A stretch of DNA of 64,000 bases from the NCBI GenBank assembly GCA_018065305.1, contig JAGHTO010000004.1, positions 1-64,000 of the forward strand. Reading direction: 5' to 3'. The notes beneath the pieces are model-generated. The model did no database searches and had not been told where the DNA came from. It saw nothing but the letters and a program-made list of their open reading frames with translations. How positions within the stretch are numbered: position 1 is the stretch's first letter; each line of letters begins with the position of its first letter. Source of the stretch: Candidatus Cacconaster scatequi. Its GTDB lineage: Bacteria; Bacteroidota; Bacteroidia; Bacteroidales; UBA932. Positions 1-64,000 of this stretch are shown here, one piece after another. The translations under genes and the position numbers were made by a program.

Positions 1-632
1 TCACCGATGACTCTGTCGCACATATTGATGGCGTCAAAATAGCCCTGATCCTCGTGACCGTATTTGTGTCCGGCGTGGTCAGTCTCGTCAACTGATACGA
101 ACAGGAATTCGGGCTGGTCTTTCAGATATGTGTCGAAAGCCTTTTTGAGAGTCTCCTCGCCATTCGGGCAATTCTCCGAGTAATCGAAGGCTTTCATATT
201 GTACATACGGGTCTGTCCGGTCCACTCGTAAAATCCGTAAACCTTTGCATCGGGACGCTGTTCCTTGACCACGTCGAAGATTGTAGGGAACTTGCCTTCG
301 GCATTGTGGACAGCGGGTTCAATCATACGGGTTTCGTATTCCCAGCCATTGTCGGTTACACCGTGCATTTCGATGGGGGCTCCGGAGAGCATACACATCC
401 AGTTCTGGGAAGATGAGGTTTCGCGTGCAACACGAGTGTGGAGAGAAACGGCTCCGTTTTCAATCATATAGTTGAAAGTGGGGGTTTCGGCTCTCTGAAG
501 TCCTACCGCACTCAGTGCGTCAAGACCGATGAAAATTACGTGTTTCGCTTTGGGAGTCTTCTGTTGATGGCAACAGGAAGCGGCCACCAGTGCCATACAG
601 AGGCAGGCGGCGGCAATGGTTTTTAATTTCAT
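1..632 (-). CDS. Alkaline-phosphatase-superfamily phosphodiesterase lipoprotein, 3' end cut off
   Basis: The frame is open from an ATG at 632 to the window edge, giving about 210 residues. It begins with a lipoprotein signal (MKLKTIAAACLCMALVAASC), with the lipidated cysteine at residue 20. After it come KHVIFIGLDALS, the metal and nucleophile region of type I phosphodiesterase/nucleotide pyrophosphatases, and a later VDETDHAGHKYGH segment with the Asp and His residues that bind metal in this superfamily. It should hydrolyse phosphodiester or phosphate-ester bonds at the outer surface or in the periplasm; the substrate cannot be told. It lies 22 bases downstream of recJ on the same strand and may be read through from it. 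A sulfatase-like or phosphopentomutase-like relative is possible. Confidence 0.8.
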   Translation of the reverse strand, partial: MKLKTIAAACLCMALVAASCCHQQKTPKAKHVIFIGLDALSAVGLQRAETPTFNYMIENGAVSLHTRVARETSSSQNWMCMLSGAPIEMHGVTDNGWEYETRMIEPAVHNAEGKFPTIFDVVKEQRPDAKVYGFYEWTGQTRMYNMKAFDYSENCPNGEETLKKAFDTYLKDQPEFLFVSVDETDHAGHKYGHEDQGYFDAINMCDRVIG

Positions 633-654
633 AAGTGCTGTTTGTATTTTTGGA

Positions 655-2415
655 TTAGAATAATTCCTTATCCTTGATATCCTTGACCCGCAACTGGATG
701 TTGGCTATGCCGCGATAGTAGTTCTCCGCTATGGAATAGCAAATGTCCACAGGGTTGCCGGCGTGCATGTGGTCAAAGTGTTCGGCAAGATTGAAGGCTA
801 TTGCGGAGACGTGGTGATAAGGCTCGTCCTCCTGAATCAGTTCGAGCTTCAGATGTTTGGGCTCCGGCCTTCTGGAGCCGTCATCCGCATCCGTCATACC
901 GACTTTCCTTCCGTTGCCGTTGTCATAGACGTTCTCGGTGATGAACACCGGAGACTGATTCCCCGGCCCGAAAGGCTGGAATTGCTTGAGCAGACGGAAG
1001 AATTTGGGGGTTATCTGGTTGAAGTCGAGGTATGAGTCAATCGTTACAATCGGGGTGAGGTCGATGTTTGAAATTTTAGCTGCGACATCTTCCTCGAAAC
1101 GGTGGCAGAACTTTTCAAAGTTCTCCTCTTTAATAGTCAGTCCCGCTGCGTACATATGACCTCCGAAGTTTTCGAGCAGGTCGGCGCAGGATTCAATTGA
1201 GGCATACAGGTCAAAGCCGGCCACAGATCTTGCGGAACCGGTAATGAACCCGTTGGACTTGGTCATCACGATTGTGGGCTTGTAATATGCCTCCACGAGG
1301 CGGGATGCCACAATGCCCAGAACTCCCTTGTGCCAGGAGGGATTATATACTATGGTAGCCTTCTTTTCGCTGTATTCGGGATTGTCACGAACCATTTCGA
1401 TGGCTTCGCGCGTAATCTCGCGGTCAATTTTCTTGCGGTCGTTGTTGTGCTCGTTGATGGCTTCCCCGATTTCGCGGGCGTCATCCTCGTCGCGGGCAGT
1501 CAGCATATCCACTGCTGTCCTGCCGGATTCCATACGGCCAGCCGCATTGATTCGGGGGCCTATCTTGAAGACTATTTCGTCAATGGTAATCCGGTGTTTC
1601 TCCAGTCCTGAAAGTTTGATGATGCTCATCAGCCCCTTCCGGGGATTTTCGTTGAGCTGTTTCAGCCCGAAATATGCCAGAACCCTGTTTTCTCCGGTGA
1701 CGGAGACGAGATCGGAGGCGATGCTGACCACAAGCAGGTCAAGAAGGCTAGCTATCTGTTCGAATTGGATTCCGTGGCTTGCAGAATATGCCTGGACAAG
1801 TTTGAAACCAACACCGCAACCGGACAAATCATCAAAAGGATAGGTGTCATCCTCCCTTTTCGGGTCGAGCACCGCCACTGCGGGCGGAAGCTCTGAATCA
1901 GGGAGGTGGTGGTCGCAGATAATCACGTCAATCCCGAGAGATGCGGCATACCTGACTTTCTCTATGGCCTTGATGCCGCAGTCCAAGGTGATTATCAGGC
2001 TGCATCCGTGAGCTTTGGCACAGTCAATGCCTTTGTACGAAACGCCATATCCCTCATCATATCTGTCGGGGATATAATACTCTATCTCCTTGGTGAACTG
2101 GCGGAAAAACGAATATACAAGAGAGACGGCCGTTGTTCCGTCCACATCGTAATCTCCGTATATGAAAAGACGTTCCTTGTGTTTTATCGCTTCGTCAAGC
2201 CTCTTGACCGCCTTTTCCATATCTTTCATCAGGAAGGGGTCGTGAAGCATCGACAAATCGGGGCGGAAGAATTCACGGGCCTTTGCGAAGGAATCAATGC
2301 CACGCTGGACCAGCAGGTTGGCAAGAATCTGGTCGATGCCCAGTTCCTGCGCAAGCTGGCGGACAATTACAGGATTGCCCTGTTCCTTGACGTTCCATTT
2401 CTTCTCTATGCCCAT
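655..2415 (-). CDS. recJ: Single-stranded-DNA-specific exonuclease RecJ
   Basis: The product is 586 residues, the usual size for RecJ. It degrades single-stranded DNA 5' to 3' in recombination and mismatch repair in the cytoplasm. The DHH-phosphoesterase motifs are intact: GDYDVDGTTA near residues 87-96, DCG near 145-147, DHH at 168-170, then GVGFK, the RINAAGRM segment and GSARSV of the DHHA1 part. A C-terminal OB-like region follows. The gene sits 17 bases downstream of ssb on the same strand, a sensible pairing because SSB recruits RecJ to its substrate. The start is ATG at 2415. I see nothing abnormal. Confidence 0.96.
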   Translation of the reverse strand: MGIEKKWNVKEQGNPVIVRQLAQELGIDQILANLLVQRGIDSFAKAREFFRPDLSMLHDPFLMKDMEKAVKRLDEAIKHKERLFIYGDYDVDGTTAVSLVYSFFRQFTKEIEYYIPDRYDEGYGVSYKGIDCAKAHGCSLIITLDCGIKAIEKVRYAASLGIDVIICDHHLPDSELPPAVAVLDPKREDDTYPFDDLSGCGVGFKLVQAYSASHGIQFEQIASLLDLLVVSIASDLVSVTGENRVLAYFGLKQLNENPRKGLMSIIKLSGLEKHRITIDEIVFKIGPRINAAGRMESGRTAVDMLTARDEDDAREIGEAINEHNNDRKKIDREITREAIEMVRDNPEYSEKKATIVYNPSWHKGVLGIVASRLVEAYYKPTIVMTKSNGFITGSARSVAGFDLYASIESCADLLENFGGHMYAAGLTIKEENFEKFCHRFEEDVAAKISNIDLTPIVTIDSYLDFNQITPKFFRLLKQFQPFGPGNQSPVFITENVYDNGNGRKVGMTDADDGSRRPEPKHLKLELIQEDEPYHHVSAIAFNLAEHFDHMHAGNPVDICYSIAENYYRGIANIQLRVKDIKDKELF

Positions 2416-2432
2416 ATCTTGAATATATCGAC

Positions 2433-2900
2433 TTAGAACGGCAGGTCGTCAGTCCCTTCGTCAGACAGATCTGCTGAGGATACGAAAGGTGTTGTCTGAA
2501 CCGGTGCGGGTGCAGGGGCAGGAGCGGCGGGTGCAGCGGAATATCCGCGGTCCATCTGGACGGGGCCTTCATTGCGGCGGCCAAGCAGTTGGATTGCCGT
2601 GGCTCTGATTTCCGTTGCATAATGCTTGTTGCCTGACTGGTCATCCCAGGTTCTGGTCCGGATTGCTCCCTCCACGAATATCTGGGTGCCTTTGTGGATA
2701 TAATTTCTGGCAAGATCCGCCAACTGTCCCCAACCGATTACGGTGTGCCATTCGGTCACCTCCTTGGATTCGCCGTTGCGGTCCTTGAATCTTTCGTTAG
2801 TTGCAAGAGTAATGGTGGCTACAGATGAGCCTCCTTCCAGATGCCTGATGTCGGGTTCCTTCCCTACATTTCCAATCAACAGAACTTTATTCAAACTCAT
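2433..2900 (-). CDS. ssb: Single-stranded DNA-binding protein
   Basis: This 155-residue protein has an N-terminal OB fold (residues 1-105, MSLNKVLLIGNVGKEPDIRH at the start), a Pro/Ala-rich linker (PAAPAPAPAPVQ) and the conserved acidic tip ending DDLPF that docks partner proteins such as RecJ, RecQ and PriA. It coats single-stranded DNA during replication and repair. It is the first gene of an ssb-recJ pair. A weak Bacteroidota-type promoter lies just upstream. The tip reads DDLPF rather than the enterobacterial DDDIPF, which is common in this phylum. Confidence 0.97.
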   Translation of the reverse strand: MSLNKVLLIGNVGKEPDIRHLEGGSSVATITLATNERFKDRNGESKEVTEWHTVIGWGQLADLARNYIHKGTQIFVEGAIRTRTWDDQSGNKHYATEIRATAIQLLGRRNEGPVQMDRGYSAAPAAPAPAPAPVQTTPFVSSADLSDEGTDDLPF

Positions 2901-2915
2901 AACACAAAATTTTGA

Positions 2916-2946
2916 TAAAGGTACGAAAAATTAGCGACGTTCGAAA
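2916..2946 (-). promoter_or_regulatory. Possible ssb promoter
   Basis: On the minus strand a -7-like box TACCTTTA (2916-2923) is preceded at 19 bases by TTTC (2943-2946). Each box departs by one base from the Bacteroidota consensus TAnnTTTG and TTTG. The spacing to the ssb start (about 15 bases) is plausible. Confidence 0.4.
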
Positions 2947-3005
2947 TTTTATTTGCAATTCCCGACAGCAGAAAAAAGCGTGCCGCAATTAAAAGTTAAT
3001 GATAT

Positions 3006-3608
3006 TTATTGAAGATTGAAATTGTTGAGCAGGGAATCAAGGGATTTGTTTTCAATTCCTTGCCTGAGGGCCTCTTTTGCCGACCTTTCCGCATCGATGA
3101 TGAGTTCCCTGAGATACTCTTCCAAATCCGTCGATGCCGGAAGATTCATCTTCTTTCTGATTTTGTAGCGCTTGTTGTAGAAAGTGGCCGGGTGGTCGTA
3201 CCCGTAGGCGAGGCTGATTTCTGCCGATGAAAGTCCTATTGACAGCATACCGCAGAAATCGAGATCCGACTGATTCAAAAGAGGATACTTCTTTTTAAGA
3301 CGGGTCAGCATCCCGTGGCAGTATCTGTTTGAAATGGGTGTGATCTGTCCGGCCAGAGTATGGATGTTGGAATTTCGGAAAGAAAAATTCTTTCTCAACC
3401 TTTTCATCAGGAGCGCACTGTTCTCCCCGCTTGCCGCGAGTGAGGTCATTATCTCCAGAATGACGGTAACCACGGAGTCGATAGCTCTTGTGTCACCGAA
3501 TTCAAGTGCGTTGATGTGAGTCAGAAGGCTCCGTATCTGGTTACGGAGATGGACGATTTTAACAAACAGCAAACTGCAGATTAGCAGAAGAGCAAATAGA
3601 AATGACAA
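3006..3608 (-). CDS. Membrane-anchored LuxR-like HTH protein, 5' end probably frameshifted
   Basis: This 200-residue protein has an N-terminal membrane span (SFLFALLLICSLLFVKIV), a short coiled region, and a C-terminal helix-turn-helix (GLSSAEISLAYGYDHPATFY, then a KRYKIRKKMN recognition region). It resembles the C-terminal part of Bacteroidales membrane regulators that carry a LuxR-like domain after one span; the usual N-terminal sensor repeats are missing. The only in-frame start is a TTG at 3608, inside a run of eight A on the plus strand. One base fewer in that run would join this frame to an ATG at 3627, two bases after the aroE stop, giving MKTIVFL before the span. Either the gene is phase-variable or slips during transcription, or the assembly has an error. 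Target genes are unknown. Confidence 0.65.
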   Translation of the reverse strand: MSFLFALLLICSLLFVKIVHLRNQIRSLLTHINALEFGDTRAIDSVVTVILEIMTSLAASGENSALLMKRLRKNFSFRNSNIHTLAGQITPISNRYCHGMLTRLKKKYPLLNQSDLDFCGMLSIGLSSAEISLAYGYDHPATFYNKRYKIRKKMNLPASTDLEEYLRELIIDAERSAKEALRQGIENKSLDSLLNNFNLQ

Positions 3609-3614
3609 AAAAAA
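3607..3614. repeat. Homopolymer A8 at the start of the HTH gene
   Basis: Eight consecutive A on the plus strand (T8 in the coding strand) separate an ideally placed ATG (3625-3627) from the reading frame of the downstream HTH gene. With seven T the two would be in one frame. Tracts of this length are prone to slippage and to sequencing error. Confidence 0.75.
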
Positions 3615-3629
3615 CGATTGTTTTCATAT

Positions 3630-4397
3630 TCATAAATGAGCGCGGAATTCGCTTAAATTCTGCATGTCAGGAAATTGTCCAGTCATAATGCGGAATCCGG
3701 AAGCCGCCTGCCCCACAAGCCATTCCGTCCCCGGAAAATATTTGTACCCGGGCTCTTTTCCGTGGGGAGACAGTCCCGGATTACGGTAGTTGGCTTCAAT
3801 GACCGTTTTCCCCCTAAGGTCAAGGCTCAGAATATCGGAGGTTACAAGCGGCAGGGTATGGACAAGGATATCGAATCCGTATCCGGACATTTCTTCGCAA
3901 TCCAGATGCAGGGGCTCCATCCATTCTGAAGTCCGGCAGAATTGCTGTGCCTTTCGGAAATCCCGGTTTGCCACCCCGGTGGGAAAATTCAGGATTGCGG
4001 ATGCGAGCGCTGCAGCTTTTCCCGCTCCTCCGCAGCCTGTGACGAGAACCCTCGGGATGCGGCCAAGACTGGTTGCCGCCTTTTTCAGCAATTCCTCCAC
4101 GGCAGTACAGTCGGTATTGTAGGCTCTGATTCCGCCGGTTTCCTTGACAAGGAGATTCGTGGCCCGGAGAATGGCTGTCCGGGAGTCTGTACTGTCGGCA
4201 ATCAGGAATGCCTTCTCCTTGTATGGGGCTGTCACGTTGATTGCATCATAATGGCTTTTGAATTCGCTGACCGCCTCCTCGAAAGTCTCCCTTTCAATAA
4301 GGTCGTAGGTGTCGGCGGACAGGGGATATCCCGCACGGAACAACTGCGGGCTGAGGCTGTGCCCGATGGGGCTTCCTATCAGTCCGAAACGTTTCAT
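3630..4397 (-). CDS. aroE: Shikimate 5-dehydrogenase
   Basis: The 255-residue enzyme reduces 3-dehydroshikimate to shikimate with NADPH in aromatic amino acid synthesis. The substrate serines are in SLS (residues 14-16), the catalytic lysine in NVTAPYK (K60), the Asp partner in NTD (D96), and the nucleotide-binding loop is VTGCGGAGKAAALA near 120. The C-terminal QAASGF matches the family's substrate-binding helix. The length is close to the usual 270. Its start overlaps the upstream methyltransferase stop by 4 bases, so the two are translationally coupled. Confidence 0.95.
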   Translation of the reverse strand: MKRFGLIGSPIGHSLSPQLFRAGYPLSADTYDLIERETFEEAVSEFKSHYDAINVTAPYKEKAFLIADSTDSRTAILRATNLLVKETGGIRAYNTDCTAVEELLKKAATSLGRIPRVLVTGCGGAGKAAALASAILNFPTGVANRDFRKAQQFCRTSEWMEPLHLDCEEMSGYGFDILVHTLPLVTSDILSLDLRGKTVIEANYRNPGLSPHGKEPGYKYFPGTEWLVGQAASGFRIMTGQFPDMQNLSEFRAHL

Positions 4398-5173
4398 TCG
4401 GATATAATATTTCTCTGTCTCACAGCTTCGAAGCAGAGGATTGCCGCAGATACGGAGACGTTCAGGGAGTCCATCATACCTGCCATTGGAATTCTTATTT
4501 TTGCATCTGACCTCTCTCTCCAGAAGTCGGTGAGACCTTTGTCTTCCGTGCCGAATACCAGCGCTGTTCCGCAGGTCATATCGGTGTCATAATAGAGCTC
4601 GGAGTCCTGCAGCTGGGCCGTCAGAATTCTGATACCGGCCGATTTGATGACGGAGAATGCTTCCTGCGAGGTGCAGCAGACTGTCGGGACGCTGAAGATT
4701 GCGCCGAGACTTGCCCGTATCAGATTCGGGTTGTACAGGTCCGTCAGAGGGTCACAGATGAATACGGCATCCACACCCGCCGCATCTGCAGTGCGGAGGA
4801 CCGCCCCGAGATTGCCCGGTTTCTCCACACTCTCCAGAACCAGGATTAGGGAATTTGCAGTGAGAGACAAATCTTCCGGAGCTGTGTTCTTCTCTTTCAT
4901 CACGGCTATGATTCCTTCCGTCCCTTCCCGATAGGCTATCTTGGTGTACACCTTATCTGTCACTTCGTAAACCGGACAGTCCGTATTCTGCGGGACTTTG
5001 CTTTCGTTTGTGCAGAATATACCGACGGCCTGAAAACCGCTGGCGAGGGCCCGTTCTATCTCGCGGCGGCCTTCAACTGCAAAAATCCCGCGCATACGAC
5101 GCTCGCGGGATTTTGTCTCAAGGGTCACCAGATCCTTGATTTTCTGATTCTGCAAAGACGAAATTAACTCCAT
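4394..5173 (-). CDS. SpoU (TrmH/RlmB) family RNA 2'-O-ribose methyltransferase
   Basis: The 259-residue protein has an N-terminal L30e-like substrate-binding part (to about residue 100) and a C-terminal SPOUT knot domain. Visible SpoU motifs are NPGNLGAVLRTA-like (KPGNLGAVLRTADAAGVDAV), NPNLIRASLGAIFSVP, FGTEDKGL and SLNVSVSAAI. It should methylate a ribose 2'-OH in rRNA or tRNA using S-adenosylmethionine. Which nucleotide is modified cannot be read from the sequence. The ATG follows the lysS stop directly (TAGATG), and the gene overlaps aroE by 4 bases. Confidence 0.9.
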   Translation of the reverse strand: MELISSLQNQKIKDLVTLETKSRERRMRGIFAVEGRREIERALASGFQAVGIFCTNESKVPQNTDCPVYEVTDKVYTKIAYREGTEGIIAVMKEKNTAPEDLSLTANSLILVLESVEKPGNLGAVLRTADAAGVDAVFICDPLTDLYNPNLIRASLGAIFSVPTVCCTSQEAFSVIKSAGIRILTAQLQDSELYYDTDMTCGTALVFGTEDKGLTDFWRERSDAKIRIPMAGMMDSLNVSVSAAILCFEAVRQRNIISE

Positions 5174-6715
5174 CTACTCCTGTGATTCGTTCTGGGTTGT
5201 CTTTGTCACCTGAGGACGCATCTGGGGGAAGAAGAGGACATCCTGAATGGTCGTGGCTCCTGTCATCATCATCGTCAGACGGTCAATGCCCATTCCGAGA
5301 CCGGATGTAGGGGGCATACCATATTCAAGCGCACGGACGAAGTCCATATCTATATACATCGCCTCGTCGTCTCCGGCGTTCTTCAGTCGGGCCTGCTCGT
5401 TGAATCTTTCAAGCTGGTCGATAGGGTCGTTGAGCTCACTGTATGCATTGGCAAGTTCCTTTCCGTTTACGAAGAGCTCGAACCTCTCGGTCAGGGCCGG
5501 GTTTTCGCGGTGACGCTTCGTGAGAGGACTCATCTCAACCGGATAATCGGTGATGAAGGTGGGCTGTATCAGGTTCTTCTCGCAATATTCCCCGAAGATT
5601 GCATCAATGAGTTTGCCTACACCCATCTCCTTCGATACGGGGACATTTAGATCTGCACATACCTTGCGGAGGGCCGTTTCATCCATTCCTGCTACGTCGA
5701 CACCTGCATACTCTTTGATGGCCTCAAGCATAGGAAGCTTGCGGTAGGGGGCCTTGAACTCGATTTCGTTGCCCCATACATCGAATTTGGTCTTGCCGTT
5801 GATTGTGAGGGCAATCTTTTCCAGCATCGTCTCCACGAAAGCCATCATCCATTTGTAGTCCTTGTAGGCTACGTAAATCTCCATACAGGTGAATTCAGGA
5901 TTGTGGGTACGGTCCATTCCCTCGTTGCGGAAATCTTTCGCGAATTCATAGACCCCGTTGAAGCCTCCAACTATCAATCTCTTGAGATACAGTTCGTTGG
6001 CGATTCGGAGGTAGAGAGGAATGTCCAGTGTGTTGTGGTGGGTTATGAAGGGGCGGGCAGTGGCTCCACCGGGGATTGACTGGAGGATGGGGGTCTCGAC
6101 TTCAAGGCATCCGTTCTCGTTGAAATATTCCCTCATTGTGGCGATTATCTTGGCCCTCTTGACGAAAGTCTCCTTTACCTGAGGGTTGACTATAAGGTCC
6201 ACGTATCTCATACGATACCTCAGTTCGGGATCGGAGAAGGCGTCATACACTTCGCCCTCCTTTTCCTTGACGATAGGGAGGACTCTGAGGGATTTACTCA
6301 GGACGGTGAGATTTTTGGCGTGTATTGACAGCTGGCCTGTCTGGGTAATGAAGGCGAAACCTTCAATGCCGATGACGTCGCCTATGTCGAGGAGTTTCTT
6401 GAAGACGGTGTTGTAGAGCGTCTTGTCCTCTCCGGGGCATATCTCATCGCGTTTCACATAAACCTGAATGCGGCCCGTACTGTCCTGAAGTTCGATGAAA
6501 GATGCGGCGCCCATAATGCGGCGGCTCATCATACGTCCTGCTATGACTACTTCCGGGAAGTTGTTTTTCTCAGGGTCATACCCCTCCTTAATCTGTTGCG
6601 CTGTCGCGTTTATCTTGTATTCGGCGGCGGGGTAGGGCTCTATGCCGAGCTCCCGGAGTTTCGCAAGCGATTCCCTTCTTCCTATTTCCTGTTCGTTGAG
6701 ATCTGTGAATTCCAT
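5174..6715 (-). CDS. lysS: Lysyl-tRNA synthetase, class II
   Basis: The product is 513 residues from the ATG at 6715 ([20 protein letters not shown]). A longer frame reaching a TTG at 6733 adds six residues but has nothing to recommend it. It charges tRNA-Lys with lysine. An N-terminal OB anticodon-binding domain (about 60-160, [14 protein letters not shown]) is followed by the class II catalytic core, with motif 2 [15 protein letters not shown] and motif 3 [15 protein letters not shown]. The gene heads a tightly packed minus-strand run (lysS, RNA methylase, aroE, HTH gene). A TAAATTTG box 23-30 bases upstream of the ATG is a likely promoter element. Confidence 0.96.
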
Positions 6716-6737
6716 TTGTATTCCTATTTGCAAACCA

Positions 6738-6765
6738 CAAATTTAGTGTTTTTTTCGTAAATTTG
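6738..6765. promoter_or_regulatory. Divergent -7 boxes between lysS and the VOC remnant
   Basis: CAAATTTA (6738-6745) is a TAAATTTG box facing lysS on the minus strand, and TAAATTTG (6758-6765) faces right. Both match the Bacteroidota -7 consensus TAnnTTTG. A clear TTTG at -33 is not visible for either. Confidence 0.5.
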
Positions 6766-6799
6766 ATATTGGAAACAGCGGACATCAACCAATCCCGAT

Positions 6800-7000
6800 A
6801 TGAAAAAAATCATCACAATCGCTTTAATTCTAATCCCCGTGATTATGACAGCACAGACAACAGAATTCAAGAGACCCAAAATCACCGGTATCGTACATAT
6901 CGGCATCTTTACGGAAAAGGCTGTGAGCGGCACTCCGTCTCCATCCACCTATGGCCTACCTCTCCGCTACGATGGAGATATGACACCTCTGCTCTACTAA
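6800..7000 (+). pseudogene. Remnant of a secreted VOC (glyoxalase-like) domain protein
   Basis: A 66-residue frame starts with a clear signal peptide (MKKIITIALILIPVIMTAQ) and continues FKRPKITGIVHIGIFTEKA. That segment looks like the first strand of VOC-family proteins (ITGI-HI pattern with the metal-binding histidine). It then runs into unrelated sequence and stops. A real VOC protein needs about 120 more residues, and no continuation appears in the other two frames before the next gene at 7029. I read it as a 5' fragment left by a deletion. It could instead be a small secreted peptide, because a promoter-like box lies upstream. Confidence 0.45.
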
Positions 7001-7016
7001 TATCAGGGTTATTTCT

Positions 7017-7024
7017 TAATTTTG
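7017..7024 (+). promoter_or_regulatory. -7 box four bases before the 7029 gene
   Basis: TAATTTTG matches TAnnTTTG, and only four bases separate it from the ATG at 7029. If used, transcription would begin at or next to the start codon. No TTTG is seen at the -33 position. Confidence 0.4.
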
Positions 7025-7028
7025 CGGT

Positions 7029-8213
7029 ATGAGAACAACAACCATACTATTCATTGCATTGCCAATGCTGTTTCTATGCGCATGCGACAGGACTACAGTA
7101 AAGGATTATCACTTTGACGGCAAGCCTTCCGAAGAAGTGCTTTGCAACTACCTTGACCGCGCCATCACAATGATGGGGCTTCTGACCGACTCCTACCCCG
7201 ACAAGGATGCCGACATCGACTTCATAGTTGAGACGGGCACCAAATTCGTGGGCCGTGCCGTGTGCATCTGGGGAGGTGAAAGCAGTTTCAACAACCAGGA
7301 ATGGCTCGCAAACGCCAAAGCCTATGCGGCGAAAGTACACGAGGCCGCACCTGACGTGGTTCTCCAGGGATGCTGCTTCGAATATATGACTCGCGGGGTC
7401 GAGTCGCTTTCCATACCGGCCTGGGCCTTCGAATCCCTCGGCCTCCCGGTTGAGCAGAGGAACTTTGATATGGAAGCTATGCTCTACCCCGACGGATCAT
7501 TCGTGGGTCACTGGGATGACGGCAACAGCGTCCCCGACATACGTCAGACCGAGACACAACTGTGGTATTCGTTTCTCATCGGTCACTTTGTGGAGATGGG
7601 CTGCGAGGCCGTACACCTCGGCCAGACTATGCTTGTGGGGGCTCAGGACAAGGAATGGAAAGCCTACGACGAGTTCCTCTCGAAGATGCACGCATATCAT
7701 GACCCCAAAGCACGCCGCCACTATGTGATGTACGACGCACACGCCGGAGAGGAGGGGATGTTCACCCCCGACGGACGCAGTGTTCTGGACTACAACGCAT
7801 TCCCCATGCGCATAGAGGAGACCCCGGAGAACGGATATCTCACCGCGAGGCTCAGGCCCGGATTCACCGACGCGATGTACGGCACCTATCCTCACCCATA
7901 CCTGGTGGAATTCGACAACTATGGTACGAGCGGCCATCCCGGCAAACCGTCCGACCGCAGCAACCCCGATCTACCCTTCTGGGAGCAGATATTTATATGG
8001 GGGTACGACGAGATAACCTGGCTTTACACCTTACCCGAGCAGCAGAGGCAGGATTGGCTCAGATATGCATTCCACTGGATCAAGGAAAATGACCCTTGGT
8101 GCCACCTGCAGATGCCCGGAACGAGAGGCAAGGCCCGTGCGATTGCACCCACCGAAAACGTTCCTGACGGAATGAACCTGACGGAGACGATTAAGGAACT
8201 CTGGAACGAGTAA
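7029..8213 (+). CDS. Lipoprotein of unknown function, possibly a TIM-barrel hydrolase
   Basis: The 394-residue product has a lipoprotein signal (MRTTTILFIALPMLFLCAC, cysteine at residue 19) and should be anchored in a membrane, facing the periplasm or cell surface. The rest is rich in Trp, Tyr and acidic residues. Segments such as VVLQGCCFEYMTRGVESLSI, FVGHWDDGNSVPD and MGCEAVHLGQTMLVG recall strand-loop turns of glycoside-hydrolase-like barrels, but I do not recognise the family. No partner gene is adjacent: a VOC remnant lies upstream and an inverted-repeat element downstream. Base composition matches the surroundings. Confidence 0.8.
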   Translation: MRTTTILFIALPMLFLCACDRTTVKDYHFDGKPSEEVLCNYLDRAITMMGLLTDSYPDKDADIDFIVETGTKFVGRAVCIWGGESSFNNQEWLANAKAYAAKVHEAAPDVVLQGCCFEYMTRGVESLSIPAWAFESLGLPVEQRNFDMEAMLYPDGSFVGHWDDGNSVPDIRQTETQLWYSFLIGHFVEMGCEAVHLGQTMLVGAQDKEWKAYDEFLSKMHAYHDPKARRHYVMYDAHAGEEGMFTPDGRSVLDYNAFPMRIEETPENGYLTARLRPGFTDAMYGTYPHPYLVEFDNYGTSGHPGKPSDRSNPDLPFWEQIFIWGYDEITWLYTLPEQQRQDWLRYAFHWIKENDPWCHLQMPGTRGKARAIAPTENVPDGMNLTETIKELWNE

Positions 8214-8347
8214 GCAGTGAGCGATTGCAAATAAAGCGCTAAGCAGGGATTAGTCACGGCTTTGCCGAGCCTTTTCCCTTCCTCCTCGCCGGAGGGGCCC
8301 TTGCAAGATGGGGGAGGGTGATTCCTGTAAATGTATTCGACCGACAT

Positions 8348-8457
8348 CAGCTGCCTTTGGCGGCTGCTTTGTTTGTGTAAATAGAGGTGTCAGAATGAGA
8401 GCGAGCTTTCATTCTGACACCTCTATTTACACAAACAGCCTCGCTTTCGCGAGGCTG
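8348..8457. repeat. REPIN-like element: two inverted hairpin-plus-tail units
   Basis: A perfect 28-base inverted repeat (arms 8371-8398 and 8409-8436, loop 8399-8408) is flanked on each outer side by a GC-rich hairpin (8348-8366: CAGCTGCC, TTT, GGCGGCTG; 8436-8457: CAGCCTCGC, TTTC, GCGAGGCTG). Read outward-in on each strand, both halves are the same unit, a hairpin followed by a conserved 28-base tail. The hairpin stems differ in sequence but keep pairing. This head-to-head layout is that of REP doublets (REPIN/BIME elements). A GC hairpin at 8281-8295 and another at 8256-8266 lie in the same gap. Confidence 0.7.
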
Positions 8458-8480
8458 CCGGTCTGATAATCATCATCTTG

Positions 8481-8565
8481 CGGAGAGAGAGGGATTCGAA
8501 CCCCCGGAGGCTCTCACCTCAACAGTTTTCAAGACTGCCGTAATCGACCACTCTACCATCTCTCC
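8481..8565 (-). tRNA. tRNA-Ser (anticodon TGA)
   Basis: The minus strand folds as a class II tRNA. The acceptor stem GGAGAGA pairs with TCTCTCC, the anticodon loop CTTGAAA presents TGA between GCAGT and ACTGT arms, a long variable arm follows (GAGGTGAGAGCCTC), and the T loop is GGTTCGAATCC. The discriminator base is G and CCA is not encoded. It would read UCA and related serine codons. It stands alone, divergent from the ABC importer. Confidence 0.95.
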
Positions 8566-8612
8566 AATCGGACGACAAAGATATGCAATTATTTTTTATT
8601 CTTCCAAGATTT

Positions 8613-8643
8613 TTTGCACAAAACTCAGGATTTGATAACTTTG
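8613..8643 (+). promoter_or_regulatory. Promoter of the chelate ABC importer
   Basis: TTTG (8613-8616), exactly 19 bases, then TAACTTTG (8636-8643) is a full match to the Bacteroidota promoter consensus. The ATG of the substrate-binding protein begins five bases after the box, so the transcript is probably leaderless or nearly so. No cobalamin or other riboswitch fits between the two. Confidence 0.75.
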
Positions 8644-8647
8644 TGTC

Positions 8648-9787
8648 ATGCCCAAATCATTTCTTGCCAGTTGTATTGTGTGCATTGCACTCCTCTACGG
8701 GTGCAGTGGCCGGGGAGGCGGAAGACAATCTTTCGACAGAGACGGGACTGTGGCGTCTTCGCAAACAATCAATTATGCTTCCGGGTTCATCATCGAGGAA
8801 TGTGACGGATATACCAGGGCCATCCTGCGTGATCCCTGGGACACCGCGCGTGTCCGCAGGACATATCTCATTGTCGACCGCAGTGAATCCCTGCCGGGCA
8901 ATCTGCCGGAAGGCATACTCATCAGGACTCCCATCCGCAAGGCAGTGGTATACACCACCACGGTCGCATCTCTTATTGAAGAGGCCGGCTGCATAGAAAA
9001 TATATGCGGGATCTGCGAGACGGAATATGTCACTTCGAAGGAGGCGCGAGGCCGTATCGGACAGGGGCTCATTGCTGATATCGGACCGTCCACCTCCCCG
9101 AATGTCGAGAAAATCGTTGAGATTGAAGCGGATGCAATAATTGCATCTCCCTTTGAGAACAGCAGTTACGGCTCTGCGGAAAAGTTAGGGATTCCCATCA
9201 TAGAGGCTGCGGACTATATGGAGGAGACGCCTCTCGGCCGTGCCGAGTGGATTCGGTTTTATACTCTTCTTTTCGGGAAGAAGGAGGTGGGGGATTCCCT
9301 GTTCAGCCTTACGGAGGCCCGGTACAAGGCTCTCAAGGATCTGGCTCGAAGTGCCGGAACCAGGCCTACGGTGATGCTGGAGAGAAAATATGGCGGGCAG
9401 TGGGTTCTTCCGGCGGGACAGAGTTATGTCGCTACGATGCACTCCGATGCCGGAGCGGACTATATATTCAAGGATGAGGAGGGACGCGGAGTGACCTCGC
9501 TTTCATTCGAGACGGTGCTGGACCAGGCTGTGGATGCCGATTTCTGGATGTTGAAATATAATGCACCGGCGCCTATGACGTATGGTGACATCGAGGCGGA
9601 AAACCCCCGTTACAAGGCATTCGGCCCTTTTGCCAGGCACGCGGTATATGCCTGCAACACGGCGACTTCCACATATTATGACGACATAACTTTGCACCCT
9701 GATGCAATTCTGGCGGATTTTATCCATATTTACCATCCCGATTTGTTGCCGGACCATAAACTGAAATATTACTTCCCTCTCAAATGA
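8648..9787 (+). CDS. Periplasmic binding lipoprotein of an iron-chelate/cobalamin ABC importer
   Basis: This 379-residue TroA-like (cluster VIII) binding protein has a lipoprotein signal (MPKSFLASCIVCIALLYGC, cysteine 19). The first lobe carries KAVVYTTTVASLIEEAGC and CGICETEYVTS, then DIGPSTSPNVEKIVEIEADA and IIASPFENSS, a pattern usual for FecB/BtuF-type proteins. It captures the chelate in the periplasm and hands it to the FecCD-type permease encoded next, whose start overlaps this stop (ATGA). Similar Bacteroidales proteins bind ferric siderophores, haem or cobalamin; the ligand here cannot be told. The start is fixed by the signal peptide. Confidence 0.88.
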   Translation: MPKSFLASCIVCIALLYGCSGRGGGRQSFDRDGTVASSQTINYASGFIIEECDGYTRAILRDPWDTARVRRTYLIVDRSESLPGNLPEGILIRTPIRKAVVYTTTVASLIEEAGCIENICGICETEYVTSKEARGRIGQGLIADIGPSTSPNVEKIVEIEADAIIASPFENSSYGSAEKLGIPIIEAADYMEETPLGRAEWIRFYTLLFGKKEVGDSLFSLTEARYKALKDLARSAGTRPTVMLERKYGGQWVLPAGQSYVATMHSDAGADYIFKDEEGRGVTSLSFETVLDQAVDADFWMLKYNAPAPMTYGDIEAENPRYKAFGPFARHAVYACNTATSTYYDDITLHPDAILADFIHIYHPDLLPDHKLKYYFPLK

Positions 9788-10797
9788 ACATGCGTTTCAA
9801 CAAGAGCAATCTGCGGATATTGATTCCCTGCGTCGCGCTGGCCGCTCTGTTTCTGGCAAGCCTGATATATGGGGCGGTGCGCATTCCCGTGGGGGACGTC
9901 CTAAGCATTCTGACCGGAACATTTGAAGGGAAGGCCACCTGGCAGAGCATTGTCCTCCAGTCTCGGCTGCCTCAGGCTATAACTGCGGTGGTGGCGGGAG
10001 CGGGGCTTGCCGTCAGCGGGCTGATGCTTCAGACTCTCTTCCGAAATCCTCTTGCGGGTCCGTCAATCCTCGGAATCAGCGACGGAGCGAATCTGGGAGT
10101 GGCCATAGCGATGATTTATCTCTCTGTCAGCAGCTATCTGTCAATCATTGCCTCAGCTTTCATAGGCGCCGGTTGTGTACTGTTGCTGATTATCCGTTTC
10201 TCCGCAAAGGTGAAGAGCAACGTGATGCTGCTTATCATCGGCATAATGATAGGTTATCTCGCCTCTTCCGTGATTTCCATCCTCAATTACAGGGCATCTG
10301 CCGACAAGGTCCACCAATATGTGATGTGGGGGATGGGGGATTTCAGCGGTGTGTCTCTTGACAAACTGCCCTGCTTCGCAGCCGTAGCCGGGTCCGGGCT
10401 TCTGATGGCGGTCCTGCTGATAAAACCTCTGAACGCCCTGCTTCTCGGAGAGACTTACGCAGCGAATCTGGGTATCAACATCAGACGTGCGAGAATCCTT
10501 ATTCTGTTCTGCACTGGCATACTTGCGGCCACGGTCACGGCATTCTGCGGTCCAGTTTCATTCATCGGTTTGGCTGTGCCGCATATCGCCAGGCTAACAA
10601 CGGGCACTTCGAATCATAACCGTCTGGTGCCGGTTACAATCCTGACGGGAGCCTGCATCGCGCTGCTTTGCAATCTTCTGACGATTCTGCCGGGAAGCAA
10701 CCAGGTGCTGCCTCTCGGGGCAATTACACCGATTATCTGCGCACCCGTAATAATATATGTCATAGTCAACCGCAGAAACATTCACTATTTCAATTGA
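9784..10797 (+). CDS. FecCD/BtuC family ABC permease
   Basis: This 337-residue integral membrane protein has about ten hydrophobic spans. The family signature is plain: GLMLQTLFRNPLAGPSILGI followed by SDGANLGVA, and GPVSFIGLAVPHIARL near the cytoplasmic coupling helix. Two copies form the channel for an iron-siderophore or cobalamin importer. It overlaps the binding-protein gene by 4 bases and is followed after 3 bases by the ATPase. Length and motifs are normal. Confidence 0.94.
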   Translation: MNMRFNKSNLRILIPCVALAALFLASLIYGAVRIPVGDVLSILTGTFEGKATWQSIVLQSRLPQAITAVVAGAGLAVSGLMLQTLFRNPLAGPSILGISDGANLGVAIAMIYLSVSSYLSIIASAFIGAGCVLLLIIRFSAKVKSNVMLLIIGIMIGYLASSVISILNYRASADKVHQYVMWGMGDFSGVSLDKLPCFAAVAGSGLLMAVLLIKPLNALLLGETYAANLGINIRRARILILFCTGILAATVTAFCGPVSFIGLAVPHIARLTTGTSNHNRLVPVTILTGACIALLCNLLTILPGSNQVLPLGAITPIICAPVIIYVIVNRRNIHYFN

Positions 10798-10800
10798 AAA

Positions 10801-11619
10801 ATGACGGCAATTGAGACACGCAATCTTGCGATAGGATATGACAGGCCCCTTTACTCTGGAGTGAATCTTACTCTGCAACAGGGCGAACTGGTCTGTCTTC
10901 TCGGTCTCAACGGGGCGGGCAAGTCGACGTTGCTCAGTACGTTGTGCGGTTTCCTCCATCCCATTGACGGGTCGATGAAGATTATGGGAAGGCCGACGGA
11001 GAAGATTCATCCTGAAGAACTCTCCAAGGAGATGGGAATCGTGTTGACGGAGAAGGTAAATGCCGGGGGTGTCACAGTCCGGGAACTTGTCTCGATGGGC
11101 CGATATCCCCATACGGGTTTTTTCGGCAGGCTGACGGACCGGGACAGGGAGATTGTCGACCGGGCGCTGGAGTCGGTCGGTCTGAGCGGCTTTGAAGCGC
11201 GGCATCTTGGGGAACTGAGCGATGGTGAACGTCAGAAATCATTCATAGCCAAAGCTTTGGCTCAGGAATGTCCGATAATAATCCTGGACGAGCCGACGGC
11301 ATTTCTCGACATTACCAGCAGAATGGAACTGATGGTGATGCTGCGGCAGCTTGCGGACAGGGAAAACAAGGCGATAATAGTCTCCACTCACGATTTGGAC
11401 AGCGCACTCCAGAGTGCCCATACCCTGTGGCTGATGGACAAGGGCGACGGCGGTCCGGAGCGATATGGGACAATCAAATGCGGGACACCGGCCGGGTTGG
11501 CTGATGACGGAACTATGGAGGCCTTCTTCAGCCGCGGACCGTTGCGGTTCGATCCTTCGGCCGGCAGGCTGATTATTGATACATCTCCTGATAATATTTC
11601 AGATAGTCTCCGGAGGTGA
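10801..11619 (+). CDS. ABC importer ATPase (FecE/BtuD type)
   Basis: The 272-residue ATPase powers the importer encoded just upstream. Walker A is GLNGAGKST, the signature is LSDGERQKSFIAKALAQ, Walker B is IIILDEPTAFLD, and the H-loop is STHDL. The C-terminal 25 residues extend past the conserved domain, and the final 47 bases overlap the end of the convergent rfbB gene. It completes a binding protein-permease-ATPase set in the order usual for iron-chelate uptake. Confidence 0.94.
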   Translation: MTAIETRNLAIGYDRPLYSGVNLTLQQGELVCLLGLNGAGKSTLLSTLCGFLHPIDGSMKIMGRPTEKIHPEELSKEMGIVLTEKVNAGGVTVRELVSMGRYPHTGFFGRLTDRDREIVDRALESVGLSGFEARHLGELSDGERQKSFIAKALAQECPIIILDEPTAFLDITSRMELMVMLRQLADRENKAIIVSTHDLDSALQSAHTLWLMDKGDGGPERYGTIKCGTPAGLADDGTMEAFFSRGPLRFDPSAGRLIIDTSPDNISDSLRR

Positions 11620-12718
11620 CGTTGTCCATCCATTCCTGATTGTCAAGATACCACCTGACAGTCTTTTCAATACCCTCTTCAAACTGGAGCGAGGGCTCCC
11701 ATCCCAGTTCCTTCTGGAGCTTGGATGAGTCAATTGCATAGCGCAGGTCGTGACCGGCACGGTCGGTGACAAAGGTTATGAGGTCCAGGTCTTCACCCTC
11801 CTTGCGCCCCAGAAGCTTGTCGACGGTCCTGATGAGCACCTTGATGATGTCGATGTTCTTCCATTCGTTAAACCCTCCGATATTGTAGGTCTGTGCAATC
11901 TGTCCCTTGTGGAAAATCAGGTCGATTGCCCTTGCGTGGTCCTCCACATAGAGCCAGTCGCGCACGTTTTCACCTTTGCCGTACACGGGCAGGGGTTTCC
12001 GATGCCGGATATTGTTGATGAAGAGAGGTATGAGTTTCTCCGGGAATTGGTAGGGACCGTAGTTGTTGGAGCAGTTGGTGACTATGGTGGGCAGTCCGTA
12101 GGTGTCGTGGAAGGCCCTTACAAAATGGTCGGAACCTGCTTTGGAGGCACTGTAGGGGCTATGGGGCTGATACTTGAGCTCTTCGGTGAAGAACGTTTCC
12201 CCGTATGCAAGGTGGTGCTCGCCGGAAGAAGCCTTTGTGGTGAAAGGGGGCTCGATGCCATCGGGATGTGTCATCTTCAGGGCACCGTACACTTCATCCG
12301 TGGATATGTGGTAGAACCGCTTGCCCTTGAATTTCTCCGGGAGTGACTCCCAATATGCCTTGGCGGCCTGAAGCAGTGACAACGTTCCCATCACGTTGGT
12401 CCTTGCAAATGTGAACGGGTCTTTAATGCTGCGGTCAACGTGGCTTTCGGCGGCAAGGTGGATGATGCCGTCCACGTGCTCTTCCTGCATCAACTTAAGC
12501 ACGCCGTCGAAGTCGCAGATGTCCATCTTCACGAACTTGTAGTTGGGCTTGTCCTCTATGTCCTTGAGATTGGCGAGGTTGCCTGCATAGGTGAGTTTGT
12601 CGAGGTTGATGATTTTGTAATCTGGATATTTGTCGACGAACAGGCGTACCACATGGGATCCGATAAATCCCGCTCCGCCGGTAATCAGAATGTTTCGTTT
12701 CATATTTTTGTTTGTCAT
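11573..12718 (-). CDS. rfbB: dTDP-glucose 4,6-dehydratase
   Basis: The 381-residue SDR-family enzyme converts dTDP-glucose to dTDP-4-keto-6-deoxyglucose, an early step to dTDP-rhamnose and other deoxysugars of surface glycans. The NAD-binding loop is TGGAGFIGSHV, the catalytic Asp-Glu lies in STDEVYG, and the Tyr-Lys pair in YSASK. An insertion (GEHHLAYGETFFTEEL) before the Tyr is seen in many Bacteroidetes versions. The ATG at 12718 overlaps the upstream stop (ATGA); a second ATG at 12703 is possible. rfbA, rfbC and rfbD are not next to it. Confidence 0.95.
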   Translation of the reverse strand: MTNKNMKRNILITGGAGFIGSHVVRLFVDKYPDYKIINLDKLTYAGNLANLKDIEDKPNYKFVKMDICDFDGVLKLMQEEHVDGIIHLAAESHVDRSIKDPFTFARTNVMGTLSLLQAAKAYWESLPEKFKGKRFYHISTDEVYGALKMTHPDGIEPPFTTKASSGEHHLAYGETFFTEELKYQPHSPYSASKAGSDHFVRAFHDTYGLPTIVTNCSNNYGPYQFPEKLIPLFINNIRHRKPLPVYGKGENVRDWLYVEDHARAIDLIFHKGQIAQTYNIGGFNEWKNIDIIKVLIRTVDKLLGRKEGEDLDLITFVTDRAGHDLRYAIDSSKLQKELGWEPSLQFEEGIEKTVRWYLDNQEWMDNVTSGDYLKYYQEMYQ

Positions 12719-13677
12719 ATCAGTTTTATCAATACAGGGAGATGGTCGCTATAACCGTTCTCGAAACTGTTTCCGTAGTAGCTGCACTTCGGTACCCCGT
12801 GGCTCATCATAAAATTCTTCCTGAATATCTCGCAGTAATGATTGCGGTCAATTCTGCAAAGGTTGAGGCCTTTGGCGGAGGACTGAATCAGATTGTGGGA
12901 AACTATTATGTTGTCATACAGCACCCATCTGTGATTGTGCAGGCTCGTCCCTCTTCCTTCATCCTCAAGGAGCCAGCAAGGATTGAAATATTCTCCCTCC
13001 GGTATATTGTATATTGATTTGTGAGCCCTGAGCAACTTGGAGAGGGAGTCGTCCGACGGACTGTCGTTCATATCTCCCATTATCACCACCTTAATGCCGG
13101 GAAACTTCTTTCTCAAATCTGCGGCGTGATCCCGGACCGTCTCGGCTCCGGCTCTCCTGAAACCGGCCGATGCGGCAACTCCCGCTCTTCTCGAGAGGAA
13201 GTGACAGACGTAGAAGGCGAACATTTCCCCGTCGAGATAGCCCCAGGAGGCCAGAATGTCTCTTCCGATGTATTCTCTCCCGCTGCGAAGAACAAGTTTT
13301 ACCGGTTCACTCCCGAGAGGGGTGTATTTGTCGGGGCGGTAAAACATTCCGACGTCCACGCCTCTGGCATCATTCGATTCGAAGTGGATGGCCTTGTAGT
13401 GAGCTCCGGCCATACGTTTCTGTGCGGCGAGGTCCCGCATTACTCCGATGTTCTCGACTTCCGAAACGCCGGCAACGCTTGGGAACCCTCCGTACGAGGA
13501 AGCCACGGCTCCGAATACGGCGCTCAGGTTCTGTAGTTTGAGCATGTATTTCTCACGGGTCCAGCGCTTGTCTCCCATGGGGGTGAACTCATCGTCATCC
13601 TTCACCGGGTCGTCAATCGTGTCGTACAGATTCTCCAGATTGTAGAACATTACCGTCTGCGCCATGGCTGTTGTCAT
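12715..13677 (-). CDS. Endonuclease/exonuclease/phosphatase family protein
   Basis: The 320-residue EEP-fold protein shows the family's ends, FYNLENLYDT (metal-binding Asn and Glu) and the C-terminal SDHLPV (catalytic Asp-His). The middle has GDMNDSPSD, the metal/nucleophile Asp-Asn motif. It may cleave DNA or a phosphodiester in lipid or sugar substrates. Relatives often start with a signal peptide; here the protein begins MTTAMAQT, which looks like the last residues of a cleavage site with the hydrophobic part missing. A GGGAGGAAG ribosome site precedes the ATG, so the short start is likely real. It is coupled to rfbB by a 4-base overlap. Confidence 0.85.
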   Translation of the reverse strand: MTTAMAQTVMFYNLENLYDTIDDPVKDDDEFTPMGDKRWTREKYMLKLQNLSAVFGAVASSYGGFPSVAGVSEVENIGVMRDLAAQKRMAGAHYKAIHFESNDARGVDVGMFYRPDKYTPLGSEPVKLVLRSGREYIGRDILASWGYLDGEMFAFYVCHFLSRRAGVAASAGFRRAGAETVRDHAADLRKKFPGIKVVIMGDMNDSPSDDSLSKLLRAHKSIYNIPEGEYFNPCWLLEDEGRGTSLHNHRWVLYDNIIVSHNLIQSSAKGLNLCRIDRNHYCEIFRKNFMMSHGVPKCSYYGNSFENGYSDHLPVLIKLI

Positions 13678-13709
13678 TTCTTCCTCCCAAATTTACATAA
13701 AAATATTGT

Positions 13710-13717
13710 TATATTTG
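13710..13717 (+). promoter_or_regulatory. -7 box before the 13725 glycosyltransferase
   Basis: TATATTTG matches the Bacteroidota -7 consensus and ends seven bases before the GTG start, so the message would begin at the start codon. No TTTG lies at the expected -33 distance. Confidence 0.45.
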
Positions 13718-13724
13718 CATCGGT

Positions 13725-14732
13725 GTGGATACGGCGATAGTCATATTGAATTGGAACGGGGAGAAGATGCTTAGGAAATATCTTCCCACCCTTGTCTGCA
13801 ATACCACTCTGAAGGATTCATTCATAGTCATTGCCGACAACGGCTCTACGGATGGCTCGCTCTCCTATGTCGAAGCGACATTCCCGGAGATACGGATTAT
13901 ACGTTTCGACCGGAATTACGGCTTTGCCGGCGGTTACAATCGCGCTCTTCGGGAAGTTGACGCAGATTACTATGTGCTTTTGAACAGTGACATGGAAGTG
14001 CCGGACGGATGGCTCGATCCGCTTGTGTCATTTATGGAATCGAATCCCCAGGTCGGGGTATGCCAGCCCAAAGTCCTTTCCCTGACGGAGAAGGACAGTT
14101 TTGAGTATGCCGGTGCGGCGGGCGGCTATATTGACCGCTATGGCTATCCGTTCTGCCGCGGGAGAATCCTTTCATTTATTGAAAAGGACGAAGGACAGTA
14201 TGATACGCCCAAGGAGTGTTTTTGGGCTACCGGAGCTTGTATGGTGGTGCGCAGTTCGCTTTTTCATCACCTTGGAGGTCTGGATGACAGTTTCTTCGCC
14301 CATATGGAGGAGATAGATTTCTGCTGGCGCGCAAAATTGCTGGGTTATCAGGTATGGTGTGTGCCTCAGTCGAAGGTATATCATCTCGGAGGAGGGACTC
14401 TTCCGAACAATTCACCGCACAAATTGTATCTTAACTATCGGAACAACCTGCTGATGCTTTACAAGAATCTTCCGGAAAGCATCCGTTCCGGCCGTATTTT
14501 TGCACGGCTTTGCCTTGACGGAGCGTCTGCCGCGGTCTATCTTCTGACTTTCAGGTGGAGTTATTTCAAGGCTGTGATCAGGGCACATACAGATTACCGG
14601 AAGATGAAACGTGGAATCGAGCCTTCGCCGGTGGAGGAGGAACGGAACAATGTGGGATACTATCCGCACAGCATTATTCTGCAATTTTTCCTGAGCGGAC
14701 GGAAACTCAGGTATGGAGGTCTGCGGTTCTGA
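13725..14732 (+). CDS. Family 2 glycosyltransferase (rhamnosyltransferase-like)
   Basis: The 335-residue GT-A enzyme starts at GTG 13725 (VDTAIVILNWNG). It has the nucleotide-sugar pocket ADNGSTDGS, the DxD-like LNSDME near residues 89-94, FWATGACMVVRSS, and HMEEIDFCWRAKLLGYQVW, typical of WbbL-type transferases that add rhamnose or similar sugars to glycan carriers. The C-terminal third lacks clear membrane spans. It is divergent from the nuclease-like gene, with rfbB nearby, so a role in deoxysugar-containing glycans is reasonable though not shown. Confidence 0.9.
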   Translation: MDTAIVILNWNGEKMLRKYLPTLVCNTTLKDSFIVIADNGSTDGSLSYVEATFPEIRIIRFDRNYGFAGGYNRALREVDADYYVLLNSDMEVPDGWLDPLVSFMESNPQVGVCQPKVLSLTEKDSFEYAGAAGGYIDRYGYPFCRGRILSFIEKDEGQYDTPKECFWATGACMVVRSSLFHHLGGLDDSFFAHMEEIDFCWRAKLLGYQVWCVPQSKVYHLGGGTLPNNSPHKLYLNYRNNLLMLYKNLPESIRSGRIFARLCLDGASAAVYLLTFRWSYFKAVIRAHTDYRKMKRGIEPSPVEEERNNVGYYPHSIILQFFLSGRKLRYGGLRF

Positions 14733-14761
14733 TGTAGGAAAACAAATTAATCTCAAATATT

Positions 14762-15178
14762 ATGAAATCACTACTGAAATTTTCTTTTGCCATTGTTGCA
14801 TTGATATGTATGATGGCATCTTGCAGCGAGAAGGAGTCGAATCACATCTATCAGGCCGGGTATCAGGCCAGTATGGAGAATAATGATGACGGCAAGGCGA
14901 GGTATGGGATGATTACATCGTATATCGAGAGTGTCGACAAGGATTACTTCAGCAAACAGCACACATATTTCGGATATGAAGCCGATACCGATGCCGCTGC
15001 CTGGAAGGACTTCTTCAATACCTGCCAGAAGATTGACACCGCCTTTGTCAGAGATCTGCTGGTTGACGGAGAGCAGTTCCATCTCATGCTGTATGAAGTA
15101 GCGGGTGAATATTACAACCAGAAAGGGGCCTTGTCCTGGATAATGCCTGCCAAGACCTCCGATGCCGGTAACAATTAA
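14762..15178 (+). CDS. Small lipoprotein of unknown function
   Basis: The 138-residue protein has a lipoprotein signal (MKSLLKFSFAIVALICMMAS followed by Cys21). The mature part is hydrophilic and predicted mostly helical, with many Tyr and Asp residues (YIESVDKDYFSKQHTYFGYE). I do not recognise a domain. It follows the glycosyltransferase by 29 bases, and its stop codon lies inside the palindromic terminator that ends this transcript. Confidence 0.75.
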   Translation: MKSLLKFSFAIVALICMMASCSEKESNHIYQAGYQASMENNDDGKARYGMITSYIESVDKDYFSKQHTYFGYEADTDAAAWKDFFNTCQKIDTAFVRDLLVDGEQFHLMLYEVAGEYYNQKGALSWIMPAKTSDAGNN

Positions 15179-15210
15179 AAAAGGATGGCCGAGGCCATCC
15201 TTTTTTAATT
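15173..15210. terminator. Bidirectional intrinsic terminator
   Basis: A perfect palindrome has 18-base arms (15173-15190 and 15193-15210) and a 2-base centre. The GC part is GGATGGCC/GGCCATCC, with an A run on the left and a T run on the right, so it works on both strands. It separates the lipoprotein gene from the convergent rplI. Confidence 0.92.
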
Positions 15211-15229
15211 GCGGATTGAAAGAAATATC

Positions 15230-15682
15230 TTATTCCTCTCCGACAACCTCTACGTTTACCGTAGCCTTGATGTCTTTGTAAATCTTCACTACAGCCTGAT
15301 AAGTGCCGACCTGTTTGATAAGAGGTTCACCGACGAGGGTGATGTTCTTGCGGTCACAGTCAAATCCGGCGGCAACGAGAGCTTCGGCAACTTGAATGTT
15401 GTTGACACTTCCGAATACCTTGCCTTTCTCGCTCACCTTCGTGGCCAGTTTGACAGTTGCACCTTCCATCTTGGATGCTACGGCCTCGGCCTGAGAGCGG
15501 AGGGCGGCTTCCTTATGGGCGCGCTGCTTCATGTTTTCAGCGTGAATCTTCTTGGCTGTGGGGGTTGCCATAATGGCAAGGCCCTGAGGAATCAGCCAGT
15601 TTGCTCCGTAGCCGTTCTTTACGGTTACGATATCATCCCTGTTACCAAGGTTCTGAACGTCTTGTTTAAGAATAACTTCCAT
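15230..15682 (-). CDS. rplI: Ribosomal protein bL9
   Basis: The 150-residue protein has an N-terminal domain (MEVILKQDVQNLGNRDDIVT, then VKNGYGANWLIPQGLA), a long connecting helix (AHKEAALRSQAEAVASKM) and a C-terminal rRNA-binding domain (KVFGSVNNIQVAEAL). It binds 23S rRNA near the L1 stalk base. It is the last gene of the rpsF-rpsR-rplI set, 11 bases after rpsR, and ends at the bidirectional terminator. Confidence 0.98.
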   Translation of the reverse strand: MEVILKQDVQNLGNRDDIVTVKNGYGANWLIPQGLAIMATPTAKKIHAENMKQRAHKEAALRSQAEAVASKMEGATVKLATKVSEKGKVFGSVNNIQVAEALVAAGFDCDRKNITLVGEPLIKQVGTYQAVVKIYKDIKATVNVEVVGEE

Positions 15683-15693
15683 AGTACCCTCCT

Positions 15694-15960
15694 TTATTTG
15701 AGCATATCAGTTACATAAGGAAGAAGTGCGAGGTGTCTTGCTCTCTTGACAGCCTGAGAAACCTTCTTCTGGAATTTGAGTGATGTGCCGGTCAAACGGC
15801 GGGGGAGGATCTTGCCTTGTTCATTGAGGAATTTCTTCAGGAACTCGGCGTCCTTGTAGTCGATGTATTTGATACCTGCTTTCTTGAAGCGGCAGTATTT
15901 CTTCTTCTTTACCTCTACGTTTACAGGATTCAGATAGCGGATGTCATCGTGTTGTGCCAT
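15694..15960 (-). CDS. rpsR: Ribosomal protein bS18
   Basis: The 88-residue protein of the small subunit carries [17 protein letters not shown] and the conserved [20 protein letters not shown]-like core ([10 protein letters not shown], then [14 protein letters not shown]). It forms a heterodimer with bS6 on the 30S platform. It lies 17 bases after rpsF. Confidence 0.98.
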
Positions 15961-15977
15961 TTGTATATCCTCCTTTA

Positions 15978-16352
15978 TTATTCGGCAGACTCCTCTGTAG
16001 CGGGAGCTTCTGCTTTGGTTCCGTTAATCTTGGCGCGACGACGCTCTGCGTAAGCGATGGCGTGCTTGTCCATTGATACAGTCTGGAAACGGATGATACG
16101 CTCATCACGCTTGTACTGTGTCTCGAGAGTCGAGATGAATGCAGGATCAGCCTGAAATTCGATAAGATGGTAAAAACCAGTGGTTTTTTTCTGGATAGGG
16201 TAGGCTAGCTTGCGCAGACCCCAGTCCTCTTCGTACACTACCTTGCCTCCGTTCTCGGCAATGAGGCCTGTGTACTTGGCAACCGCTTCCTTCATCTGAA
16301 CATCAGACAAAACGGGAGTTGCAATGAAAACGGTTTCGTACTGTTTGATCAT
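15978..16352 (-). CDS. rpsF: Ribosomal protein bS6
   Basis: The 124-residue protein has the bS6 ferredoxin-like fold ([13 protein letters not shown], then [20 protein letters not shown]). A C-terminal low-complexity tail ([14 protein letters not shown]) extends past the fold and is unlikely to bind RNA. It is the first gene of the rpsF-rpsR-rplI operon, read from a promoter that lies across the end of pepD. Confidence 0.97.
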
Positions 16353-16374
16353 TTTTTGATTTGTTTATTAATAA

Positions 16375-16401
16375 AGCCCTTCGGGATTTTCCCAAAGGGC
16401 T
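16375..16401 (-). terminator. Hairpin between pepD and rpsF
   Basis: On the minus strand AGCCCTTTGGGA, AAA, TCCCGAAGGGCT forms a 12-pair stem with one G-U pair, followed by TTTATTAAT. It could end pepD transcripts. The expected rpsF transcription start falls inside the 5' arm, so it is less likely to be the S6:S18 autoregulatory leader. Confidence 0.6.
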
Positions 16402-16402
16402 G

Positions 16403-16433
16403 CAAATATAGTGATTATTATTAAAAAGACAAA
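16403..16433 (-). promoter_or_regulatory. Promoter of rpsF-rpsR-rplI
   Basis: On the minus strand TTTG (16430-16433), 19 bases, then TATATTTG (16403-16410) is a full match to the Bacteroidota consensus. It begins right at the pepD stop codon, so ribosomal protein genes have their own start signal despite following pepD closely. Confidence 0.8.
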
Positions 16434-16434
16434 A

Positions 16435-17898
16435 TTATTTCTCGGGAGCGTTTTCGACCACGGCGGTCAGGAATTCCCACCATTTGCCGACGGACTGAAC
16501 GTGGCATCTCTCTGCGGGAGAGTGAGGTGACTTGAGGGTCGGGCCGCAGGAGATCATATCCCAATGGGGGTATGCCTCACCGAGAATGCCGCACTCGAGA
16601 CCTGCGTGAATTGCCATTACAAGGGGCTCCTTGCCGAAAAGTTTCTTGTATTGGGACTTCATGGTCTTGAGAATCGGCGAGTCAAGATTGGGGCTCCATC
16701 CGCTGTAACTGCCGTCGAACCAGACCTTCGCGCCTGCAAGTTCGAAAGCGGCGCGGACTGCCTCTCCGAGATCTTCCTTGAGACTGTCGGTGGCTCCTCT
16801 TAGCAGAGTGTTCACGGTGATTTTATCTTTACCTGTCTTGACAATCGCCAGATTGTTGGAGGTTTCGACAAGTCCTTCAATCTCAAGGCTCATCCTGTCC
16901 ACGTTGTTGGGGCAGGCGTAGAGGGCCTGTATGAGTTTCTTCCCAGTGTTGCCGGCAATCACGTTGCGGATGCGTGAGGGTTCGACGGTCACCGCAAGGT
17001 CGGCATCTATCTTACGGAGTTCGCTTTTCAGGGTGGCGGCAATCTCTTCCACGGTCTGTTTTGCCTTCTCCACTTTTTCTTCGGGCACTGCAATCACAGC
17101 GTCGGCTTCGCGGGGGATGGCGTTGCGCATATTGCCTCCGTCAAAGCTCGCCAGCCGGCCCTTGCAGTCACGGACGAGGGGAAGGAGAAGCCTTGCCATA
17201 GTTTTGTTGGCATTGCCGCGGCCTTCGTTGATTTCCATTCCGGAATGACCTCCGCGAAGTCCTGTGACAGTTATCTTCAGGGCTTTGTACCCTTTGGGGA
17301 TTGGTTCTGTCCTGTATTTGAATTCCACGTTTGCATCAAGCCCTCCGGCGCAGCCTACATAGAGTTCGCCTTCTGTCTCGGAATCGAGATTCAGAAGAAT
17401 GTCCCCGTGGAGAATGCCCGGTTTCAGAGCTTTTGCTCCGACCATTCTGGTCTCCTCATCAACGGTGAAGAGGGCCTCGAGGGGGCCGTGCTTGATTTCT
17501 TTTGATTCAAGGATGCTCATTGCGGCGGCGATGCCCAGACCATCGTCTGCTCCGAGGGTTGTGCCGCAGGCATATACCCAGTCGCCGTCCTCTTCCTTAA
17601 CTATGCGGGTGGAGATGGGATCCTTGGTGAAGTCGTGCACCTTGTCGTTGTTCTTCTGAGGTACCATATCCATATGGGCCTGCAGGATGATGCCTTTGCG
17701 GTTCTCCATTCCGGGAGTGGCCGGCTTCCTTATTATCACGTTTCCGCATTCGTCCTTGAATGATTCAAGGCCGATACCTTTCCCGAATTTCACGAGGAAA
17801 TCCGCTACTTTCTGAGTGTGTCCGCTGGGGCGGGGTATTTGCGTAAGAGCGTGGAAATTGTTCCACACGTTTTCCGGTTTGAGCTTGCGAATAGGCAT
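16435..17898 (-). CDS. pepD: Aminoacyl-histidine dipeptidase (M20C family)
   Basis: The 487-residue dizinc enzyme hydrolyses Xaa-His and other dipeptides in the cytoplasm. Metal ligands are visible in LQAHMDMVPQK (His and Asp), LGADDGLGIAAAM (bridging Asp), DEETRMVGA (general base Glu), LLNLDSE and the C-terminal HAGLECGIL plus the late CGPTLKSPHSPAERC histidine. Length and domain order match PepD, with a lid domain inserted around residues 190-390. No signal peptide is present. It is 9 bases downstream of the DUF4831 gene. Confidence 0.95.
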   Translation of the reverse strand: MPIRKLKPENVWNNFHALTQIPRPSGHTQKVADFLVKFGKGIGLESFKDECGNVIIRKPATPGMENRKGIILQAHMDMVPQKNNDKVHDFTKDPISTRIVKEEDGDWVYACGTTLGADDGLGIAAAMSILESKEIKHGPLEALFTVDEETRMVGAKALKPGILHGDILLNLDSETEGELYVGCAGGLDANVEFKYRTEPIPKGYKALKITVTGLRGGHSGMEINEGRGNANKTMARLLLPLVRDCKGRLASFDGGNMRNAIPREADAVIAVPEEKVEKAKQTVEEIAATLKSELRKIDADLAVTVEPSRIRNVIAGNTGKKLIQALYACPNNVDRMSLEIEGLVETSNNLAIVKTGKDKITVNTLLRGATDSLKEDLGEAVRAAFELAGAKVWFDGSYSGWSPNLDSPILKTMKSQYKKLFGKEPLVMAIHAGLECGILGEAYPHWDMISCGPTLKSPHSPAERCHVQSVGKWWEFLTAVVENAPEK

Positions 17899-17907
17899 AA
17901 TATTGGA

Positions 17908-18942
17908 TTATTTGTTTAACAGAGTGTTGATGGGGAACGAGAATTCCTGCCCCAACTGGTATACGGGGAAACGGGTTTCAAAAAGGGTCTTGCCGGAATC
18001 CACGACCTTGCAAAGGACAACGGCGGGAATGCGGTAATTGATTAAAGCCCCTCCTGACGATTTTGCTCCGGATGTGTTTACGGTACCGGCGTCTTCGGCG
18101 GTCAGTTCAAGGGATATAACCCGGCCCTGAGCAGCGGAGGCACTGACAAGTCCTTGTTTGTCAGCTATCTTGAAAGCGGAATATTTGTTAACCCCTTTTT
18201 TGGGGATTACATCGAATGATACTTTTTGAACGGAGGTCTCGGTGATGCCGTAGAACAGGCTGAGGTATTCCTCCTCCATTCTGTTTAGTTCGGTTACGGC
18301 TGCATTCATGGCCTCTCCGCTGAATGTTGCGTCCGTGTCACCCGTGATGATTTGTGTTTTCCGTTCGCGGATATTGAAAATAGCCTTGGCGGCCTCTTCT
18401 GCCTTTTTTTCCAAGGATTTCTCCACTACCTGACTCTGCTGGACGCCAACCTTTTCAAATCCTGTTTCGCTCTTGACCAATCTGAAGAGAGTTGTGGTCG
18501 CTCCCGCCAGATTGCCTTCCGGGTCTTTGCCTATGAAGGCTTCCGCGCCGGCCTGGCTTGCAAATCTGAACGGAGTCTGTTTTCCGGTGTAACTGTCTGA
18601 CATCACTATGAGACCCTGGCTGCAGAACTGCAGGAAGTTTGAAGAGACTTTCTCGGACAGGTTGATGGCATATCTTTCCGCCGGATCGGCTTCCACGTAT
18701 GGCGTGACGGTTATATCGGTGATGATGCATTCATTGAAAGAGGAACGTTTTGCGTCATATCCGAGATATTTCTGTGCATATTGGGCATACGGCCCGGCAG
18801 TGAATACCTTGTACTGAGCCTCGACGGTGAGTGTCACGGTTGTACGGGGCAGAGCGTAAATCACGGACCCGTTCGGAACGGACTGGGCGGACAATGCCAC
18901 GGAAAAGGCAATTAAGATTGCGGATATGAATATCTTTTTCAT
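17908..18942 (-). CDS. DUF4831 family secreted protein
   Basis: The 344-residue protein has a Sec signal peptide (MKKIFISAILIAFSVALSAQ) and a mature part starting SVPNGSVIYALPRTTVTLTV. It resembles the DUF4831 family, common in Bacteroidales and of unknown role. No catalytic motif is visible; the region is rich in short beta segments with a central helical stretch (EKSLEKKAEEAAKAIFNIRE). It lies 12 bases after the thioredoxin-like lipoprotein and 9 before pepD, so the three probably share a message. Confidence 0.8.
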   Translation of the reverse strand: MKKIFISAILIAFSVALSAQSVPNGSVIYALPRTTVTLTVEAQYKVFTAGPYAQYAQKYLGYDAKRSSFNECIITDITVTPYVEADPAERYAINLSEKVSSNFLQFCSQGLIVMSDSYTGKQTPFRFASQAGAEAFIGKDPEGNLAGATTTLFRLVKSETGFEKVGVQQSQVVEKSLEKKAEEAAKAIFNIRERKTQIITGDTDATFSGEAMNAAVTELNRMEEEYLSLFYGITETSVQKVSFDVIPKKGVNKYSAFKIADKQGLVSASAAQGRVISLELTAEDAGTVNTSGAKSSGGALINYRIPAVVLCKVVDSGKTLFETRFPVYQLGQEFSFPINTLLNK

Positions 18943-18954
18943 GTTCTGATAGGG

Positions 18955-20046
18955 TTATTCAAGTACTTTTGCTATTTCATCGCAGATGGCTTCCCCACGC
19001 AGGTCGCGTTTGTATATGGTCCCGTCCGGAGCAAAGAGCATAATCTGGGGGATTCCGGAAATTCCGTACGCATCGGTGGCGGTTTTGTCATCCCCGACGA
19101 AAATCTGGTTCCACTGCATATTCAGTTCTTTCATCGCAGTTCTTGTCGCACTGTTGTCCCCGTCCCATACGGCCACTCCGACAACAGTAAGTCCCTTGCC
19201 GGAGAACTTTTTGTAGGCTTGCCTTATGTTGGGAACTTCGCGTCTGCACGGTCCGCACCAGGAGGCCCAGAAGTCAACCAGAACGTATTTGCCCTTCCCG
19301 ACGAAATCGGAGAGTCTGACGAATTTCCCGTCCGGAGAGGCTCCGTTGAAGTCGATGAACATCTTGCCTTCGCAGGATGCGGCTTCGGCGACTTTCAGAG
19401 AACGGATGCGGGCCACCGTGGTGTTGCTTCTTATGAAGTCGGCACATCCGGAGAGCAGGCTGTCAAGCTGCTCAAGGTTTATGTCGTAGATGATTTCCTT
19501 CAGCGCTGCGAGACCGATGTAGTTGTCTCCGTTTGCCTTGATTGTCTCAATGGCAAGTCCTGTGATGGATTCGGAATAGGCTTCTTCGGCCGCATCAAAA
19601 TCCGCTTCGGACAGCGTTCCGGCCTTGAGGCGGTCGTATTTGACCATTATGGAATCTGTCAAAGTTTTGAATTCGTCGGAGAATTTCTGCATCTTTTTGT
19701 TGATGTCCCTGCCCTTGACGGACTGGTCGTCCAGATTAATTTTTGTGGTTCCCTCTTCGGGAATGAATGATGCGTAGAGCTTGTGCTTGACGGCGGGGGC
19801 GTCTATGAATGACAGCATAACCTGCTTGCAGGTCTGGCTGTCGGACGTTCCGCTGATGGTGAACTGACCGTTGTCGATGGCAACGGTGTCTTTTGCTCCG
19901 CTCACCATATCAGTGACGATGATGGCCGCTCCGGGGAGGGTTGCCAAAGAATCTTTCACCGTGCCTTTGAGAACGTAGGTGCCATTGGAGGTGCATGATG
20001 AGAAGAGCAGAATGCATAAAGCCGGAATTGACAGAACCTTTTTCAT
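18955..20046 (-). CDS. TlpA-like thiol-disulfide oxidoreductase lipoprotein with DUF4369 domain
   Basis: The 363-residue lipoprotein (signal MKKVLSIPALCILLFSSC, cysteine 18) has an N-terminal DUF4369-type beta domain (GTYVLKGTVKDSLATLPGA), a helical linker, and a C-terminal thioredoxin fold with the redox motif FWASWCGPCRREVPN. The cis-proline loop SGIPQIMLF follows. It should reduce disulfides in the periplasm, for example in cytochrome or envelope protein maturation. Such proteins are numerous in Bacteroidales and their targets are rarely known. A good promoter lies about 45 bases upstream. Confidence 0.9.
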   Translation of the reverse strand: MKKVLSIPALCILLFSSCTSNGTYVLKGTVKDSLATLPGAAIIVTDMVSGAKDTVAIDNGQFTISGTSDSQTCKQVMLSFIDAPAVKHKLYASFIPEEGTTKINLDDQSVKGRDINKKMQKFSDEFKTLTDSIMVKYDRLKAGTLSEADFDAAEEAYSESITGLAIETIKANGDNYIGLAALKEIIYDINLEQLDSLLSGCADFIRSNTTVARIRSLKVAEAASCEGKMFIDFNGASPDGKFVRLSDFVGKGKYVLVDFWASWCGPCRREVPNIRQAYKKFSGKGLTVVGVAVWDGDNSATRTAMKELNMQWNQIFVGDDKTATDAYGISGIPQIMLFAPDGTIYKRDLRGEAICDEIAKVLE

Positions 20047-20090
20047 TGTAGTGTTGGATTTATCTCTATAAATATTAACTTCCTGACCTG

Positions 20091-20135
20091 CAAAACTAAT
20101 AATTTTGCCGACATTTTCAAAATTTGCTATATTTG
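20091..20135. promoter_or_regulatory. Overlapping divergent promoters (TlpA-like gene and FKBP gene)
   Basis: Minus strand: TTTG (20118-20121), 19 bases, TAGTTTTG (20091-20098). Plus strand: TTTG (20104-20107), 20 bases, TATATTTG (20128-20135). Both fit the Bacteroidota consensus, and the two footprints overlap, so polymerase could occupy only one at a time. Confidence 0.78.
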
Positions 20136-20189
20136 CGCGCCGGAAAGTGAACGGCTTGTAACATAGGATTTTCCAAATAATAAATTATA

Positions 20190-20912
20190 ATGAAAAAATC
20201 TTTTTTGATTGTCGCAGTATGCGCATTGGGAGTAGTTATGTTTGCATCGTGCTCCGCTCAGACATCATCTGAAAAACAGCCCGCAGGGATGACCAAGGCT
20301 GAAGTCGATTCCGTCAGTTATATGCTCGGCTACAACCTCGGCCGTTCAATTACCTATTCGAATATGGGTTCCCTCAGCATCAGCAAGATTGTCGAAGGCA
20401 TCAAGGCTGCCGGCAATGGCGTTGAAATTTCCCAGGAGGAATTCTACGGTGTGGTCAACGGATTTATGGAGAAGAGGATGAAACTCGTCGGAGAGGAAAA
20501 TCTCGCAAAAGCTGAGAAATTCTTCGCATCCAATGCCGGTTACGAAGGTGTGAAGACTACTGAAAGCGGTCTTCAGTACAGAATCGAGCGTGAAGGCGGC
20601 CTGAAAGCTGCAAGCGAGAAGGATACGGTTGAGGTCAACTACGAAGGTACGACTCTTGACGGTGAAGTCTTTGACTCTTCTTACGAAAGAGGTGAGGCTG
20701 TGACATTCCCTCTCAACAGAGTGATACCCGGCTGGACGGAAGGAATGCAGCTTGTCGGCGAGGGCGGTGAAATCACCTTGTGGATTCCCGCGAATCTTGC
20801 ATACGGTGAGCGTGCCCAGGGTGACAAGATCGGCCCCAACGAAGCTCTCAAGTTCAAGGTTGAGGTAATCAAGGTTCATCCTTTCATCGAGAAGACCGAG
20901 GCTGCAAAGTAA
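20190..20912 (+). CDS. FKBP-type peptidyl-prolyl isomerase lipoprotein (FkpA/Mip-like)
   Basis: The 240-residue protein has a lipoprotein signal (MKKSFLIVAVCALGVVMFAS, then Cys21), a helical dimerisation domain (about 40-115, SYMLGYNLGRSI) and a C-terminal FKBP domain (VEVNYEGTTLDGEVFDSSY, then GWTEGMQLVGEGGEITLWIP and ANLAYGERA). It speeds cis-trans proline isomerisation during folding of exported proteins. It has its own promoter with an expected leader of about 48 bases. The last 29 bases overlap the end of convergent miaA. Confidence 0.94.
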   Translation: MKKSFLIVAVCALGVVMFASCSAQTSSEKQPAGMTKAEVDSVSYMLGYNLGRSITYSNMGSLSISKIVEGIKAAGNGVEISQEEFYGVVNGFMEKRMKLVGEENLAKAEKFFASNAGYEGVKTTESGLQYRIEREGGLKAASEKDTVEVNYEGTTLDGEVFDSSYERGEAVTFPLNRVIPGWTEGMQLVGEGGEITLWIPANLAYGERAQGDKIGPNEALKFKVEVIKVHPFIEKTEAAK

Positions 20913-21756
20913 TGTATTCGATTTGAGGGTCACGCGCCCAGTATGTCATCTGGCGCTTGGCATAATGACGGGTGTTGCGCTTTATCAGGCGCAACACTTC
21001 TTTTATGTCAATATCCCCGTCGAGGTATTGGAATATCTCCTTGTATCCCACGGTGTTCAGGGCTGGCATTCCGCGGAAGGGAAGAAGGCTCCTGACCTCT
21101 TCCACCAGTCCGGCTTCGAACATCGCATCCACCCTTGAATCGATACGCCCGTAGAGTTCCTCCCTCGGACGTACAAGACAGTACTTTTCTATTTCGAAAT
21201 CGCGTTTTTTTGCCGGGGAGGTCTTGAAATCGGAGAATTTTCGTCCTGTTGACAGGGTGACTTCCAGAGCTCTGACAACCCTCTGCGGGTTGGCTATGTC
21301 AATCTTTGCATATGATTCGGGGTCGAGAATCCGGAGGTCGTTCCTCAAAGATGCGACTCCTTCGGTACGGACTCTCTCTGTCAGTTGCTCCCGCAGTTCG
21401 AGATTCGCCGGAGGGAAGTCGTCCAGTCCGTTGCACAGGGCATCGACGTACAATCCGCTGCCGCCGGTCATCACGATGGTCCCGTACTCCTTGAAGAGCT
21501 CTTTGAGAAGTTGGAGAGCTTCAATCTCGTAGAGGCCGGCCGTGTAGTGTTCGTCCGGATTTTTACAGGCGATAAAATAGTGCCTGACTGCGGACAGCTG
21601 CTCCGCCGTTGGCTGTGCCGTGCCAATTGCCATCCCCCTGAAAAGCTGTCTTGAATCGCAGGAGACGATAGGGCACCGGAGCTTGAGGGCCAGAGATATG
21701 CTATAGTCTGTCTTTCCGACTGCGGTCGGCCCGAGAATGACCTTGAGGGTGGACAT
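20884..21756 (-). CDS. miaA: tRNA dimethylallyltransferase
   Basis: The 290-residue enzyme adds a dimethylallyl group to A37 of tRNAs reading UNN codons. The P-loop is GPTAVGKTD at the N-terminus, followed by SCDSRQLFRGMAIGTAQPT, the dimethylallyl diphosphate-binding region, and VMTGGSGLYVDALCNGLDD. RQMTYWAR near the C-terminus is typical. It shares one base with the upstream stop codon (TAATG). The C-terminal zinc-finger extension of eukaryotic forms is absent, as expected. Confidence 0.95.
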   Translation of the reverse strand: MSTLKVILGPTAVGKTDYSISLALKLRCPIVSCDSRQLFRGMAIGTAQPTAEQLSAVRHYFIACKNPDEHYTAGLYEIEALQLLKELFKEYGTIVMTGGSGLYVDALCNGLDDFPPANLELREQLTERVRTEGVASLRNDLRILDPESYAKIDIANPQRVVRALEVTLSTGRKFSDFKTSPAKKRDFEIEKYCLVRPREELYGRIDSRVDAMFEAGLVEEVRSLLPFRGMPALNTVGYKEIFQYLDGDIDIKEVLRLIKRNTRHYAKRQMTYWARDPQIEYITLQPRSSR

Positions 21757-22301
21757 TACTCGTTCTCGTCGTAAATCTCCGCACCATCCTCATCATCACC
21801 ATCCTCATCCTCATCCTCATCGTCATCTTCCTCATCCAAATCTTCATCTTTTGCCGGGCCGGAGGAGCGGGGGATGAGATTCTGAACAGCTTCGTAATCC
21901 TCATAGGTGGTGGAGAACTGCTCGGGAGCGTGTCCTTTTTCGTCAAGAAGCATCGGGAAAATGCCTGAGGTCAGGATGCTCTCCTCCCCTTCGAACACCA
22001 GTTTGATGTAGCGGTTGTTGCGCATATCGTAGAAGTAGCGAATTTCAGTCTGGCCTTTTTCCACCAGAGAACTGAACGAAACGCTGTCCATCGCGCCGTC
22101 TCCCATATCGAACAGGCCGTATTCGCCGCACAGCGCGCCTTTTTCGTCGTACCCCTCGAACATCACCATCTGATCCGGGGCGAAGCCCAGGTCTCCGAGG
22201 ATGAAAGCATTGAAATCGAAGAGGTTCATATCGCCCTTCACGGCATAGACCTTATAGAAAATCTTGCTTTGCGGTATTGTTGCCTTGAATTTTAAAATCA
22301 T
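21756..22301 (-). CDS. pRiA4b ORF-3-like protein with acidic tail
   Basis: The product is 181 residues from ATG 22301 (MILKFKATIPQSK); a TTG two codons upstream is less likely. The core (residues 1-150) resembles the plasmid pRiA4b ORF-3-like fold, with KIFYKVYAVKGDMNLFDFNA near the start and YFYDMRNNRYIKLVFEG later. The family's function is unknown. The last 25 residues are almost all Asp and Glu, written by a near-repeat of the hexamer GATGAG. It is translationally coupled to miaA and diverges from yigZ. Confidence 0.75.
   Translation of the reverse strand: MILKFKATIPQSKIFYKVYAVKGDMNLFDFNAFILGDLGFAPDQMVMFEGYDEKGALCGEYGLFDMGDGAMDSVSFSSLVEKGQTEIRYFYDMRNNRYIKLVFEGEESILTSGIFPMLLDEKGHAPEQFSTTYEDYEAVQNLIPRSSGPAKDEDLDEEDDDEDEDEDGDDEDGAEIYDENE
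21782..21840. repeat. Hexamer-like low-complexity tract coding the acidic tail
   Basis: The plus strand shows repeated CCTCAT and related units (CATCCTCATCCTCATC and similar), encoding Asp/Glu runs on the minus strand. Imperfect units of six bases would change the tail by two residues per step without shifting the frame. Confidence 0.65.
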
Positions 22302-22321
22302 CTTCAAAAGGATTTGTTATG

Positions 22322-22348
22322 CAAATTTACGCTTTTTGCGTACATTTA
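22322..22348. promoter_or_regulatory. Divergent -7 boxes between the pRiA4b-like gene and yigZ
   Basis: CAAATTTA (22322-22329) is TAAATTTG toward the minus-strand gene, with GTTG about 19 bases before it. TACATTTA (22341-22348) faces yigZ and ends four bases before its ATG. The first is a good match; the second deviates at the last base. Confidence 0.5.
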
Positions 22349-22352
22349 CAAC

Positions 22353-22964
22353 ATGATTTTGACTTCCGACAACTATAAAAGCATTGCCGGGATATCCGAG
22401 GGATTGTACAAGGATTTGGGAAGCAAGTTCATAGCTCTGGCGTATCCGGTTGAGACCGAGGAGGAGGCCAAAGGGATTGTCAGTGCGGTGAAAAAGGATT
22501 ATTTCGATGCGCGCCACCATTGTTTCGCGTACCGTATCGGCAGGGAGGGCGAAAAATGGCGTGTCAATGATGACGGGGAGCCATCTTCCACCGCCGGCAG
22601 ACCCATTTACGGTCAGATTCTTTCCGCCGGGTTGAGTGATATCCTCATCGTGGTGGTCCGGTATTTCGGAGGGACAAAACTCGGCGTTCCCGGACTGATC
22701 AAGGCTTACAAAAGCGCGGCGCAGGATGCGATATCGAATGCTGTGATTGTGGAAAAGATTGCGTCGGAACAGTTTACCGTTAAGTTCGGATATGAGAAGA
22801 TGAATGACGTGATGAAGACTCTCAAGGAGATGGGGCTTTCCCCGAAGGGTCAGGACTTCGATCTTGAATGCAGCCTGGACGTTGATGTCAGGCTCGGTCT
22901 TGTCAAAGATTTCATGGAACAGTTGAAATTTTGCCAAATAATTCGTAAATTTGATAGATTTTGA
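22353..22964 (+). CDS. YigZ/IMPACT family protein
   Basis: The 203-residue protein starts at ATG 22353 (MILTSDNYKSIAG); the longer frame upstream has no supporting start. The IMPACT signature is clear: DARHHCFAYRIG, NDDGEPSSTAGRPI and VVRYFGGTKLGVPGLIKAY. A C-terminal ferredoxin-like domain of about 65 residues follows. Bacterial members bind nucleic acids or ribosomes, and one has been reported to act as a peptidase, but the role is unsettled. The gene diverges from the pRiA4b-like gene, and its 3' end contains the likely serC promoter. Confidence 0.9.
   Translation: MILTSDNYKSIAGISEGLYKDLGSKFIALAYPVETEEEAKGIVSAVKKDYFDARHHCFAYRIGREGEKWRVNDDGEPSSTAGRPIYGQILSAGLSDILIVVVRYFGGTKLGVPGLIKAYKSAAQDAISNAVIVEKIASEQFTVKFGYEKMNDVMKTLKEMGLSPKGQDFDLECSLDVDVRLGLVKDFMEQLKFCQIIRKFDRF
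22922..22953 (+). promoter_or_regulatory. Probable serC promoter inside the end of yigZ
   Basis: GTTG (22922-22925), 20 bases, then TAAATTTG (22946-22953). The -7 box is a full match and the -33 box differs at one base. It would give a leader of about 15 bases for serC. Confidence 0.6.
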
Positions 22965-22973
22965 AAAACTAAT

Positions 22974-24047
22974 ATGAAAAAGGTTTATAACTTCAATGCG
23001 GGCCCGTGCGTTCTGCCGCAGGCCGCAATAGATGCCACAATCGAGGCTCTCAAAGATTTCAAGGGTACAGGGATTCCGGTGATAAGTGTTTCCCACAGAA
23101 CGAAGGAGTGGGATGCGGTGATGGACGAGTGCCGGAGTCTGTGGCGCGAACTTCTTAATATTCCTGATACACACGAAGTGATTTTCCTCGGAGGCGGAGC
23201 TTCTCTCCAGTTCCTTTACGTCGCGATGAATCTTCTTGAGAAAAAGGCGGCCTATCTTGAAACAGGTGTGTGGGCAAAAAAGGCTCTCAAGGAGGCCAAG
23301 GGGCTTGGAGATGCATACGCAATAGCTTCTTCCGCCGACAAGACCTATTCCTACATTCCGAAGGGGTATGAGATTCCTTCCGATCTGGATTATTTTCATA
23401 TCACGACGAACAATACCATCTACGGCACGGAGATAAAATATGATATGGACTGCCCTGTCAACCTTGTGGCGGATATGTCGTCCGATATAATGAGCCGCCC
23501 GGTTGACGTTTCAAAGTACGCCTTGATTTATGGAGGCGCGCAGAAGAACGTCGGCCCCGCCGGCGTCGCTTTTGCAATCATCCGCAAGGATGTCCTCGGA
23601 AAGGTGAGCAGATATATCCCCACGATGCTTGACTACCGCACCCATATCGACGGCCTGAGCATGTTCAATACTCCTCCTGTGTTCGCGATTTTCATTATGA
23701 ACGAAACTCTCAAGTGGCTCAAGGGCTTGGGCGGAATTGAGGCTGTTCATAAGCTGAATGAGGAGAAGGCGCGTGTACTTTATGAGGAAATTGACAGGAA
23801 TTCCCTGTTTGTGGGTACTGCCGCCAAGGAGGACCGCTCCATAATGAATGTCTGCTTCGTGATGGCTCCCGGCAAGGAGTCTCTTCAGGACGAGTTCTTT
23901 GCTTTCGCCAAGGAGCGCGGAATGGTCGGAATCAAGGGACACCGCAGCGTTGGAGGCTTCCGCGCTTCATTGTACAATGCCTGCCCCGTAGAGGCTGTGA
24001 ATGCTTTGGTCGCCTGTATGCAGGAATTCGAGAAACTTCACAAATAG
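22974..24047 (+). CDS. serC: Phosphoserine aminotransferase
   Basis: The 357-residue PLP enzyme converts 3-phosphohydroxypyruvate and glutamate to O-phosphoserine. Conserved parts include [11 protein letters not shown] at the start, [29 protein letters not shown] and the PLP-lysine loop [13 protein letters not shown]. The C-terminus has [15 protein letters not shown], which binds the substrate phosphate. Length is typical. It lies 9 bases before serA and heads the serine-biosynthesis trio. Confidence 0.96.
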
Positions 24048-24056
24048 TAGCAGGCT

Positions 24057-24980
24057 ATGAAGATATTGGTGGCGACTCAGAAGCCTTTCGCAAAGGCTGC
24101 AACTGACGGAATAATCCGCATCGCGGCAGAGAACGGACACAGTGTCACTCTGCTTGAAAAATATGAAGGGCAGGAACAACTGATTGCTGCTGTGGCGGAT
24201 GCTGATGCACTCATAGTCCGCTCCGACAAGGTGACGGCGGCTGTCGTCGAGGCTGCTCCAAACCTGAAAATCGTGGTCCGTGCAGGTGCCGGATTCGACA
24301 ATCTGGACCTGGAGGCCTGCAGTGCACACAAGGTGGTGGCGATGAACACACCGGGACAGAATTCCAACGCAGTGGCGGAACTTGCCATCGGACTGATGAT
24401 ATATATGAACCGCAACCAGTTCACTCCCGGCACTGGCCGTGAGCTGAAGGGTAAGACAATAGGAATTCAGGCATACGGCAATGTCGGCCGTCTGGTGGGT
24501 GCTCTCGCACAGGGATTCGGAATGAAAGTCCTTGCCTTCGACCCCTTCCTGAGCGCGGAAAAGATTGAGGCTACGGGGGCGGAGGTCGCCTCAAGCCTTG
24601 AGGAACTCTATTCAAAATCCGATTTCGTTTCCCTCCACATCCCCGCAACCGAACAGACAAAAGGTTCGATAGGATATGATTTGGTTTCGCGGATGCCCAA
24701 AGGTGGATGCCTGATCAATACTGCCCGCAAGGAAGTGATTGACGAAGAAGGACTTGCCAGGATATTGTCCGAGAGGGAGGATTTGCGGTATGTGGCTGAC
24801 GTGGCCCCTGAGAGGGCTGCTGAATTCGCTGAGAAATTCGGAGCCCGGTATTTCGCTACACCCAAGAAGATGGGCGCCGAGACAGCCGAGGCGAACGTGA
24901 ACGCCGGTCTTGCGGCCGCTTCCCAGATTTGCGGCTTCTTCGCCACGGGCGACACGAAATTCCAACTAAACAGATTCTGA
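24057..24980 (+). CDS. serA: D-3-phosphoglycerate dehydrogenase, short form
   Basis: The 307-residue 2-hydroxyacid dehydrogenase oxidises 3-phosphoglycerate in the first step of serine synthesis. RAGAGFDNLDLEA and NTPGQNSNAVAELAIGLMI belong to the substrate domain; IGIQAYGNVGRLVGALAQGF replaces the usual GxGxxG with a related loop. NTARKEVIDEEGL and the late PKKMGAETAEAN segment follow. The regulatory ACT domain of long SerA proteins is absent. The final active-site His region (normally PHIGA) reads TPKKMGAETAEA, a variation common in this short type. Confidence 0.93.
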   Translation: MKILVATQKPFAKAATDGIIRIAAENGHSVTLLEKYEGQEQLIAAVADADALIVRSDKVTAAVVEAAPNLKIVVRAGAGFDNLDLEACSAHKVVAMNTPGQNSNAVAELAIGLMIYMNRNQFTPGTGRELKGKTIGIQAYGNVGRLVGALAQGFGMKVLAFDPFLSAEKIEATGAEVASSLEELYSKSDFVSLHIPATEQTKGSIGYDLVSRMPKGGCLINTARKEVIDEEGLARILSEREDLRYVADVAPERAAEFAEKFGARYFATPKKMGAETAEANVNAGLAAASQICGFFATGDTKFQLNRF

Positions 24981-24982
24981 GT

Positions 24983-26221
24983 ATGGTAAAGGTAAAACCT
25001 TTTGCGGCGCTTCGCCCTCCGAAGGGAATCGGGAAGGAGGTATCTTCCCGCCCTTATGACGTGATGAATTCGGCGGAGGCGAAAGCCGAGGCGGGAGAGA
25101 AATCCCTGCTGCATATAACCAAACCTGAGATTGACTTTGACCCCATTGCGGGAGAAAGCGAACAGCGCACTTACGACAAGGCCGTGGAGAATTTCAAACT
25201 GTGGCAGAGCCGCGGATGGCTTGTGCGAGACCCCAAGGAGTGCTATTACATATACGCTCAGACTATGGAAGGACGCACGCAGTACGGCATCATCCTTTGC
25301 GCGCATACCGATGACTACGCAACCGGCGCCATCAAGAAACACGAACTGACCCGCAAGGAGAAGGAGGATGACAGGATGGTTCACGTGAACATCCAGAGTG
25401 CCAACATAGAGCCTGTCTTTTTTGCATATCCTGATAATCCGGAACTCGATGCGATAATGTTCCGTTACATAGCGGGCGTGCCCCAATATGATTTTATTGC
25501 GGACGAGGATGGCTTCGGACATAAATTGTGGGTGGTGGACGACGATGCCGACATCGCCCGTATCACTGAGATTTTCGGTGGAGTGAATGCTTTTTATGTG
25601 GCTGACGGACACCATCGTACAGCCGCAGCTGCCCGTGTGGGGGCATTGCGGCGTTCCGAAAATCCAGCCCATACGGGACAGGAGGAATACAACTGGTTCA
25701 TGGCCGTATGTTTCCCCGACAACCAGTTGAAGATAATGGACTACAACCGCGTGGTGAAGGATCTGGGAGGCCTCTCCGAGGAGGAGTTCCTCTCCCGCCT
25801 TTCCGAAAGTTTCGAGGTTGAACTGAAAGGGGAGGAGATTTACCGTCCCTGCGGGCTCCACAATTTCTCGATGTATCTCGGAGGAAAATGGTACAGTCTC
25901 ACCGCAAAACCCGGAACTTACGATGACACCGACCCTATCGGGGTGCTTGACGTGACAGTGTGCTCCAATCTGATTTTCGACAGAATCCTCAATCTTGGGG
26001 ATCTCCGGACGAGCGGGCGCATTGATTTTGTCGGCGGCATCCGCGGACTCGGCGAACTGAAGCACAGGGTGGACAGCGGGGAGATGGCCGCGGCATTCGC
26101 GCTCTACCCCGTATCTATGAAGCAGTTGATCGATATCGCCGACAGCGGGTCGATAATGCCTCCCAAGACAACCTGGTTCGAACCCAAGCTCCGCAGCGGG
26201 CTTGCAATACACACTTTCTGA
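24983..26221 (+). CDS. DUF1015 family protein, ParB/SerK-like motif, serine-cluster gene
   Basis: The 412-residue cytoplasmic protein starts at ATG 24983, two bases after serA. DUF1015 features are MVKVKPFAALRPPKG at the N-terminus, RPYDVMNS, and FYVADGHHRTAAA near residues 205-217. DGHHR is the motif that also marks ParB-fold nucleotide-dependent kinases such as archaeal SerK. Position straight after serC-serA suggests work on serine or phosphoserine, perhaps phosphoserine turnover, since no serB is adjacent. That is inference; the family is uncharacterised. Confidence 0.85.
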   Translation: MVKVKPFAALRPPKGIGKEVSSRPYDVMNSAEAKAEAGEKSLLHITKPEIDFDPIAGESEQRTYDKAVENFKLWQSRGWLVRDPKECYYIYAQTMEGRTQYGIILCAHTDDYATGAIKKHELTRKEKEDDRMVHVNIQSANIEPVFFAYPDNPELDAIMFRYIAGVPQYDFIADEDGFGHKLWVVDDDADIARITEIFGGVNAFYVADGHHRTAAAARVGALRRSENPAHTGQEEYNWFMAVCFPDNQLKIMDYNRVVKDLGGLSEEEFLSRLSESFEVELKGEEIYRPCGLHNFSMYLGGKWYSLTAKPGTYDDTDPIGVLDVTVCSNLIFDRILNLGDLRTSGRIDFVGGIRGLGELKHRVDSGEMAAAFALYPVSMKQLIDIADSGSIMPPKTTWFEPKLRSGLAIHTF

Positions 26222-26247
26222 AACATTTATCATCTAATATCAACATT

Positions 26248-27534
26248 ATGACAAAACAAAAAACCAACATCGTAGCAATCGTGACAATGTGCTTCATTTT
26301 CGCGATGATTTCATTCGTCACCAATATGGCTGCACCTTTCGGAAACATCTGGGGGCACCAGTACAGCTGGGCCGGAATGATGGGTAACATGATGAACTTC
26401 GCCGCATACCTCTTTATGGGTATCCCTGCCGGTAAGATGCTTGTCAAGGTGGGTTACAAGAAGACAACCCTCATCGCTCTTGCAGTAGGTTTCGTCGGAA
26501 TCTGCGTTCAATATGTTTCCAGCTTCAGCGCTCTGGCCGGCAGCGCAATCTACGTTTACCTGCTCGGAGCCTTCATCTGCGGCTTCTGCGTATGTATGCT
26601 TAACACTGTTGTCAACCCTATGCTCAACATCCTCGGCGGTGGTGGAAACAAGGGTAACCAGTACATCCAGATCGGTGGAACTCTGAACTCCCTGACCGGC
26701 ACTCTCACCCCTCTTCTGGTGGGTGTCCTCATCGGAACGGTAAGTGACTCGACTGCAATGTCAGACGTTTCTCCTCTCCTTTTCATCGCAATGGCAGTCT
26801 TCGCAATCGCCTTTGTCATCATCAAGTTCGTCAATATTCCCGAACCCGCTCAGGAGCGCAAGGTCGAGAAATACGAGAGCAGTGCCTGGCATTTCCGCCA
26901 CTTCGTTCTCGGTGCATTCGCGATTTTCTTCTATGTAGGTATTGAAATCGGTATTCCTTCACAGGTCAATTTCTATCTTGCTGACGCGTCTGCAAAGGGT
27001 GCCGGCATCGCAGTGAACGGTGCTGCCATCGGAGGTGCCATCGCAGCTATATACTGGTTACTTATGATGGTCGGCCGTATCTGCTCTTCAGCCATTTCCG
27101 GCAAGATCAGCACACGCACCCAGATGGTTACCGTCTGCTCCGTGGCTCTGGTTCTCGTCATTGCAGCCATCTTCACTCCCAAGGCAGTTACGGTAAGTAT
27201 GCCCGGTTACAGCGCCGCTGACGGTTTCGCAATGTTTGAGGTTCCCGTAAGCTGTCTGTTCCTCGTCCTCTGCGGTCTGTGCACTTCCCTTATGTGGGGT
27301 GCAATCTTCAATCTTGCGGTCGAAGGCCTTGGCAAATATACCGAGCAGGCTTCCGGTATCTTCATGACTCTCGTGATCGGCGGTGGAATAATGCCCCTCA
27401 TTCAGGAATTCATTGCCAAGAGTAATGTAGGCTATATGAACAGCTACTGGCTTGTAGTGGCTATGCTCGCTTATCTGCTTTACTATGCAGTTGCCGGCAG
27501 CAAGAATGTAAACAAGGATATCAAAGTTGACTAA
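26248..27534 (+). CDS. Sugar MFS permease (FucP/glucose-galactose type)
   Basis: The 428-residue membrane protein has about twelve spans. Early residues include MISFVTNMAAPFGNIW and YLFMGIPAGKMLVKVGYKK, the family A-like motif; later FFYVGIEIGIPSQVNFYLA, and GGGIMPLIQ near the end. It resembles the FucP-like group that imports hexoses by H+ or Na+ symport. A ROK kinase follows 13 bases downstream, so uptake followed by phosphorylation of glucose or a related sugar is likely. Confidence 0.9.
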   Translation: MTKQKTNIVAIVTMCFIFAMISFVTNMAAPFGNIWGHQYSWAGMMGNMMNFAAYLFMGIPAGKMLVKVGYKKTTLIALAVGFVGICVQYVSSFSALAGSAIYVYLLGAFICGFCVCMLNTVVNPMLNILGGGGNKGNQYIQIGGTLNSLTGTLTPLLVGVLIGTVSDSTAMSDVSPLLFIAMAVFAIAFVIIKFVNIPEPAQERKVEKYESSAWHFRHFVLGAFAIFFYVGIEIGIPSQVNFYLADASAKGAGIAVNGAAIGGAIAAIYWLLMMVGRICSSAISGKISTRTQMVTVCSVALVLVIAAIFTPKAVTVSMPGYSAADGFAMFEVPVSCLFLVLCGLCTSLMWGAIFNLAVEGLGKYTEQASGIFMTLVIGGGIMPLIQEFIAKSNVGYMNSYWLVVAMLAYLLYYAVAGSKNVNKDIKVD

Positions 27535-27547
27535 TTCCTATATCACT

Positions 27548-28507
27548 ATGGTGGACAAACAGTATGTAGTCGGTATCGACGTGGGAGGTCAGACCTCCAA
27601 GATAGGCGTGGTTGATACGCGCGGAGATGTTCTTTATCAGACAGTTATCCGTTCGGATATTTACGGTGACGATGCGGAGGCTTTCCTTGCTGCTCTGGCA
27701 GATGCAGTCAAGGATTGCATAAAGGCTTCGGGCAAGGAAGGTGAAATCCGTGGCGTGGGCGTAGGCGCTCCCAACGGAAACTATTATACGGGTGAGGTTG
27801 CATACGCTCCCAATTTGGCCTGGGCATCCAAGAAATCCGTGAAGTTTGCGAAAATTCTGAGCAAGAACCTCGACGGCATTCCGGTAACTCTTACCAATGA
27901 TGCCAATGCGGCCGCTATGGGTGAAATGACATACGGTGCCGCCCGCGGTATGAAGAATTTCATTATGATTACTCTCGGAACGGGTGTCGGCAGCGGTATC
28001 GTCATTGACGGCAATGTCGTTTACGGCCACGACGGTTTCGCAGGTGAGCTGGGCCATACCACAGTAGTACGTCATAACGGACGTACCTGCGGCTGCGGAC
28101 GCCAGGGCTGTCTGGAGGCATACTGCTCTGCAATAGGAGTTGCCCGCACGGCACGTGAGTGGCTTGAGCATTCCGACGAGCCCTCTCTTCTGCGCGAGGT
28201 TGAAAACATTACTTCCAAGGATGTATACGAGGCTGCCCGTGAAGGGGACAAACTGGCCCTCTCAGTATTTGAATATACAGGTACTCTGCTCGGAAGGTCT
28301 TTCGCGGACTTCATCGCTTTCAGCGCTCCCGAAGCCATCGTGCTCTTCGGCGGTCTCGCCCGCTCCAAGGAATTCCTTTATGAGCCTATGCTCAAAGCTA
28401 TGAATGAGAGTGTCCTCAAGCTCTGGAGAGACAAGGTGAAGATTATTTTCTCAAGTCTCAAGGAGAGCGATGCCGCCATCCTCGGTGCCAGTGCTCTTGC
28501 CTGGTAA
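27548..28507 (+). CDS. ROK family sugar kinase, glucokinase-like
   Basis: The 319-residue kinase starts at ATG 27548 (MVDKQYVVGIDVGGQT); a TTG seven codons upstream would overlap the permease. ATP-binding motifs are GIDVGGQTSKIGVVD and TLGTGVGSGIVIDG; catalytic Asp is in TLTNDANAAAMGE. The ROK zinc motif is complete (GELGHTTV, then CGCGRQGCLEAYCS). It phosphorylates glucose or a similar hexose after uptake by the adjacent permease. A strong terminator follows. Confidence 0.94.
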   Translation: MVDKQYVVGIDVGGQTSKIGVVDTRGDVLYQTVIRSDIYGDDAEAFLAALADAVKDCIKASGKEGEIRGVGVGAPNGNYYTGEVAYAPNLAWASKKSVKFAKILSKNLDGIPVTLTNDANAAAMGEMTYGAARGMKNFIMITLGTGVGSGIVIDGNVVYGHDGFAGELGHTTVVRHNGRTCGCGRQGCLEAYCSAIGVARTAREWLEHSDEPSLLREVENITSKDVYEAAREGDKLALSVFEYTGTLLGRSFADFIAFSAPEAIVLFGGLARSKEFLYEPMLKAMNESVLKLWRDKVKIIFSSLKESDAAILGASALAW

Positions 28508-28528
28508 AAAATTCTTTCCACAGATAGG

Positions 28529-28556
28529 GAAGCCGGCCTTCGGGTCGGCTTCTTTT
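28529..28556 (+). terminator. Intrinsic terminator after the ROK kinase
   Basis: GAAGCCGGCC, TTCG, GGTCGGCTTC forms a ten-pair stem with a UUCG tetraloop, followed by TTTT. It ends the serC-to-kinase run. Confidence 0.9.
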
Positions 28557-28566
28557 GTCAGAAAAA

Positions 28567-28598
28567 GTTGCGTCAGAAGTTATTTATTCGTACTTTTA
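28567..28598 (+). promoter_or_regulatory. Probable recQ promoter
   Basis: GTTG (28567-28570), 20 bases, then TACTTTTA (28591-28598). Each box has one change from consensus. Transcription would begin after the ATG at 28600, which supports the start at 28630 for recQ. Confidence 0.5.
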
Positions 28599-28629
28599 TA
28601 TGTGGGAAAATGGTTTTTTGAACGGGCTT

Positions 28630-30837
28630 ATGGAAATAACATCTGACATATTGCACGACAAACTGAAGAAATTCTTTGGTTTTGACTCCTTTAAGGGTAA
28701 TCAGGAAGCCGTCATCAAGGCCCTTGTCGAAGGGGATGATGTCTTTGTGCTTATGCCCACCGGAGGAGGCAAGTCCCTTTGCTATCAGTTGCCGGCCCTG
28801 TGTATGGAAGGAACGGCTATTGTGATATCCCCTCTGATTGCCCTGATGAAGAATCAGGTGGATGCGATAATGGGATTTGCCCACAATCAGGAGGGTATCG
28901 CGCATTTTCTCAATTCCTCGCTGAACAGGACGCAGACTGCTGAGGTGAAGAAAGACCTTCTCAGCGGTGTGACGAAGTTGCTGTATGTCGCTCCGGAATC
29001 TTTGACGAAGGAGGAGAACATCCAGTTGCTCAAACAGATAAAGATTTCTTTCTACGCCATAGACGAAGCCCACTGTATCTCTGAATGGGGACACGATTTC
29101 CGCCCCGAGTACAGGCGTATCCGCTCCATTATCGCAGAAATAGGGAAGGCTCCTATAATTGCGTTGACCGCGACAGCGACCCCCAAGGTGCAGTCCGACA
29201 TTCAGCGCAATCTCGAAATGCTTGATGCAAAGGTGTTCAAATCATCTTTCAACAGGCCGAACCTGTATTACGAAATCCGGGGGAAAAGCAATCCCAAAAA
29301 GGACATAATCAAATTCATCAAGGAGAATCCCGGCAAGAGCGGAATAATCTACTGCCTGAGCCGAAAGAAGGTTGAGGAGATAGCTGAACTTCTGAACATC
29401 AACGGTATAAAAGCTCTTCCCTACCACGCAGGAATGGATGCTGCCACCCGTGGCCACAATCAGGATGCGTTCCTTGCCGAAGAGGTGGACGTAATTGTTG
29501 CAACAATCGCTTTCGGAATGGGAATCGACAAGCCGGACGTCCGTTTTGTGATACATTACAATATTCCCAAGAGTCTGGAGGGGTATTATCAGGAAACAGG
29601 CCGTGCGGGCCGGGACGGACAGGAGGGAAGATGCATAGCTTTCTACAGACACAAGGATATCCAGAGGCTTGAGAAGTTTATGCAGGGCAAGCCTGTTTCC
29701 GAGCAGGAGATAGGCCGGCAGCTGCTGATGGAGACCGTCTCATACGCAGAATCCAACCAATGCCGTAGAAAGGTGCTGTTGAACTACTTCGGAGAGGATT
29801 ATCCGGAATGCAATTGCGGCAATTGTGACAATTGCCTCTATCCTCAGAAACAGTTCAACGGAAAGGAGGAACTCTGTACGGTCATCGAACTGGTGCTGTC
29901 GCTTAGGGAGTCTTTCAAGGCTGAATATCTGAGCAATATATTGTGTGGGGTGAGCAATTCCCTGATAAAGTCCTATCATCACCATCACAGCGAGTTCTTC
30001 GGAATAGGAAAATCAAAGAGCCCCCGCTTCTGGAACGCTGTAATCCGTCAGGCATTGATTCTGCACTTCCTTGACAAGGATATAGAAAGATATGGTCTGA
30101 TATCAGTGACGCAGCTCGGCAGGGATTTTCTGAACGCTCCGTATGACGTGATGCTTACCGAAGACCGGGAATTCGAGGAGGGTGAGGATGATGACAGCGA
30201 CAGCCCGATGAATGCGAAACATCCTGCCGGATTGTCAGGGGCTGGAGATGCCACGCTTGTTCCAATGTTGAAGGGCCTCCGTCAGGAAGTCGCCAAAAAA
30301 CAGAGAATCCCATCTTGGGTTGTATTCTCGGACCCGAGTATCGAAGATATGGCCATCCTCTATCCTACAACTCTGGAAGAACTCAAGAAATGTCAGGGGG
30401 TGGGAGAGGGCAAGGCCAGAAAGTTCGGTCAGCCGTTTGTCGAACTGATTGCCCGCTACGTTGAGGAAAACGATATTTCGAGACCCGATGATTTCATAGT
30501 GAGGACGATGGCGAACAAGGTGACCAACAAGGTCTTCATAATCCAGAGCATTGACCGCAGGATGCCTTTCGAGGATATCGCCCGTGCGAGGGATATGGAA
30601 CTTTGCGAACTCATCGAAGATATAGAGAGCATAGTCAATTCCGGCACCAGGCTCAATATCGACTACTATATCAAGCAGACAATCGACGAAGACAAGATTG
30701 ACGACATCTTCACCTATTTCAAGGAAGAGGCCCAGTCCGACTCGGTGACAGATGCGATGAAGGAACTCGGCCACGACTACGAAGAAGAGGAGGTCCGCCT
30801 TGTCCGCATCAAGTTCCTCTCGGAGTTGGGGAACTGA
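28630..30837 (+). CDS. recQ: ATP-dependent DNA helicase RecQ
   Basis: The product is 735 residues from ATG 28630 (MEITSDILHDKLKKFFGFDS). Longer alternatives start at TTG 28555 or ATG 28600, but the likely promoter lies after the first and over the second. It unwinds DNA 3' to 5' in repair. Motif I is PTGGGKSLCYQ, motif II IDEAHCISEWGHDFRPEY, motif VI QETGRAGRDGQ. The zinc-binding cysteines (CRRKVLLNYFGE, CNCGNCDNC), the winged helix and the HRDC domain (VAKKQRIPSWVVFSD) follow in order. A C-terminal tail of about 120 residues, typical of Bacteroidetes RecQ, ends the protein. Confidence 0.96.
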   Translation: MEITSDILHDKLKKFFGFDSFKGNQEAVIKALVEGDDVFVLMPTGGGKSLCYQLPALCMEGTAIVISPLIALMKNQVDAIMGFAHNQEGIAHFLNSSLNRTQTAEVKKDLLSGVTKLLYVAPESLTKEENIQLLKQIKISFYAIDEAHCISEWGHDFRPEYRRIRSIIAEIGKAPIIALTATATPKVQSDIQRNLEMLDAKVFKSSFNRPNLYYEIRGKSNPKKDIIKFIKENPGKSGIIYCLSRKKVEEIAELLNINGIKALPYHAGMDAATRGHNQDAFLAEEVDVIVATIAFGMGIDKPDVRFVIHYNIPKSLEGYYQETGRAGRDGQEGRCIAFYRHKDIQRLEKFMQGKPVSEQEIGRQLLMETVSYAESNQCRRKVLLNYFGEDYPECNCGNCDNCLYPQKQFNGKEELCTVIELVLSLRESFKAEYLSNILCGVSNSLIKSYHHHHSEFFGIGKSKSPRFWNAVIRQALILHFLDKDIERYGLISVTQLGRDFLNAPYDVMLTEDREFEEGEDDDSDSPMNAKHPAGLSGAGDATLVPMLKGLRQEVAKKQRIPSWVVFSDPSIEDMAILYPTTLEELKKCQGVGEGKARKFGQPFVELIARYVEENDISRPDDFIVRTMANKVTNKVFIIQSIDRRMPFEDIARARDMELCELIEDIESIVNSGTRLNIDYYIKQTIDEDKIDDIFTYFKEEAQSDSVTDAMKELGHDYEEEEVRLVRIKFLSELGN

Positions 30838-30864
30838 CAACAATGAATCATACACAATCCGAAT

Positions 30865-33315
30865 ATGAAGTTTTTTGAAAAATATGGGGCGTACTTGGTT
30901 GCGGCGATGATTTTTTTCGCTTTGGCTTATATCTACTGCAAGCCGCAGTTGAGCGGGAAAGTTGTAAATGCCGGAGATGGCATAACTGCAACGGCAGCCG
31001 TCCAGGAGGCTGTGCGCTATACCCAGGAGACAGGTGACCACACCTGGTGGATAGGGAATATGTTCAGCGGTATGCCGGATTATCAGGTTGGCGGGGGAGA
31101 GTACAAGTCTTCCAAACTGCTCGCTCCTTTGAATCAACTTCTTCATAAAGGACATTGGAATACAGCCTGGGTATTCATAATCTATTTCTTCTGTTTCTTC
31201 ATCCTTCTGCGCTCTTTTGGAATTGATAAGTGGTTGAGCATTGTTGGGGCGATTGCTATCGCTCTTTCGTCCTATTTCATAGTGATTATTGCGGCTGGGC
31301 ATAATGGTAAGACATCCACTATTGCTCTCATTTCGGTGGTAATGGCGGGATTCTATCTGATATTCAGGAAGAAATATGGACTCGGAGCTATTTTTGTGAT
31401 GATTTTCGCCGCAATCGGATTCAGTACGCACCCGCAGATGGCCTACTATCTTTTTATGATGATAGGACTTCTGTGGTTCGCTGAATTGTGGATTCATATA
31501 AAGGAGAAGAGACTCAAGGATCTGGTTGTAGCCACGGCTATTTTTGCTGCCTCTCTTGCAATCGGTCTGGGAACAGGTACGTCCAATATCTTTGTCAACA
31601 GTGAATATGCTGAGCAGACGATGCGAGGCGGTCATTCTGACATTGTGGCGGAAGGGGAATCTGCAGATGCTGCAAAATCCAAGGGCCTGGACATAGAATA
31701 TGCTACCCAGTGGAGCTACGGAATCGATGAGACGATGAGTTTCCTGATACCCGGTTTTATGGGCGGTGCAAACAGTGTCGCAGTCGGCAAGGACTCGGAT
31801 TTGTATAAGACACTTGTCAAAAAGGGAGTTGCACCGAGGGATGCCGCCAATTTCTGCCAGGGTGTCCCTATGTATTGGGGCGACCAGCCGTTTACGGCCG
31901 GCAATGTCTATATGGGAGCTGTCGTATGTTTCCTGTTCCTTTTGGGACTGCTGATTGTGGAGGGGCCTTACAAATGGGGGCTTTTGATTGCAACGTTATT
32001 CTCAACAGCACTTGCCTGGGGGCATAACTGTCTTTGGCTTACAGAACTCTTTTTCAAATATTTCCCGCTGTACAATAAGTTCAGGGCCGTTTCATCAATT
32101 CTGATAGTTGCGGAAATAGCTATGCCTTTGCTGGGATTTCTGGCTATTAAGCAGATTATGGATGGGACTGTCGAAAAGAAGAAGCTTTTCAAGAGTCTGT
32201 ATATTTCAGGAGGGGTGACCGCCGGTATTTGTCTGTTGTTCGCCCTGTTCGGAGGCTCGCTTTTCAGTTTTACCTCCCAATATGATGCAGGCTGGTCTTC
32301 AAATCTTCCGGATTGGCTTTATGCCGCGATTGTGGATGAGAGAGCCGCCTTGCTCCGTTCGGACAGCTTCCGCTCGTTCCTGTTTATCGCCGCTGCGTTC
32401 TGCCTGTTATGGATTTATGCCAAAGGCAAGATAAAAACAAACTGGATGATAGCTGTTCTTGGAGTTCTTGTGATTGCGGATATGTGGCCTGTGGACAAAC
32501 GCTATTTCAACGATGACAATTTCGTCACCGTCAAGCAGAACAAAAATGCTTTTGCCTTGCAGCCATACGAAGAGCAACTTCTCAAGGATTCTTCACATTT
32601 CAGAGTTCTCAATCTGACGACAAACACTTGGAGCGATGCTCGCACTTCGTATTATCTTAAGTCGCTGGGAGGCTATTCCGCCGCCAAGCTTCGCAGATAT
32701 CAGGACCTGATTGACCAGCATCTGAGCAGGATGAATTGGCCTGTCATCGGAATGCTGAATGCCAAATATATCATTGTTTCGGGGGAGGACGGTCAGGCTG
32801 TTCCTCAGATCAATCCGTTTGCCCTCGGAAATGCCTGGTTTGTGGACAAACTGCACGTTGTGGAGAATGCCAATGAGGAGTCCGATGCTCTCAATACGAT
32901 AGACCTTACTCACGAGGCTGTTATTGACAGGGAATTCGCTCCGTATGTCGACAACTTCAATCCTGCTTTCCCTAAAGGTGCGTCAGTTGTACTGAACAAA
33001 TACACTCCGAAAGAACTTGACTATACAAGCAACTCTTCAACCGCCGGTACCGTAGTATTTTCGGAAATTTATTATCCTTATGGATGGAAGGCTACCATTG
33101 ATGGGGAACCCGTCGACCACTACCGTGTCAATTATTTGCTCCGCGCCATCAACGTCCCTGCAGGACAGCACAACATTCATTTTATTTTTGACCCTGACAG
33201 CGTCCGTAAAGGCGATACGATTGCAGTGATTTGCATAGTCATTATGTACCTTGTCTGTGCCGTTATTATCGGTTCGGGAATCTACAGATGCGTAAGAAGG
33301 AGAGTCAATGGCTGA
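30865..33315 (+). CDS. YfhO family membrane protein
   Basis: The 816-residue protein has about twelve or more membrane spans in the first 550 residues, one further span near the end (IAVICIVIMYLVCAVIIGSG) and a periplasmic domain between them. The N-terminus has GDHTWWIGNMFSGMPDYQ and repeated WNTAWVFIIYFFCFFILLRS-type spans. YfhO proteins resemble GT-C glycosyltransferases and act in glycosylation of lipids or wall polymers in Firmicutes; in Bacteroidales the role is unknown. It overlaps the next glycosyltransferase by 8 bases, consistent with a role in glycan assembly. Confidence 0.85.
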   Translation: MKFFEKYGAYLVAAMIFFALAYIYCKPQLSGKVVNAGDGITATAAVQEAVRYTQETGDHTWWIGNMFSGMPDYQVGGGEYKSSKLLAPLNQLLHKGHWNTAWVFIIYFFCFFILLRSFGIDKWLSIVGAIAIALSSYFIVIIAAGHNGKTSTIALISVVMAGFYLIFRKKYGLGAIFVMIFAAIGFSTHPQMAYYLFMMIGLLWFAELWIHIKEKRLKDLVVATAIFAASLAIGLGTGTSNIFVNSEYAEQTMRGGHSDIVAEGESADAAKSKGLDIEYATQWSYGIDETMSFLIPGFMGGANSVAVGKDSDLYKTLVKKGVAPRDAANFCQGVPMYWGDQPFTAGNVYMGAVVCFLFLLGLLIVEGPYKWGLLIATLFSTALAWGHNCLWLTELFFKYFPLYNKFRAVSSILIVAEIAMPLLGFLAIKQIMDGTVEKKKLFKSLYISGGVTAGICLLFALFGGSLFSFTSQYDAGWSSNLPDWLYAAIVDERAALLRSDSFRSFLFIAAAFCLLWIYAKGKIKTNWMIAVLGVLVIADMWPVDKRYFNDDNFVTVKQNKNAFALQPYEEQLLKDSSHFRVLNLTTNTWSDARTSYYLKSLGGYSAAKLRRYQDLIDQHLSRMNWPVIGMLNAKYIIVSGEDGQAVPQINPFALGNAWFVDKLHVVENANEESDALNTIDLTHEAVIDREFAPYVDNFNPAFPKGASVVLNKYTPKELDYTSNSSTAGTVVFSEIYYPYGWKATIDGEPVDHYRVNYLLRAINVPAGQHNIHFIFDPDSVRKGDTIAVICIVIMYLVCAVIIGSGIYRCVRRRVNG

Positions 33316-34087
33316 AGTGTCTGTCATAGTCCCGGTTTTTAACTCCGGCAAGTATATTGTCTGTTGTCTGGAGTCTTTGGCGGGTCAGACTCTGGAAAAT
33401 ATGGAGGTTATTCTTGTCGACGATCACGGGACAGATGACAGTATGGAAAAGGCACGGTCTTTCGTTTCTTCCTATGCGGGTGATAAATCTTTCGTATTTG
33501 CTGAAACTCCGAAGAACAGTGGGCCCGGGACTGCAAGAAATGTGGGTATTGAGTTGGCGAAAGGAGAGTATGTCGCATTTGTCGACAGTGACGATTACGT
33601 GGAGCCGACATATTGCGAGGAACTGTATAATTCGGCAACTGCTGCCGGTGCGGATTTGGCCTGCTGCGACATACGAATAGGCGAAGAGGAGAAACGGAAT
33701 GCCGATGTATCTGACAGGCCGCATTTTTTGAAGCATTTTGTCTCGTATTTCACGACTTTTGTCTATAGGAAAGCTCTACTTGATGCCAAGGGGCTGCGCT
33801 TTCCTGAAAACTCGAGTGCGGAGGATACCTGTTTTTTGGCCTGCTGTGTCCTTTCTTCCAACAAAATGGCCCAGATACACAAGCCTCTGTACCACTATGT
33901 CCTGCACGATGAATCTGTCAGCAGGAAGAAAAATCGCAGGCGCGCCTTTGCCCGCTTGAACTCAATAAAATCAATAATTCGCTTTGCAAAACGAAATGGC
34001 TGCTATTCTCAGTACAGATGCGCATTGAATCTGCTCCTGTTGAAGAAAGGCTATGGAATGGCGGTGAAGGATTTGATATTCGGATAA
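33308..34087 (+). CDS. Family 2 glycosyltransferase
   Basis: The 259-residue GT-A enzyme begins MAEVSVIVPVFNSGKYI, then LVDDHGTDDSM, NSGPGTARNVGIELAKGEYV and the DxD motif FVDSDDYVEP. Later NSSAEDTCFLACCV carries the usual acidic base. It transfers a sugar from a nucleotide donor to a glycan acceptor on the cytoplasmic side. The start overlaps the YfhO-type gene by 8 bases and the stop abuts the next ATG (TAAATG), so translation of the three is coupled. Confidence 0.92.
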   Translation: MAEVSVIVPVFNSGKYIVCCLESLAGQTLENMEVILVDDHGTDDSMEKARSFVSSYAGDKSFVFAETPKNSGPGTARNVGIELAKGEYVAFVDSDDYVEPTYCEELYNSATAAGADLACCDIRIGEEEKRNADVSDRPHFLKHFVSYFTTFVYRKALLDAKGLRFPENSSAEDTCFLACCVLSSNKMAQIHKPLYHYVLHDESVSRKKNRRRAFARLNSIKSIIRFAKRNGCYSQYRCALNLLLLKKGYGMAVKDLIFG

Positions 34088-34867
34088 ATGAGAGTGAAAT
34101 TCTATACGCGTTCCTTTGACCTGCGTCTGTACAGGCTTTCGAAGGCTTTGTACGAAGGCCTCGAATTCGAAGGTGAGGCTATTCGGTGCGTCAGACTGAC
34201 GGACCAGAGTGCGGACGGATATTTCTACACTATGCTCAAGGATACGGATTGTGATATAGCCATTAACATCGATGAGGATGCTTTTATTACAAATCCCGGG
34301 GCTATGCTTGAATTGGTGGATATCGCGATAAAAGAAGGTTTTGCCAACATAGGCTACTCTGATGGCGATCCTGCTACGACAAGTAGAGACAAAATTGTCA
34401 CAAATCCTTTTTTCAATATCTTCAATCTTGATTTGATCCGTTCCCGGTTTGACAAATCCCTGTTGAAGCGTGACTATAAGGATGCAGAGCCTTATTACCC
34501 ATTCTTCAAATGGATGGCCTCGGAATTCAAGACTCTTTACTTGCCTTGCGAGAAGCATCCCGATGGAATTACCACCGTGGCGAAGGACTTTCAGGGGCGG
34601 ACAATCTGCCTCCATACGTGGTTTTCACGATTTTATTCGATGCCTTCCTGGGCTGTCAAGCGGATTGAGCCTAAGCAGGGGATGCAGAAGGCTAGAATAG
34701 ACGCTGTCATCGAGGAAGCCTATGCTCAAAGATGCTTGCCGGTTCCGGTATTCAGTATTAATGATAATCTGATATTCACTCTGAACAAGGCAGTCCGTTG
34801 GACAATAAAAGTGCCCCAGCGAGTTTCACGGTGGCCATATAAAATCAGACGGCGATTCGCTAAGTAG
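34088..34867 (+). CDS. Putative glycosyltransferase of unassigned family
   Basis: The 259-residue soluble protein has a DxD-like acidic motif (AINIDEDAFITNP) at about residues 57-69 in a position fit for a GT-A nucleotide-sugar site. The C-terminal third is basic (VSRWPYKIRRRFAK), as in membrane-associated transferases. I cannot place it in a numbered family. It starts directly after the stop of the family 2 enzyme and ends 44 bases before the convergent CgeB-like gene. A role in the same glycan as its neighbours is inferred from context. Confidence 0.65.
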   Translation: MRVKFYTRSFDLRLYRLSKALYEGLEFEGEAIRCVRLTDQSADGYFYTMLKDTDCDIAINIDEDAFITNPGAMLELVDIAIKEGFANIGYSDGDPATTSRDKIVTNPFFNIFNLDLIRSRFDKSLLKRDYKDAEPYYPFFKWMASEFKTLYLPCEKHPDGITTVAKDFQGRTICLHTWFSRFYSMPSWAVKRIEPKQGMQKARIDAVIEEAYAQRCLPVPVFSINDNLIFTLNKAVRWTIKVPQRVSRWPYKIRRRFAK

Positions 34868-34911
34868 GTTATTCTTGTCTTTTTTCCACAGAAAGCGCAG
34901 GAGCTGTGTTT

Positions 34912-35922
34912 TCAGGAACGACAGAGTTGGATGACTTGCTTCATCCTGCTTTCGTAGTTATGCTGCTGAACAACAATTGCGTGGGCTGCTTGTGCATTTG
35001 CCGACTTATCGTGAGCCAAGGCATCAGAAATAGCCGCAATCAATTCATCGTCCGTCTTAAACAACCCGATTTCTCCGTGGGGGAAAATAGATTTGATGTA
35101 CGGATTCGAATCAGATATTTGATACGCACCACTACCGCAGATTTCAAAGAGCCTTGGATTGGCCCCGTCTCTTTGGTCTTCACGATGGATATTCAACACT
35201 ATTCTGGATCGGCTATAATATTTGTTGGCATCTTCCGGAGAGACATTTCGGTTGGTATAGATGTCACGCCTTTCTCTGAACAGGCACTTAATGATACCTT
35301 TGTACCAGGGCTTGTATTCACCAATCACCTTGATTTTTCTGTCGGGGAAGGCTTCTATGATTTTTTGTATTGTTTTTTGTCTGTTGGGATAAAAATATAA
35401 GTTTCCAACGAAAAGAATGTCGATGTCTTTTTTGCTGCCTGCAATAGGGAAATAGGTCTTCATATCACAAGCTTGAGGTAGAAAGGAGGATTTCAATCCA
35501 TTTCCTTCGAGGACCTTGATGTCGTTCTTGTCAAAACTGAAGATATGGTCGCAATGTCTGAGATTATCAATAATGCCCGGCATCTTTGAAATGTTGTCGA
35601 AGAGCCAAATTGCGACGTGGGTGGTATTACACAAATAATCGAGTGTCCTTGAATCGAGAAAGTCCCCATTCATAATGAAAACCAAGTCAATCCGGCCATT
35701 GTTCTTGATGGCCTCGCGTACTTTCAATGCATAGTGTTCCTTATGCCTCCTTTCAACCCGGACATTAATCGGTTTGCACCGAATTTTCATAATGCTCTTC
35801 TGCAAAAAGGAAAAGTCTGTGTACGGTAAAGAGCAGGTCTGGCAACCCAAAGCGCTGAAGGCGTTGTCAACGGCAGAAATGAAATGAAAATAATCCGGGC
35901 CAAGTATCAGTACTTTTTTCAT
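34912..35922 (-). CDS. CgeB-like glycosyltransferase
   Basis: The 336-residue GT-B type protein has an N-terminal nucleotide-fold start (MKKVLILGPDYFHFISAVD) and a C-terminal half with DILFVGNLYFYPNR, VLNIHREDQRDGANPRLFEI and CGSGAYQISD, the donor-site signature of the CgeB/Glyco_trans_1_2 group. It probably adds a sugar to a surface glycan. It starts immediately after the LicD stop (adjacent codons) and is cotranscribed with it. Confidence 0.85.
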   Translation of the reverse strand: MKKVLILGPDYFHFISAVDNAFSALGCQTCSLPYTDFSFLQKSIMKIRCKPINVRVERRHKEHYALKVREAIKNNGRIDLVFIMNGDFLDSRTLDYLCNTTHVAIWLFDNISKMPGIIDNLRHCDHIFSFDKNDIKVLEGNGLKSSFLPQACDMKTYFPIAGSKKDIDILFVGNLYFYPNRQKTIQKIIEAFPDRKIKVIGEYKPWYKGIIKCLFRERRDIYTNRNVSPEDANKYYSRSRIVLNIHREDQRDGANPRLFEICGSGAYQISDSNPYIKSIFPHGEIGLFKTDDELIAAISDALAHDKSANAQAAHAIVVQQHNYESRMKQVIQLCRS

Positions 35923-36744
35923 TCAATCAGAATATTGTGGAATAGGGTATATCTCCAAATGAAAAGTATGTCCTTCTCTTTGATTTTCAGGAGGTAATTT
36001 CGAATAATCATTAAACATATCTTTGAGATATGAATCATAATTGCCCGGGGCAAAAAACAGATGCCCTTCAAATGCGATTTCTGTCAGGGGAAAAATATTG
36101 CTCAAATATCGAGGATTTTTAAATCCTGCATAATAACGTCCTATCAAATCGCATTTTGCAATGCTGGCATATGCTCTCAATGCTTCCAACAATGTCCATA
36201 CGAAAGGAAAGAGGATATATGCTGCGGTCTTGGCAAAAGTCCTTTTGGCAATTGATGTATATGCCGTATCTCCATAGTTATGCATTTCTCTGGATACTCT
36301 GCCATAAATGAGGTAAACAAGATGCTGAACTGCCATTGAGGGAATCCTCTCAAGCAGCACGACATCAAGGAACAGGCCTCTATGCTTCTGCAATCGTTCG
36401 ATGGGAATGTCAATGAATGAATGCTTGTCGCGAATTCTCGGAGACATCTCAAAATGGTGGGGGTCGGTAGTCCAATCCTGGTAAACGAAACAATCTGAAA
36501 GATGTCTGTTCATGGCTTTCTTAAACCGTTTGTAATCCTTCTTGAGGATGCATATATCCAAATCATCGTCCCAAGGAATAAACCCCTGATGCCGTACGGC
36601 TCCCAGAAGCGTTCCGGCATCCATCCAATAATCAATCTTTTCCTGCCGACAGATCCTGTCAACTTCTATCAGAATATCGAGCATCCTGAGCTGAGCCTTC
36701 CGTAAAATTGATTCGGGAGGATTGTATCTGTTCAAATTGTCCAC
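35923..36744 (-). CDS. LicD family phosphotransferase
   Basis: The 273-residue protein starts at GTG 36744. The LicD core is MDAGTLLGAVRHQGFIPWDD followed by DLDICILKKDY, the nucleotidyltransferase-fold metal site. LicD proteins transfer phosphocholine, or related phospho-groups, from a CDP carrier to glycans; some relatives act on phosphoribitol or phosphoethanolamine. A hydrophobic stretch near 165-190 may hold it to the membrane. The gene and its surroundings look markedly AT-rich compared with the rest of the window. Confidence 0.85.
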   Translation of the reverse strand: MDNLNRYNPPESILRKAQLRMLDILIEVDRICRQEKIDYWMDAGTLLGAVRHQGFIPWDDDLDICILKKDYKRFKKAMNRHLSDCFVYQDWTTDPHHFEMSPRIRDKHSFIDIPIERLQKHRGLFLDVVLLERIPSMAVQHLVYLIYGRVSREMHNYGDTAYTSIAKRTFAKTAAYILFPFVWTLLEALRAYASIAKCDLIGRYYAGFKNPRYLSNIFPLTEIAFEGHLFFAPGNYDSYLKDMFNDYSKLPPENQREGHTFHLEIYPIPQYSD

Positions 36745-36766
36745 TTTGATAGAATCTCCAATATCG

Positions 36767-36804
36767 CAAAGTTAAAAATCTTTATTTTAAAAACGCTATC
36801 TTTG
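36767..36804. promoter_or_regulatory. Divergent -7 boxes for licD-like gene and flippase
   Basis: CAAAGTTA (36767-36774) is TAACTTTG on the minus strand facing LicD; TATCTTTG (36797-36804) faces the flippase. Both are full -7 matches. Clear TTTG boxes at -33 are not visible. An AGGAG ribosome site at 36809-36813 precedes the flippase ATG. Confidence 0.5.
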
Positions 36805-36817
36805 CGTTAGGAGCGTT

Positions 36818-38335
36818 ATGTCAACAATTGACAGAAATAGAATAGCAATAAATACGCTTATGCTTTATCTTCGCATGGGCGTGGTTCTGCTTATCAGTCT
36901 TTATACCTCACGCGTGATTCTTGACGTGCTGGGAGAGACGGATATGGGAATATACAATGCTGTCGGCGGGCTTGTCGCTATGGCAACTTTCATAGGCGGA
37001 ACTTTATCTTCAGCCTGCCAGCGCTTTTTTCTGATAGAGATGGGAGAGAGTAGGCGGATCGGACTCAGGAATTCATTCTGTATGTTTTTGCAGATGTTTG
37101 CCGCATTGGCCATCCTTGTGATTGTTGTGGGAGAGCCTGCGGGGTTGTGGTTCCTTAACAATAAGATGTTGCTTGCGGGACGGTCGGAGGCTGCCAATTG
37201 GGTATTCCATCTCAGCATTGTTTCCTTTGTCTTTGTCGTGATACGGCTGCCATATCAGGGAATGGTAGTCGCTCGTGAAAAGATGAAGGCCTTTGCATAT
37301 ATTGGGGTTTTTGAGGCGGTGGGAGCCTTGGCAATAGCTCTTATGCTCGAGCATTCGAGCGCTGACCATCTGGTGGTTTATACGGCTTTGATGCTTGGAA
37401 TACAGGTGGTTGTGACGCTGCTGTATATGGTTTATTGCCTGATGTATTTTAGCGAGTGCCGTTATAAGTTCCATTGGGATGCGGGCTATTTTAAAGAGAT
37501 ATTCTCTTTTTCCGGCTGGTGGATGATAGGCTCTGCTTCAGCAGTGTTCAAGGTGCACGGCCTTAATGTTCTGCTGAATATGTTTTTCGGGCCTGCGGTA
37601 AATGCGGCCAGAGGAATGGCTTTCAAGGTTTACGGAGCCATTGTCCAACTTCAGGAGAATTTTATGCTTGCATCCAAGCCCCAGATTATAAAATCATATT
37701 CCAATGGAGAATATGGAGAGATGACCAGGCTCATTTGGCAAGCTTCCAAATATTCCGCTTATCTGATGCTGCTCGTTGCAATTCCTGCTGTTCTGGAGAT
37801 CGATTTTCTGCTGGGAATATGGCTTAAGGAAGTTCCTCAATATACCGCAATCTTTGCGGTATTGATGCTGGTGGAAGCATTGATTGGATATATTGATTAT
37901 CCGGTGCAGTCCGCCATATCGGCGACAGGGAAGATAAAATGGTATCAGATTGTGGTGGGCTTTATTTCTTTGATATTCCTTTCCGGGTCATATCTTATGC
38001 TAAAGTTGGGGCAATTTCCCCCACAGTCCGTATTTTATGTTTCAATCGCGATAGCTTGTCTTGCAGTAATTGTCAAGTTGTATTTCGGCTGGAAACTTGT
38101 CGGAATTGATCCCTGGGAATTTTCATTGAAAGCAATCCTCCCTGTGTTCTTCGTGATGGTTTTGGGCGTAGCGTCAGGGCATGTAGTCAAATCCGCTATG
38201 GATCAAGGATGGTTGCGACTTGTTTTGGTTACCGTTGCCAGCACAATGACTCTGGTGTTTTCCGTGCTTTCATTCGGGATGACTTCAAAAGAGAGGGGGA
38301 CCGTCCTCAAAAGGATACGGCAGTTCATTTCTTGA
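36818..38335 (+). CDS. Wzx-like polysaccharide flippase (MATE/MOP superfamily)
   Basis: The 505-residue membrane protein has about twelve to fourteen spans. It opens with a basic stretch, then MLYLRMGVVLLISLYTSRVI and LDVLGETDMGIYNAVGGLVA, the pattern of polysaccharide biosynthesis proteins that flip lipid-linked repeat units to the periplasm. An AGGAG ribosome site gives a well-placed ATG. The last 11 bases overlap the end of the convergent glycosyltransferase. No Wzy polymerase is recognisable nearby. Confidence 0.88.
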   Translation: MSTIDRNRIAINTLMLYLRMGVVLLISLYTSRVILDVLGETDMGIYNAVGGLVAMATFIGGTLSSACQRFFLIEMGESRRIGLRNSFCMFLQMFAALAILVIVVGEPAGLWFLNNKMLLAGRSEAANWVFHLSIVSFVFVVIRLPYQGMVVAREKMKAFAYIGVFEAVGALAIALMLEHSSADHLVVYTALMLGIQVVVTLLYMVYCLMYFSECRYKFHWDAGYFKEIFSFSGWWMIGSASAVFKVHGLNVLLNMFFGPAVNAARGMAFKVYGAIVQLQENFMLASKPQIIKSYSNGEYGEMTRLIWQASKYSAYLMLLVAIPAVLEIDFLLGIWLKEVPQYTAIFAVLMLVEALIGYIDYPVQSAISATGKIKWYQIVVGFISLIFLSGSYLMLKLGQFPPQSVFYVSIAIACLAVIVKLYFGWKLVGIDPWEFSLKAILPVFFVMVLGVASGHVVKSAMDQGWLRLVLVTVASTMTLVFSVLSFGMTSKERGTVLKRIRQFIS

Positions 38336-39356
38336 ACTCCTCTGCTCCGTTTTGTGCGAATTTGTAGGAAATGGAAAAATAGTCATACATAGTTATTGGG
38401 AAGAACAAGGCTCTCCCGGATGCTATTATCGTGCTTCTCTCTTTTGAAAAGAAAATTTTGTCGCGGTTGCGAATAAGTTCCGTAATAAAAAAGAAATAAC
38501 CTTTCTTATATGCGCTGATAATCTTCAAAGCATCTTTGGAGAAAGGAGCATCCGGAAAATATCCCAGAAGGTTGGCCATATTGTCGAATCGTTTTTCAAT
38601 AAGAGGCTTTACCACTCTACGGTATTCGGGTTTCAAATTCCGGATCAGTTTTCGTATGGCGTTGGGCAGGTTTCTTTTTGATAAATTTTTTCTGTTCGAT
38701 TCACTTACGGAAGTGATAAGTCTCCTGTGGTAATCAAGCGGTTCAACAATGCATCCGACTTTGCCATAAGCGTTGGCGACTATTGACAGCATTGCATCAT
38801 AATAATAGGATTCTCCTATTTTTCTGAGCTTTTCATCCGGAACGGAATTGCGGGCCTTGTCACGCAATTCCTTAGTGAACAACATTGTGTGCCCGGGAAC
38901 GCTGCCTAGGAACAACGTCCTTTCCAAACCAAAGTTGGGCATTCTTTTGTCGTAGTCCGGGTTTTTGGGGACTTCATCTCCTTTGAACGGGACGGTGATA
39001 TGGAAACTTATCCATAAATCCTGTTCTTTCAGTGCCTTAACCTGTTTCTCAATTTTATCTGGCCTCCAAATGTCATCCTGATCGCTCCATGCAATCAGGT
39101 CACACGTGGCTCGGTCAATGGCAGTGATGAAGTTGTTGTTAATTCCCAGTCTGTCGGTTGTGGTGAAAATCTTTATCCTGCTGTCGTTCAGAGCATATTG
39201 CTCTAGAATTTCCTTTGTTCCGTCCTTACTTTGATCGTCTTGGACAACGATTTCGGATATGGGATATGTCTGGGCGAGGATACTGTCCAGTTGCTCACGA
39301 ATGTACTGAGCCCCGTTATATGTGCAGATAACAATGGAGACGGATGGAGATGTCAT
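38325..39356 (-). CDS. Family 2 glycosyltransferase
   Basis: The 343-residue enzyme starts at ATG 39356 (MTSPSVSIVICTYNGAQYI); the much longer open frame upstream runs over the end of the cyclodeaminase-like gene and is not credible. GT-A motifs are QDDQSKDGTKEIL and the DxD ATCDLIAWSDQDDIWRPDKI. It resembles rhamnosyl- and galactosyltransferases of O-antigen loci (WcaA type). It is 46 bases downstream of the cyclodeaminase-like gene, within the same run, and converges with the flippase. Confidence 0.9.
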   Translation of the reverse strand: MTSPSVSIVICTYNGAQYIREQLDSILAQTYPISEIVVQDDQSKDGTKEILEQYALNDSRIKIFTTTDRLGINNNFITAIDRATCDLIAWSDQDDIWRPDKIEKQVKALKEQDLWISFHITVPFKGDEVPKNPDYDKRMPNFGLERTLFLGSVPGHTMLFTKELRDKARNSVPDEKLRKIGESYYYDAMLSIVANAYGKVGCIVEPLDYHRRLITSVSESNRKNLSKRNLPNAIRKLIRNLKPEYRRVVKPLIEKRFDNMANLLGYFPDAPFSKDALKIISAYKKGYFFFITELIRNRDKIFFSKERSTIIASGRALFFPITMYDYFSISYKFAQNGAEEFKK

Positions 39357-39402
39357 AGTCAATAAATGATTTTGTTTTTCTTTAGCGGGCAATATAACGC
39401 CG

Positions 39403-40368
39403 TTATATCCAATATTTCTCCGCCTCTTTGGCAACCGATGTTTCGGGAATGTCCTGCCTTTTCTTGATAAGCTCATATATTCTGGAGGCAAAAAACACAT
39501 CATGCAATCCCAGACCGTAGTTGTAGTCAATAATTCTCTGTTGATTTGATTTACGGCCCTTGTCCCTCCCTGCAAGAACTTCGCCTATTTCGTTGTAATC
39601 CTTGAACTGGCTGAAATATCTGAACCCTTTGATGTGGTCGGTATCATCCCCGAATACTCTGTCGAACGTTGTGTCACAATTCTGCAAACCACGCATATGA
39701 ATGGGGATTACGGTAACGCCAGGTTGAAAAATGCTTTCGTCTTCAACGAGTAATCCGTCCGCACTCGTAATACAACTGAAAAAGACATCGGAAGAACGGG
39801 CCAATTCTTCAATGCTATCAACAATTTCAAATTGAACGTTTATATGATTTTTAAACCTGCTGATGAATGAATCAGCGGTATCTTTGTATTTTAATAATTT
39901 GACCTTGAATAATTTGTCTGGTTCTGCCTCGAGAATGCAAAGAAGTGTCGCGCGCGCGGTATTCCCCAATCCAACAAAACCATAAATAGATGCGTTCTCT
40001 TTTCTCAGGGCTTTGGCTGAAACAGCAGCAACTGCTCCTGTCCGCATTGCCGTAATCCAATCGCAATCCAAAAGAGCCAGCAACTCGCCGTTTTTTGCGT
40101 TATACAACATCATATCGCTTCCCAGACTGGGAATGGCACCGGCAATTCTGTGAACTTCCTTTACTCCGAAATATTGAATATTCCCGTTCTTGTCAGGTGG
40201 AAGCAGGCAGGGCATTGAAGTAAAAAAATCGCTGTCGGCAGGGTGAACACTGACTTTGGCCGGTAATTGTGCATCTCTCTTGATGCTGAAACTTTCATAA
40301 ATCCAGTCAACGCATTGCTTGGGGGAGATGCCAAGAGAACGGATTATCTGTCCGGATATCACTTTCAT
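39403..40368 (-). CDS. Ornithine cyclodeaminase/mu-crystallin family dehydrogenase
   Basis: The 321-residue protein has the family's substrate domain (QLPAKVSVHPADSDFF, MRTGAVAAVSAKAL) and a Rossmann half with GFVGLGNTARATLLCI. Members include ornithine cyclodeaminase, alanine dehydrogenase, ketimine reductase and SbnB, which oxidises an amino-acid conjugate. The position between a glycosyltransferase and the nucleotidyltransferase/PLP fusion suggests it makes or uses an amino compound for glycan decoration. The exact reaction is not predictable. It is 9 bases after the fusion gene. Confidence 0.82.
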   Translation of the reverse strand: MKVISGQIIRSLGISPKQCVDWIYESFSIKRDAQLPAKVSVHPADSDFFTSMPCLLPPDKNGNIQYFGVKEVHRIAGAIPSLGSDMMLYNAKNGELLALLDCDWITAMRTGAVAAVSAKALRKENASIYGFVGLGNTARATLLCILEAEPDKLFKVKLLKYKDTADSFISRFKNHINVQFEIVDSIEELARSSDVFFSCITSADGLLVEDESIFQPGVTVIPIHMRGLQNCDTTFDRVFGDDTDHIKGFRYFSQFKDYNEIGEVLAGRDKGRKSNQQRIIDYNYGLGLHDVFFASRIYELIKKRQDIPETSVAKEAEKYWI

Positions 40369-40377
40369 AATGCAGAG

Positions 40378-42192
40378 TTATTCTAAACTTTTCAGTGCCT
40401 CGACAAGTTTTGCATTGTCATTGTGGCTTCTTATTGCGATGCGCATATATTGCTTGCCGCAGAGGCCTTTCTTGGAAGAACAGTCGCGGGTGAGGATGTT
40501 GTGATTCTTAAGCAATTTTATCACAAGGTTTGCCGCCTTCTTCGGGGGAATGACTTCAACAAGGAAATAGTTTGCCTGTGATGGCATCACCTTGAAGAAA
40601 TTGATTGTCCGCAGTTTTTCTTCGAAATCTTTTCTTTCGGCTATGAATGCGGAGCAGGCCTTCGCGTAATCTTTTTCATACTTTGTGAGAATCTGCATAA
40701 AATATTCGGCAAAGCTGTTGATGTTCCAGATGCTGACGGAATGCTTTAAATCCGCAATCAGATCTTTGTTGGCGGACGCAAGGATTCCGAGCCTGAGGCC
40801 GGGCACGCCGTAGCTCTTGCTGATGCTTTTCATCACAATCATATCAGGATATTGTTCCAGAACGGAATCCTGCAAAAGCGAACTTGTTCCCCAGCTGTCG
40901 CAGAAGTCCACGAAACTTTCATCAACCAGCAGCCGTGTTCCCCTCTCCTTGCACCAGGTGGCAAGTTTCAGAATATCATTGAACGGTATGAAATTGCCGG
41001 AAGGGTTGTCGGGGTTGACCAAAAACAAGGCGTCAACCGGCTGTGCTCCGAAGAATTGAATCAAATCTTCCGCTGTGTAGCGGAAATCATCTCTGAAAGG
41101 GACGAAAGTTACCTCCTGCTCTGGCTTTAGCCTGTTAGGGTATTCTTCGAAAGTGGGGCGGATGATTCCTACTTTCCCTGAAATCTTTTCTGTCAGAAGT
41201 TTTATCAATTCGGCCGCCCCGTTCCCCGGGACAATGTAATCCTCTTTAACTTTCCAACATTTTGAGGCCAGCAGCGTGTTGACTTTTATCCCGGACGGAT
41301 ATTGTGTAAGCAGGGTTGCGAAATTGGCCTGCATCTCATCAAGAATTTTCTTTGAGGGAAAGAATGGATTGACAAGATAGCAGAAGTCAAGGAGTTTCGG
41401 GAATCTCCAGTAACCGCCGAACCTTCCGTAAAATTTTCTCAGGACATCTTCGTCATCTGCGAAAAGGGCTTCCGCAATGTCGAGATCCTGTTTGTCGTCT
41501 ATTTCATACCACTTTTCGCCGGTGACGGGAAGAGCCTTCAAATCGTGCGAGTTCAGGAAAGAGAGGATTCGGAGAACATTCTCATAATATTCATTGTTTC
41601 CAACAGCGGTGGAATAGGCTTCAAGGAACGGGACGTACTTCGTCCGGCTGAATTCTTTGGAGAATTTGTAGATGTTGGCGGTCTTGTAATAACTGTCTGC
41701 TTCGCTGTACCGGAAGGCGTCTTTTGTTATGAAGCTGACGATATTGTTGTCTTCATCCAACCTCACCATCGTGCCGTCATTCCAGGATTCGTACTTTGAT
41801 ACAAGCGCCAGATTCGGGTGCGGATCAGATATGAGTTTCTCCAGTAGAGCACTTTCAAAAATCAAGTCGCTCTCAAGGAGGATTGTGTCGTCCTCGCACA
41901 ACCTGTCCTTTGCCAGGAACAGAGAATAAATATTGTTCGTCCTGTCGAATACAGGGTTTGTGATGTATTCGATTCTCAATTTTTCGTCAAACCTGTCTCC
42001 GATATGATTCATCAGATTCTGCCCCTGATAACCTACAACAATCACGACCCGCGAAAGGCCAAAATTCGACAGTTGGTCAAGCATTCTGTCTATCAGGCAA
42101 ATGCCGTTGACAGGGACCATACATTTCGTATTGTCTTTAGTGTATTTCCCAAGTCTTCTGCCCATTCCGGCAGCCAAAATTATAGCTTGCAT
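40378..42192 (-). CDS. Fusion of LicC-like nucleotidyltransferase and CobD-like PLP enzyme
   Basis: The 604-residue protein has two domains. Residues 1-245 are a nucleotidyltransferase: LAAGMGRRLGKYTKDNTKCM loop, metal-binding ESD (107-109) and the EIDD segment near 230-233 as in CTP:phosphocholine cytidylyltransferase. Residues 255-604 are a fold-type I PLP enzyme: VPGNGAAELIKLL, NPDNPSG (393-399), VDESFVDF, the PLP lysine in SISKSYG (K459), and RDCSSKKGL (569-577), a form typical of CobD threonine-phosphate decarboxylase. It may decarboxylate an O-phospho-amino acid and activate the phospho-amine with CTP. A histidinol-phosphate-type transaminase reaction remains possible. Confidence 0.85.
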   Translation of the reverse strand: MQAIILAAGMGRRLGKYTKDNTKCMVPVNGICLIDRMLDQLSNFGLSRVVIVVGYQGQNLMNHIGDRFDEKLRIEYITNPVFDRTNNIYSLFLAKDRLCEDDTILLESDLIFESALLEKLISDPHPNLALVSKYESWNDGTMVRLDEDNNIVSFITKDAFRYSEADSYYKTANIYKFSKEFSRTKYVPFLEAYSTAVGNNEYYENVLRILSFLNSHDLKALPVTGEKWYEIDDKQDLDIAEALFADDEDVLRKFYGRFGGYWRFPKLLDFCYLVNPFFPSKKILDEMQANFATLLTQYPSGIKVNTLLASKCWKVKEDYIVPGNGAAELIKLLTEKISGKVGIIRPTFEEYPNRLKPEQEVTFVPFRDDFRYTAEDLIQFFGAQPVDALFLVNPDNPSGNFIPFNDILKLATWCKERGTRLLVDESFVDFCDSWGTSSLLQDSVLEQYPDMIVMKSISKSYGVPGLRLGILASANKDLIADLKHSVSIWNINSFAEYFMQILTKYEKDYAKACSAFIAERKDFEEKLRTINFFKVMPSQANYFLVEVIPPKKAANLVIKLLKNHNILTRDCSSKKGLCGKQYMRIAIRSHNDNAKLVEALKSLE

Positions 42193-42202
42193 ATCTTTGC
42201 TT

Positions 42203-43315
42203 TTAGGGGCGTTGTGCCGTTATGATTTTCGCCATCTTCTTCCACGAGTATTTCCGTTTCTCATCCCTGATGCCTTCTAGGAAGTCCGGGGAATCTTTCA
42301 GGAATTTTTCCAGAGCTGCAGTGATTGCGGCAGGGGAGGGATTCACGGTATATCCAACCTTCCCGTCAGGGACAATTTCGGGGAGTCCGCCGACGCGGGT
42401 GACGAGCATAGGCTTCTCAAAATGGTAGGCTATCTGCGTAACTCCGCTCTGGGTGGCTGATTTGTAAGGCTGTACAATCAGGTCTGCTGCGCAGAAATAG
42501 TATTTCACTTCACTGTCGGGAACGAATTCCGTACGCCAGATGATTTCGTCGTCAATTCCGAGGTCCCGGGCGAGTTTATGATATTTCTCGCCGTCGGCAT
42601 AGAATTCTCCTGCGACAACCATTTTTACGCCCGATCTCTCTTTGAGAGCGGCAAACGCTTCAAGCAGCCAGTCGAGACCCTTGTAGTCGCGAATCAGTCC
42701 GAAACTCAGCAGAATTCTGTCTTTCGGGTTGAGGCCGAGATGTCTGCATGCCTCCTCTCTTGAGACTGCTTCCCCGAAATTGTCGTACAGGGGATGCGGG
42801 CTGAAAGAAGCAGGTTTGCCGGGGTCCAGACTGTGAATGTCGCTCAGGACAGATTCCGACAAGGCTACGAACCTGTCAACACTTCTGCAGAAATATTTGG
42901 CCAGGAGCCTGTCTCCCGGCTTGTGCTCGTGAGGTATCAGGTTGTGAACCAGTCCGACGACGGGCGTCCCGCTGATTCTGGCAATCGTGCCCAGCGCCGG
43001 GGCCATATAGGGAAGCCAGAAAGCTATGATAATCAAGTCGGCTTTTCCCTTTTTGAGCTGATGTCCCACCTTAATCCAGTTGAAAGGATTCATCGAATTG
43101 ATTTTCCGCTCGATTCTCAAGCCTGCCGGAGCGGGCCCTTCGGAAAACTGAGTCTTGCCGGGGAAAAGGAATGACGGGTATTGCAAAGTAAAGGTAATGG
43201 CCTCGACATCATTGCCTTGGACAATCAGCTCGTGAGCCAGCCTCTCGTTGAATGCCGCTATTCCTCCCCGGTATGGATATGCCGGACCTATGATTATTAT
43301 TTTCTGTGAACTCAT
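42203..43315 (-). CDS. Family 4 glycosyltransferase
   Basis: The 370-residue GT-B enzyme starts at ATG 43315 (MSSQKIIIIGPAYPYRGGIA); a start 18 codons upstream would need an unsupported extension. The family signature is seen in AYPYRGGIAAFNERLAHEL, HNLIPHEHKPGDRLLA, and the C-terminal donor site YKSATQSGVTQIAYHFEKPM with LVTRVGGLPEIVPDG. It probably adds a hexose to the glycan. It is the first gene of a minus-strand run of four, 10 bases before the fusion gene. Confidence 0.9.
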   Translation of the reverse strand: MSSQKIIIIGPAYPYRGGIAAFNERLAHELIVQGNDVEAITFTLQYPSFLFPGKTQFSEGPAPAGLRIERKINSMNPFNWIKVGHQLKKGKADLIIIAFWLPYMAPALGTIARISGTPVVGLVHNLIPHEHKPGDRLLAKYFCRSVDRFVALSESVLSDIHSLDPGKPASFSPHPLYDNFGEAVSREEACRHLGLNPKDRILLSFGLIRDYKGLDWLLEAFAALKERSGVKMVVAGEFYADGEKYHKLARDLGIDDEIIWRTEFVPDSEVKYYFCAADLIVQPYKSATQSGVTQIAYHFEKPMLVTRVGGLPEIVPDGKVGYTVNPSPAAITAALEKFLKDSPDFLEGIRDEKRKYSWKKMAKIITAQRP

Positions 43316-43460
43316 CAGCGGAAGAAAATCATTTTTCAAAGATAATAAAAAGTCGAGGAATCCATTCATTCATTTAGATGGGAGGTGAAAGCGAGAAAAC
43401 GGAGCAAGGACTTGCGGCAGACAAAGAAAATTGGTATTATTGCAATATAATCTGTTTGTT

Positions 43461-44726
43461 ATGCGAAGATTTCTGATATTGATTCTGGCTGTATGTGCTT
43501 CGGTGACGGTGTCCGGTCAGATTTTTAACGTGAGGGATATTGTTGCCGCGGATATGAACAAGGCGGCTGGCTGCGAAGGCCCGTACCGCTATAATGCGGC
43601 TCCTCTGACACCGTCACCCAAGGGATATGTCCCCTTTTACATCAGCCATTACGGCAGGCACGGCTCCAGATATGCCTGGAATGACGGCACTTACACGACT
43701 ATAAAAAGAGTCCTCGAAGCTGCGGCGAAGAGCGGTTCCCTCACCGAAGAGGGGAAGGCCTTCCACGACAGATATATGGATTTCTACAGGGAACCTCTCA
43801 TCAATACGGGAGACCTTACGGAACTGGGGTATAGGCAGCACGCCACAATCGCCGCCGCAATGGTGGCTCATTTCCCTGAGGTGTTCGCCTCGTCCAAGGG
43901 AGAGTTTCTGGCCCGCTCCTCCACATCTCCCAGAGCCATCGCGAGTATGGCCTCTTTCTGCACCAGTCTCCAGAAGAACGCCCCGAAGGTGGATGTCAGT
44001 ATGAACTCCCTGCATACCAATATGATAATTATGAATCCCACGGAGGCCCCGGATGAACTTCTGCAGAAATACAGACTCGATTTCAAGGTCCCCGTCCCTG
44101 ACAACACCTCGACTGTCGCTTCCCGTCATCAGGACGATATTCTCGACAGGCTCTTCTCCGACCGCGCGTTTCTTGAGGAAATCGGAGGCAGGAACAAATT
44201 CTTCCACGAACTGTTTATGCTATGGTCGGGCTATCACAACTATTATAGCGGTGATTTGTTCGGGAATGTCTTCACGGAAGCGGAACTTGTGGATTTCTGG
44301 GAGGCTGAGAACTACCGGCTCTATCTGTCACACAGCTGTGACCGATTCCAGATGATACCCCTGCTCAGGGATATTGTGGAATATGCCAACAGAGTCATCG
44401 CCGGCGGCGGCACCGGAGCGGATTTCCGTTTCGGCCACGATACTGTACTCAATGCTCTGATTCCGCTTCTGAACATCAATGGCGGCGGGTTCCAGCCCGA
44501 CAAGGCGGCGGATGTGAAATATTATTTTCAGAACTTCAACTGCCCGAAGGCGGCCAACCTTCAGTTTGTTTTCTACAAGCCGAAGAAAGGGGAGGGAGAG
44601 ATTCTATTCAAACTCCTGATGAATGAGTCCGAAGTGACCCTGCCGCAACTGCAAGCCAGGGAGGGGCCGTACTACCGCTGGGATGATTTCGCAGCCTGGG
44701 CAGAAGGCGTCATCGCCAGCCATTGA
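43461..44726 (+). CDS. Histidine-acid phosphatase, MINPP/phytase-like
   Basis: The 421-residue protein starts at ATG 43461 and has a signal peptide (MRRFLILILAVCASVTVSGQ). The catalytic RHG motif is in YISHYGRHGSRYAW, and the general-acid motif is FRFGHDTVLNALIP, an HD form rather than the HAE of multiple-inositol-polyphosphate phosphatases. It should hydrolyse phosphomonoesters in the periplasm or on the surface, possibly inositol phosphates. Bacteroides thetaiotaomicron encodes a related secreted phytase. It ends four bases before the convergent CofE-like gene. Confidence 0.85.
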   Translation: MRRFLILILAVCASVTVSGQIFNVRDIVAADMNKAAGCEGPYRYNAAPLTPSPKGYVPFYISHYGRHGSRYAWNDGTYTTIKRVLEAAAKSGSLTEEGKAFHDRYMDFYREPLINTGDLTELGYRQHATIAAAMVAHFPEVFASSKGEFLARSSTSPRAIASMASFCTSLQKNAPKVDVSMNSLHTNMIIMNPTEAPDELLQKYRLDFKVPVPDNTSTVASRHQDDILDRLFSDRAFLEEIGGRNKFFHELFMLWSGYHNYYSGDLFGNVFTEAELVDFWEAENYRLYLSHSCDRFQMIPLLRDIVEYANRVIAGGGTGADFRFGHDTVLNALIPLLNINGGGFQPDKAADVKYYFQNFNCPKAANLQFVFYKPKKGEGEILFKLLMNESEVTLPQLQAREGPYYRWDDFAAWAEGVIASH

Positions 44727-44730
44727 AAAA

Positions 44731-45933
44731 CTATTCCGAAGTGTAGTTGTCAAAGTAGCCCTGTACAAGGACTATGGGAGTTCCCTTGTCTCCGGAGCCG
44801 CTTGTCAGGTCGCACAATGAGCCGATAAGGTCCGTCAGTTGCCGGGGAGTGGTTCCTTCGGAGGCCATCTGCCCCTTGAGGTCACTGCCCTTCGCCTTTA
44901 TGCTTTCGGAGATGGCATCCCTGAGCTGTGCTCCGCTGAGGTTTGCAAAGTCGTTGTCGGCCAGATATTTGAGCTTGAGTTCGTTGGGCGTGCCCCTCAG
45001 CCCGTCGGTGAATGCCGGGGAGACAACGGGGTCAGCCAGTTCCCAGATTTTGCCCTTGGGGTCCTTGAATGCACCGTCACCATAGACCATCACCTCGATA
45101 TGCTTTCCGGTGCGTTCCAGAAGCGCTTTCTGGATGTCCAGCACAAGGCCCTGGCATTCACGTGGGAAAAGTTTGACAGTATCTTCTGTGGCCTTGTTGG
45201 AGCCCAGCAGTCCGTATTTCTCGTTGAACCCGCTTCCATCCACGCTCTTGCAGAGGATGTCGTCGAGACCGAGAACAACCCTTGCCCCCGCCTCTTTTAG
45301 AATCCTCTTTGTCCGGGTGCGGGTGTGTATGTCGCAGGTGATGACGGTGTCGGTGTATTTCAGAATCGTTTCGGGCCTGTTGGCGAAGACCACCTCCACC
45401 TCGGCGCCGCATCCGCGGACAAGTTCCGAGTAGTATTCAACGTAATCGACTCCGGTGAATTCGTGCCTGTTCACACCGAAGAGCTCACGATATCTTTCAA
45501 GAGAGAGAACGTCTGAATATGGGTTGACGCCTGCCTGGTCAAGGGCATCTATGCTGACCAGAGAGTTCCCCACCTCGTCGGAAGGGTAGGAGAGCATCAG
45601 GACCACCTTGCGGCACCCCTTCGCGATGCCGCGAAGGCAGATTGCAAAGCGGTTGCGGCTCAGAATGGGGAAGATGACACCGACCGTGCCTCCTCCGGTC
45701 TGCTGCCGGACGTCGGATGAGATGGCGGAGACGGGGGCGTAATTGCCCTGAGCTCTGGCTACCACCGATTCGGTAATACTGACAATGTCTCTGTCTCTCA
45801 GTTCAAACCCCTCTTCAGTGGCCGCTTCCAGCACGCTTTCGGTCACTATCTTTGCAAGATTGTCTCCCTGCCTGATTATCGGGCAGCGGATGCCTCGGGA
45901 AACTGTCCCGACTTTTCTCTCGTGATTTTTCAT
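44731..45933 (-). CDS. CofE-like (F420-0:gamma-glutamyl ligase family) protein
   Basis: The 400-residue protein starts at ATG 45933, placed by a TATATTTG box five bases upstream. The N-terminal part recalls the CofE fold (GIRCPIIRQGDNLAKIVTES and DIVSITESVVARAQG), which in archaea adds glutamate to coenzyme F420. The C-terminal 250 residues include HTRTRTKRILKEAG and YGDGAFKDPKGKIWELADP. Bacteroidota are not known to make F420, so a different amide-forming or ligase role is likely. No biosynthetic partner is adjacent. Confidence 0.75.
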   Translation of the reverse strand: MKNHERKVGTVSRGIRCPIIRQGDNLAKIVTESVLEAATEEGFELRDRDIVSITESVVARAQGNYAPVSAISSDVRQQTGGGTVGVIFPILSRNRFAICLRGIAKGCRKVVLMLSYPSDEVGNSLVSIDALDQAGVNPYSDVLSLERYRELFGVNRHEFTGVDYVEYYSELVRGCGAEVEVVFANRPETILKYTDTVITCDIHTRTRTKRILKEAGARVVLGLDDILCKSVDGSGFNEKYGLLGSNKATEDTVKLFPRECQGLVLDIQKALLERTGKHIEVMVYGDGAFKDPKGKIWELADPVVSPAFTDGLRGTPNELKLKYLADNDFANLSGAQLRDAISESIKAKGSDLKGQMASEGTTPRQLTDLIGSLCDLTSGSGDKGTPIVLVQGYFDNYTSE

Positions 45934-45938
45934 ATCCG

Positions 45939-45946
45939 CAAATATA
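45939..45946 (-). promoter_or_regulatory. -7 box five bases before the CofE-like gene
   Basis: On the minus strand TATATTTG ends five bases before the ATG at 45933, so the message would be leaderless. A TTTG at -33 is not seen. Confidence 0.5.
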
Positions 45947-46048
45947 GTCATTTGTAAAAAATAAATCTTTGCCAACTTATTTTTTTGTTCAAGTCTCGCG
46001 TGTAAGTTGTCTTTTGTACACCAAAGATATTTTTTCAAATAAAAAATG

Positions 46049-46056
46049 TATATTTG
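46049..46056 (+). promoter_or_regulatory. -7 box of the greA transcript
   Basis: TATATTTG matches the consensus and predicts a start near 46063, with a leader of about 60 bases to greA. The -33 region is T-rich without an exact TTTG. The leader holds a T-rich segment (TTTTTAATTTTTTC) directly before the ATG. Confidence 0.55.
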
Positions 46057-46124
46057 TAACGTAAAACGGAATTGTGAATCGAAAGGGTCTCTTGAAAGGG
46101 GATTCTTTTTAATTTTTTCTATGT

Positions 46125-46595
46125 ATGGCTGACGTACACTATATGACTCAGGAAGGTCTGGACAAGCTTCGTGATGACCTTGCGAAGTTGCTTGCCGAAA
46201 GACCGGTTATTTCAAAGGCTATCGCCGAGGCGCGTGACAAAGGTGACCTGTCGGAAAATGCCGAATATGATGCGGCAAGGGAGGCTCAGGGTTTGCTGGA
46301 GCTGAAAATCAGTAAGTTGCAGGATGTTATAGCTAATGCGAAAGTTGTTGACGAATCCAGAATCAACACCGAGCAGATACAGATGCTCAACAAGGTGAAA
46401 ATGAAGAACCTTGCCAACAACTCCGTTGTGGAATACACTCTTGTAGGTGAAAGTGAGGCGAATTTCAAGGAGGGCAAGCTTGCCGCGACGACGCCCATCG
46501 GGCGCGCCCTTATGGGACACCGCAAAGGGGATGTTGTCGAAGTCAACGTCCCGTCCGGCATCATTAAATTTGAAATACTGAACATATCCATATAG
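46125..46595 (+). CDS. greA: Transcription elongation factor GreA
   Basis: The 156-residue factor has an N-terminal coiled coil with the acidic tip DKGDLSENAEYDAAREAQ, whose Asp and Glu residues trigger transcript cleavage in the polymerase channel, and a C-terminal domain (GHRKGDVVEVNVPSGIIKFE) that binds the polymerase. It rescues backtracked RNA polymerase. The nearby ATG at 46121 is out of frame and stops after three codons. The gene leads a three-gene run with a HIT protein 13 bases downstream. Confidence 0.97.
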   Translation: MADVHYMTQEGLDKLRDDLAKLLAERPVISKAIAEARDKGDLSENAEYDAAREAQGLLELKISKLQDVIANAKVVDESRINTEQIQMLNKVKMKNLANNSVVEYTLVGESEANFKEGKLAATTPIGRALMGHRKGDVVEVNVPSGIIKFEILNISI

Positions 46596-46608
46596 GAGGG
46601 CCGCACTT

Positions 46609-47013
46609 ATGGCAACCATTTTTACAAAAATTTCAAGGGGTGAAATCCCTTCCTACAAGGTGGCCGAGAGCGAGGAGTTCTACGCATTTCTGGATATCAA
46701 TCCTCTTGCCGAAGGGCATACGCTCGTGATTCCGAAAAATACGGAGGCTGATTATATCTTCAATCTCGATGCCGGGACCTATGCCGGTCTTTGGGAGTTT
46801 GCCGCAAGGGTGGCCCGTGCAATCAAGGCAGCCATTCCCTGTAAGAGGGTGGGGGTTGCGGTTCTGGGAATGGAAGTGCCTCATACCCATATCCATCTTG
46901 TCCCTCTTCAGACAGAAGGGGATATGGATTTCAGAAAAGAGAAGCTGCATCTTGATGCAGACCGTTTCGCTGCCGTTGCTGCTTCCATTTCAAAAGAATT
47001 CAATAATCTGTAA
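46609..47013 (+). CDS. HIT family protein
   Basis: The 134-residue protein belongs to the histidine triad superfamily: FTKISRGEIPSYKVAESEEF at the start, NPLAEGHTLVIPK, and the active triad HTHIHLVPL near residues 92-100. Such proteins hydrolyse nucleoside phosphoramidates or dinucleotides. The start is ATG 46609 and the stop lies one base before the next gene's ATG. Length is typical. Confidence 0.94.
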   Translation: MATIFTKISRGEIPSYKVAESEEFYAFLDINPLAEGHTLVIPKNTEADYIFNLDAGTYAGLWEFAARVARAIKAAIPCKRVGVAVLGMEVPHTHIHLVPLQTEGDMDFRKEKLHLDADRFAAVAASISKEFNNL

Positions 47014-47014
47014 T

Positions 47015-48163
47015 ATGAAAAAACTACTGTTAATAATCCTGTCCGCCGCAGCCATCGTTTCCTGCAGCAAGGGACCCCAAGCTGCTGTCTCCGCAGTGGT
47101 TGAAGGCGCTGAGGACAGTTCTGTCGTTCTGTGCAAACTCAATTTCAACAAGTTTGCCCCCGTAGACACAATCAAGACAGATGCATCCGGGGCTTTCAAA
47201 TGCAAAATCAGCCTGACAGGCAACGAGCCTTATTTTTACTATCTGTTTTTTGCAGACAGGCAGGTTGCCGCACTTATTCTTAAAGATGGAGACAAAGTTT
47301 CCGTCAAAGCATCGACCGTAGGCGGTTACAGCGTCGAAGGTTCGGAAGAGTCCAATCTTTTTATCGAACTGAACGGAATGTTCGGAAGGGCAGCGGCTAC
47401 ATTCAGCACCCTGGCAAAAGAGGGTGTTACCGCACGGGAAGCATCGAATGCGGCAGCTCTGAAGGAGATAAACAAAAAATTGAGCCGTACATATGTGGAT
47501 TACAGAAAGGAAGCAACCCGTTTCGTGCTGAATCACCCTTTCTCCATCACATCGGCTGTAGCTTTGTTCCAGAAATTCAATGATAATCTGGCTGTTTTTG
47601 ACGAGCCTTCGGACTTGCTGCTGTTCAGGAGGGTATGTGATTCACTGACAGTAGTATATCCCAAGAGCGAATATATTTCGTCTCTCAATGACGAAATTTC
47701 CCGCAGGGAGGCTGTGGCTAATCTCAACAATAAGATTTCTTCCCTTTCCAGCTTGGAATTTCCGGAACTTGCTCTGCCTGACATCAACGGCACGACCAGA
47801 CAACTTTCAGAACTCAAAGGGAATGTTGTCGTGCTTTCGTTCTGGAGCACTGCTCAGGATGAGCACAAGATGTTCAACAAGGAACTGGTAGAGCTTTATG
47901 ACGCATATCACAAAAAGGGGCTGGAGGTGTATCAGGTCTCTTTGGACATTGACAAGCCTTCCTGGGCTGCTACTGTTAAAAGTCAGGAACTTCCCTGGAT
48001 AAATGTCAATGACGGGTTGGGCATCGAGTCCCCGGCAGTGGCGGCATACAACCTCGTAGGCATACCGTCCCTGTTTGTCATCAACCGTGACGGGGATATT
48101 GTGGCAAGGGATGAGTTCGATCCCGCCAAACTGGAACAGATTGTCGTAAAGAGTTTGAAATAA
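47015..48163 (+). CDS. Thioredoxin-like lipoprotein lacking the CxxC motif
   Basis: The 382-residue lipoprotein starts at ATG 47015 (MKKLLLIILSAAAIVSC, cysteine 17); the open frame upstream lies inside the HIT gene. It has a DUF4369-like N-terminal beta domain (VSAVVEGAEDSSVVLCKLNF) and a C-terminal thioredoxin-like fold (LALPDINGTTRQLSELKGNV, GIPSLFVINRDGDIV). Where TlpA proteins carry WCxxC, it reads FWSTAQDEHKMF, so no redox cysteines remain. It may be a binding or structural domain. The TlpA-like gene at 18955-20046 has the intact motif. Confidence 0.88.
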   Translation: MKKLLLIILSAAAIVSCSKGPQAAVSAVVEGAEDSSVVLCKLNFNKFAPVDTIKTDASGAFKCKISLTGNEPYFYYLFFADRQVAALILKDGDKVSVKASTVGGYSVEGSEESNLFIELNGMFGRAAATFSTLAKEGVTAREASNAAALKEINKKLSRTYVDYRKEATRFVLNHPFSITSAVALFQKFNDNLAVFDEPSDLLLFRRVCDSLTVVYPKSEYISSLNDEISRREAVANLNNKISSLSSLEFPELALPDINGTTRQLSELKGNVVVLSFWSTAQDEHKMFNKELVELYDAYHKKGLEVYQVSLDIDKPSWAATVKSQELPWINVNDGLGIESPAVAAYNLVGIPSLFVINRDGDIVARDEFDPAKLEQIVVKSLK

Positions 48164-48167
48164 ATAA

Positions 48168-48854
48168 CTACAGCAGAGGTGATTTTTTGCTGATTCCAGG
48201 CTTGAAATCCTTGAGATAGAAAGGTTCGAAGTACGCAGTGTCTTCGAACTTTTTCTTTTCGTATGCATCAGTTGCCTTGCCCGCCATATACTGCGCCAGC
48301 GGGAAGCACTCCTTGAAGCGGGCGTTGGGGTGGATGCAGACTTGCGCGAATTTTTCAACTCCGGTGCCGATGAACAGCGTCTTCCCCTGTTCCAGGATGG
48401 AACTGTAACTGTCTCGGTCCAGAATAACGGCTTCCACTTCGGATATGCGGCTGCCGTCATTGCGGTAGACAGCGCTGTAAACTTCCATTCTTCTGGCATC
48501 TATGAAGGGTACGATAAAATCAGGGTTTTCTCCGCTTTCCATCCCTTCGGCGACAAGAATGTCCATCGTCTCCACGGATATCAGGGGAACCCCTGCTCCG
48601 AAGCAGAGTCCCTTGGCAGTTGACACGCCTACCCGCAGACCTGTGTATGAGCCGGGACCTCCGCTTACCGCCACTGCATCAATTCCGGCCGTTCCCGTGC
48701 CGGTCTGCTCAAGGAGAGAGGCTGCCATCGGCACCAGTCTGGCGGCGTGAACCTTTGGGATGGAATCAGCTGTTTTCGCGATGATTGAGCCATCTTTGCA
48801 GATGGCTGCACTGCAGCAGTCAGTGCTTGTCTCCAGAAGCAGTATTGTGGCCAT
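48168..48854 (-). CDS. tsaB: tRNA threonylcarbamoyladenosine synthesis protein TsaB
   Basis: The 228-residue protein is the dimerisation partner of TsaD in forming t6A37 in tRNAs reading ANN codons. It has the ASKHA-type start LLLETSTDCCSAAICKDG, then VAVSGGPGSYTGLRVGVSTA and KGLCFGAGVPLISVETMDIL. It follows the adaptor gene with a single base between stop and start and converges with the thioredoxin-like lipoprotein. Being an essential gene, it may be read from the secretion operon or from an internal promoter. Confidence 0.94.
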   Translation of the reverse strand: MATILLLETSTDCCSAAICKDGSIIAKTADSIPKVHAARLVPMAASLLEQTGTGTAGIDAVAVSGGPGSYTGLRVGVSTAKGLCFGAGVPLISVETMDILVAEGMESGENPDFIVPFIDARRMEVYSAVYRNDGSRISEVEAVILDRDSYSSILEQGKTLFIGTGVEKFAQVCIHPNARFKECFPLAQYMAGKATDAYEKKKFEDTAYFEPFYLKDFKPGISKKSPLL

Positions 48855-48855
48855 T

Positions 48856-50028
48856 TCAGTAAATCTTGACTTTTTGTCCGTCCGTCAATTCCTTGTTTAT
48901 CGCTGAAAGGGGGGCCGTTACAATTGTCTCGCCGGGCTCCAGTCCTTTCACGACTTCAATCTCTTTCAAATTCTGCATACCGGTCGAAACAGCCCGCCTT
49001 TCAACGGTGCAGTCATCGTGGAGCACCCATACGAATTCCTGTCTCTCCTTCGTAAAGACGCTCCCGAGCGGGATGCTCAGACAGGACTGCTCAAATCCTG
49101 TCACAATTGAGGCGGATGCCGACATTCCTGGCAGAAGTTTATCCTCGGAAGGTTCGATTTCCAACCTGACCTCAAAGTTAGTGAGCTTTTCGAAAGATGT
49201 GTCCATATTTTTAGCGGAATTTGAGATTTTAGTAATTCTTCCGGTGAATATCCGCCTCGGATAAGCATCTATTTCGATGGAAGCGCTGTCTCCTTCATTC
49301 ATTCTGATGACATCATTCTCGCTCACATCCACTACAAGTTCCATCCTTCGGGGATCCGCTATTCTCAACATTTCAGTTCCCGCCATCTGGCTGGTTCCGA
49401 CGACTCTTTCCCCCGGCTCGACGCTGAGTTTCGATACTATTCCTTCGATAGGGGAGATGATGGTGGTTTTTGCCAGACTTTCCAACGCCTCTTTCAACTC
49501 TGCTTCTCCACTGCGTATCGTGTATTCTGAGGCAAGGACGTTTTGTTTGGCGATGTCGAAAGATGCCTGCGCCGCTTCGTATTCGGAGGTGGAGATAGCG
49601 TCTTCCTCAATCAGAGCCGTACTCCTTTTGTACTCCAGGTCGGCTTTTGTCAGTTCGGCCTGGTTCCTGCTGCGCTGCGCCTTCAGCGCCGCCAGAGAGG
49701 CTTTCGCCCGCTCCACTCTGGAAAGATATACATCCTGCCGGATAAGTATGAGAGTGTCGCCGCAGCGGACGGAATCTCCTTCGCAGCACTTGATGCCGAC
49801 AATTTCTCCGGAAACGTCAGGTGAGAGTCTGACCTCTTTCACCGGGTGAATCTTCCCGCTTGCAGGTATGGATTCCTCTATGTTTCCGGGATAGACCGTA
49901 AGAGTCTCCACCACAACGGCTTTTCTGCCGCAGGATCTGGCTGCAATGCAGATTGTCACTATCAGTACGGCCGCGAAGATCAGAATGGCTCTGTTTCTGC
50001 CGATTTTCACATTAATCTTTATTTTCAT
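48856..50028 (-). CDS. Periplasmic adaptor (HlyD/MacA-like) of a peptide exporter
   Basis: The 390-residue membrane fusion protein has one N-terminal span (AILIFAAVLIVTICIAARSC), a first lipoyl half (VEESIPASGKIHPVKEVRLS-like region), a helical hairpin (SRVERAKASLAALKAQRSRN), a second lipoyl half (TTIISPIEGIVSKLSVEPGE) and beta-barrel and membrane-proximal domains. It links an inner-membrane exporter to a TolC-type duct. No MacB-like ATPase follows; the transporter in the run is the C39 ABC protein, which it most likely serves. It begins two bases after the tolC-like stop. Confidence 0.9.
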   Translation of the reverse strand: MKIKINVKIGRNRAILIFAAVLIVTICIAARSCGRKAVVVETLTVYPGNIEESIPASGKIHPVKEVRLSPDVSGEIVGIKCCEGDSVRCGDTLILIRQDVYLSRVERAKASLAALKAQRSRNQAELTKADLEYKRSTALIEEDAISTSEYEAAQASFDIAKQNVLASEYTIRSGEAELKEALESLAKTTIISPIEGIVSKLSVEPGERVVGTSQMAGTEMLRIADPRRMELVVDVSENDVIRMNEGDSASIEIDAYPRRIFTGRITKISNSAKNMDTSFEKLTNFEVRLEIEPSEDKLLPGMSASASIVTGFEQSCLSIPLGSVFTKERQEFVWVLHDDCTVERRAVSTGMQNLKEIEVVKGLEPGETIVTAPLSAINKELTDGQKVKIY

Positions 50029-50030
50029 TT

Positions 50031-51347
50031 CTACAGTTCAATGGGGATTCCACGATAAAAGTCTATTATTTTCAATTGAAAGATATACTGCCATTTGCAT
50101 CGGAGATATTCGCTCTGTGCAGTCAGAAAATCTGTCCGGCTCACCGTATATTCGATTGCGGTGATGTTTCCGTGCTTGAATTTGGAGAGGGAAATGTCCA
50201 TCATCTTTTCGGCGGAGGTCATCTTCTCCTTTGCGGCGAGCATTGCCTGATACAAGTTCTCGGATTCGATGAATGCCCCCTGTATGGTGGCTGACAGTTC
50301 GCTGAGCCGTTTTTCAACGAGAATTCTGGCTTTCTCGAACTCTATTTTGCTGTTCCTAATGCGCTCCATTCCGGCAAACCCGTCGAAAAGAGGAATGTTG
50401 ACGGAAATGCCCACTGACGGATTGACGTTGTTCTCCATCTGTTTGCCGAAACTTCCTGCCGCCGTGCTGCTGAAGTATGAAGAGTAGGACCCCGACAGGG
50501 AAAACGTCGGAGATGCGGCACCCTTGGCTGCGGCTATCAGATACTTTTTGCTCTCCATCGCATTTTTCAGGGAAAGAATGTCCGGCCTGTGTTCGGCATA
50601 GGTAAGGATATCCTCCGCAGTGGCGGACGGTGGCGGTGCAAGTTCTTCTATGAGAGAACGTACGGTCCGGTAGTTTCCGTCATATTGAAGATTGAGAAGC
50701 TGGGCCAGTTTCATTATGTTCCGTTTGTTGTCACATTGCAATCCTATCATCCGGGACAACTCTCCTGCGCATTGCGATTCCAGATTGTAAAGAGCGCTTC
50801 CCGGCTGGCTTCCAGCCTTCACCAGTGTCGCGACGTTTTTCTTTTCCGAAAGAATCCGCTCATAATTGTTCTCAGCGGCCGCGGCCAATTCTTCCGAGAG
50901 AATCAATTCAAGGTAGGTTTCGGTAATGTTGAGCGAAATCTCGTTGCGAAGTCGGTCATTGTCGAGCAATGTCGCGTCAAAATCGGATTTCGCCGCGCGT
51001 ATCATATTCTGTCCGTAAAGTCCGTGGAATATCGTCCATTCCGTACCTACGGAGAAACTGACTGATTCAGAGAGCTTATTCTTGATTATGACAAGTTCCT
51101 GCATATCCACGCTACGTCCCCAGTTGAAATTTCCGCTTCCGTACAGGGCGAAAGAGGGGAGGACTGACAGCCGGGCTCTGGTATAGGCTGTCTCTTTCTG
51201 CCTTACCGAGAGCTCGTGCTCCTGAATCTGCAAATTGTGCTCCATCGCATACCCTATGCATTCACCCAACGTGGGGGGAATATTACCGACGGCGCCAAGA
51301 GGAACGGACAGGCCCGCCATAACAAGAATAAGCAGTCGTTTCATCAC
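50031..51347 (-). CDS. TolC family outer-membrane efflux protein
   Basis: The 438-residue protein has a signal peptide (MMKRLLILVMAGLSVPLGA), then the TolC opening TLGECIGYAMEHNLQIQEHE and two helical repeat halves (LRNEISLNITETYLELILSE; FEKARILVEKRLSELSATIQ). It forms an outer-membrane channel with a periplasmic tunnel. It is 19 bases downstream of the second small peptide gene and 2 bases before the adaptor gene, so it is the exit duct of the same export system. Confidence 0.92.
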   Translation of the reverse strand: MMKRLLILVMAGLSVPLGAVGNIPPTLGECIGYAMEHNLQIQEHELSVRQKETAYTRARLSVLPSFALYGSGNFNWGRSVDMQELVIIKNKLSESVSFSVGTEWTIFHGLYGQNMIRAAKSDFDATLLDNDRLRNEISLNITETYLELILSEELAAAAENNYERILSEKKNVATLVKAGSQPGSALYNLESQCAGELSRMIGLQCDNKRNIMKLAQLLNLQYDGNYRTVRSLIEELAPPPSATAEDILTYAEHRPDILSLKNAMESKKYLIAAAKGAASPTFSLSGSYSSYFSSTAAGSFGKQMENNVNPSVGISVNIPLFDGFAGMERIRNSKIEFEKARILVEKRLSELSATIQGAFIESENLYQAMLAAKEKMTSAEKMMDISLSKFKHGNITAIEYTVSRTDFLTAQSEYLRCKWQYIFQLKIIDFYRGIPIEL

Positions 51348-51366
51348 TTAGTTTTTCTGACAGGTT

Positions 51367-51528
51367 CTAAATCCAGGAGATGATCTTGGCGAACAGTCTA
51401 GCGACAATGCCAAGTACATATCCTATTGTGTAAAGGGCATCCTGAGCTCTCTTGTCAACTCCGCCCAGAATGAATGCCGCCTCCTGCATTTCGACAGGGG
51501 CAAAGCCTTTCAACAAGTTTTCAGTCAT
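51367..51528 (-). CDS. Double-glycine leader peptide B (bacteriocin-like precursor)
   Basis: This 53-residue ORF is preceded by a strong AGGAGG ribosome site, unusual in this genome. It starts MTENLLKGF, ends its leader EAAFILGG at residues 22-23, and releases a 30-residue core VDKRAQDALYTIGYVLG plus IVARLFAKIISWI. The core is amphipathic, net positive by my count, with a GxxxG pair (G13 and G17 of the core). Leader positions L5, K7, G8 and E13 match those of the neighbouring precursor A. The C39 transporter encoded upstream should cut after GG. Activity, partner and target are unknown. Confidence 0.8.
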   Translation of the reverse strand: MTENLLKGFAPVEMQEAAFILGGVDKRAQDALYTIGYVLGIVARLFAKIISWI

Positions 51529-51540
51529 GGCAGATTCCTC

Positions 51541-51741
51541 CTATTTGATGAGAGGCTTGGCCTCAAAACCGTCCCTGAACCCCTGGAGGAGTTTCGGGAT
51601 GTAATCTCCGATGAAGTCAATCATGTTTCTGACCTTGTCAATGATTTTCTGCCACAGAGGGGATGATGCTCCGCCCCTGATCTGAAGTTCGGAAGAATCA
51701 ATCTCTCCAAACCCCAATCCTTTCATTAATTTGTCTTCCAT
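51541..51741 (-). CDS. Double-glycine leader peptide A (bacteriocin-like precursor)
   Basis: The 66-residue precursor has a 24-residue leader with ELQIRGG at its end (Ile at -4, Gly-Gly at -2/-1). The 42-residue core begins ASSPLWQKIIDKVRNMIDF and ends GFEAKPLIK, with an amphipathic helix pattern and a GxxxG pair (core G30 and G34). It shares LMKG and E13 with the leader of peptide B. It lies 51 bases after the transporter stop and 12 bases before the start of peptide B, in the same direction. Export and cutting by the C39 transporter are inferred. A role as a two-peptide bacteriocin or a signal is possible. Confidence 0.8.
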   Translation of the reverse strand: MEDKLMKGLGFGEIDSSELQIRGGASSPLWQKIIDKVRNMIDFIGDYIPKLLQGFRDGFEAKPLIK

Positions 51742-51792
51742 TTTCTTGTTTTTTTGTCTTTCTCTTCACGTTCCGGCGGAAGAGAGTCGCCG

Positions 51793-53868
51793 CTATGAAT
51801 GCGCATTCATATCTATCCTGTAATCCGCGATGCGGACATTGTCACTTTTGTGCGTAATCATCAGAATTGTCTTTCCCCTGTCTCTCAAATCCTTGATTTT
51901 GTCGAGTATGTAGGATTGGGACGCCTCATCCAGAGAGGACGTGGCTTCGTCCAGGATGATTACCTGGGGATTGTGGTACAGCACCCTGGCAAGGGCGATG
52001 CGTTGCTTCTGCCCTCCGGAGAGGATGGAGCCCCTGTCTCCCACTTTTGTCAGGAGTCCCAGCGGAAGAGACCGGATGAAGGCGGCCAGTCCCAGCTCTT
52101 TCAGTATTTCCGACACTCTGCCGAGATCGGGTTCACTGTCCAGACATGTGATGTTGTCGAGAATGGTTCCGTTCATTAACGGAGCCTCCTGAGGCACTAT
52201 TGAGATGTAGCTCCTCCATAAATCAGGGTCTATCAAGTCGATGGGCGTCTCTCCGACAAAAATGCGCCCCTTCCGCAGTGGATAATCCCTCATCAGCAGC
52301 CCGGCTATCGAACTCTTGCCGCAACCGCTCTCTCCCTGAAGGGCCGTGATTTTCCCTGCCGGCAGTCTCATCGAGAAATCTTTCAGAAGGACAGGGCAGC
52401 CGGGGTATGAGAATTCTATGTTGTCCAGCACGATGTCGTCCCCGGGGTTCGGTGTGAAAGGAAGGGATTCTCTCCCTTCACAGTCAAGGTCTTCGATTTC
52501 TCCGATTCTTTCGGCGGAAATGTTGGCTTCCGTCATAGCGTCGTTGATGCTTACAAGCTGGCTAAGCGGCGTGGAGAAATAGACGGTGAGCGAATAGAAG
52601 GAGACAAGCTCCCCCACGGAGAGATTCCCGGCGAAGATGAAGAGCGATCCGGCGGTCAGCAGCGTGACAGTCATTACTTTTGAGACGGCGTCGGACCAGC
52701 TGGCGAAGGCTCCGGCATACCGCCCCCCGCGGTAAAGTTTCCCGACAAGCTCCATATACTGACGGCGGATGGCTCTGAAATATGAATCCTGTCCTCCGAA
52801 GTATTTCAGCACTTTTACACCGGTTATGCTCTCCACTGTCTTTTCTTCGAAAGTGGCCGAACTTTCAATTATCTCACGGTTGAATTTCCTGTTGAACCTG
52901 TCTGCGACGGTATAAATAATGGCGTATAACGGGATAAAAGCCAGCATCATAAGTGACAACCGCCAGTGACTGGTGAACATCAGCAGGAAAGAAACTGTCA
53001 GAATGAGCAAGTTGGTGACAATGCCGGAGATCCCCTCGGTAAGGAAGTTCCTTATTTTTGAGATGTCCCCGATTCTGGAGTTGAGTTCTCCCGCTCCACG
53101 TTTTGTGAAGAAACTGACAGGGAGGCGGAACAGGTGAGACAGATATCCCATCACCAGCCTGCTGTCAAGGTGCAGGTTGAGCCTGAGGGAATAGAGCACT
53201 CTCCCGTATCCGAGAAACAGTGTGCAGACCATTATCGCCAGCATCAGACCGGTGGCTTTCACCAGTTCGGACATATCTCCGGAGGGCAGGACTTTGTCTA
53301 TGATCAATTGGAGGAAGAGGGCTGTGCAGATGCCGGCCGCGATATATGCCATCGCTCCTGCGAGCATCAACGCATATTCTTTCAAGTCTATCAGATGAAA
53401 ATACCGCAGGAGGCCCTTCCTCCCTTCGCGGTTGTTCCATACAGATTCCGCCTGCGGGTCGGGAGACATTGTGACAAGATATCCCGTCCACTCTTTTGCC
53501 AGACGGTCAAGTCCCATCTTTTCCATCGTTCCTGTCGCGGGGTCCATCACGACAGCCTTTTTCCTCTTCATTTCGTACAACACGACGAAGTGCAGGTCCT
53601 CCCTCCTGTTCACCGTGTGGAGGATGACGGGAAGGCTGACCTTTCTGAGACGCTCCACCTCCCGGTCCTTGTCCTTGTACGCTTCGCTGGAGAATCCGGT
53701 CACGCGGCACGCATCAATGATACCCTTTATTGTGGTGCCTGTCCGCGATGTCCCGGACTCCTCCCGTATGAGCGCTATCGGAATGTTCTTCCCGTAATGC
53801 CTCGCTACCGAGGCGATGCAGGCGGCGCCGCAGTCCGACTCGTCGTGTTGTTTGACTTTTCTATTCAT
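51793..53868 (-). CDS. C39 peptidase-containing ABC transporter (PCAT) for leader peptides
   Basis: The 691-residue exporter has three parts. Residues 1-130 are a C39 cysteine protease: Gln7, Cys13 in HDESDCGAAC, His93 in DLHFVVL and Asp109 in MDPATG, the same spacing as ComA-type enzymes. A six-span membrane domain follows (about 160-440). The ATPase has Walker A GESGCGKSS, signature LSGGQKQRIALARVL and Walker B VIILDEATSSLD. It cuts double-glycine leaders and exports the core. Its substrates are very probably the two small peptides encoded just after it. Confidence 0.94.
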   Translation of the reverse strand: MNRKVKQHDESDCGAACIASVARHYGKNIPIALIREESGTSRTGTTIKGIIDACRVTGFSSEAYKDKDREVERLRKVSLPVILHTVNRREDLHFVVLYEMKRKKAVVMDPATGTMEKMGLDRLAKEWTGYLVTMSPDPQAESVWNNREGRKGLLRYFHLIDLKEYALMLAGAMAYIAAGICTALFLQLIIDKVLPSGDMSELVKATGLMLAIMVCTLFLGYGRVLYSLRLNLHLDSRLVMGYLSHLFRLPVSFFTKRGAGELNSRIGDISKIRNFLTEGISGIVTNLLILTVSFLLMFTSHWRLSLMMLAFIPLYAIIYTVADRFNRKFNREIIESSATFEEKTVESITGVKVLKYFGGQDSYFRAIRRQYMELVGKLYRGGRYAGAFASWSDAVSKVMTVTLLTAGSLFIFAGNLSVGELVSFYSLTVYFSTPLSQLVSINDAMTEANISAERIGEIEDLDCEGRESLPFTPNPGDDIVLDNIEFSYPGCPVLLKDFSMRLPAGKITALQGESGCGKSSIAGLLMRDYPLRKGRIFVGETPIDLIDPDLWRSYISIVPQEAPLMNGTILDNITCLDSEPDLGRVSEILKELGLAAFIRSLPLGLLTKVGDRGSILSGGQKQRIALARVLYHNPQVIILDEATSSLDEASQSYILDKIKDLRDRGKTILMITHKSDNVRIADYRIDMNAHS

Positions 53869-53959
53869 GACTTACATTCCTTCAACAAAAGGGGGCGTCC
53901 ACCCCTCTGTCCTTTCCCCTCCTCAAAAAGACATCTTCCCCTCGTTCGCCCCCACACTT

Positions 53960-54115
53960 TCAGTATAATAAAATGACCGAGAGGACGGAGAGCAGAAGTG
54001 TTGCGGTGATTAGCAAGCAGAAGAAGAAATTGGAACTCCCGGGGAGTTGTGGCAACATATCTTCGGCCATACCGTCCAGCTCGGCCAAGGGTAAGATTTT
54101 TCTTTCGTTTTTCAT
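53960..54115 (-). CDS. Small single-span membrane protein, possible immunity or accessory factor
   Basis: A 51-residue ORF starts at ATG 54115 (MKNERKILPLAELDGMAEDM), has a hydrophilic N-terminal half and one membrane span at the end (FFFCLLITATLLLSVLSVIL). It stands 91 bases before the transporter gene on the same strand. Small membrane proteins near bacteriocin exporters are often immunity proteins, but this one matches no family I know. It has no double-glycine leader and might be a false ORF. A near-consensus box (GACCTTTG) ends four bases before the ATG. Confidence 0.5.
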   Translation of the reverse strand: MKNERKILPLAELDGMAEDMLPQLPGSSNFFFCLLITATLLLSVLSVILLY

Positions 54116-54206
54116 ACCGCAAAGGTCGGTAGCGGGATACACACTGACGTGCTCCGAACGTAAGAACTTTTTACCCTCGGGGAAGATTTACACGAATGTG
54201 AAAAAA

Positions 54207-54692
54207 TCAGAAGATTTGTTTGAAATATGGAAAAATCTGTTTTGCCAGATCCAGCAGGAGGGGATAGAATTTTGAGCTCCCTATTTGCCCCTCAGGGATG
54301 AAGTGCATCAGGTTGTTGGCTGAGTCCACAAGGAAGATTATGGAGGAGAGGGCCACTATGAAAATGAGGCAGGAGACCGCCAGTCCCAGCAGGCGGTTGA
54401 CCCATCCCAGAAGAGTTATCTGTAAAACTTTCTCCACAAGTCGCCCGAAAAGAGTGAAAACAATGGCGATTCCAAAAAAAATCAAGACAAACGAAATTGT
54501 TTTTGCAGCGAAAGGGGCGATTTTAAGATGCCCGCCAATCCACTCGATGACGGGAGCGGAGAACCGGAGGGAGAGGGTTATGCCGAAATAGACGGTGCAG
54601 AAGCTGATGAGCAGTTTGACCAGCCCCTTCTTCAGCCCGAAGTAGATGCAGGGCAGAATGCATAGAATGAGTATGATGTCGATTGTTCCCAT
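54207..54692 (-). CDS. CvpA family membrane protein
   Basis: The 161-residue membrane protein starts at ATG 54692 (MGTIDIILILCILPCIYFGL). It has four hydrophobic spans with the family's early GLKKGLVKLL and the middle GRLVEKVLQITLLGWVNRL. CvpA is needed for colicin V production in E. coli and, in other bacteria, for resistance to bile acids and envelope stress; its biochemical role is unknown. The gene lies 91 bases before the small membrane protein of the export locus, and it diverges from ileS. Confidence 0.88.
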   Translation of the reverse strand: MGTIDIILILCILPCIYFGLKKGLVKLLISFCTVYFGITLSLRFSAPVIEWIGGHLKIAPFAAKTISFVLIFFGIAIVFTLFGRLVEKVLQITLLGWVNRLLGLAVSCLIFIVALSSIIFLVDSANNLMHFIPEGQIGSSKFYPLLLDLAKQIFPYFKQIF

Positions 54693-54726
54693 TCGTATCA
54701 GGAGAGTTATCTTGTCAAAGTTTCGG

Positions 54727-54753
54727 CAAAGGTATTCAAATTTTGTATATTTG
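54727..54753. promoter_or_regulatory. Divergent -7 boxes for cvpA and ileS
   Basis: CAAAGGTA (54727-54734) is TACCTTTG on the minus strand facing cvpA. TATATTTG (54746-54753) faces ileS, with TTTC 21 bases before it and a leader of about 18 bases to the ATG. Both -7 boxes match the consensus. Confidence 0.6.
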
Positions 54754-54777
54754 CGGATTAAAATGGAGTGAAATAGT

Positions 54778-57700
54778 ATGAAATTCAAAGAATACAAGAG
54801 CCTTGACCTTGTCGGGACAAACCGTGAAATACTTGAGCAGTGGCAGAAAGAGGACGCTTTCGGCAAATCCCTCGAACTTCGCGAGGGCGCGCCGCGCTTC
54901 ATCTTCCACGAAGGACCCCCTTCCGCCAACGGTATGCCGGGTATTCACCACGTGATGGCCAGAAGCATCAAGGACGCGGTCTGCAGATATAAGACCCAGA
55001 CCGGGTACCGCGTTGATCGCAGGGCCGGATGGGACACTCACGGTCTTCCTGTGGAGCTCGGTGTGGAGAAGATGCTGGGAATCACCAAGGAGGACATCGG
55101 CAAGAAGATAACGGTCGAGGAGTACAACACGGCCTGCCGCAAGGAGGTGATGAAGTATACGGAGCAATGGCGCAACCTCACCCAGCGCATAGGATACTGG
55201 GTGGATATGGACAATGCCTACATCACCTATGACAACAGGTATATCGAGACTCTCTGGTATCTTTTGAAGGACATATACGACAAGGGCTTTCTCTACAAGG
55301 GTTACACAATCCAGCCTTATTCTCCGGCGGCCGGCACCGGCCTGAGCTCCCACGAACTCAACCAGCCGGGGTGCTACCGCGACGTGAAGGATACGACCGC
55401 CGTGGTGCAGTTCAAGGTGATACGTGATGAAAAGAGTGAATTCCTCTTCGAGGGGACACAGAATGACCTTTTCATCCTGGCCTGGACGACCACTCCCTGG
55501 ACATTGCCTTCAAACACGGCTCTCTGCGTCGGTCCGAAGATAGAATATGTGCGCGTCGAAAGCGTCAATCCATATACCAAGGCTCCCGCCACATACATTG
55601 TGGCGAAACCTCTGCTCGGTGCTCATTTCAACGAGAAGAATCCATTCAAGGTTATCGGGGAGGCTCTTCCGGGTACCGCGCTTGCAGGAATCCGGTATGA
55701 GCAGCTGATTCCCTGGATGAAGGCGGAGCAGGGAGCATTCCGTGTGATTACCGGTGATTATGTGACCACTGAAGATGGAACGGGCATCGTCCATATCGCC
55801 CCCACTTTCGGCGCGGACGATGACAAGGTGGCCCGCCAGAACAGCATCCCCCCGTTCTTCGTGGTGGATGCGGCAGGCGAAAATCAGCCTATGGTGGACC
55901 GCACCGGCCGTCTTTTCCGCATTGAAGACCTTGACCCCGAGTTTGCCGCCACCCGTGTGGACAGGGCACTGTATGAACCGTATGCCGGGAGATATGTGAA
56001 GAACGCTTATGATTCCTCTCTCCCTGCGGACGCCCCCACTCTTGACGTGGACATCTGCGTGGACCTGAAGGGGCAGGGGAAGGCTTTCAACATAGCGAAG
56101 CACACTCACAGCTATCCCCACTGCTGGCGTACGGACAAACCCGTGCTCTACTATCCCCTCGACAGCTGGTTCATCCGTTCCACTGCCGTGCAGGACAAGA
56201 TGATAGAGTTGAACAACACCATAAACTGGAAACCCGCCAGCACCGGTTCCGGAAGGTTCGGCAAGTGGCTTGAGAACTTGCAGGACTGGAATCTGAGCCG
56301 CAGCCGCTATTGGGGCACTCCACTTCCGATATGGCGGACGGAGGACGGAACCGCCGAGAAATGCATCGGCAGCGTCGCGGAACTCTGCAGGGAGATAGAC
56401 AAGGCGGTAGCAGCCGGATATATGAAAAGCAATCCTCTGACGGATAAGGGGTTCAAGATTGGCGACTTCTCTAAGGAAAATTATGAGAAGATAGACCTGC
56501 ACCGTCCCTACGTGGACAACATATATCTTGTGAGCGATGACGGACGGAAGATGATTCGCGAGAAGGATCTTATCGACGTGTGGTTCGACTCCGGTTCGAT
56601 GCCATACGCGCAGGAAGGCCTTGCAAAATTGGGGACACCTCAGTTCGGGCAGACCGCCGATTTCATTGCCGAAGGCGTGGACCAGACAAGGGGATGGTTC
56701 TTCACACTCCACGCAATCAACACTATGGTAAGCGGGAAGTGCGCTTTCAAGAACGTGATTTCCAATGGGTTGGTGCTCGACAAGAACGGCAACAAGATGA
56801 GCAAGCGCCTTGGCAATGCCGTCAATCCGTTCGAGGCTCTGGACAATTACGGGGCCGATGCTCTCAGATGGTATATGCTTACCAACGCACAGCCCTGGGA
56901 CAATCTCAAGTTCGACGAGGCGGGAGTTGATGAAGTCAGGCGCAAGTTCTTCGGGACACTCTACAACACATACTCTTTCTTCGCCCTTTATGCGAACGTG
57001 GACGGTTTCGACCCCGATGCGCCACAGGTTCCGGTTTCGCAGAGAGCCGAGATCGACCGCTGGCTGATTTCCCTTCAGAACACTCTCATAGGGAAGGTAA
57101 GGGTCTGCTACGAGGATTTTGACATAACGACGGCCGGCCGTATGATTCAGGATTTCGTCTGCGACGATCTGAGCAACTGGTATGTGCGACTCAACCGCAA
57201 ACGTTTCTGGGGCGGTGGAATGACGCAGTCGAAACTTGCGGCATATCAGACTCTGTACGGAGCTCTGAGAGCCGTGGCGTTGCTTGCCGCACCGATTGCC
57301 CCCTTCTATATGGACAGGCTTTTCCGCGACCTCGAGCCCAAGTCAGGTTGTGTACATCTGCAGTCAATGCCGGATGCCGACGCTTCCTTCGTCGACACGG
57401 AACTTGAGCAGCGTATGACTCTTGCCCAGAAGAGTACCTCGATGATACTTGCGCTTCGCAGGAAAGTCAACATCAAGGTACGCCAGCCGCTTGCAAAGAT
57501 TCTGATTCCTGTTCTGGACGTGGATGTCGAGGCCAGGTTGGAAGCTGTAAAGAAATTGATTCTCAGCGAGGTGAATGTCAAGGAGGCGGAATTTGTCCAC
57601 GATACCACAGGGTTGATAACCAAGAAGATAAAGCCCAATTTCAAGACACTCGGCAAACGGTATGGGGCAAGGATGAAGGAGATTGCCGCCGCTTTCGCCC

Positions 57701-58143
57701 AAATGGACCAGCAGACCATCGCATCTGTGGAGCGCGGGGGCAACTATACGTTGGAGCTTGCCGGCGGTCCCGTCGAACTGACAAATGAAGATTATCAGAT
57801 AACATCCGAGGATATGCCGGGCTGGCTCGTGGCAAGCGAAGGCACTTTGACCGTTGCCCTTGACGTGACCGTAACCGATGAGTTACGCCGTGAGGGCATT
57901 GCGCGCGAGCTGGTCAACAGGATTCAGAATATCCGCAAGGAGAGCGGATTCGAGGTGACGGACCGCGTGAATATAGTGATTGAGAAACGCCCTGAGGTTG
58001 AGGATGCTCTTGCAGCCTTCAAGGAATATGTCTGTACACAGACACTCGCGGAGTCATTGTCTCTTGCGGATAAGGTGGAAAATGCCGTCGCCGCAGAGTG
58101 GGATGATGCAACTATTGATATTAATGTGAGTAAAATTTTGTAA
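54778..58143 (+). CDS. ileS: Isoleucyl-tRNA synthetase
   Basis: The 1121-residue enzyme charges tRNA-Ile with isoleucine. The class Ia signature HIGH appears as GPPSANGMPGIHHVM (residues about 46-60), and KMSKR in GNKMSKRLGN. An editing domain (about 190-400, WTTTPWTLPSN and GTGIVHIAPTFG) hydrolyses mischarged valine. The anticodon domain and a C-terminal extension (about 800-1121) follow. The large size with no C-terminal zinc cluster fits the eukaryote-like type 2 IleRS, the type often resistant to mupirocin; this last is inference. Confidence 0.96.
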   Translation: MKFKEYKSLDLVGTNREILEQWQKEDAFGKSLELREGAPRFIFHEGPPSANGMPGIHHVMARSIKDAVCRYKTQTGYRVDRRAGWDTHGLPVELGVEKMLGITKEDIGKKITVEEYNTACRKEVMKYTEQWRNLTQRIGYWVDMDNAYITYDNRYIETLWYLLKDIYDKGFLYKGYTIQPYSPAAGTGLSSHELNQPGCYRDVKDTTAVVQFKVIRDEKSEFLFEGTQNDLFILAWTTTPWTLPSNTALCVGPKIEYVRVESVNPYTKAPATYIVAKPLLGAHFNEKNPFKVIGEALPGTALAGIRYEQLIPWMKAEQGAFRVITGDYVTTEDGTGIVHIAPTFGADDDKVARQNSIPPFFVVDAAGENQPMVDRTGRLFRIEDLDPEFAATRVDRALYEPYAGRYVKNAYDSSLPADAPTLDVDICVDLKGQGKAFNIAKHTHSYPHCWRTDKPVLYYPLDSWFIRSTAVQDKMIELNNTINWKPASTGSGRFGKWLENLQDWNLSRSRYWGTPLPIWRTEDGTAEKCIGSVAELCREIDKAVAAGYMKSNPLTDKGFKIGDFSKENYEKIDLHRPYVDNIYLVSDDGRKMIREKDLIDVWFDSGSMPYAQEGLAKLGTPQFGQTADFIAEGVDQTRGWFFTLHAINTMVSGKCAFKNVISNGLVLDKNGNKMSKRLGNAVNPFEALDNYGADALRWYMLTNAQPWDNLKFDEAGVDEVRRKFFGTLYNTYSFFALYANVDGFDPDAPQVPVSQRAEIDRWLISLQNTLIGKVRVCYEDFDITTAGRMIQDFVCDDLSNWYVRLNRKRFWGGGMTQSKLAAYQTLYGALRAVALLAAPIAPFYMDRLFRDLEPKSGCVHLQSMPDADASFVDTELEQRMTLAQKSTSMILALRRKVNIKVRQPLAKILIPVLDVDVEARLEAVKKLILSEVNVKEAEFVHDTTGLITKKIKPNFKTLGKRYGARMKEIAAAFAQMDQQTIASVERGGNYTLELAGGPVELTNEDYQITSEDMPGWLVASEGTLTVALDVTVTDELRREGIARELVNRIQNIRKESGFEVTDRVNIVIEKRPEVEDALAAFKEYVCTQTLAESLSLADKVENAVAAEWDDATIDINVSKIL

Positions 58144-58169
58144 ATTCAACTTTTCAAACTTTTGAGGAT

Positions 58170-58571
58170 ATGGCTACGATCAATGACGAAAATCAGGAGA
58201 AAGTCCGTTACAGTGACGAGGAACTTCAGGAATTCAAGGAACTGATTCTCGAGAAGCTGGCAAAGGCGAAGGAAGACTACGATATGTTGAAGGCTTCCAT
58301 CACGCACAGCGGCAGCAATGACACCGAGGATACGTCTCCTTCCTTCAAGGTGCTTGAAGAGGGCTCCTCATCACAGGCGAAGGAGGAGGCAAGCCAGCTT
58401 GCCGCCCGTCAGTACAAGTTCATCCAGAATCTTGAGGCCGCCCTTATCCGTATCGAGAACAAGACGTACGGCATCTGCCGCGAAACAGGCAAGTTGATAC
58501 CCAAGGAGCGCCTGAGACTTGTTCCTCATGCCACTTTGAGCGTCGAGGCGAAGAACAAACTCAACAAGTAG
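58170..58571 (+). CDS. DksA/TraR-like protein with a degenerate zinc finger
   Basis: The 133-residue protein has a long helical hairpin (EELQEFKELILEKLAKAKED, and QLAARQYKFIQNLEAALIRI) and a C-terminal finger in which only one cysteine (YGICRETGKLIPKERL) remains of the four that bind zinc in DksA. This is usual in Bacteroidota. It likely binds the secondary channel of RNA polymerase to tune initiation, with a possible link to ppGpp. It lies between ileS and lspA and is separated from lspA by one base. Confidence 0.88.
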   Translation: MATINDENQEKVRYSDEELQEFKELILEKLAKAKEDYDMLKASITHSGSNDTEDTSPSFKVLEEGSSSQAKEEASQLAARQYKFIQNLEAALIRIENKTYGICRETGKLIPKERLRLVPHATLSVEAKNKLNK

Positions 58572-58572
58572 G

Positions 58573-59145
58573 ATGAAGCTTTCGCGCGGGTTCGGACTGG
58601 GCGTTTTTGTCTCCTGTCTGCTGGTCATCGATCAGGTCTCGAAGATACTGGTCAAGACCAATATGCAGATAGGGGAGAGCATCCACGTCTTCGGGAACTG
58701 GTTCCAGATACTTTTCATAGAGAATAACGGAATGGCTTTCGGAATGCAGTTCGGAGGAAGCATCGGCAAGTTGATTCTGACGCTGCTCCGTGTCGTCCTT
58801 GTGGCCGTCATATTCATATATATAAGGAAACTTCTCAAGAAACCGGAGACCCCGACCGGAGTGCTTTTCGGCCTTGCCGCGATTCTTTGCGGTGCCCTCG
58901 GCAACATAATAGACTGCCTCTTCTACGGAGTGATTTTCGACTACGCGCCACTGTTCTACGGTCGTGTCGTGGATATGCTCTATTTCCCGCTGATAGATAC
59001 CGTGCTGCCCGCCGGATTCCCGATTTGGGGCGGGGAGCACATCATATTTTTCCGTCCTATCTTCAATATCGCCGACAGCTGCATCACCTGTGGTGCCATC
59101 TACCTCATACTCTTCAAGTGGAGGTTCTTCTCGAAGAATGCCTGA
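58573..59145 (+). CDS. lspA: Lipoprotein signal peptidase (LspA)
   Basis: The 190-residue inner-membrane aspartic peptidase cuts signal peptides of lipoproteins after lipid attachment. It has four spans; the catalytic Asp residues are in GNIIDCLFYGVIFD and FRPIFNIADSCITCG. The usual GNxIDR arginine is Cys here. An insertion between these motifs (about 130-160) is common in Bacteroidota LspA. It starts at ATG 58573 directly after the DksA-like stop. The many lipoproteins in the window are its substrates. Confidence 0.95.
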   Translation: MKLSRGFGLGVFVSCLLVIDQVSKILVKTNMQIGESIHVFGNWFQILFIENNGMAFGMQFGGSIGKLILTLLRVVLVAVIFIYIRKLLKKPETPTGVLFGLAAILCGALGNIIDCLFYGVIFDYAPLFYGRVVDMLYFPLIDTVLPAGFPIWGGEHIIFFRPIFNIADSCITCGAIYLILFKWRFFSKNA

Positions 59146-59193
59146 TGTCGTTGCAAAGAGGCCGATGGGGGCAGAGAGTCGCAGAGGGAACTG

Positions 59194-60159
59194 TCAGTTC
59201 ATCACGGAAAGCCTCAAATATGCAGCCAAACGTTCATTTGCCATTGCGGACTGCATCCCGGCCTTCCTCAAAAGACCAAGATTGACAATCGGCGAATCTG
59301 TAATTACGGGAGATAAAGCCTTATCGGTTGTGGAAGCTCTGTTCTGCCTACCTTCCATTGCCTTGAGCAGTCCCTTCGCGAGAAAGTAATTTCTGGGACT
59401 CCTCAACAAAATGCCGGCGTACTTGCGTGCCAAAGTGTAGTTTTCATTTTCCATATTGAATCTTATCATCTGATAAAGTGAGATATTGCTCATTCCCTGA
59501 GGAAGAAAACAGGAAGCCTGGAACAAATGATGCACAGCCTCGTTATAATTGCCGAGAGCCTCGTCCAGCAGGCTTGAAAACCAATACGCCTCCATTGTAT
59601 GAATACCTTCCGTATCAAGATCCTGCGGACCGGACAGCGGATATGAGCCCATATTGCCGACCAGCTGTCCTTTTGCGTTGAGCGCGAGCATAGCATAGGG
59701 CATCAATGACCTGTTATCCCGCACTACACCGGGCCTGGCTATGTCCAATAACTCATCCCACCGATGCTGACGGGCGTACTGTTCAACAGCACAATAGCGA
59801 TTTTCTCTTTTTATTCCCGGAAGCACCGCGATGAAAAGACAACCGGCCAACAAAAGTCCGCACAGCAACACGTCTGATACCCGTTTCTTCCGAAAGATTG
59901 CATGACAAATGCAAAACAGGCTCACCGCAATTGCCGCTATCACTGCAGGCCCGACAAAGGGTATGTCGAAAAATTGTATGACAAACGACAGAATGATATG
60001 CGAAATGGGAAACGGTTCCCTGAAAACCTGCGTGAAATAGTCAGGTGTCAGCAAAAACAAAGAGAACTGACCCTTCTTGACAAGGATATGACCGGCATAT
60101 ACCTGCAATGTAAGGAATACGGCTAAGAAAAGAAATATCGGGACTATATATTTTTTCAT
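59194..60159 (-). CDS. Membrane protein with helical repeats, function unknown
   Basis: The 321-residue protein has about three membrane spans in its first 115 residues (one at IVPIFLFLAVFLTLQVYA; others near 50-110), then a soluble, helix-rich part of about 200 residues (AVEQYARQHRWDELLDIARP; LFQASCFLPQGMSNISLYQM) that resembles tetratricopeptide-like repeats. It recalls the DUF6057 family of Bacteroidales, though shorter. Its ATG overlaps the upstream stop by one base. Function unknown; its position after a SusC/SusD pair and a propeller lipoprotein suggests a cell-envelope role. Confidence 0.75.
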   Translation of the reverse strand: MKKYIVPIFLFLAVFLTLQVYAGHILVKKGQFSLFLLTPDYFTQVFREPFPISHIILSFVIQFFDIPFVGPAVIAAIAVSLFCICHAIFRKKRVSDVLLCGLLLAGCLFIAVLPGIKRENRYCAVEQYARQHRWDELLDIARPGVVRDNRSLMPYAMLALNAKGQLVGNMGSYPLSGPQDLDTEGIHTMEAYWFSSLLDEALGNYNEAVHHLFQASCFLPQGMSNISLYQMIRFNMENENYTLARKYAGILLRSPRNYFLAKGLLKAMEGRQNRASTTDKALSPVITDSPIVNLGLLRKAGMQSAMANERLAAYLRLSVMN

Positions 60160-61457
60160 CAGTCAAATAGCTTCTTTATTTCCTTTTGTCTGTCGGGGAC
60201 CTCGCCGCGGACAAATTCCGGAATGTTGTACGATTTGAGCCTCAGGTGGTTCAGCTCAGCTTTTTTTTGTGGAAGAAGAAAAGGCTTGGAAAAGCGTCCT
60301 TCTTCATCAAAATGGGAGAAATAGAGGCGCGTGTATCTGCTATCTTCCCTGCGGCTGCTGAACACAAGCCATTTACCATTGGAGGACCAACTGTGGTAAC
60401 TCTCAGCATCTTCACTGTTGATTTCCTTCGCAGGAAAACTCTTCCCCGTTTCCAGATTCAGAAGCCACAAGTCCGCCTCCTTGTGCCAAATCGGGAAGGT
60501 CCCGTAATCGGAACGGGTAAACATAAGCCACTTTCCGTTGATTCTAGGGAATGATGCGGATGCATCACCATCTTCCCACTCAGTGCGGGGCTCTCCCACA
60601 AAAGAACATCCGTCGAACCCGATGCTCATCAGTCTGTAGTGCACCTTACCACGATTTATGGAGACATCCGAAATACTGTCGGCGGCACAATAATATAGCC
60701 TGTCTCCGGCATTGTTCCAGGTCGGGAAAGTCTCCATTACTTCAGCCCCGCTCAACTGTCGGGGGAGAGAAACGGAATCTTTGGCGACATCATATAACAA
60801 TATGTCCGATTCTGTATCATAAACCTCAACAGGCTGTGTGGAACCAATGGGGAAACACTGTCTCGTGTCATTGGAGGAGAAGACGACATATCTTCCGGAA
60901 GGATGCCAGGCAGGATATGTCCCCTGCTTGCGTGGCCCTGATGCAGCAAGATTCACTTTTCTGACGCCACATTTATCGACGAATACGGTACCTCCGCCTT
61001 TCCCCCTTGCGTGAAAAAACATCCTGTCCGGATTTCCATCTTGAAAACTGTGGCAATTCAGGCAGCCCATATCATTCACCCGGTTGGTCACGACGGGCGA
61101 TTCCTTCCAGGTAGCAAGTTCTCTCTGGCAGATTGATATGTCGCGCCAACTTTCATATCCCGGCTCGATGAGACGATATACAACGTACGTGTCTATCTCA
61201 TCGTGGCAGACGTACACAGGAAACTCCTTGTATCGGACTCCAGACGATGTGACGCTGTACCATAACGTATCTCCCTCTCGCCTTGACTTCACCGAACACC
61301 GGCTTCCGTCTGTCATAGAGAACCGCAAAGGAGCAAGCCCCTCCGGCACGGTTACACCGACATAGTCAGGATATATCCGGGGAAAATCGTCGGATTCCCG
61401 CACCGAACAGGACGCAAGGATAACAACGGCCGCAAGTATTCGATGAAGATTTTTCAT
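60159..61457 (-). CDS. Beta-propeller (PD40-like) lipoprotein with a CxxCH motif
   Basis: The 432-residue lipoprotein starts at ATG 61457 (signal MKNLHRILAAVVILASC, cysteine 17). The mature protein has several WD40/PD40-like blades (GTYPAWHPSGRYVVFSSND, METFPTWNNAGDRLYYCAAD, SEDAESYHSWSSNGKWLVFS). Before the propeller lies CLNCH (C132, C135, H136), the covalent haem-attachment motif of c-type cytochromes. Whether haem is bound is unknown; a metal or disulfide role is possible. It is 72 bases after susD, with a terminator hairpin in between, and shares a stop/start with the membrane protein downstream. Confidence 0.82.
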   Translation of the reverse strand: MKNLHRILAAVVILASCSVRESDDFPRIYPDYVGVTVPEGLAPLRFSMTDGSRCSVKSRREGDTLWYSVTSSGVRYKEFPVYVCHDEIDTYVVYRLIEPGYESWRDISICQRELATWKESPVVTNRVNDMGCLNCHSFQDGNPDRMFFHARGKGGGTVFVDKCGVRKVNLAASGPRKQGTYPAWHPSGRYVVFSSNDTRQCFPIGSTQPVEVYDTESDILLYDVAKDSVSLPRQLSGAEVMETFPTWNNAGDRLYYCAADSISDVSINRGKVHYRLMSIGFDGCSFVGEPRTEWEDGDASASFPRINGKWLMFTRSDYGTFPIWHKEADLWLLNLETGKSFPAKEINSEDAESYHSWSSNGKWLVFSSRREDSRYTRLYFSHFDEEGRFSKPFLLPQKKAELNHLRLKSYNIPEFVRGEVPDRQKEIKKLFD

Positions 61458-61482
61458 ATTGACAGATTGCTCATTAGGCAAA

Positions 61483-61512
61483 AAGCGGGCGCCCTGAAAA
61501 GACCGCCCGCTT
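61483..61512 (-). terminator. Hairpin after susD
   Basis: On the minus strand AAGCGGGCG and CGCCCGCTT form a nine-pair stem around a twelve-base loop, followed by a short T run. It would end or weaken transcription past susD, so the propeller lipoprotein may be expressed at a lower level. Confidence 0.8.
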
Positions 61513-61528
61513 ATTCTTTTTAAGTTAA

Positions 61529-63148
61529 TTAATCAGTAACACCATCACGAAGGGACTTCCCTTCATCTGTCTTAGGTTGTTGGCCGCCTGCGTTGTCAAC
61601 TATGTCATAGTTTGTGTTCATTTCACCCTGAGGGAAACGAAGGAGAAGCCAGGGATCATCCGCTGCAAGATTGAAACGGAACGCAGGAGAGATATTGCTG
61701 GTCTCGTCGTGGAAGCGGACAAGTGGTTTGTTGAGACGCTTCTGGTCATAGATAAAAAAGCCTTCGCCCCAAAGTTCGACACGACGCTGGAACCAGATTT
61801 CGTCAAGGGGTTCAAGGCCCTTGTCAGACCAATTATATTCAGGGTCACGATACTCACGAATGAATTTCTCCATTTCGCCTACACCGTCCTGCCCAAGGCG
61901 TTGCATACATTCGAACTTGATGAGGAGCATCTCTTCCACGCGGATGAGTGGCATATCTTCATCATTGACCGTAGTGCCGATTGTCTTGCAGCCGAATTTG
62001 ACATTGGTGTAAGGGATGAACGGCAGTTTGGCGTAGCCGCCATCGTTGGCGTGAGCAACGTCACCTTCGCAACCGGGCCAGGTAAGATCGTCTATGAGGG
62101 GAGACTTGAGATTTGCATCAATCCACCAGCCTTTTCGGACATCGGACTCGGGAATCATATTCCAAAGAAGAGTGTTGATGCAAGTTGTCGACTGGGTAGC
62201 CGCGGAATAGCTATCTCCGGAGAATGAACGAAGCCATGATGAAGTTGTGGCATTAACACCATTCTGTGCAGTAGATTCGGTCATATCATAGCCCCAAATC
62301 CAGTCCTCCTCATTGATATCGTAGAAAGTAGGCCTTGCCAGGTCGGCTATGGTCTTGGGCGAATATCCCTTGGCTGCGGCAGTTGCATCTTCCAAAGCCT
62401 TTTGCCACTCTCCCATATATAGATAAACGCGGGCGCGTATAGCACGGGCTACACTTTCATCTATGTAGGCCTTGGTTGTACGGCTTGCTCCTGCAAGTTT
62501 CTCTACCGCATAGTTAAGGTCTGTAAGAACTGTATCCAAAACCTGCTTGACTGTAGCACGTGGATTGTGTGTAAAATCCTCAATGGTGGGAGAACAGATA
62601 GGCACACAGGGTTTGTCGGCCGCCACGGAATATCCGAATTGAAAGCTGGGGACCAGCAACATATAGGAATATGCTCGGAGAGCTCTGCTCTGTGCAATCA
62701 TATTTAAAGTCTCGGGAGTCCAGTTTGATTCGTCTTTCGGAAAACCGGCAATGAATGTGTTGATATCAGAAATCATATTATACGGAGCACGATAGCGGAT
62801 AAGCGGGTTGCGGTAGTTTGGGCTACGTGAGGAAAGTTCACCGCAAGGTGAAAACCAGTTGTAGTTGTTGTCCGCAATATGGGCATCGGCACCTTCAAGG
62901 TCGTTGCAGAAATTAATCATAAGGAACTCCCAGTCGTCAGGGGTAGCATACATCTTTTCAGGTTTGCCTATGTTTGTAAACATACCGGAGAAAGCAGCGG
63001 ATGCACGGGAAGGAACAATGGTGTTAGTCTCCTGAACTTGAGATGCTAGCATAGTGCCGCTTTGAGGAAGGACATCCCCCAATTTGGTGCAGGATGACGC
63101 AGCAACAGCACCGATTGTGGCAAGTAATAATAATCTATTGAGTTTCAT
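61529..63148 (-). CDS. SusD/RagB family nutrient-binding lipoprotein
   Basis: The 539-residue surface lipoprotein has signal MKLNRLLLLATIGAVAASSC (cysteine 20) and the helical SusD fold: RALRAYSYMLLVPSFQFGYS, EKLAGASRTTKAYIDESVA, RARVYLYMGEWQKALEDA and the C-terminal LLIKFECMQRLGQ and WFQRRVELWGEGFF. It caps the SusC channel and binds glycans or peptides before import. The substrate is not predictable: no glycoside hydrolase, peptidase or regulator lies in the window beside it. It follows susC after 18 bases. Confidence 0.94.
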   Translation of the reverse strand: MKLNRLLLLATIGAVAASSCTKLGDVLPQSGTMLASQVQETNTIVPSRASAAFSGMFTNIGKPEKMYATPDDWEFLMINFCNDLEGADAHIADNNYNWFSPCGELSSRSPNYRNPLIRYRAPYNMISDINTFIAGFPKDESNWTPETLNMIAQSRALRAYSYMLLVPSFQFGYSVAADKPCVPICSPTIEDFTHNPRATVKQVLDTVLTDLNYAVEKLAGASRTTKAYIDESVARAIRARVYLYMGEWQKALEDATAAAKGYSPKTIADLARPTFYDINEEDWIWGYDMTESTAQNGVNATTSSWLRSFSGDSYSAATQSTTCINTLLWNMIPESDVRKGWWIDANLKSPLIDDLTWPGCEGDVAHANDGGYAKLPFIPYTNVKFGCKTIGTTVNDEDMPLIRVEEMLLIKFECMQRLGQDGVGEMEKFIREYRDPEYNWSDKGLEPLDEIWFQRRVELWGEGFFIYDQKRLNKPLVRFHDETSNISPAFRFNLAADDPWLLLRFPQGEMNTNYDIVDNAGGQQPKTDEGKSLRDGVTD

Positions 63149-63166
63149 TGTCTTCGCATTTAACGG

Positions 63167-64000
63167 TTAGAAAGTGATTGTGATACCACCTGTGATGGTA
63201 CGCAGAGCGGAATAAGATGAACTGTTCAAGCTGGAACCGACGGTATATGAACCGAGTCCAAGGTCATATCGGGGGTCAACACCCTTGCGCGCTGAGAAAA
63301 CGGCGAGATTCTCGCCGGCAGCATAGAAGCGGATGCCCTCGAGCTGAATGGCGTGACACCATTTCTTGGGAAGAGTGTAACCGATGGTAGCATTGTTCAA
63401 ACTGAGGTAGTTTGAAGAGATGAGGAAGCGGTCGACTGGACTCTGGGAAACCTGTGTGTCGCCGTCCCAGCGAGGAATGTTGCTGTTGTTGTTTTCAGGA
63501 GTCCAGGCATTGAGAATATCCTTGTGAATTGCACTTCCCATATTGTTCTGGGTGAACATAAGGGCCTGATAAGTACCATCATAGTATCTTCCTCCCAATT
63601 GATATGAGAACTGTAGTGAGAAATCGAATCCACCAACATTGAGTGACGTACCGAAACCACCGTAAAGTTTGGGAAGGATAGATCCAAGTTTATATTGTAC
63701 GGCGTCACTGAAAATGGCAGTCTTATAATCGGTTCCTTCGATGACATTTCCCTTTTCATCTTTCTTCATTGCCCAATAGAGAGCTTCTCCGGTATTCGGG
63801 TCAACACCTGCGAACTTATACATGTAGGCATCGTAGAGAGAACCTCCTACTTCGCGGATATAATAACTGGCCTTTATACCGTTCTCGGAGACGCTGGGGT
63901 CAAGAGAGAGGATTGTATTTTTGTAGTGGCTGAAGTTTGCATTCCAGGACCAGTTCACAGTCTTCGTACGGATGATGTTACCGTCAAGAGTGAGTTCAAC
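63167..64000 (-). CDS. SusC/RagA TonB-dependent transporter, C-terminal part
   Basis: The frame is open through the window edge, so only the last 277 residues of a protein usually about 1000 long are seen. The visible part is outer-membrane barrel strands and loops: WSWNANFSHYKNTILSLDPS, KLGSILPKLYGGFGTSLNVG, DFSLQFSYQLGGRYYDG, and the ending SSYSALRTITGGITITF with an aromatic last residue typical of barrel proteins. With SusD it forms the lidded importer driven by TonB. The plug domain and promoter lie outside the window. Confidence 0.94.
   Translation of the reverse strand, partial: VELTLDGNIIRTKTVNWSWNANFSHYKNTILSLDPSVSENGIKASYYIREVGGSLYDAYMYKFAGVDPNTGEALYWAMKKDEKGNVIEGTDYKTAIFSDAVQYKLGSILPKLYGGFGTSLNVGGFDFSLQFSYQLGGRYYDGTYQALMFTQNNMGSAIHKDILNAWTPENNNSNIPRWDGDTQVSQSPVDRFLISSNYLSLNNATIGYTLPKKWCHAIQLEGIRFYAAGENLAVFSARKGVDPRYDLGLGSYTVGSSLNSSSYSALRTITGGITITF

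Follow-up and report, generated by a model that had tools for sequence, protein, structure and literature searches.

The window, by which we mean the whole stretch of 64,000 nucleotides analysed here, from Candidatus Cacconaster scatequi, carries a bifunctional fusion gene on its minus strand (40378..42192) that starts with ATG and encodes 604 amino acids without an internal stop. The gene sits in a tight run on the same strand. Directly upstream, across a gap of 10 bp and in the same operon, is a GT4-type glycosyltransferase (42203..43369, minus; Pfam). Downstream, 9 bp away, is a dehydrogenase of the OCD/mu-crystallin family (39403..40368, minus; 321 aa; Pfam PF02423, 95.3 bits against a cut-off of 24), followed by a GT2-family glycosyltransferase (38325..39356, minus; Pfam Glycos_transf_2), the start of which was picked inside a longer open reading frame. 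Beyond these lie a probable Wzx-type flippase of 505 aa (36818..38335, plus), which has no Pfam match and is named from its sequence character and position; a LicD-family phosphotransferase of 273 aa (35923..36744, minus; Pfam LicD, 124 bits); and a glycosyltransferase of the WaaS/CpsH family (34912..35922, minus; NCBIfam NF053598, over cut-off). Judged by these assignments, the neighbourhood is that of a surface-polysaccharide locus. On the other side of the fusion, positions 44731-46038 encode a protein resembling F420-0:gamma-glutamyl ligase (PF01996, 189 bits); to our knowledge, the Bacteroidales are not a group known for making F420.

The initial annotation had described the fusion as a LicC-like nucleotidyltransferase joined to a CobD-like PLP half, and this description holds: the open reading frame is single and intact, and both Pfam domains score over their cut-offs. 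NTP_transf_3 (MobA-like) covers residues 3-134 (46.6 bits; cut-off 27) and Aminotran_1_2 (class I/II PLP) residues 315-600 (119 bits; cut-off 19.7). The AlphaFold2 model has a mean pLDDT of 93.3 over the entire chain. The combination of cytidylyltransferase and decarboxylase is already known, from FrbH; the new part is the dehydrogenase partner. FrbH and the partner were both missing from the initial annotation, and the partner is the more informative.

The fusion is widespread. Scanning genome contigs yielded 428 relatives; the 80 with the best scores, all full length and at 58-70% identity, were kept. Their hosts include Prevotella, Bacteroides cellulosilyticus, Hoylesella timonensis, Xylanibacter rarus and many rumen and gut MAGs. 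Nine other full-length fusions and one frameshifted copy occur in a sample of 295 genomes from the order, and remoter fusions (32-48% identity) in Fusobacterium, Priestia, Gloeothece, Erwinia, Rahnella and Pseudonocardia. Because the joint is kept in the 80 full-length loci and in relatives from whole genomes, it is no artefact. Domain architecture, relationships, gene linkage and natural fusions, here and below, are what the analysis shows. An apparent two-gene form in one genome (G266) was rejected, the split being a frameshift within a run of T. The fusion gene at L041:9960-10010 is broken by a frameshift at a T run, through sequencing error or in reality, and at L039:9079-10821 the PLP half lacks several conserved stretches (the PTFEEY and RDCS regions), the nucleotidyltransferase half being intact.

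The two halves of the fusion protein

The nucleotidyltransferase half (residues 1-250; 41443..42192, minus) is of the LicC/PntC type. NTP_transf_3 and NTP_transferase both score over cut-off, and membership of the LicC/PntC group is indicated by the presence of NTP_transf_3 over cut-off together with the GxGxR...K signature. The best relatives in the PDB are PntC (6pd1) and LicC (1jyk). The lysine of the signature, K23 (42124-42126), is invariant in the 54 of 54 fusions aligned, and changing the matching residue in FrbH (K38A) abolishes cytidylylation (PMC6697681). By sequence, this half is most likely a putative LicC/PntC-type cytidylyltransferase, with CTP as the predicted donor.

The PLP half (residues 251-604; 40381..41442, minus) is a predicted decarboxylase of the SMUL_1544/CobD kind, an assignment drawn from profile scores, fold and tree. 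Alignment to CobD identifies K459 (40816-40818), kept in 53 of 54 fusions, as the PLP lysine. The best-scoring NCBIfam model is the CobD profile TIGR01140, at 194 bits, under its equivalog cut-off of 290.55; the HisC profile TIGR01141 gives 156 bits, under its equivalog cut-off of 276.55. By profile, then, this half lies nearer the phospho-amino-acid decarboxylases than HisC, as had been supposed. A sequence comparison with the PDB gives 6oux as its closest entry (2.9e-44). The title of 6oux is 'Structure of SMUL_1544, a decarboxylase from Sulfurospirillum multivorans', and its sequence matches, with 100% identity across 344 aa, a plasmid protein that carries the annotation 'norcobamide biosynthesis serine-O-phosphate decarboxylase'. 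SMUL_1544 is thus the nearest solved relative, and both proteins have the motif DESF, but SMUL_1544 is a stand-alone protein, encoded alongside cbiB and cobU in a cobamide operon, and is ~30% identical to the PLP half. In the fold comparison 6oux (Z 37.8) ties with CobD (1lkc, Z 37.4). The fold is also that of transaminases, so the structure does not itself prove decarboxylation.

A tree of PLP domains was cleaned of three very long rows (L174, L053 and L172) and rebuilt; FrbH, Cj1436 and Cj1437 are not among its rows. In it the fusions, SMUL_1544, stand-alone relatives and the distant fusions form a set of 36 rows, a broad clade with several subgroups, set against 13 rows of CobD and HisC with support of 100/99. 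Seven HisC rows split off alone at 100/100, and support on whether the 36 rows lie nearer CobD or HisC is 44/28. All aligned members of the 36-row set have DESF, where CobD has DEAF or DEAY and HisC has DEAY. The initial annotation had looked to such a tree to separate the PLP half from HisC: the best tree does separate them, yet a tree constrained to unite the fusions with HisC has a p-AU of 0.058, which narrowly escapes rejection. The corresponding constraint with CobD has a p-AU of 0.081. The HisC reading was set aside on its lower profile score and its separate position in the best tree, with that p-AU value noted. The motifs RDCS and NPDNPSG, which had been offered as marks of CobD, are present but are not diagnostic, since N-P-x-N-P-[ST]-G is common to CobD and HisC and only 21 of 54 fusions have R at the first position of 'RDCS' (C571 is conserved in 53 of 54). 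Placement on the CobD side rests on the profile scores, fold and tree, and not on these motifs. The PLP half is nearest to the SMUL_1544 type of serine-phosphate decarboxylase, and is most likely, as predicted from sequence, a phosphoserine decarboxylase. Two other loci (L049:8233-12373 and L050:7939-11747) have a CobD-like PLP gene that joins SMUL_1544 in the tree (95/96) and is accompanied by glutamine-synthetase-like, Peptidase_C26 and HAD genes.

Substrate and product

The genome (96% complete) has no CbiB, no CobD over cut-off and no PEP mutase (PF13714), absences that speak against cobamide and phosphonate roles. A cobamide role was rejected on the first two, and a phosphonate substrate on the third. 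Phosphoserine, on the other hand, should be available, because the window contains a SerC-like gene beside a SerA-like one. The former (22974..24047, plus) is the proposed source of O-phospho-L-serine, a predicted phosphoserine transaminase that matches the full TIGR01364 model at 436.9 bits (cut-off 443.6) as well as Aminotran_5, and is the only TIGR01364 match in the genome; the latter, which adjoins it (24057..24980, plus), is a D-isomer 2-hydroxyacid dehydrogenase by Pfam.

Relatives elsewhere bear on the product. In some Bacteroidales a nucleotidyltransferase and a CobD-like PLP protein are encoded by separate adjacent genes, with a CDP-alcohol phosphotransferase gene next in line; in Rahnella a CDP-alcohol phosphotransferase comes after the fusion, and in Gloeothece a methyltransferase and LicD do. 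From such neighbours a CDP-amino-alcohol would be expected. The initial annotation had suggested that ethanolamine phosphate or aminopropanol phosphate is made and then activated as a CDP-linked donor. The best reading is CDP-ethanolamine from phosphoserine; threonine phosphate, the other substrate then considered, is unlikely because the genome lacks CbiB and CobD over cut-off. As the predicted product of the PLP half, ethanolamine phosphate is accordingly favoured over aminopropanol phosphate. The separate pair is found at Bacteroidales loci L042-L048 and L051, each with a third gene of similar size, a CDP-alcohol phosphotransferase by Pfam in L042 and L048, the two tested; this arrangement is possibly a Kennedy-type route to a lipid headgroup. 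A Bradyrhizobium plasmid (L147:4753-8737) has PEP mutase, cytidylyltransferase, CDP-alcohol phosphotransferase and CobD-like PLP genes in a row, possibly a phosphonoalanine decarboxylase route to a phosphonolipid.

Dehydrogenase partners

We compared gene neighbourhoods at 90 fusion loci, comprising the 80 best-scoring of the 428 relatives (mostly MAGs from related rumen taxa) and 10 others, which are not an independent sample. Immediately downstream of the fusion and on its strand lies a gene for an octopine dehydrogenase homologue at 49 loci and one for an OCD-family protein at 14, the window included, making 63 in total. LicD lies within five genes of the fusion in 65 of the 90. Neither dehydrogenase occurs within two genes of the fusion at 26 loci, 16 of which have LicD nearby; the opine step is therefore not universal, and for some of these loci the product may be plain phosphoethanolamine. 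The Fusobacterium fusion, behind which a dehydrogenase had been expected, has a DUF1015 gene in the +1 position and no dehydrogenase there.

Over its length, the octopine dehydrogenase homologue aligns with that of Pecten (2.6e-33). Partners of this type score over the PF02317 cut-off, and all 55 of 55 have counterparts of Pecten H212, R324 and D329, which we take to be its catalytic residues. On the tree of fusions (63 tips), the partner switches between the octopine dehydrogenase and OCD types about 13 times. Repeated switching is expected if the two types do the same job, although exchange of cassettes and errors in the tree inflate the count. Physical fusions occur as well: in a Muribaculaceae MAG (L119:10001-12841) nucleotidyltransferase, CobD-like PLP protein and octopine dehydrogenase form a single open reading frame of 946 aa, and at four loci octopine dehydrogenase is fused to LicD. 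Among the 295 genomes of the order, both partners are rare, the octopine dehydrogenase being found in 21 and the OCD type of the window in 5; co-occurrence of the fusion with either dehydrogenase has a Fisher p of 1.7e-7, uncorrected for shared ancestry.

The OCD protein of the window lacks, in our own alignment, counterparts of two active-site residues of alanine dehydrogenase. OCD-family proteins also perform other imine chemistry. In another genome (G229) a homologue that shares 57% identity with the OCD protein of the window immediately follows a fusion of PntC with AEP transaminase, which itself comes after PEP mutase and phosphonopyruvate decarboxylase; the mutase, the decarboxylase and the AEP transaminase all score over their equivalog cut-offs. 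This cassette would make CMP-AEP, a 2-aminoethyl amine, and if the OCD chemistry is the same in both places, the fusion product should likewise have a 2-aminoethyl headgroup, that is, be CDP-ethanolamine. From this one locus we infer that the 2-aminoethyl headgroup is what the two OCD settings share.

A second octopine dehydrogenase subfamily, at three Bacteroidales loci (L180:3689-6618, L183:5624-8559 and L184:5781-8725), lies beside a protein of conserved size (~620 aa), for which no Pfam match was found in L180 and L184, the two tested.

A candidate route to an opine headgroup

The route that we propose would begin with the PLP half, which would decarboxylate O-phospho-L-serine to ethanolamine phosphate. 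The LicC/PntC half would then couple ethanolamine phosphate to the CMP part of CTP to give CDP-ethanolamine. The OCD protein or octopine dehydrogenase would reduce the imine that this primary amine forms with pyruvate or a different 2-keto acid, so that the headgroup becomes the opine N-(1-carboxyethyl)ethanolamine, and LicD would move the phospho-headgroup from CDP onto a sugar of the glycan. We infer each of these catalytic steps, as well as which keto acid is used and whether activation precedes N-alkylation. The part leading to CDP-ethanolamine we consider probable from the sequence relationships; granted that part, N-carboxyethylation would be likely too. The whole, in which CDP-ethanolamine made from phosphoserine is N-carboxyethylated with pyruvate and transferred by LicD to glycan, we favour narrowly. 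More tentative, at somewhat under an even chance, is the broader proposal that many Bacteroidales possess all the enzymes for making CDP-[N-(1-carboxyethyl)ethanolamine] de novo, starting with phosphoserine, CTP and pyruvate, with interchangeable reductases and sometimes in one polypeptide, and that LicD then places this zwitterionic headgroup on a surface glycan. The stereocentre created in the alanine part may have opposite configurations depending on whether an octopine dehydrogenase or an OCD reductase forms it.

Coupling of amines to keto acids is the established reaction of the opine dehydrogenase family. Among the substituents found on Proteus O-polysaccharides is N-[(R)-1-carboxyethyl]ethanolamine phosphate (PMC9630907), and so both the chemistry and the type of product have precedents. 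Our search of open-licence papers found no CDP-linked or LicD-linked opine, and no description of how N-(1-carboxyethyl)ethanolamine phosphate is made. If the proposed route is correct, it would let cells equip surface polysaccharides with zwitterionic headgroups without taking up choline or ethanolamine, and would supply candidate genes for the N-(1-carboxyethyl)ethanolamine phosphate of Proteus O-polysaccharides. Zwitterionic surface structures matter for the immune recognition of gut commensals. The enzymes involved are few, and could be tested in vitro using commercial substrates.

Other explanations differ in where they depart from this route. The dehydrogenase might act elsewhere in the glycan pathway, with the fusion still making CDP-ethanolamine and LicD transferring plain phosphoethanolamine. 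That the fusion can work without a dehydrogenase is suggested by the 26 of 90 loci that lack both kinds, 16 of them with LicD; but the strict +1 position of the dehydrogenase in 63 of the 90, the natural fusions of octopine dehydrogenase with nucleotidyltransferase and decarboxylase and with LicD, and the OCD relative adjoining the CMP-AEP cassette make this unlikely. The same end product could also be reached in the order followed by FrbH, which has the same domain order and cytidylylates 2-amino-4-phosphonobutyrate before decarboxylating it (PMC8976061): phosphoserine would be cytidylylated first, and the CMP-linked amino acid then decarboxylated by the PLP half. We think this a good deal less probable than the proposed order, since the closest relative of solved structure, SMUL_1544, takes its name from free serine phosphate, and LicC and PntC use amino-alkyl substrates without a carboxylate (PMC6697681).

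Two further alternatives concern the PLP half itself. It shares its fold with transaminases, the p-AU of 0.058 leaves fusion and HisC together just short of rejection, and the Campylobacter capsule cluster holds a serinol-phosphate PLP enzyme as well as the phosphoserine decarboxylase Cj1436 (PMC12409886); a transamination, for example of dihydroxyacetone phosphate to serinol phosphate as by Cj1437, would lead to CDP-serinol or a similar product. We regard this as very improbable given the placement with SMUL_1544 (100/99, in a tree without Cj1436 and Cj1437), the higher CobD than HisC score, and an OCD partner held in common with a 2-aminoethyl cassette. The poorest candidate is CobD proper, converting threonine phosphate to aminopropanol phosphate for a cobamide or CDP-aminopropanol. 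TIGR01140 is indeed the best-scoring NCBIfam model, and the fold ties with that of CobD, but 194 bits is well under the cut-off, the genome has no CbiB, and the fusions lie apart from true CobD in the tree, though a forced grouping has p-AU 0.081; we give it hardly any weight.

Among known systems, FrbH of FR-900098 biosynthesis has an N-terminal cytidylyltransferase acting on 2-amino-4-phosphonobutyrate and a C-terminal decarboxylase (PMC8976061). It resembles the fusion in having cytidylyltransferase and PLP decarboxylase in a single chain, a comparison of described architecture and not of sequence, but it belongs to a phosphonate pathway, whereas the genome of the fusion is without PEP mutase and the gene lies among glycosyltransferases, LicD and a dehydrogenase. 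The PntC-AEP transaminase (6pd1/6pd2; PMC6697681) has a homologous, LicC-like N-terminal half and a PLP half that supplies the aminoalkyl substrate for it; that PLP half, however, is class V and makes AEP, while the fusion's is class I/II (Aminotran_1_2, not Aminotran_5). The LicC-LicD phosphocholine pathway likewise combines a cytidylyltransferase with LicD transfer onto a surface glycan, but uses imported choline, whereas an amino acid appears to be the de novo source of the fusion's headgroup. Cj1436 of Campylobacter jejuni is a phosphoserine decarboxylase that serves capsule synthesis (PMC12409886), but it is unfused and its product goes to glucuronic acid amidation, not CDP activation. 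The octopine dehydrogenase of Pecten (PDB 3c7a) and the SbnB/OCD family are imine-reducing homologues of the two alternative partners; the known enzymes use amino acids, whereas the amine proposed here is ethanolamine phosphate or CDP-ethanolamine. A distant fusion on the Priestia megaterium plasmid pBM700 (L148:3534-11638) lies by two ATP-grasp genes, an AAC(3)-family acetyltransferase and a plasmid copy of DXP reductoisomerase, a set that resembles a fosfoxacin/fosmidomycin-like cluster with a copy of the target for self-resistance.

Follow-up and report, generated by a model that had tools for sequence, protein, structure and literature searches.

What keeps a bacteriocin-like locus fixed in place directly ahead of tsaB, a gene for tRNA modification, and what could the two small peptides encoded there be doing? 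The locus lies in a 64,000-nucleotide stretch of DNA, referred to here as the window, from Candidatus Cacconaster scatequi; the host genus, Candidatus Cacconaster, corresponds to GTDB Bact-11 in the family UBA932 (PMC8957277). The genome comprises 1.90 Mb in 63 contigs, and, of the named relatives found, Candidatus Cacconaster equifaecalis is the closest, with a peptide B that is 94% identical. In transcription order along the minus strand, ORF C, a C39-ABC exporter, peptide A, peptide B, an outer-membrane factor (OMF) and a periplasmic adaptor (MFP) lead up to tsaB (Table 1). The original prediction had placed the exporter, two double-glycine (GG) peptides of 53 and 66 residues with Ile at position -4, a TolC-like duct and a MacA/HlyD-like adaptor on one strand, and it was right on each of these points: the leader of peptide A ends in SSELQIRGG and that of peptide B in EAAFILGG, the duct belongs to the OEP/TolC proteins, and the adaptor scores over the cut-off of the RND/MacA-type MFP model. 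The end coordinate given at that stage, 54115, is the start codon of ORF C, a gene that went unmentioned.

Table 1. Features of the exporter-peptide locus and its flanks, in window coordinates
Feature	Position	Strand	Evidence and details
cvpA, upstream flank	54207..54692	-	PF02674
ORF C, 51 aa, one predicted C-terminal membrane span	53960..54115	-	ORF and alignment
C39 peptidase-ABC exporter (PCAT), 691 aa	51793..53868	-	PF03412, PF00664, PF00005
Peptide A precursor, 66 aa	51541..51741	-	leader 51670-51741 (24 aa, GG end); core 51544-51669 (42 aa)
Peptide A GxxxG, GFRDG, residues 54-58	51568..51582	-	
Peptide B precursor, 53 aa	51367..51528	-	leader 51460-51528 (23 aa, GG end); core 51370-51459 (30 aa)
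Peptide B GxxxG, GYVLG, residues 36-40	51409..51423	-	
OEP/TolC-family OMF, 438 aa	50031..51347	-	PF02321; GTG start, next codon ATG
RND/MacA-type MFP, 390 aa	48856..50028	-	TIGR01730, above cut-off
tsaB, downstream flank	48168..48854	-	PF00814

A Pfam search of the exporter returned Peptidase_C39, ABC_membrane and ABC_tran domains, and its nearest solved structure is 4ry2, an ABC-type bacteriocin transporter. The proposed catalytic residues Cys13, His93 and Asp109 are, together with Gln7, invariant in a 21-sequence family alignment. Orthologs of the exporter are present in 37 of the 40 genomes of the genus, as is peptide B. In the three genomes without the locus, tsaB is either missing altogether (two genomes) or located at a contig edge (one), so that these absences look like assembly gaps. 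Further C39-ABC exporters, distant from this one (29-30% identity), occur at other loci in two genomes of the genus (L055, L056, L057).

We compared 70 syntenic loci from 10 genera, all of which contain one A and one B after the exporter in the same order, with a GG leader in 70/70 A and 70/70 B; the test that the original prediction had set for itself, conservation of the small ORFs beside the transporter in related genomes, thus came out in its favor. In nine of these loci, A and B were picked by hand among overlapping frames or out-of-range positions, and one locus sits on a truncated contig ending before tsaB. Two loci of genus g22 (L203, L204) have an exporter-OMF gap of ~1.4 kb, compared with the usual ~0.5 kb, containing unexplained sequence besides A and B. 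Pooled over close pairs, pN/pS was 0.23 for the A core and 0.19 for the B core, with values of 0.32 and 0.39 for the respective leaders, and the A core of the nearest relative matches that of the window in all 42 residues at a dS of 0.58. The low core values reflect purifying selection and, together with this identity, indicate that both peptide genes are very probably translated and their cores constrained. Neither peptide matches a family in Pfam, NCBIfam or PHROGs or has a relative in the PDB, the weak matches being at chance level, so that the description of the peptides as unrecognized stands. The expectation that the cores would not resemble pediocin-type bacteroidetocins was likewise borne out, as the window cores have no YGNG box and no cysteine and the other bacteroidetocin features are absent; across the 70 loci, cysteine is present in only 8 A cores and 18 B cores.

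The attribution of the system to Bacteroidales as a whole was too wide. A peptide profile search of 247 genomes of the order gave matches only in UBA932 plus a few elsewhere, most of them within much longer frames, which we judged to be chance. The order-wide searches cover ~200-250 genomes and their loose first pass can miss divergent peptides; the restriction to UBA932 therefore applies to the sampled genomes. C39 exporter neighborhoods in other Bacteroidales families are not syntenic with the locus, and some contain other GG-type ORFs: small ORFs of this kind, unrelated to A and B, lie near C39 exporters in L183, L177, L179 and L180, with two consecutive ones in L183.

Within the genus, the block lspA-dksA-ileS, cvpA-C-exporter-A-B-OMF-MFP-tsaB, greA is syntenic throughout. 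The divergence of the A and B cores tracks that of the exporter (Spearman 0.75). Based on the genomes compared, the locus belongs to the core genome and is fixed, single-copy and vertically inherited. As a marker of vertical descent, ileS was dropped owing to its poor correlation with the rest of the locus; tsaB follows the exporter more closely. The ileS sequences (54778-58143 in the window) fall into two identity groups within one genus, ~66-68% and 74-80% identical to that of the window (compared in L040, L043-L047, L061, L064-L068 and others); dksA and tsaB show no such split, a pattern suggesting that ileS was replaced in part of the genus. Neighboring genes are housekeeping, with no peptide-modifying enzyme among them. 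A search with the Bacteroidetes-type promoter pattern gave no match in the locus; the four matches in the window (8613, 16403, 20091 and 20104), compared with 0.94 expected by chance, all lie outside it. At 44731-46038 on the minus strand, the window also encodes a full-length match to F420-0:gamma-glutamyl ligase (PF01996), which is unexpected in a gut Bacteroidales genome.

The locus had been described as a complete double-membrane export locus. All the parts are indeed present, but the ensemble is composite. The start of tsaB lies one base past the adaptor stop (TGA-A-ATG, window position 48855), and at this spacing transcription of the export operon probably continues into tsaB. Among the 41 genomes of other families with a close homologue, 31 have an MFP homologue directly ahead of tsaB and in the same orientation, a figure obtained by comparing the coordinates of adaptor and tsaB matches, and in other families the OMF, too, neighbors tsaB with no exporter present. 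In eight such neighborhoods of other families there is no C39 exporter, as far as the contigs reach. Judging from gene order, the OMF-MFP half is thus an old neighbor of tsaB in Bacteroidales that is not specific to the peptide system, and the family-specific part is C-exporter-A-B, between cvpA and tsaB. Four loci from other UBA932 genera represent the empty site, with cvpA followed directly by tsaB and A and B absent together with the exporter, and one UBA932 genus has cvpA-OMF-MFP-tsaB without exporter or peptides. The simplest reading of these arrangements is that the exporter-peptide unit was gained by insertion, with its loss from the empty genera as a possible alternative. The 'colicin V production' annotation of cvpA does not count as evidence of a bacteriocin here, since the empty sites have this gene as well. 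In six species of genus g16, the assemblies, one of them rated 100% complete, contain only distant adaptors (25-30% identity), and yet all six retain peptide B, with the exporter confirmed in five. On this evidence the MFP would not be indispensable, and the six species must rely on a different conduit or release the peptides into the periplasm only.

A small hydrophobic ORF occupies the position of ORF C in 43 of the 70 loci, including 31 of the 34 in the genus of the window, with a pN/pS of 0.41. ORF C is the likeliest candidate for an immunity or accessory/helper protein; an immunity role is putative, since the ORF was not found in any of the g16 loci among the 70.

A feature absent from the original prediction is a GxxxG pair of the class IIb type. 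The motif occurs in 69/70 A cores (mean 16 and maximum 25 in shuffled cores) and 64/70 B cores (mean 13, maximum 26), and in both cores of the same locus in 63/70 cases, counts that are inflated by shared ancestry; most of the B cores without it have a small residue replacing one Gly. In a diversity set of 26 sequences across ten genera, with a mean column identity of only 33%, the residues invariant in A are the GG, both GxxxG glycines and Met1, with no others, and those invariant in B besides Met1 are only the GG and the second GxxxG glycine. AlphaFold2 predicts one helix for each core, spanning residues 26-60 in A (moderate confidence) and 26-52 in B (high confidence); in both peptides, a short helix in the leader precedes the GG. 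The A core is strongly amphipathic and the B core hydrophobic; most B cores have a net charge of +1 to +5, and the A cores span -5 to +5 with many near zero. Because the motif is located near the C-terminus in A and in the first half of the core in B, parallel in-register pairing is not obvious.

Taken together, the reading that we favor, with some reserve, is that A and B form a core-genome, class-IIb-like two-peptide membrane-active system, which is probably antagonistic. Both peptides would be made as GG-leader precursors; the exporter would cut them after the GG with its C39 domain and export both cores with its ABC part, and the neighboring MFP and OMF probably carry the cores over the outer membrane in most species. 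The mature cores (42 and 30 residues in the window) would be helical, A strongly amphipathic and B hydrophobic, and they probably pair in a target membrane by way of their GxxxG faces and permeabilize that membrane, with ORF C as the putative immunity or accessory protein. We infer these steps, from cleavage and export to A-B pairing, membrane damage, antagonism and the role of ORF C. Several findings speak against this reading: many A cores are near neutral, the GxxxG positions differ between the peptides, ORF C was not found in g16, and a close MFP is missing from six species. In addition, known bacteriocins are usually sporadic, and a locus that is fixed and vertically inherited counts against a plain bacteriocin. 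More tentatively, the GxxxG helix pair, fixed, vertical and core in the ten sampled genera, may have a standing role, such as contact killing, an envelope function or kin signaling, rather than that of a sporadic bacteriocin.

Such a standing role would also fit A and B being secreted but kept on the envelope of the producer, acting there as a pair of contact-dependent toxins or forming a standing structural or envelope component. The fixed, single-copy, vertical locus with its constrained cores is in line with this explanation, and Cdz of Caulobacter provides a precedent as a GxxxG pair that stays on the outer membrane (PMC5380434); we nevertheless consider it rather unlikely, as no surface anchor was seen and each window core has one GxxxG in place of the extended GxxxGxxxG zipper of Cdz. 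Somewhat less likely still, A and B could be secreted signals sensed by relatives, in the manner of streptococcal GG pheromones, with which they share the type of leader and exporter; the good conservation of the cores within the genus and their presence in every species would suit a signal, but two co-conserved GxxxG peptides with amphipathic or hydrophobic helices would be unusual for one, and the housekeeping genes surrounding the locus (~43.4 to 60.2 kb in the window) include no sensor kinase or response regulator, on which ground membership of the GG pheromones was rejected. That the small ORFs are incidental to an ordinary efflux or export operon, as the occurrence of OMF-MFP-tsaB across Bacteroidales without exporter or peptides might suggest, is very improbable, given that A and B accompany every one of the 70 exporter loci, are missing together with the exporter at empty sites and evolve as coding sequence.

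If the class-IIb-like reading is correct, two-peptide membrane-active systems extend well past Gram-positive bacteria and a few proteobacteria, and many genera of a largely uncultured family of gut Bacteroidales carry such a system at a fixed locus. The natural A/B sequence pairs from ten genera provide material for questions of pairing, range and immunity. We found no paper describing a two-peptide class-IIb-like system in Bacteroidota, which is weak evidence as the search covered few subscription papers.

Among known systems, the GG-peptide RiPP clusters of Bacteroidales, with their colicin V export logic (PMC10352776), share the GG leader, the C39 exporter and the MFP with OMF; here, in contrast, there is no modification enzyme nearby, two peptides are co-conserved, and the MFP and OMF are older and linked to tsaB. 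Bacteroidetocins are single class II unmodified peptides with at least two cysteines and a C39-cut GG leader; their genes lie next to one for a membrane protein with five spans and, as a rule, one for a thiol oxidoreductase, with no evident immunity gene (PMC6671954). The present locus shares with them the order Bacteroidales, the GG leader with C39 exporter and the class II type, but membership was rejected, since there are two peptides, the window cores are cysteine-free, and neither a multi-span protein nor a thiol oxidoreductase is found among the neighbors. Cdz is likewise a Gram-negative two-protein GxxxG pair, exported by type I secretion and accompanied by a small membrane immunity protein, for which ORF C would be the counterpart (PMC5380434); it was rejected as a family for A and B because each Cdz protein has an extended zipper and each window core a single GxxxG, and the locus described here is, in addition, syntenic in the core genome.

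The closest likeness is to class IIb bacteriocins such as SpbMN of Streptococcus pyogenes, which are recognized by tandem genes with GG leaders, by GxxxG motifs and by an immunity gene linked to them (PMC5093712). Here we find paired adjacent small genes, GG leaders with a C39 exporter, GxxxG in both cores, cores predicted to be helical, no linked modification enzyme, and a small membrane protein nearby, ORF C, present in 43/70 loci and not found in g16. Peptides of this class are also cationic, and their antimicrobial activity requires both partners; here, the net charge is positive in most B cores and near zero in many A cores. The differences are that the host is Gram-negative, that there is no detectable sequence relationship, and that the present system occupies a fixed core locus across a whole genus and many related genera.

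What the first reader, a model, noticed from the sequence alone, without database searches (positions are those of the whole stretch)
51367..51741. The two precursors have matched leaders and a GxxxG motif in each core
Leader positions L5, K7, G8 and E13 are the same in both, which suggests a duplicated leader with diverged cores. Each core carries one GxxxG (peptide A core 30-34, peptide B core 13-17), a feature of two-peptide (class IIb) bacteriocins, where it mediates helix pairing. My hand count gives net +2 for each core. Such a pair in a Gram-negative host would be notable.
Basis: partly seen in the sequence, partly recalled or inferred. Interest (0 to 1): 0.72.

Follow-up and report, generated by a model that had tools for sequence, protein, structure and literature searches.

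The report
Conserved two-peptide bacteriocin-like locus in Bacteroidales
Two small secreted-peptide genes next to their own cutting-and-export pump are kept as a pair, each with the same helix-pairing motif, across at least ten genera of one family of gut bacteria; they look like a Gram-negative version of two-part bacterial toxins, although toxicity has not been shown.

Summary
On the minus strand at 51367-51741 lie two GG-leader precursors: a 66-aa one (PepL, core 42 aa, GFRDG at core 30-34) and a 53-aa one (PepS, core 30 aa, GYVLG at core 13-17). Each core has net charge +2. They sit between a C39 peptidase/ABC exporter and tolC-hlyD genes. In the window alone the GxxxG motifs could be chance (P 0.13 and 0.06). 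Homologous pairs settle it: of 56 distinct pairs from 10 genera of the same Bacteroidales family, 55 long and 48 short cores keep GxxxG, and 47 have it in both (2.7 expected from shuffling); every short core keeps [G/A]xxxG. The pair is always adjacent, in the same order, beside the exporter, usually in the same place (ileS-cvpA-...-tsaB). In one genus (7 of 7 genomes) a CPBP/Abi membrane protease follows PepS, as in plnEFI. The 'duplicated leader' claim fails: real partners share no more leader identity than mismatched ones. Best reading: a class IIb-like two-peptide system of a Gram-negative clade, near-universal in the window's genus. Activity, synergy, immunity and target are untested; AlphaFold gives two helices but does not resolve pairing. 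The fixed inheritance leaves a non-toxin role open.

The parts
51541..51741 (-).
   Evidence: ORF; homologs in 98/199 genomes of the family at E<=0.01; between window and L031 12 synonymous vs 2 nonsynonymous codon changes
51670..51741 (-). PepL leader, 24 aa ending GG
   Evidence: GG invariant in alignment A1
51568..51582 (-). GxxxG of PepL (GFRDG, core 30-34)
   Evidence: GxxxG kept in 55 of 56 homologs; first G invariant
51367..51528 (-).
   Evidence: ORF; homologs in 115/199 family genomes at E<=0.01
51460..51528 (-). PepS leader, 23 aa ending GG
   Evidence: GG invariant in alignment A2
51409..51423 (-). GxxxG of PepS (GYVLG, core 13-17)
   Evidence: GxxxG in 48 of 56, AxxxG in the other 8; second G invariant
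51529..51543 (-). pepL stop codon (TAG) fused to a Shine-Dalgarno-like AGGAGG before pepS
   Evidence: TAGGAGGAATCTGCC ATG; spacing 0-22 nt or overlapping in all loci but one (51 nt)
51793..53868 (-). C39 peptidase-containing ABC exporter, 691 aa
   Evidence: Pfam PF03412 E 3e-32, PF00664, PF00005; catalytic Q/C, H, D motifs present in the window protein and in homologs; the only C39 domain found in the genome
50031..51347 (-). TolC-like outer-membrane channel
   Evidence: PF02321 E 9e-45
48856..50028 (-). membrane-fusion adaptor (HlyD/MacA-like)
   Evidence: TIGR01730 above cut-off, PF16576
53960..54115 (-). orf60 (51 aa from the internal ATG): small protein ending in one transmembrane helix; candidate immunity or accessory protein
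   Evidence: same position and pattern in most loci of the genus and, diverged, in others; KD19 maximum 2.73; function inferred only
54207..54692 (-). cvpA-like gene, upstream border of the cassette
   Evidence: conserved neighbour; abuts tsaB in L086, which lacks the cassette; name from recalled family resemblance, not from a profile search
48168..48854 (-). tsaB-like gene, downstream border of the cassette
   Evidence: conserved neighbour; name from recalled family resemblance, not from a profile search

Best explanation
The two genes encode the two halves of a class IIb-like (two-peptide) secreted system. They are translated together, their leaders are cut after GG by the adjacent C39 exporter, and the cores leave through exporter, adaptor and TolC-like channel. 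PepL forms a long amphipathic helix and PepS a more hydrophobic, membrane-length helix; they pair through their GxxxG motifs in a target membrane, most likely to harm competing, probably related, bacteria. Shown: conserved pair, conserved motifs, exporter set, helix prediction, Abi-type neighbour in one genus. Inferred: cleavage, secretion, helix pairing, killing, immunity (orf60 here, CPBP in the other genus).
For: GxxxG in both cores of 47/56 pairs vs 2.7 expected, with sequences down to about 20-25% identity. Pair adjacent and in the same order beside a C39 ABC gene in every locus of the family read. C39 catalytic residues kept; only C39 domain in the genome. AlphaFold on the natural in-frame PepL-stop-PepS stretch: helices over PepL core and PepS core at pLDDT near 78, leaders disordered. 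PepL hydrophobic moment 0.66, PepS KD19 1.72. In genus g21 all 7 genomes have PepL-PepS-CPBP (PF02517, E about 1e-14 in the two tested) in the order of plnE-plnF-plnI (plnEFI and Abi immunity in PMC4467070). One PepL homolog matches the ComC GG-leader family. A Gram-negative two-peptide precedent with a small TM immunity protein exists (Cdz, PMC5380434).
Against: No activity data. No proven immunity gene in the window. The locus is near-universal in the genus, single-copy and in a fixed place, whereas bacteriocin clusters are often patchy and mobile (Cdz-like systems). Pairing was not resolved by AlphaFold (pTM 0.42 and 0.29). Mirror-tree signal between cores is no stronger than with cvpA. Cores are not consistently cationic.
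Confidence: 0.56

Rival explanations
1. A secreted peptide pair with a core physiological role (kin signalling, envelope or surface structure, biofilm) and not a weapon; GxxxG serves assembly of the two helices at the producer's own surface.
For: Found in 22 of 24 genomes of the genus, and the other two lack an ileS match as well; the same chromosomal slot ileS-cvpA-..-tsaB in nearly all loci examined over 10 genera; single copy; none in plasmid or phage collections; no obvious immunity gene in most genera.
Against: C39 export of small GG-leader helical pairs is typical of bacteriocins; CPBP/Abi gene fixed beside the pair in one genus; cores diverge faster than the exporter (mean similarity 0.26 and 0.24 vs 0.41), as expected of peptides under antagonistic selection though also of small peptides in general; no receptor or kinase gene recognised between cvpA and tsaB.
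Confidence: 0.26
2. Two independent single-peptide bacteriocins that share one exporter; GxxxG drives homodimers or is only a helix-packing feature.
For: A GG peptide with a similar G..xG tail occurs alone in another family (L108); no computed pairing.
Against: In all family loci read the two are adjacent in the same order, often overlapping or with 0-22 nt spacing, over 10 genera; one copy of each.
Confidence: 0.11
3. Peptide pheromones of the ComC/BlpC type for cell-density sensing.
For: One PepL homolog matches ComC (3e-5) and one BlpC (4e-4) profiles.
Against: The matches are isolated and such leaders are shared by bacteriocins; no histidine kinase or response regulator lies between cvpA and tsaB; two cores of 28-49 residues are kept together.
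Confidence: 0.05

Closest known systems
Class IIb two-peptide bacteriocins (plantaricin EF, lactococcin G)
   Same: Two adjacent GG-leader precursors of similar size, GxxxG in each core, C39 ABC exporter; in genus g21 an Abi/CPBP gene directly after the pair as in plnEFI
   Different: Gram-negative host, tripartite export with TolC, no sequence similarity found, often weakly charged or acidic cores, fixed chromosomal place, no regulator genes seen between cvpA and tsaB, activity unknown
Cdz system of Caulobacter (CdzC/CdzD/CdzI, PMC5380434)
   Same: Two small glycine-motif proteins of a Gram-negative, type I secretion, small transmembrane immunity protein, CaaX protease gene nearby
   Different: Cdz proteins have extended glycine zippers and aggregate on the surface; Cdz-like systems are often horizontally acquired; here one GxxxG per core in the window and fixed synteny
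Bacteroidetocins (PMC6671954)
   Same: Bacteroidales host, GG leader, exporter with double-glycine peptidase domain, 42-aa core as in PepL, no obvious immunity gene
   Different: Single peptide with four cysteines; the window cores have no cysteine and come in pairs
Colicin V (microcin V) export
   Same: GG-leader peptide exported by C39 ABC protein, adaptor and TolC; a cvpA-type gene next door
   Different: Single peptide; cvpA here is a pre-existing neighbour (L086)

Membership tests
Class IIb two-peptide bacteriocins | two different unmodified peptides encoded next to each other | tested here: met
   adjacent in all family loci read; no modification enzyme gene seen between cvpA and tsaB, modification itself not testable
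Class IIb two-peptide bacteriocins | double-glycine leader and C39 exporter | tested here: met
Class IIb two-peptide bacteriocins | GxxxG or GxxxG-like motif in each peptide | tested here: met
   47/56 GxxxG in both; 56/56 with [GA]xxxG in PepS and Gxxx[GA] in PepL
Class IIb two-peptide bacteriocins | one dedicated immunity gene beside the structural genes | tested here: inconclusive
   CPBP/Abi in 7/7 genus g21 loci; only the candidate orf60 in the window
Class IIb two-peptide bacteriocins | antibacterial activity requiring both peptides | not testable with these tools
   needs bench assay
Class IIb two-peptide bacteriocins | helix-helix pairing of the two cores | tested here: inconclusive
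   helices predicted, packing not resolved
Named bacteriocin profile families (Pfam, NCBIfam) | match above the curated cut-off | tested here: not met
   no match for the window peptides; weak isolated hits in homologs only
Bacteroidetocins | single peptide with conserved cysteines | tested here: not met
   window cores have no cysteine and are two (bacteroidetocin features from PMC6671954)
Cdz | extended GxxxGxxxG glycine zippers of small hydrophobic residues | tested here: not met
   one GxxxG per core in the window with larger residues between (Cdz features)
Cdz | small transmembrane immunity protein | tested here: inconclusive
   orf60 has one TM segment; function unknown

The most novel reading that the evidence does not exclude
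A two-peptide helix-pairing system fixed in the core genome of a Bacteroidales clade, kept at one chromosomal place, that does not serve warfare in the usual way but an essential or social function of the producer.
Probability: 0.25. Interest if true: 0.8.

Novelty: new variant of a known kind. Interest (0 to 1): 0.62.

Why it matters
Described two-peptide bacteriocins are almost all from Gram-positive bacteria, and the small bacteriocins described from Bacteroidales are single peptides. A syntenic two-peptide locus that is near-universal in its genus and found in at least 10 genera would give a large natural set of peptide pairs for testing how GxxxG pairing and specificity evolve, and a possible means by which abundant, mostly uncultured gut bacteria compete or communicate.

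Tried and rejected
Recent duplication of the leader: rejected, partners share 2.02 leader identities on average against 2.21 for mismatched pairs. Mobile bacteriocin: no plasmid or phage match, fixed synteny. Co-evolution (mirror tree): partial r of PepL and PepS cores 0.31-0.41, but cvpA gives 0.35-0.38 with either core, so it says nothing specific. AlphaFold fusion of PepL-linker-PepS, two versions: helices only, pTM 0.42 and 0.29; VIA-align gave one chain at Z 3.5 with rmsd 13.9, meaningless. PDB sequence search: only chance-level hits. Bacteroidales promoter pattern: none at the operon in the window and not enriched in homologs. Order-wide search (393 genomes): outside the family only weak hits; one of them, L104/L107, is itself an adjacent GG-leader pair. 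Modelling a complex of two free cores was not possible with the tool.

Full report
'Genus g21' and the like are the anonymous labels given by the genome search.

Observation. Both ORFs are at the stated coordinates on the minus strand. PepL has a 24-aa leader and a 42-aa core with GFRDG at 30-34; PepS a 23-aa leader and a 30-aa core with GYVLG at 13-17; each core carries +2. The stop codon of pepL is part of an AGGAGG Shine-Dalgarno-like sequence before pepS. In the window alone GxxxG is not remarkable: P 0.13 and 0.06 by shuffling.

Surroundings. In order of transcription: cvpA-like, orf60, C39-ABC exporter, pepL, pepS, tolC-like, membrane-fusion adaptor, tsaB-like. The exporter has a C39 domain (PF03412, 3e-32), and it is the only C39 domain found in the genome. 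The peptides themselves match no Pfam or NCBIfam family. The names cvpA, tsaB, ileS, greA and the like for flanking genes come from recognising their sequences, not from a profile search.

Relatives. The closest named relative is Candidatus Cacconaster equifaecalis (97% identity for PepL), a Bacteroidales genus. Between it and the window PepL shows 12 synonymous and 2 nonsynonymous codon changes, PepS 7 and 4. A profile search finds PepL in 98 and PepS in 115 of 199 genomes of the family, including 22 of 24 of the same genus; the two misses also give no ileS match, so the region is probably unassembled. In 393 genomes drawn over the order only weak hits lie outside the family, but one of them, in another family, is again an adjacent GG-leader pair (SIATVIALIG..DFVAGFKAA.. 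and DQFMYDLGYLIGYLLK.., L104/L107), which suggests that the type may be wider than the profiles reach.

Synteny. In 41 loci of 16-17 kb or less the order cvpA-ABC-pepL-pepS-(tolC-hlyD)-tsaB is kept next to ileS, with a few rearrangements; further genera show the same. PepL and PepS are 0-22 nt apart or overlap, with one case of 51 nt. In L086 (genus g22), which lacks the cassette, cvpA and tsaB abut. So the cassette occupies a defined slot; whether it was gained once or lost in some genera was not tested with a tree.

Motifs. In 56 distinct pairs GxxxG is present in 55 PepL cores and 48 PepS cores, in both in 47; shuffled cores give 2.7 on average and 9 at most. All PepS cores have [GA]xxxG and all PepL cores Gxxx[GA]. 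Together with the leader GG and a tyrosine in PepL these glycines are the most conserved positions. These sequences are related, so the shuffle figure is not a count of independent events; but the motifs survive while identity falls to 20-25%. Core charge is not conserved, so cationic nature is not a defining trait.

Leaders. A duplication of the leader is not supported.

Immunity. In genus g21 all seven genomes read carry a CPBP/Abi-type membrane protein directly after PepS; in the two tested it matches PF02517 at about 1e-14, with EExxxR, FxxxH and HxxxN/D motifs read in the translation. This is the arrangement of plnEFI, and Abi proteins have been shown to take part in bacteriocin self-immunity (PMC4467070, citing Kjos 2010). 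Abi proteins also have other roles, and a CaaX protease gene near the Cdz cluster was dispensable for killing (PMC5380434). In the window the only candidate is orf60, a 51-aa protein ending in one transmembrane segment, conserved in position in the genus. Its role is a guess by analogy to CdzI.

Structure. pepL and pepS happen to be in one frame, so a natural read-through stretch could be folded with paired rows. AlphaFold gives one long helix over the PepL core and one over the PepS core near pLDDT 78, with the leaders disordered and the relative placement uncertain (pTM 0.42). A second version, with a relative whose PepS leader is shorter, was worse. Pairing is therefore neither shown nor excluded.

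Mechanism. Most likely a class IIb-like pair acting on membranes of competitors (0.56). The main rival is a core, non-weapon role, because the locus is near-universal in the genus and fixed in place (0.26). Membership in class IIb is not claimed: synergy and immunity are untested and no known sequence family matches.

Literature. No paper found in the library describes this pair. Small bacteriocins of Bacteroidales described there are bacteroidetocins (single, with cysteines; PMC6671954); a survey of Bacteroidales RiPP clusters notes PCATs with GG-motif precursors but does not mention GxxxG (PMC10352776). The Gram-negative two-peptide precedent is Cdz.

Noticed in passing
L089, L093, L111-L115: In one genus of the family a CPBP/Abi membrane protease gene lies between pepS and tolC in 7 of 7 genomes, as plnI follows plnEF.
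   Followed up: yes
window 53960-54115 (-): 51-aa single-TM protein between cvpA and the exporter, conserved in position over the genus.
   Followed up: partly
L053, L055, L062: A subgroup lacks tolC and hlyD between pepS and tsaB, and its PepS has AxxxG in place of GxxxG.
   Followed up: no
L107:4328-4663: A genome of another Bacteroidales family has an adjacent pair of GG-leader peptides of the same type without a C39 gene on the stretch read; a radical-SAM-like gene lies beside it.
   Followed up: partly
L086:988-1002: cvpA and tsaB abut where the cassette is absent, marking the slot.
   Followed up: yes
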